20,795 nucleotides of DNA. Origin: a virus. The stretch is from the IMG/VR virus record IMGVR_UViG_3300037069_000487, positions 1 to 20,795 of that record, one strand, 5' to 3'. Within the stretch, counting starts at the first letter, position 1. Every line of letters starts with the position of its first letter. The translations under genes and the position numbers were made by a program. Below the pieces are notes generated by a model that worked only from the letters and a program-made list of their open reading frames with translations, did no database searches and was not told the DNA's origin. This document shows positions 1 to 20,795 of the stretch, in pieces.

Positions 1-280
1 AGGGAGGGAGGTGTGTCCCGAGCTGAGCCGGCTCAAAAAAACTCGCGTCGTTGGGTGCGTCGTTGCGTGGCGTGGCTCTTGCGTTTCGGTGGCTCGCCGT
101 GGTCTTCGAGCACAAGCCGAAGCGGTCGAGCGTGCGCGTAGGTTGTCCGCACAATGCGCAGCGTGGCGCCGTGATCTGTCGCCGGCCGATCGCGTCGAGT
201 GCGGCCCGGGCGCGACGCGTTGACGCGGCCGAGATCTCGGCGTCGGCTCGCCGCTCTTCGATCTCGTCGTCGGTTAGCAC
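1..280 (-). CDS. Small zinc-finger-like protein, GTG start, runs off window edge
   Basis: This frame starts at GTG (280-278), 3 nt after the TGA of the winged-helix gene, and stays open to base 1 (93 codons). A GGAAGG Shine-Dalgarno lies 7 nt upstream of the GTG. The N-terminus is highly charged and probably helical (begins LTDDEIEERRADAEI). In the middle is a Cys cluster, CALCGQ, followed by GLCSK and SHR, which fits a small zinc knuckle. The function is unknown. It is the last gene of the leftward operon that starts at 2,427. An overlapping Arg-rich frame also exists but has no HTH, Cys pattern or ribosome site. If the window is circularised, the next codon is TGA (base 1 plus bases 20,795-20,794), giving a complete 93-residue protein. 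The reading frame is seen directly; that it is expressed is inferred. Confidence 0.5.
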   Translation of the reverse strand, partial: MLTDDEIEERRADAEISAASTRRARAALDAIGRRQITAPRCALCGQPTRTLDRFGLCSKTTASHRNARATPRNDAPNDASFFEPAQLGTHLPP

Positions 281-283
281 GGC

Positions 284-619
284 TCACCCTTCCGCCGGCG
301 GCTTCGGCGGGGTGAGTTCCCAGACGCACGCGGCCCGGTTGTATTCCGAATAGCGCCGCATACCGGAGTCGACGACGGCGCCGGCGACGTGCAATTCGGA
401 GAGCCGGCGGTCGACCGAGTGAGGTTGAACCCGCGGCCAACCGTGCGCGAGCCGGTCGCGGAAGTATCGGTCGCGCAACTCGAAGGCGGTTTGCGGTCCG
501 CCTTCGGTTAGCATCCACACGATTGCGGCTTTGATATGCGCCCGGTGGGTCGCCGCTTCGGCCGCATCGTGTGACGTGTCGGGGTCGTCGTGGTGTGCCA
601 GTTGGCGCGCGTCGCTCAT
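284..619 (-). CDS. Winged-helix DNA-binding protein
   Basis: A 111-residue protein starting MSDARQ. The start was chosen because its ATG overlaps the TGA of the upstream gene (ATGA at 619-616), the coupling used throughout this operon. It opens with a His/Asp-rich segment (HHDDPDTSHDAAEAA), then a helical part with GGPQTAFELRDRYF and a recognition-helix-like VDRRLSELHVAGAVVDSG. It ends in a beta wing, CVWELTPP. This layout, with DPDTSxDAAE followed by a winged helix and a terminal W-x-L-T, is common in small phage proteins annotated as winged-helix or replication-associated. As no polymerase, primase or helicase is visible here, it is a candidate for origin binding or transcription control, but that role is inference. 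Confidence 0.7.
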   Translation of the reverse strand: MSDARQLAHHDDPDTSHDAAEAATHRAHIKAAIVWMLTEGGPQTAFELRDRYFRDRLAHGWPRVQPHSVDRRLSELHVAGAVVDSGMRRYSEYNRAACVWELTPPKPPAEG

Positions 620-864
620 GACGCATCCCATTCGGCGACGTGGTCGAGTATCCCGACGGCGGTTCGCATTTCGATCAGCGTGTCGGCCGGCGAGATCTTG
701 CCGGCCCAATACCGGGAACGAATGTCGGCGACGATCCGCGACCCGGCGTCGAGTAGTGCCGAGATCCGCGGGTCGAAGTGCCGGCGTGATTCGATCCGAT
801 ACGCCGCGGCGATCTGCCCCAACTCTGAATAGAGTTCGCGTTGCATGACTGTCGTTGTGTTCAT
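616..864 (-). CDS. Small alpha-helical hypothetical protein
   Basis: An 82-residue protein if started at ATG 864, which overlaps the HNH gene's TGA (ATGA). A GTG three codons upstream (873) is an alternative, but a GGTGG motif about 7 nt before the ATG favours 864. The sequence is predicted mostly helical (MQRELYSELGQIAAAYRIES, then LLDAGSRIVADIRSRYWAGK) with no cysteines, signal peptide or membrane segment. It resembles the small helical proteins found in phage early operons, but I do not recognise a family. It lies between the HNH nuclease and the winged-helix gene in one leftward transcript and is coupled to both. Confidence 0.65.
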   Translation of the reverse strand: MNTTTVMQRELYSELGQIAAAYRIESRRHFDPRISALLDAGSRIVADIRSRYWAGKISPADTLIEMRTAVGILDHVAEWDAS

Positions 865-1175
865 TGTCGCCACCGATCAGAGAGACCGACGCCGGCCGGC
901 CGCATGACCGGTTCCGGTTCGAACGGGTTATCGTCGTTGCCGCGTCGGGAGTTGCACGAATGGCACGCCGGCCGCAAGTTGTCGTCGGCGTCGTCGCCGC
1001 CCTTGGATCGGGGCGTGACGTGGTCGGCGGTCGTCGCCGGCCCGTTGCATATCCAACAGACCCGGCCTTGCGTGGCGAGCACGCGCGCCACGGTTTGCCG
1101 CCGGTGGGAACCGTGCCAGCATTTCAAGCCGGCTTCGTGACGATGCCGGCAACGCGAGCAATACGGCGAGAGCAT
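861..1175 (-). CDS. HNH endonuclease
   Basis: A 104-residue HNH nuclease. The start at 1175 is fixed by TAATG overlap with the gene upstream. An N-terminal Cys/His-rich patch (YCSRCRHRH, then KCWHG) precedes the core. The core has the first zinc pair CWIC, the catalytic-type DHVTPRSKGG with the H of HNH, the Asn in DNLRPA, and the second zinc pair CHSC. All key residues of the beta-beta-alpha metal fold are present. In HK97-like phages a small HNH protein often sits close to the terminase genes and is needed for cos cleavage and packaging. Here it is about 2.4 kb from the small terminase gene only if the window is circular. A homing or free-standing nuclease role is the alternative. Confidence 0.9.
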   Translation of the reverse strand: MLSPYCSRCRHRHEAGLKCWHGSHRRQTVARVLATQGRVCWICNGPATTADHVTPRSKGGDDADDNLRPACHSCNSRRGNDDNPFEPEPVMRPAGVGLSDRWRQ

Positions 1176-1414
1176 TACGCGCCGCCGGCTTCGGTCTCGC
1201 CGCTTGCCCGGATCTCGGCGAACATGTCGGCCAACGCGAGATCCGCGCGGCCCGGCCCGTCGTTGTCGAAACCGTCGAGACAACGGCCGCGTTGGACAAT
1301 GCGCCCGGTCTGCCGTTCGGCGTCGGCGATCGCGTCGGCGATAGTTTCGGCGTCGACTTCGATAGTCGAGCCGCCGCGGAACTCGAAGCCGAACCGGCGC
1401 GTTACGCCGGCCAT
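1175..1414 (-). CDS. Small hypothetical protein
   Basis: A 79-residue protein starting MAGVTRRFGFEFRGG. The ATG at 1414 lies 13 nt inside the previous gene, and its stop overlaps the HNH start (TAATG). Residues 1-25 look like beta strands (RFGFEFRGGSTIEVDAETI) and are followed by a helix (ADAIADAERQT), as in small alpha/beta phage proteins of the type with a sensor-like strand-helix unit. The C-terminus is acidic to neutral and helical (LALADMFAEIRASGE). No catalytic motif is visible and I do not recognise a family. Its reality rests on tight packing in the operon and a sensible amino-acid composition against the Arg-rich alternatives. Confidence 0.65.
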   Translation of the reverse strand: MAGVTRRFGFEFRGGSTIEVDAETIADAIADAERQTGRIVQRGRCLDGFDNDGPGRADLALADMFAEIRASGETEAGGA

Positions 1415-1626
1415 GATGCCGCCGCTTCCGATAGGTTGTTCAGCATTCGAAGGTCTGAGAACAGATAGACCCGGCCGTCGAAGAGTCGGAACCCGGGGGC
1501 GCCCGGGATGATCTCGCCGACGTGCACGACCCGGCCGACGTCGACCGGCCCGTCGGCGTTGAGCGACGATCGCACTTGAAATTCGATCACGTCGTCTTCG
1601 GCAACGATCCAATAATCCCGGTCCAT
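1402..1626 (-). CDS. Small hypothetical protein, beta-rich
   Basis: A 74-residue protein, MDRDYWIVAEDDVIEFQV, whose ATG directly abuts the TAA of the gene upstream (TAA then ATG, no gap). It is predicted mostly beta: DYWIVAEDDVIEF, VDVGRVVHVGEII, FRLFDGRVYLF. It ends in a short helix (MLNNLSEAAASW). There are no cysteines, signal peptide or membrane span. The function is unknown. It sits third in the leftward early-type operon and overlaps the next gene by 13 nt. Confidence 0.65.
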   Translation of the reverse strand: MDRDYWIVAEDDVIEFQVRSSLNADGPVDVGRVVHVGEIIPGAPGFRLFDGRVYLFSDLRMLNNLSEAAASWPA

Positions 1627-1968
1627 TTAGTCGTCCCTCTCGCCGCACATGTGGATAAGGTTTCGGCCGGCTTCGAGCCAAATCGACGCATAGGCGACGT
1701 CTTGCGCCCCGTCGGAAAGTAGGTCGGCGACGAACCGAAGACGCTGCGCGCCGACGGCTAGATGTTCGCCCGGGTAGAGCTTGTCCAGCGCAAGCAACTT
1801 GTTAGCGGCCCGGCGCAATTGCCGTTCCACGACGAGAGCTTGCATGGCGGGGTCGACGCCCGGGTGATCGGTCCAGATATGGAACCCGTCGAGTGTGTCG
1901 ATATACGCGCGGAAGTCGTCGTCGCTCAGTAACCACGTGTCGACTTCGTCTGTCTGTTGGTCTTGCAT
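1627..1968 (-). CDS. Hypothetical helical protein
   Basis: A 113-residue acidic protein with a strong Shine-Dalgarno (AAGGGGGC just upstream of the ATG at 1968), so translation probably starts here independently. Segments include DTWLLSDDDFRAYIDTLDGF, then a long helical region with ERQLRRAANKLLALDKLY and LRFVADLLSDGAQDVAYAS. No known motif, signal or membrane span is visible. The clear ribosome site and position as the first well-initiated gene after the HTH pair suggest an abundant early product, but its role cannot be read from the sequence. Confidence 0.7.
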   Translation of the reverse strand: MQDQQTDEVDTWLLSDDDFRAYIDTLDGFHIWTDHPGVDPAMQALVVERQLRRAANKLLALDKLYPGEHLAVGAQRLRFVADLLSDGAQDVAYASIWLEAGRNLIHMCGERDD

Positions 1969-2001
1969 TCTGCCCCCTTAAGAGACCGGTTCGCTTTTGC
2001 C

Positions 2002-2211
2002 CTACTCCCCAAGGTTTCGCCACGGAACCAACGCCCCCGACCGCATGACGGGCACTCCGAATAGCGACCCGATTTCCGGACCGCTAGCCGTTGTGATTCC
2101 GGTTCGAACCCTGCGCAGACGCTCGAAGGGAATGCGGCCGACCCACCGACGGCCCATAGTGGGAATCCATCGGTTAACGGCTGAGGATTGGGAGTAGCGC
2201 CGGCGAATCAC
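2002..2211 (-). CDS. Possible small basic protein, GTG start
   Basis: A 69-residue open frame. Its GTG (2211-2209) directly follows the TAA of the HTH gene (2214-2212), which would allow coupling. A later ATG at 2157 gives a 51-residue version. The N-terminus is Arg-rich (GRRWVGRIPFERLRRVRTG) and the rest (ITTASGPEIGSLFGVPVM) looks like a folded alpha/beta or beta segment. It fills an otherwise empty 240-base gap between two genes, and the next gene's ribosome site begins right after its stop. No family is recognised, and a non-coding spacer is possible. Confidence 0.45.
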   Translation of the reverse strand: MIRRRYSQSSAVNRWIPTMGRRWVGRIPFERLRRVRTGITTASGPEIGSLFGVPVMRSGALVPWRNLGE

Positions 2212-2427
2212 TTACGATGCCGCCGCCGATCTCTCTTCGGCTAACGCGCGGATATAGTCTTCGTCGAACACATAGAACCCCCGGAGACCCGGCGATTTAT
2301 GCACGGCGACGATTTCCCCCGGCCGGCCGGTGGCCGTCAACGTCGCGCGCCGCTGAACCGAACGTGTGTCCACGCCCAGAATTTGCGCCGCTTGCTTCGT
2401 CGACACCAAACGACCGGAGTTCGTCAT
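2212..2427 (-). CDS. Small helix-turn-helix protein (excisionase- or MerR-like)
   Basis: A 71-residue protein. Residues 7-35 (LVSTKQAAQILGVDTRSVQR) form a clear MerR/excisionase-type helix-turn-helix with the usual S/T-x-x-x-A-A-x-x-L-G-V core. A wing follows (VAVHKSPGLRGFYVFDEDYI) and a short C-terminal helix. Such proteins act either as recombination directionality factors (Xis), bending DNA at att sites, or as small early regulators. It heads the left operon and faces away from the DGQHR-like gene. The ATG lies only about 7 nt downstream of a possible TAACTT -10 box (2439-2434), so its mRNA may be leaderless. It is the best Xis or Cro candidate in the window, because the gene directly divergent from the repressor lacks an HTH. 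That assignment is inference. Confidence 0.75.
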   Translation of the reverse strand: MTNSGRLVSTKQAAQILGVDTRSVQRRATLTATGRPGEIVAVHKSPGLRGFYVFDEDYIRALAEERSAAAS

Positions 2428-2590
2428 ATGTCGAAGTTACACCCGACGCCCGGATTTCGACAGACCGAAGTTCTACCCCGCGCCCGGGGGGCGGAAAGCC
2501 GTGTCTATGTTTCGGCGTTGCGGACTTCCCTAGCGGCCGACACGCCGGTTACTATCGGGACACGTGCCCAACTAAACGGAAGGTCTCTTC
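2428..2590. promoter_or_regulatory. Divergent intergenic region with operator-like repeats
   Basis: A 163-base non-coding region between the leftward HTH gene and the rightward DGQHR-like gene. It contains GTCGAAGTTAC (2430-2440), which recurs exactly at 4857-4867 upstream of the repressor, and TTCGACAGAC (2456-2465), which recurs exactly at 3471-3480. Both contain a TGTCGAA core on one strand or the other. A weak -10-like TACTAT lies at 2550-2555 for the rightward gene, with no good -35. These shared words in two separated regulatory regions suggest binding sites for one regulator, possibly the phage repressor. No binding data exist. Confidence 0.45.
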
Positions 2591-3439
2591 GTGACCATGA
2601 CAATGCAAACCCCGCTAGCGATCGCCGAACCGACGGCCGAGTGGGTCGACATCACGCCCGAACTCGCCGCCCTATGGTTAGAGTCGAACGCCGACAACCG
2701 GTCGATTCGCAACGCGGCCGTGATCGGCTACATGAACGACATAATGTCGGGCCGTTGGATGGTGACCGGCGAAACGATCAAGTTCGACTTTACCGGCCGG
2801 CTTATCGACGGTCAGCATAGGCTCTCGGCGATCGTGCGTTCGGGTCTGACAATCCGATCGCTTGTCGTGCGCGGAATCGACCCGCTAGCGCAACGGGTTA
2901 TCGACGTCAACATTCGCCGCACGGCCGGCGACCAACTCAGACTGTTGGGTCTCGTCGAAGGCTCGAACGTTATGGACATTGCCAGCGCCGCGCGGCTTGC
3001 GCTCGCAATCGACGCCGGCTATTTGACCCGATACGGCAACGTGCGCGGCGTGATCTCGCACGCCGATATTTTCGAGTGGGTCGAGACACACCCGGAGATC
3101 GGCGACCACGCGAAGAATGCCCGGCGCCTGTATAACCGGCTAGGCGCCGCCCCGTCGCCGCTCGCCTATGCAATGTGGCGGCTCGCCCAAATCGACGCCG
3201 AAGACGCGGCCGAGTTTTTCCAATCGACCGCCGAGTTCGCGACCAGCGGCGAAGGCGACCCGCGGGCCGCTCTCATTCGGGTTTTCGCCAACACTGAGAA
3301 CCGGTTGTCTCGACTCCCGGGCGCCGTAATCGGCGTGACGTTCACGGCATGGAACGCGTGGCGAGACCAACTCAAAATCAAGTCGATTCCGCTGATCGAT
3401 CCGAAGGGCGGATCTCTTACCATCCCGCAACCGATCTAG
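2591..3439 (+). CDS. ParB/DGQHR-domain-like phage protein
   Basis: A 282-residue protein with a GTG start at 2591. GGAAGG (2578-2583) is 7 nt upstream, whereas the ATG at 2597 would be 13 nt away. The N-terminal third contains the hallmark FTGRLIDGQHRLSAIVRSG (about residues 60-79), the nucleotide-binding-type signature of the ParB/sulfiredoxin/DGQHR superfamily. It is preceded by the usual 'number of N-x-R ... G-x-W ... T-G-E-x-I-x-F' lead-in (SIRNAAVIGYMND, GRWMVTGETIKFD). The rest is helical, without an HTH I can identify. Related proteins are common in actinophages and are labelled ParB-like, with nuclease or partition roles not firmly shown. It is the only gene of its transcript, opposite in direction to both neighbours and closed by a strong terminator, a layout typical of lysogenically expressed or 'moron' genes. 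Confidence 0.8.
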   Translation: MTMTMQTPLAIAEPTAEWVDITPELAALWLESNADNRSIRNAAVIGYMNDIMSGRWMVTGETIKFDFTGRLIDGQHRLSAIVRSGLTIRSLVVRGIDPLAQRVIDVNIRRTAGDQLRLLGLVEGSNVMDIASAARLALAIDAGYLTRYGNVRGVISHADIFEWVETHPEIGDHAKNARRLYNRLGAAPSPLAYAMWRLAQIDAEDAAEFFQSTAEFATSGEGDPRAALIRVFANTENRLSRLPGAVIGVTFTAWNAWRDQLKIKSIPLIDPKGGSLTIPQPI

Positions 3440-3573
3440 GCAAGTCGGCACTTCGGCGGACTTTCGTAAGTTCGACAGACTGGCTAGTCTACTGATTACC
3501 CGAAAACCCCTAAGACCCCCGGGTCGGCCGCTCGAAACTCACAGTCACAGCGCCGGCCCGGGGTTAATAAAGC
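3440..3573. promoter_or_regulatory. Non-coding spacer with operator-like repeats
   Basis: No gene is seen here. It holds AAGTTCGACAGAC (3468-3480), sharing ten exact bases with 2456-2465, immediately followed by an inverted repeat AGACT-GGCT-AGTCT (3477-3490). AGTCT/AGACT also occurs at the two halves of the large inverted repeat near 4,775-4,844. The rest is C-rich and leads into the terminator. A regulator-binding site after the gene, in the style of the stoperators of cluster A mycobacteriophages, is one reading; chance similarity is the other. Confidence 0.35.
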
Positions 3574-3604
3574 GAACCCCCCCGGAGGTCTCCCGGGGGG
3601 GTTC
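3574..3604. terminator. Bidirectional intrinsic terminator
   Basis: A near-perfect hairpin: GAACCCCCCCGG (3574-3585), a 7-nt loop, then CCGGGGGGGTTC (3593-3604). It is followed by TTT on the plus strand and by GCTTTATT on the minus strand. It separates the rightward DGQHR-like gene from the leftward four-gene operon that ends at 3,637, so it can end both converging transcripts. Confidence 0.85.
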
Positions 3605-3636
3605 TTTGCAATCATAGTTGCACGCCGTATCTACGT

Positions 3637-3819
3637 CTAGCGCGCGTCGTGCGCGTGTCGCTTGCGCTCCTCTTCGGCGATCTGCCCGCGCACATAGTCT
3701 TCGATCTCGACCACGGCGGCAATGAGTTCCGGCGTGGTCTTGTCGACCGTTCCGAGCGCTTGCCGGCCGGCGCGAATAGCGGTTAGCCGGGCGTGGAGTT
3801 CGTCTAGGTACATGGTCAT
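3637..3819 (-). CDS. Small helical hypothetical protein
   Basis: A 60-residue protein, MTMYLDELHARLTAIRAGRQ, predicted almost wholly helical with a possible amphipathic coiled coil (TTPELIAAVVEIEDYVRGQI, then AEEERKRHAHD). The start at 3819 was chosen because its ATG overlaps the stop of the upstream gene (ATGA). It is the last gene of the leftward operon that begins opposite the repressor, and lies just before the strong hairpin at 3,574-3,604. The function is unknown. Confidence 0.65.
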   Translation of the reverse strand: MTMYLDELHARLTAIRAGRQALGTVDKTTPELIAAVVEIEDYVRGQIAEEERKRHAHDAR

Positions 3820-4043
3820 TTTCCGACCGCGATTCCGAACGTCGAAACGCGCGCGTAGCGAATCCCCTTCGCCCAGCATTCCGGGCAGATTGCGAGATCC
3901 GCGCGAATGTGGAAACCGGCTTCGCGCGCGAGTTCAAGCGCCGCCGCCGAAAAGTATTCGTCGCCTAGGTCGTTGGCGCCGTGGCATCCGTCGGCGAGAA
4001 AAGCCGCGTCACAAGCGACGTGATACATGCGAACCATGCTCAT
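3816..4043 (-). CDS. Small Cys/His-rich hypothetical protein
   Basis: A 75-residue protein starting MSMVRMYHVACDAAF, with an AGGGGAAG ribosome site 6-7 nt before the ATG at 4043. Cysteines and histidines occur in the order YHVACD, GCHGAND, FHIRAD, ICPECW. The closing CPEC is a zinc-ribbon half and AC/GC-H could supply the other ligands, so a single small zinc site is likely. Proteins of this kind are frequent in actinophage early operons, but I cannot name a function. It couples to both neighbours (TAATG upstream, ATGA downstream). Confidence 0.7.
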   Translation of the reverse strand: MSMVRMYHVACDAAFLADGCHGANDLGDEYFSAAALELAREAGFHIRADLAICPECWAKGIRYARVSTFGIAVGK

Positions 4044-4417
4044 TATTTCTTCCCCTTTACGATCGAGACCGAAGCCACGGTCGAGTCTTTCCACGCGCCG
4101 ACCCGGGCCGCGGCGATCGCGTCTTCGACGGTCGCGGCGCGGATGATTCGGGCCGAACGCTCGCCGGTCTCGAAGAGGCGAAGACCGACCCGGAAGTCGA
4201 ACATTTCGACCGCGGCTTTTGCCGCCTCTTCGGCCTCATAGGCGGCGTTGGTCTCCGCTAGGATCGCGTCGCCGATAACGACCGTTGCTTCGACCAACCG
4301 GTCGAAGTACGGGAAATCGACCGTGCCATATTTGGCGCGCATGGTCTCGCGTTCGGATTTGAGCGCCGACAAGATCGTGTGCGCGACGTCGGTGGGAAGG
4401 GTGACAGTGATTGACAT
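4043..4417 (-). CDS. Hypothetical helical protein of the divergent early operon
   Basis: A 124-residue protein, MSITVTLPTDVAHTILSALKS. A short N-terminal strand with the TVTLPTDVA lead is followed by long helices (SERETMRAKYG, VEATVVIGDAILAETNAAYE, AEEAAKAAVEMF) that may form a coiled coil. A C-terminal alpha/beta unit follows (FRVGLRLFETGERSARIIRA, TVEDAIAAARVG, STVASVSIVKGKK). The ribosome site is weak (GAAAGAGA). A strong 13-bp hairpin (4,457-4,489) separates it from the gene upstream, so its expression may differ from that gene's. The family is not recognised. Confidence 0.65.
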   Translation of the reverse strand: MSITVTLPTDVAHTILSALKSERETMRAKYGTVDFPYFDRLVEATVVIGDAILAETNAAYEAEEAAKAAVEMFDFRVGLRLFETGERSARIIRAATVEDAIAAARVGAWKDSTVASVSIVKGKK

Positions 4418-4456
4418 TGTGTAGTCTCTTTCGTTGGGGTGTCGTTGGGGGGTGAT

Positions 4457-4489
4457 GCCGGCCGGCGGGGTTTGGTCCCGCCGGCCGGC
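4457..4489. other. Perfect 13-bp inverted repeat (mRNA hairpin)
   Basis: GCCGGCCGGCGGG (4457-4469), loop of 7, CCCGCCGGCCGGC (4477-4489). It lies in the 79-nt gap between the first and second genes of the leftward operon. No T-run follows on the minus strand (C- and A-rich instead), so it is not a classical terminator. It may be an attenuator, an RNA-processing or stabilising stem, or a Rho-independent terminator of the actinobacterial U-poor kind. Confidence 0.6.
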
Positions 4490-4496
4490 TAGGGGG

Positions 4497-4745
4497 TCAG
4501 TCGACCGGGATAACCCGGACGCGGTCGCCGTAGACCTTGCGAGCTTGATTCGCGGTTTTCTCGGCGAGATCGAGCCGGCCGGACCATCCCCATACGCCGG
4601 CGCCGTCTTCGGCTACGTAGTGCGTCGCGCCGCTCTCAGTGCCCGGGAGAATCACGATTGCGAACGCGTAGGTCTTCGTTTCGCTAGTGCGCGCGAAGGT
4701 CTCGCCGTTCGGAAGAGTGACCGTGAATTTGGTACCTTTTGCCAT
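4497..4745 (-). CDS. Small hypothetical protein divergent from the repressor
   Basis: An 82-residue protein starting MAKGTKFTVTLPNG. The frame extends upstream to 4922, but that would cover the promoter region and overlap the repressor, and its first residues are low-quality. The ATG at 4745 with a GAGAGG motif upstream is preferred. It is predicted mostly beta (KFTVTLPNGETFARTSETKT, YAFAIVI, THYVAEDG) with a closing helix (AEKTANQARKVYGDRVRVIP). It sits where Cro or Xis would be expected, as the first leftward gene opposite the repressor, but shows no helix-turn-helix. It resembles small beta-rich actinophage proteins of unknown role. Confidence 0.7.
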   Translation of the reverse strand: MAKGTKFTVTLPNGETFARTSETKTYAFAIVILPGTESGATHYVAEDGAGVWGWSGRLDLAEKTANQARKVYGDRVRVIPVD

Positions 4746-4774
4746 GATCTCGAAGTGCCTCTCGTTGTTTGCCT

Positions 4775-4844
4775 TGTAATAGAAGTCTAACAGATTCGTG
4801 TCGAAAGTTCGACTTTTGACACAACTTGTCAGACTTTTATTACA
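4775..4844. promoter_or_regulatory. Symmetrical operator with divergent promoters
   Basis: TGTAATAGAAGTCTAACAG (4775-4793) and TTGTCAGACTTTTATTACA (4826-4844) are inverted repeats matching at 16 of 19 positions. Between them lies the palindrome GTCGAA-AG-TTCGAC (4800-4813). A good rightward promoter fits inside: TTGACA (4816-4821), 16-nt spacer, TATTAC (4838-4843). A mirrored leftward one fits too: TTCGAC (4805-4800), 18-nt spacer, TATTAC (4781-4776). A second inverted pair, TGACA-CAACT-TGTCA, overlaps the rightward -35. This is the expected place for repressor control of the leftward early operon and of the repressor itself. The repeats are seen directly; the regulation is inferred. Confidence 0.65.
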
Positions 4845-4868
4845 GGCGAACTCGCGGTCGAAGTTACG

Positions 4869-4897
4869 GCGACACGGCCGGCATTCTGTCGTAAGAT
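4869..4897 (+). promoter_or_regulatory. Candidate leaderless promoter for the repressor
   Basis: GCGACA (4869-4874), a 17-nt spacer and TAAGAT (4892-4897) form a plausible -35/-10 pair. Transcription would begin about 6-7 nt later, at the repressor ATG (4904). No Shine-Dalgarno is visible before the ATG, which agrees with a leaderless mRNA, a common form in actinobacteria and their phages. The TTGACA/TATTAC promoter further upstream is an alternative with a leader of about 50 nt. Confidence 0.5.
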
Positions 4898-4903
4898 AGA
4901 CGC

Positions 4904-5323
4904 ATGACAATTTCACTTCCAACCTTGCCGGCCGGCATCGTGCCGGCGTTCACCTATGGCGACCGCTTGCGGAAGGCTCGCGAACTCGCCGGCTTCGAGC
5001 GCGCCCAATTCGCGAGCGAACTAGGCGTGCATCGTCAATCGATCGCGCGCTATGAACACGACGACGCCGAACCTTCGCGGCCGGTCGTTGTGTTGTGGGG
5101 ATTGCTTACGCAAGTAGACGTCGAATGGTTAATGACGGGAGAGTGCACCCCCCGAGATTCGAACTCGGAACCCACTGGTTTAGAGTCTGAGATTTTTTCC
5201 GGCCGGTCAGCGGTAATTTCCGACGGCGCCGGTAATATTTCAGTGCGCCGAAGGCACCCGGCGCCGAGACCGTTAAGTCTCGACGCCGGCACGCTCGCCG
5301 CTGAACTCGGATTGAGCGCATGA
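4904..5323 (+). CDS. XRE-family repressor with attP inside its coding sequence
   Basis: A 139-residue immunity repressor. Residues 18-58 form the helix-turn-helix (RLRKARELAGFERAQFASEL, GVHRQSIARYEHD), followed by a helix ending VEWLMTGE (79-80) as in many XRE repressors. From codon 81 the gene runs through the complement of a tRNA 3' half (5144-5185, codons 81-94). It then continues into a 45-residue tail that is Arg/Pro-rich and ends GTLAAELGLSA. Integration at that tRNA would replace everything after about residue 94 with host-derived codons and a new stop. In BPs-type mycobacteriophages the long viral form is unstable because of an ssrA-like C-terminus, and the short prophage form gives immunity. 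The small nonpolar end of this protein could act likewise, though it is not a classical -LAA. The stop overlaps the integrase start (ATGA). Start: ATG 4904, probably leaderless. Confidence 0.9.
   Translation: MTISLPTLPAGIVPAFTYGDRLRKARELAGFERAQFASELGVHRQSIARYEHDDAEPSRPVVVLWGLLTQVDVEWLMTGECTPRDSNSEPTGLESEIFSGRSAVISDGAGNISVRRRHPAPRPLSLDAGTLAAELGLSA
5144..5185 (-). other. attP: attP core: 3' half of a tRNA gene
   Basis: Read on the minus strand this is a textbook tRNA 3' half. The anticodon loop CTCTAAA (5185-5179) is followed by stem CCAGT, variable region GGGTT, T-arm CCGAG-TTCGAAT-CTCGG (5168-5152), acceptor strand GGGGTGC and discriminator A (5144). CCA is not encoded beyond it. The 5' half is absent: the bases beyond 5185 do not pair with the anticodon stem. 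This is the usual attP core of a tyrosine integrase that inserts at a tRNA anticodon loop and restores the tRNA on integration. As written the anticodon would be CTA, but the phage copy may differ from the host at the crossover edge. tRNA-Lys(CTT) or tRNA-Arg(TCT) are the likelier targets. Only one copy is present in the window, so the phage is not integrated here. Confidence 0.88.
5211..5241 (+). repeat. Candidate integrase arm-type direct repeats
   Basis: CGGTAATTTC (5211-5220) and CGGTAATATTTC (5230-5241) are near-identical direct repeats about 19 bp apart, beginning 26 bp to the right of the attP core. They are conspicuously AT-rich for this genome. Their spacing and position suit arm-type integrase binding sites on the P' side. 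They lie in the part of the repressor gene that integration removes. Confidence 0.4.
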
Positions 5324-6333
5324 CCGCCGCACGCACGACCAATCTAAAGATCGTTTCGGATGCCGTAGCACGCGTATCGGTTTCACGTCTTAGGCCTATC
5401 GGCGATTCGGAAATTCCGCAAGTTAATCTTTCCAAACTCATTGACCTTGGCTATGGTCGAACTATGCGTGGCGAGGTCTCCGCCGCGCCGGACTGGTACG
5501 AACCGCTAATCGATTTCGTGCAACACATGCGCGCCGTAAAGGCGTCGCCCGAAACGATCCGGTTGCGTTCGTATCAGATACGGCACGTGTCTAGATACTT
5601 TCCCGACCGGTCGCCGTGGAGCGTCACCGGCCGGGAACTCGAAGCGGTCTTAGGCGCCGAAACATGGTCGAAGTCGACGGCCCGGTCGCACATGAACGGT
5701 TGGCGCGCGTTCTACGGGTGGGCGATCAAATCGAAGGCCTACCCGATCACGCTTAACCCGGTCGACGATCTCGACGAAATCCCCAAGGTTCCCGGGCGCC
5801 CCCGGCCGGCGAGCTATGCCGCGGTCGACGCCGCGATCGCCGCCGCGCCAGAGCGAACCCGGCTCATGATTTACCTAGGCGTGGAAGTCGGCTTGCGCCG
5901 CGGCGAGATCGCCCGGATTCATACCCGCGATCTCTTCCACGACTCCGAAGGCATGATGCTGCGCGTGCACGGCAAAGGCGACAAGATCCGCGAGCTACCG
6001 CTATCCGACCGGATCGCCGCTTTGCTCGCCGGTCTGCCCGACGGTTGGGTCTTCCCCCGGTACTACAAAGGCCACAACGACGGCACGCCGGCCGATAACC
6101 ATATCGGCGCGATCCGGGTAGGCGAACTCGTTTCGGCGGTCTTGCCCGACGGCGTCACGACGCACATGCTTCGGCATCGTTTCGGGTCGGACTTTTACGC
6201 CGCGACCGGGAACGACATTCGCGCCACGCAAGAGGCTCTAGGCCACGCGTCGCCGGCAACGACCCAGATTTATACGGAAGTGCCGAAGTCGAAAATGCGC
6301 GCCGGCATGAATGCGGTACGGCAATATGGGTAG
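5320..6333 (+). CDS. int: Tyrosine-family integrase
   Basis: A 337-residue tyrosine recombinase. The N-terminal 55 residues are likely the arm-binding part. Residues 56-155 form the SAM-like core-binding domain (WYEPLIDFVQHMRAVKASPE). The catalytic domain shows all expected residues: R193 in GLRRGEIARI, K219 in GKGDKIRELPL, H282-x-x-R285 in THMLRHRFG, H309 in LGHASPATTQ and nucleophile Y318 in TQIYTEV. The start ATG overlaps the repressor stop (ATGA), so translation is coupled to the repressor in the phage form. After integration the gene lies at the other prophage end from the repressor promoter and would depend on host sequence, a built-in shut-off. The C-terminus (NAVRQYG) shows no ssrA-like tag, unlike some BPs-type integrases. 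Confidence 0.95.
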   Translation: MTAARTTNLKIVSDAVARVSVSRLRPIGDSEIPQVNLSKLIDLGYGRTMRGEVSAAPDWYEPLIDFVQHMRAVKASPETIRLRSYQIRHVSRYFPDRSPWSVTGRELEAVLGAETWSKSTARSHMNGWRAFYGWAIKSKAYPITLNPVDDLDEIPKVPGRPRPASYAAVDAAIAAAPERTRLMIYLGVEVGLRRGEIARIHTRDLFHDSEGMMLRVHGKGDKIRELPLSDRIAALLAGLPDGWVFPRYYKGHNDGTPADNHIGAIRVGELVSAVLPDGVTTHMLRHRFGSDFYAATGNDIRATQEALGHASPATTQIYTEVPKSKMRAGMNAVRQYG

Positions 6334-6372
6334 ACAATAGGGTCTAACCACCTAACGAGGGGAATCTAGGGA

Positions 6373-6555
6373 ATGACGTTCGTTATCGAGAATCACCACT
6401 ATTACGCATGGTGTCGGGATTGCCCGTATACCGGGCCGCTTCGGTTCAAGCGCGAGCTTGCCGCCGCCGACGCGGCCCGGCACGTCAACGACAAACACGA
6501 CGGCGAGACCGGACCATTGTTCAAGACGCCGCACGACGACGAGATCGAACGATGA
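6373..6555 (+). CDS. Small C2H2-type zinc-finger-like protein
   Basis: A 60-residue protein with a ribosome site (GAGGGGAAT and AGGGA) before the ATG at 6373. CRDC (about residues 14-17) is followed after some 20 residues by ARHVNDKH, matching a C-x2-C ... H-x4-H single zinc finger, with FKRELAAADAARH as the helix. Actinobacterial and phage proteins of this small C2H2 type are common; the role is usually unknown, probably nucleic-acid binding. It is the first of four coupled genes after the integrase, 39 nt from it, so it is probably cotranscribed with int. Confidence 0.75.
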   Translation: MTFVIENHHYYAWCRDCPYTGPLRFKRELAAADAARHVNDKHDGETGPLFKTPHDDEIER

Positions 6556-6692
6556 TCGCCATAGAGCTAGACAACAGTGAGGCGAGAGCCATTCTCGAAA
6601 TTATCGACGGCGCGTCGCCGTCCGAATTCCCGGTCGCCGTGTTAGGGCGGATTTACGCGAAGATCCTAACCGCGGCAGAGGCGCAACCATGA
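6552..6692 (+). CDS. Very small hypothetical protein
   Basis: A 46-residue protein, MIAIELDNSEARAILEIIDG, starting in an ATGA overlap with the zinc-finger gene and ending in an ATGA overlap with the next. It is predicted as a strand and two helices (EARAILEIIDG, FPVAVLGRIYAKILTAAE). It is acidic, with no cysteines or membrane span. It resembles the small 'ELxxxEA..L' phage proteins, but I cannot name a family. Double coupling and good composition support it as a gene. Confidence 0.6.
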   Translation: MIAIELDNSEARAILEIIDGASPSEFPVAVLGRIYAKILTAAEAQP

Positions 6693-6931
6693 CGCCGCGC
6701 GCGCCGGCCGGTCTTCGGGTGCAATTCGCCGACGGAACCGAACGCCCGCCGGATGCGATCTTGTACGCCGGCAAGACGTCGCTCTGGCGATTCTGGCAAC
6801 GCCCGCGACTGGACCAATGGGAAGTCTACGTCGTGGCGCCGGCGCAACCGGTCGGATTCACGGCCGACATTATACCCGGATATTGCGCACTCACGTTTCA
6901 CGTGCGACACCTAGACCGGGAGGGACAATGA
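6689..6931 (+). CDS. Small beta-rich hypothetical protein
   Basis: An 80-residue protein, MTPRAPAGLRVQFADGTERP, coupled by ATGA at both ends. It is predicted as mostly beta, with many aromatic residues (LWRFWQRPRLDQWEVYVVAP) and a C-terminal YCALTFHVRHL. It shares the opening pattern V-x-F-A-D-G-[ST] with the next gene's product (VEFADGSIG), so the two may be distant duplicates. The function is unknown. Confidence 0.65.
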   Translation: MTPRAPAGLRVQFADGTERPPDAILYAGKTSLWRFWQRPRLDQWEVYVVAPAQPVGFTADIIPGYCALTFHVRHLDREGQ

Positions 6932-7122
6932 CCCGGTACCAATACGGCGTCGAGTTCGCCGACGGTTCGATCGGTTGGCATTGGAACGGCCGCACGTCGC
7001 GCGCGCACGCCGGCGACGTCGTCGCGAAGTATCCGCGGGAAACTCGGATCGTTCGCCGGCCGGTCGACGTGCACGGCCGGCCGATCGGCGAACCGGAACC
7101 GGCCGACGGCCCAGAGACCTAA
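6928..7122 (+). CDS. Small hypothetical protein, last of the int operon
   Basis: A 64-residue basic protein, MTRYQYGVEFADGSIGWHWN, coupled by ATGA to the preceding gene. The YGVEFADGSIGWHWNGRTS opening is a beta hairpin like that of the preceding protein. It continues ETRIVRRPVDVHGRPIG and ends in a Pro/Glu tail. Small proteins with this F-A-D-G-x-[IV] pattern occur widely in actinophages and are unassigned. It is followed after 31 nt by the convergent terminator. Confidence 0.65.
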   Translation: MTRYQYGVEFADGSIGWHWNGRTSRAHAGDVVAKYPRETRIVRRPVDVHGRPIGEPEPADGPET

Positions 7123-7153
7123 CCGGCGCCGGCGTCGAGCGCCAGACCTAACG

Positions 7154-7188
7154 CCCCGGCGTCCCGATATCGTGTCGGGGCGCCGGGG
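7154..7188. terminator. Bidirectional terminator between converging operons
   Basis: A 14-bp stem: CCCCGGCGTCCCGA (7154-7167), 7-nt loop, TCGGGGCGCCGGGG (7175-7188), with one wobble pair. On the plus strand it is followed by TGCGTTCGTTT. The rightward int operon ends at 7,122 and the leftward late operon ends at 7,198, so it can stop both. Confidence 0.85.
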
Positions 7189-7197
7189 TGCGTTCGT

Positions 7198-7515
7198 TTA
7201 ACCGGCCGGCTTCGGGTCGACTTCCGGGTCGGACGCGTCGTCGATCACGTCGTCGTCGTCGTCGTCGGGTTCGTGGCCGAGATCGCGCGCGAGCTTCGAC
7301 ACGTCGTTATGCTCCACGTCGGGTTCGCTCTCGTCGGCGCTCTCGACGTCGGGGTCGTCGATCTCGTCGGCCCGGGGTGCGTCGCCGCCGTTTTCTTCGT
7401 CAGGATCGTTTCTACGGTCGGCGACGTCGGTTTCCGGTTCGTCTTCGGTCGCCGGCGGCTTCACAATCTCGACCCGGTCGGCGTCGATCTCCACGTCGGG
7501 TTTTTCGTCGGTCAT
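7198..7515 (-). CDS. Highly acidic low-complexity small protein
   Basis: A 105-residue protein with a strong ribosome site (GAGGGA just before ATG 7515). Asp and Glu make up a very large share, including EPDDDDDDVIDDASDPEVD near the C-terminus. There is little hydrophobic content and no fold I can recognise, so it is probably disordered. The run of Asp codons appears in the DNA as a GTC/GAC triplet tract (7,245-7,267). It is the last gene of the late operon, behind the tail genes. Possible roles are a DNA-mimic, a chaperone-like tail accessory or a charged linker; none can be chosen from sequence. Confidence 0.7.
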   Translation of the reverse strand: MTDEKPDVEIDADRVEIVKPPATEDEPETDVADRRNDPDEENGGDAPRADEIDDPDVESADESEPDVEHNDVSKLARDLGHEPDDDDDDVIDDASDPEVDPKPAG

Positions 7516-7532
7516 TCCCTCTTCCCTCTCTC

Positions 7533-8249
7533 TCATTCGACGCCGGCCGCGGCGCGAAGCGCCGCTAGCTCTTGTTCGATCGCTAACAAATCCTCTTCCG
7601 ACGTCGCCGCCATTTCTTGCGACGACGAACCCGGCATAGAGATAGCTTCGATAACGCCGTCGGTCACAGTACACGTCGAATTGACAGACGCCATCCCCCC
7701 CACGGTATACGTCATAACCCCGTCGGCCGCGGCCGTGCGCGGCACTTCGACAAAGCACGCGTTAGCCGTCGAGCCGGACACAAAGACCATTGCATAGGTC
7801 GCCGTCGGGGTGAGGTTCACGCCGTTTTCGATCAGTCGGAACGTCGCCGTGCGCGACGCGCCAGACGATGAATTCCATGCGTTGATCCGCGCGACCACGT
7901 TATATTTCTGCCCGGCCTTCACGTTGACCGCGAGCGACAGACCCGGCAACGCGACGGATGCCGTCGTGAGTGTGTACGTGATCGGCGTATACGCCCGGCC
8001 GAGTTCGCGCGGCACGTCGAGCGCTTCGGCAAGTGCCCGGATCGCGTCGGCGCCCTGCGCGATTGGGTCAGTCGGCGACGGGTACGGCAGACCCGACGGG
8101 GTCGCGCCGGCAAGTTGCGACGGCGCGTCCAGATAGGCCGCGTGCATTCGGTCGATAATCCGTCGTTGTTTCTTCGGGTCGGTCTCGCCGGCGAGTTGCG
8201 CCCGGAGTTGCGCCCAGTCTCCCGGCGAAACCGTGTCCAGTGTGGACAT
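7533..8249 (-). CDS. Minor tail protein, probable distal tail or fibre component
   Basis: A 238-residue protein starting MSTLDTVSPGDWAQLRAQLA; the ATG at 8249 overlaps the stop of the tail hub gene (TAATG). Residues 1-85 are helical with DPKKQRRIIDRMHAAYLD. Residues 85-215 are a Thr/Ser/Val-rich beta sandwich-like region (ITYTLTTASVALPGLSLAVN, VARINAWNSSSGASRTATFR, TYAMVFVSGS). The C-terminus is a short acidic coiled coil (TSEEDLLAIEQELAALRAA). The layout (helical anchor, beta domain at the tip) and its place after the hub fit a small tail-tip or fibre protein. The family is not recognised. Confidence 0.7.
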   Translation of the reverse strand: MSTLDTVSPGDWAQLRAQLAGETDPKKQRRIIDRMHAAYLDAPSQLAGATPSGLPYPSPTDPIAQGADAIRALAEALDVPRELGRAYTPITYTLTTASVALPGLSLAVNVKAGQKYNVVARINAWNSSSGASRTATFRLIENGVNLTPTATYAMVFVSGSTANACFVEVPRTAAADGVMTYTVGGMASVNSTCTVTDGVIEAISMPGSSSQEMAATSEEDLLAIEQELAALRAAAGVE

Positions 8250-10717
8250 TAGAACTTCCCTCCCGGCGGCGCCGCGACGCCGACCATATCGAGCCATGAA
8301 ATTTCCGGGTCGAAGTCGACCCAACGCCACGCCGGCGGAACCCCGTTCCACGGCAACGATTCGCCGACGGCGACCGCGTTAGACACGGTCAACGACAACG
8401 ACCACGCGCCGCCGGCGAAGAGATATTCGCCGCCTTCGAGATAGACGCCGACCGTCGGCGCGACCGGCGACCACGTCGGCATGTCGACAAGCCGGATTGG
8501 CAGACCGATTCGCGACGTGCCGTCCAGTAGCCGCATCATCATGCGCACGGCTTCGTCGTCGACAACTTCCAACGACGCGTCGTCGACAATTTGGAACCCG
8601 GACACGCGCCAACCGGTCGAGCCGGTACGCGCCAGAATTCGGGTCGCGACGTCGGCGGCGTCGGCCGACGTCGTCAAGAGCGTCGAAACCGAGATCCGGC
8701 GTTTGCCGTGGTCGACTTCCAATTCGGCGTCGACCAACGTTTCCGTGTGTTCGTTCGTGGTCGGTTTGCCTTCGTCGTCGACCGCTTGTTCGAGCCATTG
8801 CACGGCGACCCGGGTAGACACGTCCGACACGGATTGTTCCCACCGGACCGGGTCACGTAGCACGTCGCACGCCGAGATATCGAGCACGGCCGCGGCCGAC
8901 CCGCGCGGGATAATGACCACGACCCCGTCGACCATTGCGAGCGTGAACAGTGCGGCCCGGTTCGCCGGATCTTCGACCCGGAGATAGGCGCCGGTCGTCG
9001 AGTGCACGGCCGACCATAAGACCGCGTCGACCGATTGCGCGAGATCTCGCAACAGACCGGCGGTTCCCTGCGCGTCAACGTCTTGATACGAAACCGGGAT
9101 GCCGGCGACCGTGTCGTCGATAATCGACGTGACGTCGAACCCGGACAACGCGACGATGCGCAAGAATCGGTCTTCCATGCTCTCGACCGACCACGGTTCG
9201 TCGCCTACGTCGATATTTTCCATATCGGCCGTAAAATCCTGCGCGGTCACGTGCACGACCGGGCATCCGATCGCATCGTCGAATTCGGCTTCGAGATCGG
9301 TAACCCGGCCGGAGAAAACCGAGACCCGGCGCGGGGTGCCGCCGGCCGGCGCGTTAACGACGACGTCGTCGACCGACGCGACCGCATAGTCGAGCCATGA
9401 CCCCGGCGTATTCGCCCAACTCGCCGGCCGTACCTCTTCGCTTGTCGACGCGTTCGGCGCCGCGGTCCAACGGTAGATAAGACCGCCGGCCGGCGGGGTC
9501 GAGCCGTCAAACGATCCGCCGGTCGTCGGCGCCATTTCGACGATCGCGTCGTCGACCCAAAATGTAGTCGCGGCAACGACCGTTGTTCTAACCATGATTT
9601 GCGCGCCAGTGATCGGGTTAAACGCCGCCGACGGCAGACCGTCGAACTTCACGAATTCCCACGCCCCCGACGCGGTAATGTTCGTCGTGCCCTGCCCGGC
9701 CGAAGACCCGTTGAACCGGGTAAGCAATGTGAGTTTGACGCCGGCCGCGGCTTTAACCCAGATGCCGAACGAATAGAGCGGCCCGGAACTCAGCGGCGCC
9801 GGGGCGGCGACTTGTACGCCTTCCATTGCGACCGCGCCGGGGGTCACAACCTTTACCGATTTCGTGCCAGTATGCGCGACCGCCGGGTCAATTGACGAGA
9901 CCGCCGCACTGATATTCGAGATATTCGACAGACTCGAATTCTCGAAGTTCGGCCCGGTTATGAAATTCGTTCGGGTCGTCACGTCGTGGAAGTCAAGCCA
10001 CGTCGGCAAGAGGTCGACGACAACGGCGACGCCGACCCAATAGCCGGCGTGCGCGGCGACATAGTCGAATTCGAAGACTTCCCACCCGCCGCCGGCGGTC
10101 GTGACGATGCCGGCGCCTTCGAGCAATTGCGGGGCGGCGCCGGTCGGGTCGGGAAAGAGAATCGGGCAGATTTGCACCCGGGCGCCGGCCGGCGCGCGCA
10201 CGGTCGCGCCCAGCGACCACGGCGACCCGACTTCCGGTTGCGGTACCGAATCCCACGCGTCGACTTCGGCCGAGAATTCGGCCGGCGGGAACCCGGCCCA
10301 CATGCGCTTCGTCGGGTCGGTCGGGGTCATAAGGGCGGCTTGCGCGCCGGTCGCGTGCCGGGTCGAGTAGGTAACTACGGCGTTCGCGTGCACACTCGTT
10401 ACCGGCGCGTTCGGCGCGCCATTCTCGAAGCCGGGGTCGAGTACTAACGACGCGTCGGGGTCGACGATCTCGACGCCGGTTGAATAGACGTCGATCGGTA
10501 CCCCGGTCTTGAATTGCTGAATGAACGTCGCTCCCCCGGGGGTGTCCATGACGTCAAACGTGCATGACGCCGGTTCCGGTTGGTCGAGCGTCGTGGAGCG
10601 CCCCCACGTGATTTTCAGACCCGACAGACCGGTCGGCGCTAAGACGTCGTCGCCGGGCGTGCCGTCGGGCAGACGCTCGCCGTCGACATAGACGCGACAA
10701 TCGATTCCGGTTCCCAT
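8249..10717 (-). CDS. Minor tail protein/tail hub with two carbohydrate-binding-like inserts
   Basis: An 822-residue protein directly downstream of the tape measure (TAATG overlap), as expected for the baseplate hub. Residues 1-90 are a Dit/hub-like beta region (LKITWGRSTTLDQPEPASCTF). Residues about 92-245 and 251-395 are two jelly-roll modules of CBM_4_9 style. Both open with a [LN]-x-[DP]-x-[FP]-[FE]-E-N type strand (LVLDPGFENG, FITGPNFENS), and the second includes AHTGTKSVKV and FWVDDAIVEM. A short unit, GSFDGSTPPAGG...YRWTAAPNASTS (401-425), follows; this is common in actinophage tail proteins. The remainder (440-822) is the hub-type beta/alpha body. It should sit at the tail tip and bind the host surface, the CBM-like parts probably to cell-wall glycans. 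No separate Dit, Tal or long fibre is seen, so this protein may combine those jobs. Confidence 0.85.
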   Translation of the reverse strand: MGTGIDCRVYVDGERLPDGTPGDDVLAPTGLSGLKITWGRSTTLDQPEPASCTFDVMDTPGGATFIQQFKTGVPIDVYSTGVEIVDPDASLVLDPGFENGAPNAPVTSVHANAVVTYSTRHATGAQAALMTPTDPTKRMWAGFPPAEFSAEVDAWDSVPQPEVGSPWSLGATVRAPAGARVQICPILFPDPTGAAPQLLEGAGIVTTAGGGWEVFEFDYVAAHAGYWVGVAVVVDLLPTWLDFHDVTTRTNFITGPNFENSSLSNISNISAAVSSIDPAVAHTGTKSVKVVTPGAVAMEGVQVAAPAPLSSGPLYSFGIWVKAAAGVKLTLLTRFNGSSAGQGTTNITASGAWEFVKFDGLPSAAFNPITGAQIMVRTTVVAATTFWVDDAIVEMAPTTGGSFDGSTPPAGGLIYRWTAAPNASTSEEVRPASWANTPGSWLDYAVASVDDVVVNAPAGGTPRRVSVFSGRVTDLEAEFDDAIGCPVVHVTAQDFTADMENIDVGDEPWSVESMEDRFLRIVALSGFDVTSIIDDTVAGIPVSYQDVDAQGTAGLLRDLAQSVDAVLWSAVHSTTGAYLRVEDPANRAALFTLAMVDGVVVIIPRGSAAAVLDISACDVLRDPVRWEQSVSDVSTRVAVQWLEQAVDDEGKPTTNEHTETLVDAELEVDHGKRRISVSTLLTTSADAADVATRILARTGSTGWRVSGFQIVDDASLEVVDDEAVRMMMRLLDGTSRIGLPIRLVDMPTWSPVAPTVGVYLEGGEYLFAGGAWSLSLTVSNAVAVGESLPWNGVPPAWRWVDFDPEISWLDMVGVAAPPGGKF

Positions 10718-12285
10718 TAGCCGACCGTTCGTCGGGTCAAGTCGACGCCCGACGTGCGCCGGCTACGCGCCGTCATAATGCCTTCGATCCGGCGGGCGAT
10801 CGTGTCGGCGGAATCCAAGCCGCCGTAAACCGTGATCGAGACCCCGCCGGCCGGCGCCGCCGAGAATCCCCCGGTTGCCGCGCGGAACGACGGCGCCAGA
10901 CCCAGACGCCCGCCGACGCCGACGGCAACGCCGGCGGGCGCCGCTTGCCCGCCGATTTTCAAACCGCCGAGGTTCGGAATCTTGATTTTCGAGATCCAAC
11001 CTATGACGGCTTGCACGGCCGAAACGACGGCCCGGAAGGCCGATTCGAGAGCTTGAATGGGATGCAAAATCGCGTTGACGACGGACATTACAACGTTTTT
11101 AAGCGCTTCCCATGCCGTTTTTCCGGCGTTCAAAATAGAGGTCCATACCGCCGCGATTATCGCTTGGATAGAACGCACGATATTGATAATGAACGTTATG
11201 CTAGCTTGCGTCGCGGTCGTGATGCCAGACCATGCCGCCTTCGCCGCGGCGACGATGCCGGCCCACATACCGATAAAGAAATTACGGAACCCCTCGCACT
11301 TGTTCCACAGAATCACGAACGCCGCGACCAAAGCAATAACGGCTATTATTATCCACGTGATCGGCGACGCGAGCCACGCCGCATTCATTGCCCAAGTAAC
11401 GACGGTCGCCGCGGTCATGGCAACGTTGAGAATGAGAATGACCGCGGCAAGTCCGCCGATTACGCCGACGATGATTCCGACGAGCGTTGTGTTTTCGCCT
11501 ATCCATTTCGCGAGACCGGCGAAGGCGCCCATAACGGCGACCACGACCGGCAAGAGCGCTTCGCCCAGCGCCGATTTAGCATTCTCAAATTCGGCGCTTG
11601 CGATCTGTGTTGAGCCGGCCGCGGTATCGGTCTCCCGGCCGAATTGGCCCATTGCCCCGCCGGCTTGCGCGGTCGCCATTTCGAGAATCGTTTGTGCCTT
11701 CGCCGCGGTCGCCGCTTCGCCGGTCAGACCGGACAATCCCTTTTTGGCAAGTTCGGCTTGCACCCGGGTTTGGGAGAGCGCCAGACCGTAGCGTTCGGCC
11801 GGGTCGGCTTCGCCGCGCAACGCCGCCGAGAGCGCGCCGACCGCGTCGGCCGTCGTGCCGCCGTAGGTCGCCGCGAGATCCGCGCCGATCGTTATTAGAT
11901 CCTTCGTCCCCTTAAGCGCCGACTTCGAGTCGACGCCGAGGTTATTAAGCTGCGCGCCGATAATCGACGCGAGTTCGCCATACTTCGACGCCGACAGACC
12001 AACCGACGTCGCCGCTTGATCGGCCCAGCCTTTGACAACGTCGGCATTCTTGCCGAAGACCGAGTCGAGCGCGCCCATAGCCTGTTGCGTGTCCGACGCC
12101 GAGTTGACCGCGGCAATCCCGATAGCGGTTATGGCGCCGATCGTGGCGAGCGCCGCCGGCGCCGCTTTTTTGACGCCGGCGCCGAATTTCTCATACCCGG
12201 ACGCGGCTTTGTCAATGTCTTTATTCGCGCCGGATGCGTCGGTAACAATTTTGACGATCAGAGAGACCGCGTTGCTACTTGCCAT
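10717..12285 (-). CDS. Tape measure protein
   Basis: A 522-residue protein that sets tail length and is ejected with the DNA. The start ATG at 12285 has GAAGG upstream and lies inside the end of the frameshifted chaperone frame. It has a helical, Ala/Lys-rich N-terminal half with the typical phage TMP segment (MGALDSVFGKNADVVKGWAD, TSVGLSASKYGELASIIGAQ, ADAVGALSAALRGEADPAER, YGLALSQ). A central hydrophobic block of several membrane-like helices follows (TLVGIIVGVIGGLAAVILIL, WIIIAVIALVAAFVILWN). More amphipathic helices and a Gly/Ala-rich C-terminus complete it. It is short for an actinophage tape measure, implying a tail of perhaps 75-80 nm at about 0.15 nm per residue. Confidence 0.93.
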   Translation of the reverse strand: MASSNAVSLIVKIVTDASGANKDIDKAASGYEKFGAGVKKAAPAALATIGAITAIGIAAVNSASDTQQAMGALDSVFGKNADVVKGWADQAATSVGLSASKYGELASIIGAQLNNLGVDSKSALKGTKDLITIGADLAATYGGTTADAVGALSAALRGEADPAERYGLALSQTRVQAELAKKGLSGLTGEAATAAKAQTILEMATAQAGGAMGQFGRETDTAAGSTQIASAEFENAKSALGEALLPVVVAVMGAFAGLAKWIGENTTLVGIIVGVIGGLAAVILILNVAMTAATVVTWAMNAAWLASPITWIIIAVIALVAAFVILWNKCEGFRNFFIGMWAGIVAAAKAAWSGITTATQASITFIINIVRSIQAIIAAVWTSILNAGKTAWEALKNVVMSVVNAILHPIQALESAFRAVVSAVQAVIGWISKIKIPNLGGLKIGGQAAPAGVAVGVGGRLGLAPSFRAATGGFSAAPAGGVSITVYGGLDSADTIARRIEGIMTARSRRTSGVDLTRRTVG

Positions 12286-12732
12286 GACGAGCCTTCGCTA
12301 TCTCTTCGGCTTGGATGCGCAAGACGTCGAGAGCGGTAACAATGGTCGCATCGTCTTCGTCCCTCCATTGCGCCGGCGACGTTTGGGTCGCGATCGCGAG
12401 TTCGATTAAGAGCCGGCTTCGAGATCCGGCGGGGTAGGGTCCACGGCATCGTCGCCGGCGGTCGACACTTCGATAAAGTTTTCTTCGAAACCCTCATACG
12501 ATCCGGAGACTTGCCCGGTTCGTTTGAGCGCGAAGAATGCCGAGACCGCGGTTAGCTTGATCGCCGAATCAAGCGGTTTCCCCCACGATTTGTGTTGAGC
12601 GAAGAGCGTTTCGGCCGACGCGATATCCCGCGTGATCGATTGCACTTCGAACTCTTCCCACGTCGCCGGGTCTTCCGGGTCGCCGAAGACCACGCGATAA
12701 CGCGGCGAGTTCAGTTTGATAGGTCCGCTCAT
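12275..12732 (-). CDS. Tail assembly chaperone G-T, -1 frameshift product
   Basis: If ribosomes slip -1 at GGGTTTC (12493-12487), the first 82 codons of the G gene are joined to a second frame. That frame has no start codon of its own and runs open to TAG at 12277-12275, giving about 152 residues. The added part ends with a sensible protein segment, LLIELAIATQTSPAQWRDED, then ALDVLRIQAEEIAKARHGK, of the kind seen in T domains. It overlaps the tape measure start by 11 nt. Stops in the -1 frame (TGA at TAT-GAG) just before the heptamer restrict the slip to this place or later. G and G-T act in a fixed ratio on the tape measure during tail assembly, as in lambda. Confidence 0.85.
12406..12732 (-). 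CDS. Tail assembly chaperone G
   Basis: A 108-residue unshifted form, MSGPIKLNSPRYRVVFGDPE. The start ATG overlaps the previous stop (ATGA). A beta-rich N-terminus leads into helices (DIASAETLFAQHKSWG, SAIKLTAVSAFFALKRTGQV) and an acidic tail (STAGDDAVDPTPPDLEAGS). Position between the tail structural proteins and the tape measure, small size, and the overlapping -1 frame mark it as the lambda G-type chaperone that holds the tape measure soluble until tail tube assembly. Confidence 0.88.
   Translation of the reverse strand: MSGPIKLNSPRYRVVFGDPEDPATWEEFEVQSITRDIASAETLFAQHKSWGKPLDSAIKLTAVSAFFALKRTGQVSGSYEGFEENFIEVSTAGDDAVDPTPPDLEAGS
12487..12493 (-). other. Programmed -1 frameshift site GGGTTTC
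   Basis: On the minus strand, G-GGT-TTC fits X-XXY-YYZ exactly in the frame of the G gene. After slipping, GGT pairs as GGG and TTC as TTT, which the same Phe tRNA reads. The upstream -1 frame is blocked by TGA four codons before, and the downstream -1 frame is open for 70 codons. Confidence 0.85.
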
Positions 12733-13133
12733 GCGCCACGCACCGCCCCGACTTTGTCGCCGAGTTCGCCGGCGTAAACCCGGGCGATCTCCGATTCGGT
12801 CGACGCGAGCGCGTCGGATGCAAAGTAGGTTGCCCGAATGTTGTGCGGCCCGCGCAGACCCGGCCGCGGGCCGATACCCCATTGCATAGCCGGCGCGTAG
12901 GCGACCCCGCCGCCGCCGAAGCGAACGGCCGCGGTCGCCTTGTCCGATTCCGGGCGCCACGAGCCGGCGAGTCGGCCGGTTCGGCGGGGTGCCCGCCGGC
13001 CGGCTTCGGCGCCGACCGTTTGCGCGGCCGTTGTGTTGGATCTCGCGAAGTCGTCGAGACCCGCGGAGAGTTGCCGAAGCGTGCGCGCGAGCGTGTCGGC
13101 GCCTTCCACGGTTATGGGTGCCGTCGTTCCCAT
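12729..13133 (-). CDS. HK97 gp10-like head-tail/tail completion protein
   Basis: A 134-residue protein. ADTLARTLRQLSAGLDDFAR is followed by RRAPRRTGRLAGSWRPE, the A/P-x-R/K-T-G-x-L motif of HK97 gp10-type proteins. AYAPAMQWGIGPRPGLRGPH and a C-terminal helix complete the family pattern. This family joins head and tail and is normally encoded before the major tail protein. Here it lies after it, between the major tail protein and the chaperones. Its stop overlaps the chaperone start (ATGA). Confidence 0.8.
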   Translation of the reverse strand: MGTTAPITVEGADTLARTLRQLSAGLDDFARSNTTAAQTVGAEAGRRAPRRTGRLAGSWRPESDKATAAVRFGGGGVAYAPAMQWGIGPRPGLRGPHNIRATYFASDALASTESEIARVYAGELGDKVGAVRGA

Positions 13134-13136
13134 GAC

Positions 13137-13652
13137 CTAGGCCGCTTCGGATTCGGCCGACGCGTCGGCCGGCTCTTCGATCGGGTTAGCGCCGCGAGCC
13201 TGTCGACCGTTCACGACGAACGCGCCGACGTCGTCACCCGGGACCGCCGGTCCCATTGTGTAGACCGGGGCGCCGACGATCGAAAATTCGAAATCGCTTG
13301 TCATATCGTCGCCGTAAGCGTCGGCGCCGAAGTCCAGCGGATCGATAATCAGCGTGCCGGCCGCGGCCGTGCCGTCGGCCGTGTTCGGCGTGAACGTGAA
13401 CGATTGTTCAGTGCCGGGCGCGGTTTGCGAGAGGTTGAACAAACCGGCCGCGTCGGGCGTGTCGATATCGACATTGCCCGTCATGGAATAGGTATAAGTG
13501 ATTTTGCCCGGCTTCACGGTTCCGCAAAGCTTCGTCGTCGAATCGGCTTCGTCTTTCGACGACGTGATCCGGCAACCATTTATCAGACATTCCACGTCGA
13601 TTTCCGAGCCGACGGCGCCGATTTGCAGCGTGCCGGGACCAAATACAGGCAT
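13137..13652 (-). CDS. Major tail (tube) protein
   Basis: A 171-residue protein starting MPVFGPGTLQIGAVGSEIDV, with a GAAGGGAAA ribosome site suited to high expression. It is beta-rich throughout (ECLINGCRITSSKDEADSTT, GKITYTYSMTGNVDIDTP, QSFTFTPNTADGTAAAGTLI), consistent with the tail tube fold. It ends in an acidic disordered tail (EEPADASAESEAA). Its size and position upstream of the chaperones and tape measure support the call. Tube subunits polymerise around the tape measure. Confidence 0.87.
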   Translation of the reverse strand: MPVFGPGTLQIGAVGSEIDVECLINGCRITSSKDEADSTTKLCGTVKPGKITYTYSMTGNVDIDTPDAAGLFNLSQTAPGTEQSFTFTPNTADGTAAAGTLIIDPLDFGADAYGDDMTSDFEFSIVGAPVYTMGPAVPGDDVGAFVVNGRQARGANPIEEPADASAESEAA

Positions 13653-13670
13653 AGCATTTTCCCTTCGTGA

Positions 13671-14012
13671 TTAGATGCGCGCCGACCACGTCAGCACATA
13701 GACCGGCAAGAGTGACCCGTCGGGCATTAGCGCATCGTCGGGTCGAGCGGTCGCCACGACCCCGTCGAGTGCCCATTGAATCCGGCCGATCAAATCGGAT
13801 TGCGCCTTAAGGTTTTCGGTCGTGCCGGCGTCGCCGGTAATGCTCCATATCGTGTATTCGGCATCCCAACAGTTTTTGCCGAACCGGTAAGACAAGACCG
13901 GCGCCCGGACTTGCACACACGGCGGGTTCACGTCGCGCGCGTCGGCGACCGCGCGAACGCCGTGCGCTTCGAGCTTGTCAATTACCGATTGCACGGCCGC
14001 GGCAAGGTCCAT
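13671..14012 (-). CDS. Tail terminator-like protein
   Basis: A 113-residue protein, MDLAAAVQSVIDKLEAHGVR. The ATG at 14012 lies 4 nt after the previous stop; a longer open frame upstream is an Arg/Ser-rich shadow of the adaptor gene. It begins with a helix, then CVQVRAPVLSYRFGKNCW and a beta sheet (AEYTIWSITGDAG). A helix with Asp-Leu-Ile-Gly-Arg and a closing strand (LLPVYVLTWSARI) follow. This alpha/beta build with an N-terminal helix fits lambda gpU/gp37-like tail terminators. It is placed between the adaptor and tail tube genes. Confidence 0.7.
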   Translation of the reverse strand: MDLAAAVQSVIDKLEAHGVRAVADARDVNPPCVQVRAPVLSYRFGKNCWDAEYTIWSITGDAGTTENLKAQSDLIGRIQWALDGVVATARPDDALMPDGSLLPVYVLTWSARI

Positions 14013-14016
14013 AGCG

Positions 14017-14418
14017 TCACGCCGAAATCGGGGGCGCCCATGCACCCGTGTGTAAGGCACGTTCGATATCCGTGTCGTATCGGGTGACGAATGAGACGTT
14101 TTCGCCGAACACTTCGAGACCGGCCGGCGAGTTCCGCCGCCGGAACTCGCGAGCGGCATACATGACCGCCCCGTTATAGGCTTCGGCATCCGGCGCATAG
14201 CTCGCCGGCGCCGCGTCGGTTGCCGGCACGATGAATTCGGGTCGGCATCGTTCGACGTAGGGTTCCGCCATTGCGCAGACCATCGACAACGTCGTGTCGT
14301 CGGTCGTGTCGTAATCGCGAAGCCGCAACCATTCTTTGACGCTCGCCGGCGCCAACCATGCCGGTTCGAAAACCGGCGGGGTCGGAACCGCCTTCGGGTC
14401 GATAACGGGGTCGGTCAT
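14017..14418 (-). CDS. Head-tail adaptor (gp6-like connector)
   Basis: A 133-residue protein starting MTDPVIDPKAVPTPP (14418, 7 nt after the capsid gene). After a Pro-rich lead it is helical with the adaptor signature ASVKEWLRLRDYDTTDDTTL and MVCAMAEPYVERCRPEF. It ends with YNGAVMYAAREFRRRNSPAG and the loop VTRYDTDIERALHTG. This matches the HK97 gp6/SPP1 gp15 connector family, which forms a ring below the portal. It lies right after the major capsid gene as usual. Confidence 0.85.
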   Translation of the reverse strand: MTDPVIDPKAVPTPPVFEPAWLAPASVKEWLRLRDYDTTDDTTLSMVCAMAEPYVERCRPEFIVPATDAAPASYAPDAEAYNGAVMYAAREFRRRNSPAGLEVFGENVSFVTRYDTDIERALHTGAWAPPISA

Positions 14419-14425
14419 GTTGCGC

Positions 14426-15625
14426 CTACTTCGACGCCGACTTCGACGCGAGCGGCACAACGGCCGTCGTGACCGAGACCGCCGCGCGGGTGTCGGTTAC
14501 GGCGAATTCGGCCCGGGTCTCTGCCAGTAGAACCAACAGGTTCCGGACGAAATAATCGTCGTGCGAGTCGGTCAGATATACGGCCGTCTTCGCCCGGTCA
14601 AACCACGTCAGCGCCGACCGGAAGTCGCCGACTTCGGCCGTGCCGATCGGCTGATCGGGATTCGGAATCGGGGTCAGACCCCAATAGGTCGGATACGCCG
14701 TCGGCCCATTGTTCGAGTCGATCGCCGTGTTAACATCCATTTCCGCCCAGTCGGCCGGGTTCAGAATCACGGCGTTGGGGCTGTACCCGTTCGCCTGTAC
14801 TTCGCCGGCCGCGATCCGGATTCCCATGAGAATATCCGAGTTGTTCACCTCTTCGAACGCCGCGCCGGCAAGAGCCGCCGCCGCCGCCTTCGACAGTGCG
14901 TTGGTCAGACCACGCCGCAACTCGCCTTCGACGATCGATTGGATGCGCGGGTAATCCTCTAGCGCCTGTCGGGTAATCGCCTTCCAGTGCGCATAGGTTT
15001 TCAGACCCACGGTTACTTCGGTCGGCGTCATGGTCGCTTCCGGCTTCACGGCGCCTTCGGCCACGACCGCCGCGTCGCTTGGATCGCTCCACGTGATATA
15101 CGAAACCGAACCGCCGGCGACTACTTCGTGACCGATCACGTTAAGTAGCGGCGCCGAGTAAACCGGCGACGGCGGGTTAACGACAACCGGCGGCAAGTTC
15201 AGGTCGGCGGTCGAGATCGCGGCCCGGTTTTCAAGAAAACCGGCGAACTCTACCCGGCGCGACGTGCCGGCGCCTTCGTAGTTTTTGAACGCGTCCGATT
15301 CGACGAATTGGGCGCCTACCGTCTTCGGAGTCTCGACCGGCTTACCCGAATCGCGAACCGCGATCGCGCGCCGTTCGGCGCTCTCTTCGAGCCGCGACGC
15401 CGACGAAATGATCGTTTCGAATTTGTCGTTGGCTTCGACCGCCGTGCGAAGTTCGACGATCTCGTCGTCGAGCGACTTAATCTGATCGCGCCAACCGTTG
15501 AGTTGGGTTCGCTGTTCGGCGGTCGGTTCGACCGAGTCTTTCGCGCAACGGTCGAGAATCGCCGTTGCCGCGTCGTTCAGTGTGGCGCGTTCACGCATTT
15601 TCGCTTTGAGATATGCGACAGACAT
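14426..15625 (-). CDS. Major capsid protein, HK97 fold
   Basis: A 399-residue protein with a strong AAGGGAAA ribosome site. Residues 1-100 are a charged coiled-coil scaffold (delta) domain (TAEQRTQLNGWRDQIKSLDD, EIVELRTAVEAND), which the adjacent protease would remove. The cut would lie near 100-120, around KPVETPKTVGAQF. The body has the HK97 landmarks: PLLNVIGHEVVAGGSVSYIT, the E-loop area EGAVKPEATMTPTEVTVGLK, TYAHWKAITRQALEDYP, the long spine helix before ALSKAAAAALAG, and ILNPADWAEM, GLTPIPNPDQP at the P domain. It forms the icosahedral shell. The cleavage site is inferred. Confidence 0.95.
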   Translation of the reverse strand: MSVAYLKAKMRERATLNDAATAILDRCAKDSVEPTAEQRTQLNGWRDQIKSLDDEIVELRTAVEANDKFETIISSASRLEESAERRAIAVRDSGKPVETPKTVGAQFVESDAFKNYEGAGTSRRVEFAGFLENRAAISTADLNLPPVVVNPPSPVYSAPLLNVIGHEVVAGGSVSYITWSDPSDAAVVAEGAVKPEATMTPTEVTVGLKTYAHWKAITRQALEDYPRIQSIVEGELRRGLTNALSKAAAAALAGAAFEEVNNSDILMGIRIAAGEVQANGYSPNAVILNPADWAEMDVNTAIDSNNGPTAYPTYWGLTPIPNPDQPIGTAEVGDFRSALTWFDRAKTAVYLTDSHDDYFVRNLLVLLAETRAEFAVTDTRAAVSVTTAVVPLASKSASK

Positions 15626-15735
15626 AACACTTTCCCTTCAAGAGTGAATGCCGAAATTTGGATATTTCGACCGTTCCCCTTGCGAGAGCGGTACGCGACG
15701 TTTGCCGGTTTCCCTACGGATGCTTCGCATCGACC
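15626..15735. other. Spacer between protease and capsid genes, with small hairpins
   Basis: A 110-base gap in an otherwise packed operon; no gene is seen. It contains two CCCTACGG direct repeats (15712-15719 and 15734-15741, the latter entering the protease stop) flanking a hairpin GATGC-TTC-GCATC (15719-15731). An AT-rich inverted repeat CGAAAT...ATTTCG (15652-15669) lies nearer the capsid start. It may hold an RNA-processing stem or an extra promoter to raise capsid yield. Confidence 0.4.
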
Positions 15736-16317
15736 CTACGGTCGAAGATGCGCCATAAGTAGAGTTTGCGACATACGCGGCCGGTCGTCAATAGTGAGAT
15801 CGAGCGGCGCGAAGATCGCCCGCCATTCGGCGAGGTCAGCGCCGGCCGATCGCACGTCGATAATCTCGGCTTCGTCGTAAGCCGGCTCTTCGACCAACGA
15901 CACGTGATCGAGCCGGGCCGCGGTAATCACCCGGACGCCGCCGCGTCGCTCTTCGGCGCGCGGGATGAAACCTATGCTCAGACCCCCATAAACGCCGTCT
16001 GCCGCGTTGGCGCGGGCCGACTCGCCTTCGGGTGTCCGGTTGAGCCTAAAACGCGCCCAGAGACCCGCGGAGCGCTCTTCGAAGGCGTTTGAGTAGCCGA
16101 CCGGAACCCGTTGCATGGAATGGTTGTAATCGGTCAGCTTCACGCGTGCCTTACTCGCGAGCAATTCGGCGAAGGCGCCCCGGGCGAACATTTCCGGTAT
16201 CGCGCCGGCCCGGTCGGTCGGCCGATCGTAGGGAACGCATATCCCTTCGATATAGTGCCGGCCGGCGTCGTCGGCGCGGATCTCGACGGCGTCGAGCGGA
16301 ACGAATGTCGTTTCCAT
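15736..16317 (-). CDS. HK97-family prohead protease
   Basis: A 193-residue serine protease that processes the capsid delta domain and then itself. It opens IEGICVPYDRPTDRAG and PEMFARGAFAELL. The catalytic His is at about 66 in DYNHSMQRVPVG and the Ser at about 114 in YGGLSIGFIP. DHVSLVEEPAYDEAEI carries the third acidic residue. Length and motif spacing are normal for the family. A GGGAGA ribosome site precedes the ATG at 16317. It sits between portal and capsid genes as expected. Confidence 0.95.
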   Translation of the reverse strand: METTFVPLDAVEIRADDAGRHYIEGICVPYDRPTDRAGAIPEMFARGAFAELLASKARVKLTDYNHSMQRVPVGYSNAFEERSAGLWARFRLNRTPEGESARANAADGVYGGLSIGFIPRAEERRGGVRVITAARLDHVSLVEEPAYDEAEIIDVRSAGADLAEWRAIFAPLDLTIDDRPRMSQTLLMAHLRP

Positions 16318-16329
16318 TGTGAGATCTCC

Positions 16330-17673
16330 CTATGCGGTCGGGGTCGATTGAGCCGGCGCCGGGGTAGCATCCGGCGCCGGCGGCTCAACGATCGGCGCCG
16401 GCGCCGCGGTCAAGGGCGGCAGGTCTTCGGCGTCGCGGACTTCGTCGAGCGTCATAAAGCCTTTGTCCAGCGCCACGCCGTAGGCGTTATAGCGCGTGGT
16501 CGTGTCGCCGCGGAGTAGGCCGCGGAAGTCGACTTTTAGAGTCGTGCCGGCCGGCAAGACCGCGTCGACCGCGGCTTCGAGCTTCGTCGCGATCGGCAAG
16601 AGCGTGTCTTGCACGTAATCGGCGTTCGCCATTTCGAGGGTCGAATATTGCATCGATCCGCCCATAGACACGCCGAGTTTGCCCGGCGGGACGCCGAAGA
16701 TTAGCGCGATTTCCCACGCGTTTAGTCGTTTCATATCGACGTATTGCATGGTTTGCGGGTTAATGTCGATCGGGTGAAATTCGGTCGTCGCGTTCAATAC
16801 GGCGATCGATTTATGGTCGCCGCCGTGCGCGCGCATCCATGCCGATTTCAGAGTGTCGGCTTGCGTTTGGGTTAGGTCCGGTTTCGTCGACTGTAGGTAG
16901 CCGTTCGGCACGCCGCGTTCGAAGATGTTGTCGGCGAAGCTGCGCACGTGTTCGGCGAAGCCGAGGTCGGCGGCGTGCGCTTCGATCACGCCCAGACCGC
17001 GCCGGTACCCGGGCCGCACGACCCAGCGCGTTATCAAGAGTTCCCGGGAATCGAGGATAAGCCAACCGGGATATTCGGCTTCCGGGTCGTTAAAGTCGGG
17101 GTCGGCGACGGCGAACCGGCCGTCGGGGGTGAGTTCGAGATACCGCGGGTTCAGATTGTAGAGCGGCGCGACAATCGGTCCGGTTGGCTCGCCGGCGTCG
17201 TCGTGCACCCGGGGCGTGTACGTGATGCCTTCGCCTAGCAGAATCATCGACCGAAGATGTTGCGACCAAAAGTCGACCCCGGAGAATCGCACGCCGAGTT
17301 CGGCGGCGACCGCACGCCGGCCGTCGCGCGCCGTGTTTTGCGGGTCGACAAGCCACGCCGGCGGTTCGATCCGGTCGCGACCCCGGTAGGTCTTCCACGG
17401 CATCGACGCCGTCTTGTCGGCGGTCAATTGCAGACAGCGCGACACGGCGGGCAGACCGAGACCGGCCGCCGGCGAGAGTGCCCCCGGGGGAGGATTCCCG
17501 AATGGTCCCCCGGTCCCGTCGGAGTCGGCCGGCCCGTCCCACCATAACCACGGCGCGTCGACTTCCCACCCGTCGGGGTCGTTTAGCAGAATGTCGCGAC
17601 CGTCGGTCGCCGTGTGAACAGTGCCGGCGACGTTGCCGGCGAAGGGCGATCGGATCGGGTCGTATTGCGCCAT
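16330..17673 (-). CDS. Portal protein
   Basis: A phage portal of about 447 residues starting MAQYDPIRSPFAGN (17673). The same frame has ATGs at 17712 and 17718 and open codons beyond, but those overlap the small gene upstream and the far upstream residues are low-complexity; no start has a clear ribosome site. HK97-type landmarks are LGLPAVSRCLQLTADKTASM near the N-terminus, GLGVIEAHAADLGFAEHVRS, FADNIFERGVPNGYL, the AWEIALIFGVPPGKLG segment and SMQYSTLEMANADYVQDTLL. A Pro/Ala-rich tail ends it. Twelve copies form the DNA entry ring and bind the terminase. Confidence 0.93.
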   Translation of the reverse strand: MAQYDPIRSPFAGNVAGTVHTATDGRDILLNDPDGWEVDAPWLWWDGPADSDGTGGPFGNPPPGALSPAAGLGLPAVSRCLQLTADKTASMPWKTYRGRDRIEPPAWLVDPQNTARDGRRAVAAELGVRFSGVDFWSQHLRSMILLGEGITYTPRVHDDAGEPTGPIVAPLYNLNPRYLELTPDGRFAVADPDFNDPEAEYPGWLILDSRELLITRWVVRPGYRRGLGVIEAHAADLGFAEHVRSFADNIFERGVPNGYLQSTKPDLTQTQADTLKSAWMRAHGGDHKSIAVLNATTEFHPIDINPQTMQYVDMKRLNAWEIALIFGVPPGKLGVSMGGSMQYSTLEMANADYVQDTLLPIATKLEAAVDAVLPAGTTLKVDFRGLLRGDTTTRYNAYGVALDKGFMTLDEVRDAEDLPPLTAAPAPIVEPPAPDATPAPAQSTPTA

Positions 17674-17695
17674 AAGTCGATAATGCAACGGGTGT

Positions 17696-17908
17696 CTAAC
17701 ATTCGCCGTCATTTTCATTAACGACTTTTGACGATCTCGCCGCGCGCATGTAGCCGGCTTGCCGGATCGTGAAATCTCCCGGGTGCGCGCGGCGTTCGTG
17801 GTCGGCGGCGAGCGACCACGCGGCGTCGCGGTCGGTCCCGACGTCTTGATATCCGCACTCGCAAACAATGACGATCGAATATCCGGTCCGGTCATAGCGA
17901 ACCCTCAT
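17696..17908 (-). CDS. Small zinc-ribbon-like protein between terminase and portal
   Basis: A 70-residue protein, MRVRYDRTGYSIVIVCECGY, starting 13 nt after the terminase stop with GAGG upstream. CEC (about 16-18) and the later HERRAH pattern suggest one zinc site (C-x-C ... H-x4-H), and a lone Cys ends the protein. The middle (DAAWSLAADHERRAH) is helical. Small proteins of this kind often stand between terL and portal in actinophages, with no proven role. Its 3' end overlaps the possible early portal starts. Confidence 0.65.
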   Translation of the reverse strand: MRVRYDRTGYSIVIVCECGYQDVGTDRDAAWSLAADHERRAHPGDFTIRQAGYMRAARSSKVVNENDGEC

Positions 17909-17921
17909 TGCGGCGCCGCCT

Positions 17922-19466
17922 CTAAAAGATCTGAGATTCCGGCGTCGGGTGTCCGTGTTCCGACGCCCATAGTGCGAGCGTCGCCGCGACCAACGGCGTT
18001 TGAGAGACCGCGACCCGGCGTTCCCATTGCCACGACCGGCCGGGGGTGCGTTGCGCCGACGCCGCCGCGTTGTTCAGCGCTTCGTGATAGTCCGACCGGC
18101 GGATCTCGACGGCGCCTTCGCGAATGCCGGCGTCGAAGAGGTAGCACGCGGAAATAAAGTCGGCGCTTCGCATGGCGATCAGCTTGTCGGTTACGGCCGA
18201 CACGCCTTCGAGTCGGCCGATAAGTTCATGCCCCGGCCCGTAGTCGTCTATCGCGATCGCGGCGACGTCGGCCCGGTCGGCGAACCGTAAGACTTCGTCG
18301 AAGACCCAGTCGGCGCCGGGTCTATGGTCGAGTACTTCCACGATGCCGTCAACGTGACTCGCGAACGTCGCCGACCGGCCGAACGGGTCAATATCGAGAC
18401 CGACGCCGGCCGGCTTGTCGGATTGCGGTTCGTCGGTTCCGGCGCCGGCCCAGACGTCGCGGTCGAACGCCGCCCAGAGAATCGCGGCCCGGCCCGACGG
18501 CCACCGGCCGAGATATTCGGCGGCGAAGTGATCGTGTCCGAGTTCGACGAGATCCGCGCGCAATTCTTCGGGCCGAATGATGCCGTCGTGCAACGCCGGG
18601 TAATAGTCCCACCAGACCGACTCTTCGGTCGGGTCGGCGTCGTCAGGGATAGTGAACTCGAAATAGGCGTTGCCGGATCTCACGTCGGCTTCGACCGCGC
18701 GCCGGCCGCGGTCGCGGATCTGCGCGAGCCACGTTGTCTTATCGTTCAGCATCGTTACATTCGACGATCGCCAGACTTGCCCATGACCGCGCAGAGATCC
18801 GAGCGTCGGCCGCGCCGCCGCCATGAACTCTTGCCCGCGCGTCGCCGCCCAGACCAAGACTTCGTCGAAGCCGAGATGTAGCAGACCGTCGCCGCGCACG
18901 GCCGAGACCGTCGGCGCGAAGATCTGAATAACACTAGACCGCGACGCCTTCCAATCCCGGCCGAGTGGGTCGAACGTCAAATAGGTATCGCCCATAGCGG
19001 TACGCAAGTTAGACCCGGCTTCCCATTCCGCCGGCATCATGGATTCTTCGAACGGTTCGACTAGGTCTTTCAAGAATCGTTGTCGTGCCTTCGTCAAATT
19101 CTGCGCGGTATGCGCGCCGAGAAAAGGCACCCGAACGCCGTTGTCGAGCGTGACCGGGCCGAGTAATCCGCGGTAGAGCGGAACCCCCATCATGGTTACC
19201 GTCTTGCCGCAACGCCGGCCGACGATCGTGTCGACGGTCGAATAGGCGAAGGGACTATCTGGCCCGTCGACCCGTTCCAAGCCGACGTCTAAGACGTATT
19301 GTTGCCACCGGGTAGTCTGCCGGCCGGTTCGCGCGGCGATCGCTTCGCCGGCATCCGGGCCGTCGGTCCAACGCTCGAAGCTACGCCGCGTCCGGTGGGT
19401 CGGCAGGATGCCGGCGGCGCCATTCGGCGGCGCGTTCGCTTCGGAGGATAGCGAATTCGTCGTCAT
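17922..19466 (-). CDS. terL: Terminase large subunit
   Basis: A 514-residue packaging ATPase and nuclease. The Walker A is VGRRCGKT (about 82-89), Walker B LLHLGFDEV (195-203, with D201 and E202), and the coupling motif region lies around WRSSNVTMLND. The C-terminal RNase H-like nuclease shows GVGLDIDPFGRSATFA (D358, D360) and AIAIDDYGPGH (D407, D408). The N-terminal TTRWQQYVLDV adenine-binding-like lead is typical, so the ATG at 19466 is kept although it overlaps terS by 86 nt. It packages DNA through the portal. Its length and motifs are intact. Confidence 0.95.
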   Translation of the reverse strand: MTTNSLSSEANAPPNGAAGILPTHRTRRSFERWTDGPDAGEAIAARTGRQTTRWQQYVLDVGLERVDGPDSPFAYSTVDTIVGRRCGKTVTMMGVPLYRGLLGPVTLDNGVRVPFLGAHTAQNLTKARQRFLKDLVEPFEESMMPAEWEAGSNLRTAMGDTYLTFDPLGRDWKASRSSVIQIFAPTVSAVRGDGLLHLGFDEVLVWAATRGQEFMAAARPTLGSLRGHGQVWRSSNVTMLNDKTTWLAQIRDRGRRAVEADVRSGNAYFEFTIPDDADPTEESVWWDYYPALHDGIIRPEELRADLVELGHDHFAAEYLGRWPSGRAAILWAAFDRDVWAGAGTDEPQSDKPAGVGLDIDPFGRSATFASHVDGIVEVLDHRPGADWVFDEVLRFADRADVAAIAIDDYGPGHELIGRLEGVSAVTDKLIAMRSADFISACYLFDAGIREGAVEIRRSDYHEALNNAAASAQRTPGRSWQWERRVAVSQTPLVAATLALWASEHGHPTPESQIF

Positions 19467-19728
19467 CCGACGCCGCCGGCAATGGTTCGGGTAGCTTCGA
19501 CCGGGCCGACAGTAGCGCGGTCAGCATTTGCGCCTTTGCCACGCCGCGCGCGAGCGACGCCCCCCGGGCCGCTTCCAGCGCGATCGCGCAGTCGAGTTCG
19601 TGCCACGGCTTCACGACGTTTTGTTCGCGAAGCGCCGCGATCGTTGCTTCGGCCGCTTCGACGAGATCCGACGGCGCGCCTAAGTCGTTCGCTTCGAGTG
19701 CGAACATGGGAACCGTCGACCGTGCCAT
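19381..19728 (-). CDS. terS: Probable small terminase subunit
   Basis: A 115-residue helical protein, MARSTVPMFALEANDLGAPS. It includes EAAEATIAALREQNVVKPWH, ELDCAIALEAARGASLARG and VAKAQMLTALLSARSKLPEP; the pattern 'alpha helix, VKPWHELD, helix' is common in small terminases upstream of HK97-type terL. The acidic/basic tail overlaps the large subunit's start. It would recognise the packaging site. No clear ribosome site precedes 19728; an alternative ATG is at 19707. The assignment rests largely on position and helical build. Confidence 0.72.
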   Translation of the reverse strand: MARSTVPMFALEANDLGAPSDLVEAAEATIAALREQNVVKPWHELDCAIALEAARGASLARGVAKAQMLTALLSARSKLPEPLPAASDDDEFAILRSERAAEWRRRHPADPPDAA

Positions 19729-19754
19729 AGCGTAATTGTACGGTCACGTCAACT

Positions 19755-20243
19755 CTAATCGGAAGGGGGCGTGACCGGTTCCGGCGTCGGGGTGTCGACG
19801 TGCCGGCCGCGAGATCCGCCGCCAGACCGGAGACCGCCAAGCGCGAAACCAACGACGATCGCGCCGGCGCCGATCAGAAATTCGGTTAGCGTCGTCGCCG
19901 TCGTCGGCTCGCCCGGGATAAACCAAACGACAATCGCGAGCACGATAAGCGCCGCGCCGACGGCAAGCGCCCAGAGCATCGACCGCGTCGACAGGCTCGA
20001 AGAGGTCGCGCCGATCTCGGCTTCGACTTTGTTAGCGACGTCGGCAATGAGAGCGTTGCGCCGGGTCGACGCTTCCGACACGAGGGTCGACACCTGATCT
20101 TCGGTTAGACCGGTCGACGAGCCGTAGCCGGCGATATTGGCTTGATAGCTGAACCCTTCCGAGCCGCTCGCCGACGTGTATTTCTTGCCCGTATATTCGC
20201 CGACCAGTGCGACGGTTCCGGAGGGAACTTGAACGATGCGCAT
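19755..20243 (-). CDS. Possible internally started holin-like product of the lysis gene
   Basis: In the same frame as the lysin, ATG 20243-20241 (Met156) is preceded by AAGAGGA (20257-20251) at a 7-nt spacing, as good a ribosome site as any in this genome. It would give 162 residues: a beta unit (MRIVQVPSGTVALVGEYTG), a helical stalk, two membrane spans (LWALAVGAALIVLAIVVWF, then FLIGAGAIVVGFALGGL) and a charged tail. That is the size and layout of a class II holin, which the window otherwise lacks. The start is inferred; the ribosome site is visible. Confidence 0.5.
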   Translation of the reverse strand: MRIVQVPSGTVALVGEYTGKKYTSASGSEGFSYQANIAGYGSSTGLTEDQVSTLVSEASTRRNALIADVANKVEAEIGATSSSLSTRSMLWALAVGAALIVLAIVVWFIPGEPTTATTLTEFLIGAGAIVVGFALGGLRSGGGSRGRHVDTPTPEPVTPPSD

Positions 20244-20708
20244 TTCGTGATCCTCTTTCGTGTTCGTTGGGGGTGTCGGGGTGTCGTCCGGTTGCGATCG
20301 CATGACCGCGTCGAAATCGACGTTGCCGTTATTGCCGTAGCCGTGCGAGTGATTCCGGCGGAACGAGATATGCAGATGCGGCCCGTAGTAGTAATCCGAG
20401 CCATAGCCGGATGCGCCGGAATAGCCGATAACGGTTCCCTGCGCGACCCAGTCGCCGGCGTAAGTCGCGATCGAAGACAAGTGCAGGTAGTCAGACCCGG
20501 AACCGTCGTCGTGGTCAATGTGAATCGTCCGACCGCCGCCGCCGCCGTTGTCGTTCGACGCATCCGTGACCGTGCCGGCCGCGATCGCCTTTACCGGATC
20601 GCCGACGGCATCCATGTAGTCGGTTCCCGGGTTCACTGAACCCCGGTTTACGTGGTCTTGGAAACTATCCGAGACCGAATGAATCGGAGTCGGGTATATA
20701 TACCCCAT
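19755..20708 (-). CDS. Lysis protein: M23 endopeptidase fused to holin-like membrane segments
   Basis: A 317-residue protein with a GGAAGGGAAGG ribosome site. Residues 10-140 are an M23/LytM-type zinc peptidase: NPGTDYMDAVGDPVKAIAAG (26-45), DYLHLSS (73-79, H76) and GPHLHISFR (109-117, H111, H113). The first metal His of the usual H-x(3)-D is Asn26 here, with D30 kept. A Pro/Thr linker (140-152) leads to a small beta region, MRIVQVPSGTVALVGEYTG (156-174). A helical part (203-240) follows, then two membrane spans (about 244-265 and 274-293) and a basic then acidic tail. It probably cuts peptidoglycan cross-links in lysis. No other holin is seen. A good internal ribosome site at codon 156 could make the C-terminal half alone. 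Confidence 0.88.
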   Translation of the reverse strand: MGYIYPTPIHSVSDSFQDHVNRGSVNPGTDYMDAVGDPVKAIAAGTVTDASNDNGGGGGRTIHIDHDDGSGSDYLHLSSIATYAGDWVAQGTVIGYSGASGYGSDYYYGPHLHISFRRNHSHGYGNNGNVDFDAVMRSQPDDTPTPPTNTKEDHEMRIVQVPSGTVALVGEYTGKKYTSASGSEGFSYQANIAGYGSSTGLTEDQVSTLVSEASTRRNALIADVANKVEAEIGATSSSLSTRSMLWALAVGAALIVLAIVVWFIPGEPTTATTLTEFLIGAGAIVVGFALGGLRSGGGSRGRHVDTPTPEPVTPPSD

Positions 20709-20737
20709 AGTTTGCGCCTTCCCTTCCGTTGTCGAAG

Positions 20738-20772
20738 CGGTACCGATTTAGATTTCGCGACCCGTGTGTAAA
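20738..20772 (-). promoter_or_regulatory. Candidate late promoter upstream of the lysis/terminase operon
   Basis: On the minus strand TTTACA (20772-20767), a 16-nt spacer and TAAATC (20750-20745) precede the first gene of the late operon, with a leader of about 30 nt carrying the GGAAGGGAAGG ribosome site. The rest of the 87-base end segment (20,709-20,795) has no gene. It may also hold the packaging end (cos), as the first late gene and terminase are next to it. Confidence 0.45.
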
Positions 20773-20795
20773 CTCCGGTCACAGGTTTCCTCTTC

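Follow-up and report, generated by a model that had tools for sequence, protein, structure and literature searches.

An M23 lysin gene with an internal start and a C-terminal membrane hairpin as a candidate for lysis from a single reading frame

Endolysin and holin are normally encoded by separate genes, so that the enzyme and the timer are controlled apart. In the virus record IMGVR_UViG_3300037069_000487, one gene joins a peptidase domain to a membrane hairpin and carries a possible second start between them. This raises the question of whether one frame can supply both a lysin and a holin, and whether lysis could rest on it. The whole stretch of 20,795 nt was analysed and is called the window in the following.

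Gene layout and the internal start

The full-length gene (19755..20708, minus strand) encodes 317 aa and consists of an M23 peptidase domain, a linker, a soluble module and a two-helix membrane hairpin, as determined from the ORF, Pfam and hydropathy. A fusion of an M23 peptidase to a two-span C-terminus had been proposed in the preliminary description, with the strand unstated. It was confirmed on the minus strand; a plus-strand reading of 19755-20708 was ruled out, as it contains stops. Residues 26–121 (20346..20633, minus) match Peptidase_M23 (PF01551) with an E value of 2.5e-20 and 72.9 bits (curated cut-off: 28.7). The two spans comprise residues 246–264 (19917..19973, minus) and 274–292 (19833..19889, minus), with an acidic loop before the second span and an Arg-rich tail after it. 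Here and below, membrane spans were assigned from hydropathy in a simple sliding window rather than by a trained predictor. The gene is preceded by the Shine-Dalgarno (SD) sequence GGAAGGGAAGG (20717..20727, minus; anti-SD duplex: -12.2).

The same fusion is present in the sister phage IMGVR_UViG_3300036651_000212 (L001/L006), and the two proteins are 79% identical along the length of the gene. A sequencing error or a lost stop codon was rejected as the cause of the fusion because the sister gene reads open through the same region. With regard to a SAR endolysin anchor, hydropathy revealed no hydrophobic segment before residue 246, and neither an N-terminal signal nor an anchor helix was found. 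The AlphaFold models of the long and the short product were poor (mean pLDDT: 35 and 52, respectively).

In the peptidase domain, Asp30, His76, His111 and His113 are retained, and the first histidine of the HxxxD motif is replaced by Asn26. This position is a histidine in solved M23 enzymes and an asparagine in all eight aligned members, although the latter conservation is partly due to selection, as the search patterns contained VNPGTDY. The motif in the window is NPGTD (20619-20633, residues 26–30); in the EugeneKrabs-type lysins of Microbacterium phages, the same position is a glutamate and the other catalytic residues remain. Given an asparagine in place of a zinc-ligand histidine, the peptidase activity of the domain is putative.

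The M23 domain was also seen outside this gene type. In L002 (IMGVR_UViG_3300036651_000097, 7815-8420), a domain 68% identical to that of the window occurs with a small N-terminal domain and no C-terminal module. This phage is of another kind, putatively phi29-like by gene order and an ATPase-like neighbour, and shares its sample of origin with the sister phage; its M23 domain is a putative case of lysin domain exchange between unrelated phages. Members of the same M23 subfamily with 48–55% identity and N-terminal export-like sequences were found in L057 (4001-4402), L058 (1489-1887) and L059 (4001-4372), which are Corallococcus, Pyxidicoccus and Planctomonas genomes.

An internal start had been placed at Met156, exactly at the domain boundary, with AAGAGGA 7 nt upstream, and both points were borne out. 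The ATG (20241..20243, minus) sits directly past a proline-rich linker, and the SD lies at 20251..20257 (minus). Initiation there would give a predicted product of 162 aa (19755..20243, minus), comprising the soluble module and the hairpin without the peptidase. The soluble part (19995..20243, minus) is called the 'ALVGE' module, and homologous modules were found in L001, L015, L055, L056 and L067. No significant match of the module, which ends in the membrane hairpin, to Pfam or PHROG binding domains was obtained. With the 162-aa part as a query, no relatives were found in phages, plasmids or bacterial genomes, and the IMG/VR search returned the sister phage only, until the alignment was widened.

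Within 19 genes of the window, we calculated the energy of pairing with the 16S tail at 187 in-frame internal codons (ATG, GTG or TTG). The duplex at Met156 (-8.7 kcal/mol) was the strongest of all 187 and close to those at the starts of the MCP (-9.3) and MTP (-9.5) genes. The equivalent start of the sister phage reached -9.3. There, the internal SD is kept inside a diverged linker: GAAAGAGGAT..CGAAATG is unchanged, though the linker cannot be aligned codon by codon; as the two phages are close relatives, this conservation has to be read with caution. When the peptide (K-E-D) was held fixed, random synonymous codons did equally well in 21% of trials (P = 0.21). Because the codons are not significantly biased under this condition, the internal SD may be left over from a gene fusion, or it may result from the linker being acidic. 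Judged by sequence, the start at Met156 is more than chance, and translation of the short product is predicted.

Related lysins and their membrane genes

For comparison, IMG/VR was searched with the M23 part, next with the module and next with a second lysin type found there. This gave 14 distinct lysins with the plan catalytic domain, linker and C-terminal module. The M23 group consists of the window, L001, L014, L015, L016, L019, L023 and L062; L055, L056, L067, L069, L070 and L071 have another catalytic domain. The latter is characterized by the pattern SWAGWCxSFVxRAGG ... GHVAID, which recurs in related contigs (L055 3530-4348, L056 3524-4219, L067, L069, L070 and L071). By motif, it is probably a cysteine peptidase; in the two members scanned (L055 and L056), no match to Pfam or PHROGs was found. 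Catalytic domains of the two groups were 20–34% identical in forced global alignments, meaning that they are unrelated by sequence. Among the C-terminal modules, about eight kinds unrelated in sequence were distinguished.

An ATG with an SD (-6.2 to -11.6) was present at the first residue of the module in all 14 lysins. By comparison, a random 19-codon window in the coding ORFs of these phages contains such an ATG in 3.1% of cases, and in 0.8% at -8 or better. In M23 relatives with C-termini of the peptidoglycan (PG)-binding type, a linker SD-ATG was found in none of nine. Moreover, the mRNA at the internal ATG was more open than the gene average in 14 of 14 lysins; the fraction of codons that were equally or more open was 0.01–0.19, and the combined P value was 1e-7 with relatedness ignored. 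The homologous 'ALVGE' module occurs with the M23 domain (window, L001 and L015) as well as with the other catalytic domain (L055, L056 and L067), and modules have therefore been swapped across the SD-ATG.

An in-frame start with a ribosome site between the last catalytic domain and the C-terminal module is what defines a type II internal start, and this is the arrangement in the window. The preliminary description had proposed that the internal start frees a 162-residue holin. The fusion and the internal site stood, the latter strongly, with 13 other phage lysins sharing it. The idea that the start exists to release a holin did not stand, since ten relatives without a hairpin share it. The internal start would be a general two-product lysin device of the known type II, not a holin device.

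The hairpin itself was present in four of the 14 lysins (window, L001, L014 and L015). Each of the ten hairpin-less lysins, including L067 with one weak hydrophobic stretch, had a small membrane gene near the lysin gene. In L055 and L067, a two-span gene lies directly downstream of the lysin, and in L016, a two-span gene overlaps the lysin start. L019 has both a one-span and a two-span gene nearby, L062 has a holin-like gene of 64 aa with an SD of -10.0, and the nearby gene of L056 matches the PHROG holin phrog_8269 (E 3.9e-30). No neighbouring membrane gene was found at the lysins of the four hairpin members. Except for the tape measure, no other membrane ORF was found on the coding strand of the window and L006; L014 and L015 each have a one-span protein of 51–58 aa far from the lysin. 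The best evidence for the hairpin as a possible substitute for a holin is this complementary distribution.

With two spans and 162 aa if started at Met156, the layout is that of a class II holin. In the window, L001 and L015, arginines occur before span 1 and after span 2 and the loop is acidic, as read by eye. The acidic loop and the Arg-rich tail suggest an N-in/C-in topology of the hairpin. The gene had no holin match in Pfam or PHROGs, and a hairpin profile did not score above shuffled controls against an annotated actinophage holin family (the Neferthena gp26 group). From the topology, the position and the lack of another candidate, we infer that the short form may act as a holin.

Genome context and host

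The preliminary description had noted no other holin or lysin. Scanning the main and the small genes for family matches agreed with this, as none was found in the 20.8-kb record, and there was no other small membrane gene. It is plausible that lysis rests on this single gene. The next gene downstream (19381..19728, minus) encodes 115 aa without a family match and is, by position, probably the small terminase subunit; it is followed by the large terminase subunit (17922..19466, minus). An element common to the window and the sister phage, TTTACACACGGGTCG..GAAA...AAATCGGTAC (20740..20772, minus), lies directly upstream of the lysis gene. This roughly 30-nt element was found in no other IMG/VR contig and is possibly a late promoter or an end-of-genome signal.

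The absence of a holin depends on the completeness of the record. The record is classified as 'linear' and, like L006, has no completeness estimate. On its left side, the sister contig L006 lacks about 2 kb, and a holin may be missing from incomplete records. Beyond the lysin, the contigs end 23 nt (window) and 22 nt (L006) past the aligned end. The homologous base at which both stop suggests a physical end of the genome. Near the opposite end of the record there is an HNH gene, an arrangement shared with related small cos phages (e.g. SallySpecial). If the ends of the window are joined in a circle, a TGA falls exactly at the junction after the leftmost gene, which is compatible with near-completeness. 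The record is likely complete enough to call this gene the only lysis gene.

The nearest named relatives of the large terminase are small phages of Arthrobacter, Gordonia, Curtobacterium and Cutibacterium, and those of the peptidase are Microbacterium phages. As these are actinobacterial phages, the host is presumably actinobacterial, probably a member of Microbacteriaceae.

The position of the lysis gene differs between members. It lies directly after the tail genes in L014 and L015, and before the terminase in the window and the sister phage. A small acidic gene follows the lysis gene of L015, and its counterpart in the window is still found behind the tail genes (window 7198-8351, L015 3582-5175). 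The lysis gene appears to have moved. Elsewhere in the record (2591-3439, plus), a 282-aa protein matches phrog_5931 (E 4.5e-62); it is encoded on the strand opposite to its neighbours.

Known systems and alternative explanations

Internal starts are predicted in about half of the endolysins of Gram-positive phages, and four were confirmed in a survey (Pinto et al. 2022, PMC9430671); starts of type II free a binding domain (PMC12203907). In the main text of the survey, neither 'transmembrane' nor 'Actinobacteria' appears. Like Lys170, LysIME-EF1 and CTP1L, the window gene has an in-frame SD-ATG that separates the catalytic domain from the C-terminal module, and the short product shares the stop codon. 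However, the short product of these enzymes is a soluble cell-wall-binding subunit, whereas that of the window bears a two-span hairpin.

A similar layout, an N-terminal catalytic domain without a signal peptide and a C-terminal two-helix membrane domain, is described for Enc34, Siskin and M4Lys of chi-like phages (PMC8943055, PMC7143992). M4Lys and Enc34 show that a lysin of this layout can by itself be lytic or toxic when overproduced, and M4Lys alone lyses E. coli under this condition (PMC7143992). Unlike the window gene, these lysins belong to phages of Gram-negative hosts and have a PHA02564 catalytic domain instead of M23. The Enc34 cassette has a separate holin-like gene, and an internal start is unmentioned for all three in the accessible parts of the reports.

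The putative fusion of a holin with the major capsid protein in EpicDab (PMC9671378) is likewise from a small actinophage without a separate holin gene, and it has a fused two-span N-in/C-in segment and an internal ATG. There, the partner is a capsid protein, liberation by proteolysis was proposed and no lysin takes part in the fusion. Two spans, a short loop and charged ends predicted inside are also known from class II holins (phage 21 S type, N-in/C-in) and from LysF1a of cluster F1 mycobacteriophages (PMC13056207). Those are stand-alone small genes, whereas in the window, about 85 soluble residues precede the hairpin, which forms part of a fusion with a lysin. The closest relatives of the peptidase domain in cultured phages are the Microbacterium phage M23 lysins (EugeneKrabs gp38 and relatives; about 40% identity). 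Their C-terminal half is unrelated to that of the window, and separate membrane genes follow the lysin. Among open-licence papers, we found no natural lysin–holin fusion in a Gram-positive phage, only engineered fusions or unrelated uses, and no account of a lysin from such a phage whose short product is itself a holin-like membrane protein.

We consider it unlikely that the gene encodes an ordinary two-polypeptide endolysin of type II that is anchored in the membrane, in which the short product would be a binding or multimerisation partner of the full-length enzyme, the hairpin would do no more than concentrate the enzyme at the membrane and the holin needed for lysis would lie outside the record. 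The ten relatives with internal starts yielding soluble modules would fit this, as would CTP1L, LysIME-EF1 and Lys170, which act as complexes of long and short products (PMC12203907, PMC9430671), and the record may be incomplete. However, the membrane gene seen near the lysin in all hairpin-less members is missing there in the hairpin members, and the record appears to span the distance between an HNH gene close to one end and the terminase at the other, like small cos phages (SallySpecial). Phage lambda S107/S105 is a dual-start holin whose forms differ by two residues. If the window gene worked in this way, the long form would be an antiholin-like tethered lysin delaying lysis and the short form would be the holin. 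One hairpin is common to the two products, and dual-start holins are an established principle, but here the forms differ by a whole enzyme domain, and the internal starts of the hairpin-less relatives argue against timing as the original purpose; such a timer is improbable.

A very improbable case is that a lysin and a downstream gene were joined by stop loss and that the internal SD is a leftover of little or no use. Only the full-length protein would then matter, as proposed for the holin-independent M4Lys and Enc34. These endolysins with C-terminal hairpins act full-length (PMC7143992, PMC8943055), and the non-significant synonymous-site result speaks for a relic as well. Decay would be expected, yet the SD-ATG is kept in 14 of 14 lysins over about eight unrelated modules, and the sister phage has retained it although the linker around it changed.

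The explanation that we favour, and consider fairly probable, is a two-polypeptide endolysin gene in which the C-terminal module has turned into a membrane protein, so that it makes a membrane-tethered lysin and a free holin-like short form. It is based on the domain layout, the internal SD-ATG, its recurrence across unrelated modules and the lack of another lysis candidate in the record. For the remaining points, namely translation of the short form, its topology in the membrane, the opening of a hole and the route of the tethered peptidase to the wall, we infer the following course. Late in infection, the frame would yield the 317-aa protein of M23 domain, module and hairpin and, via initiation at Met156, the 162-aa protein of module and hairpin. 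Both would become inserted into the cytoplasmic membrane, their two ends facing inwards, and the peptidase would begin tethered on the cytoplasmic side. The short product, probably with the long one, would oligomerise and open the membrane in a holin-like manner, and the tethered peptidase would reach the wall via the membrane lesion.

A further-reaching version is possible but somewhat doubtful, and we put it forward tentatively. This one gene would be a complete lysis system for a Gram-positive host, with one frame and two starts giving a tethered endolysin and a holin. It would have arisen by fusion of a holin hairpin to the swappable C-terminal module of a two-polypeptide endolysin, and the two products would jointly set the lysis time. 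If one frame encodes both functions, lysis timing must come from the ratio of the two starts. For the family as a whole, about eight unrelated modules and two unrelated catalytic domains are joined, always at an SD-ATG, which suggests module exchange via a built-in second start. Such exchange would help to explain the persistence of internal starts in phage lysins.
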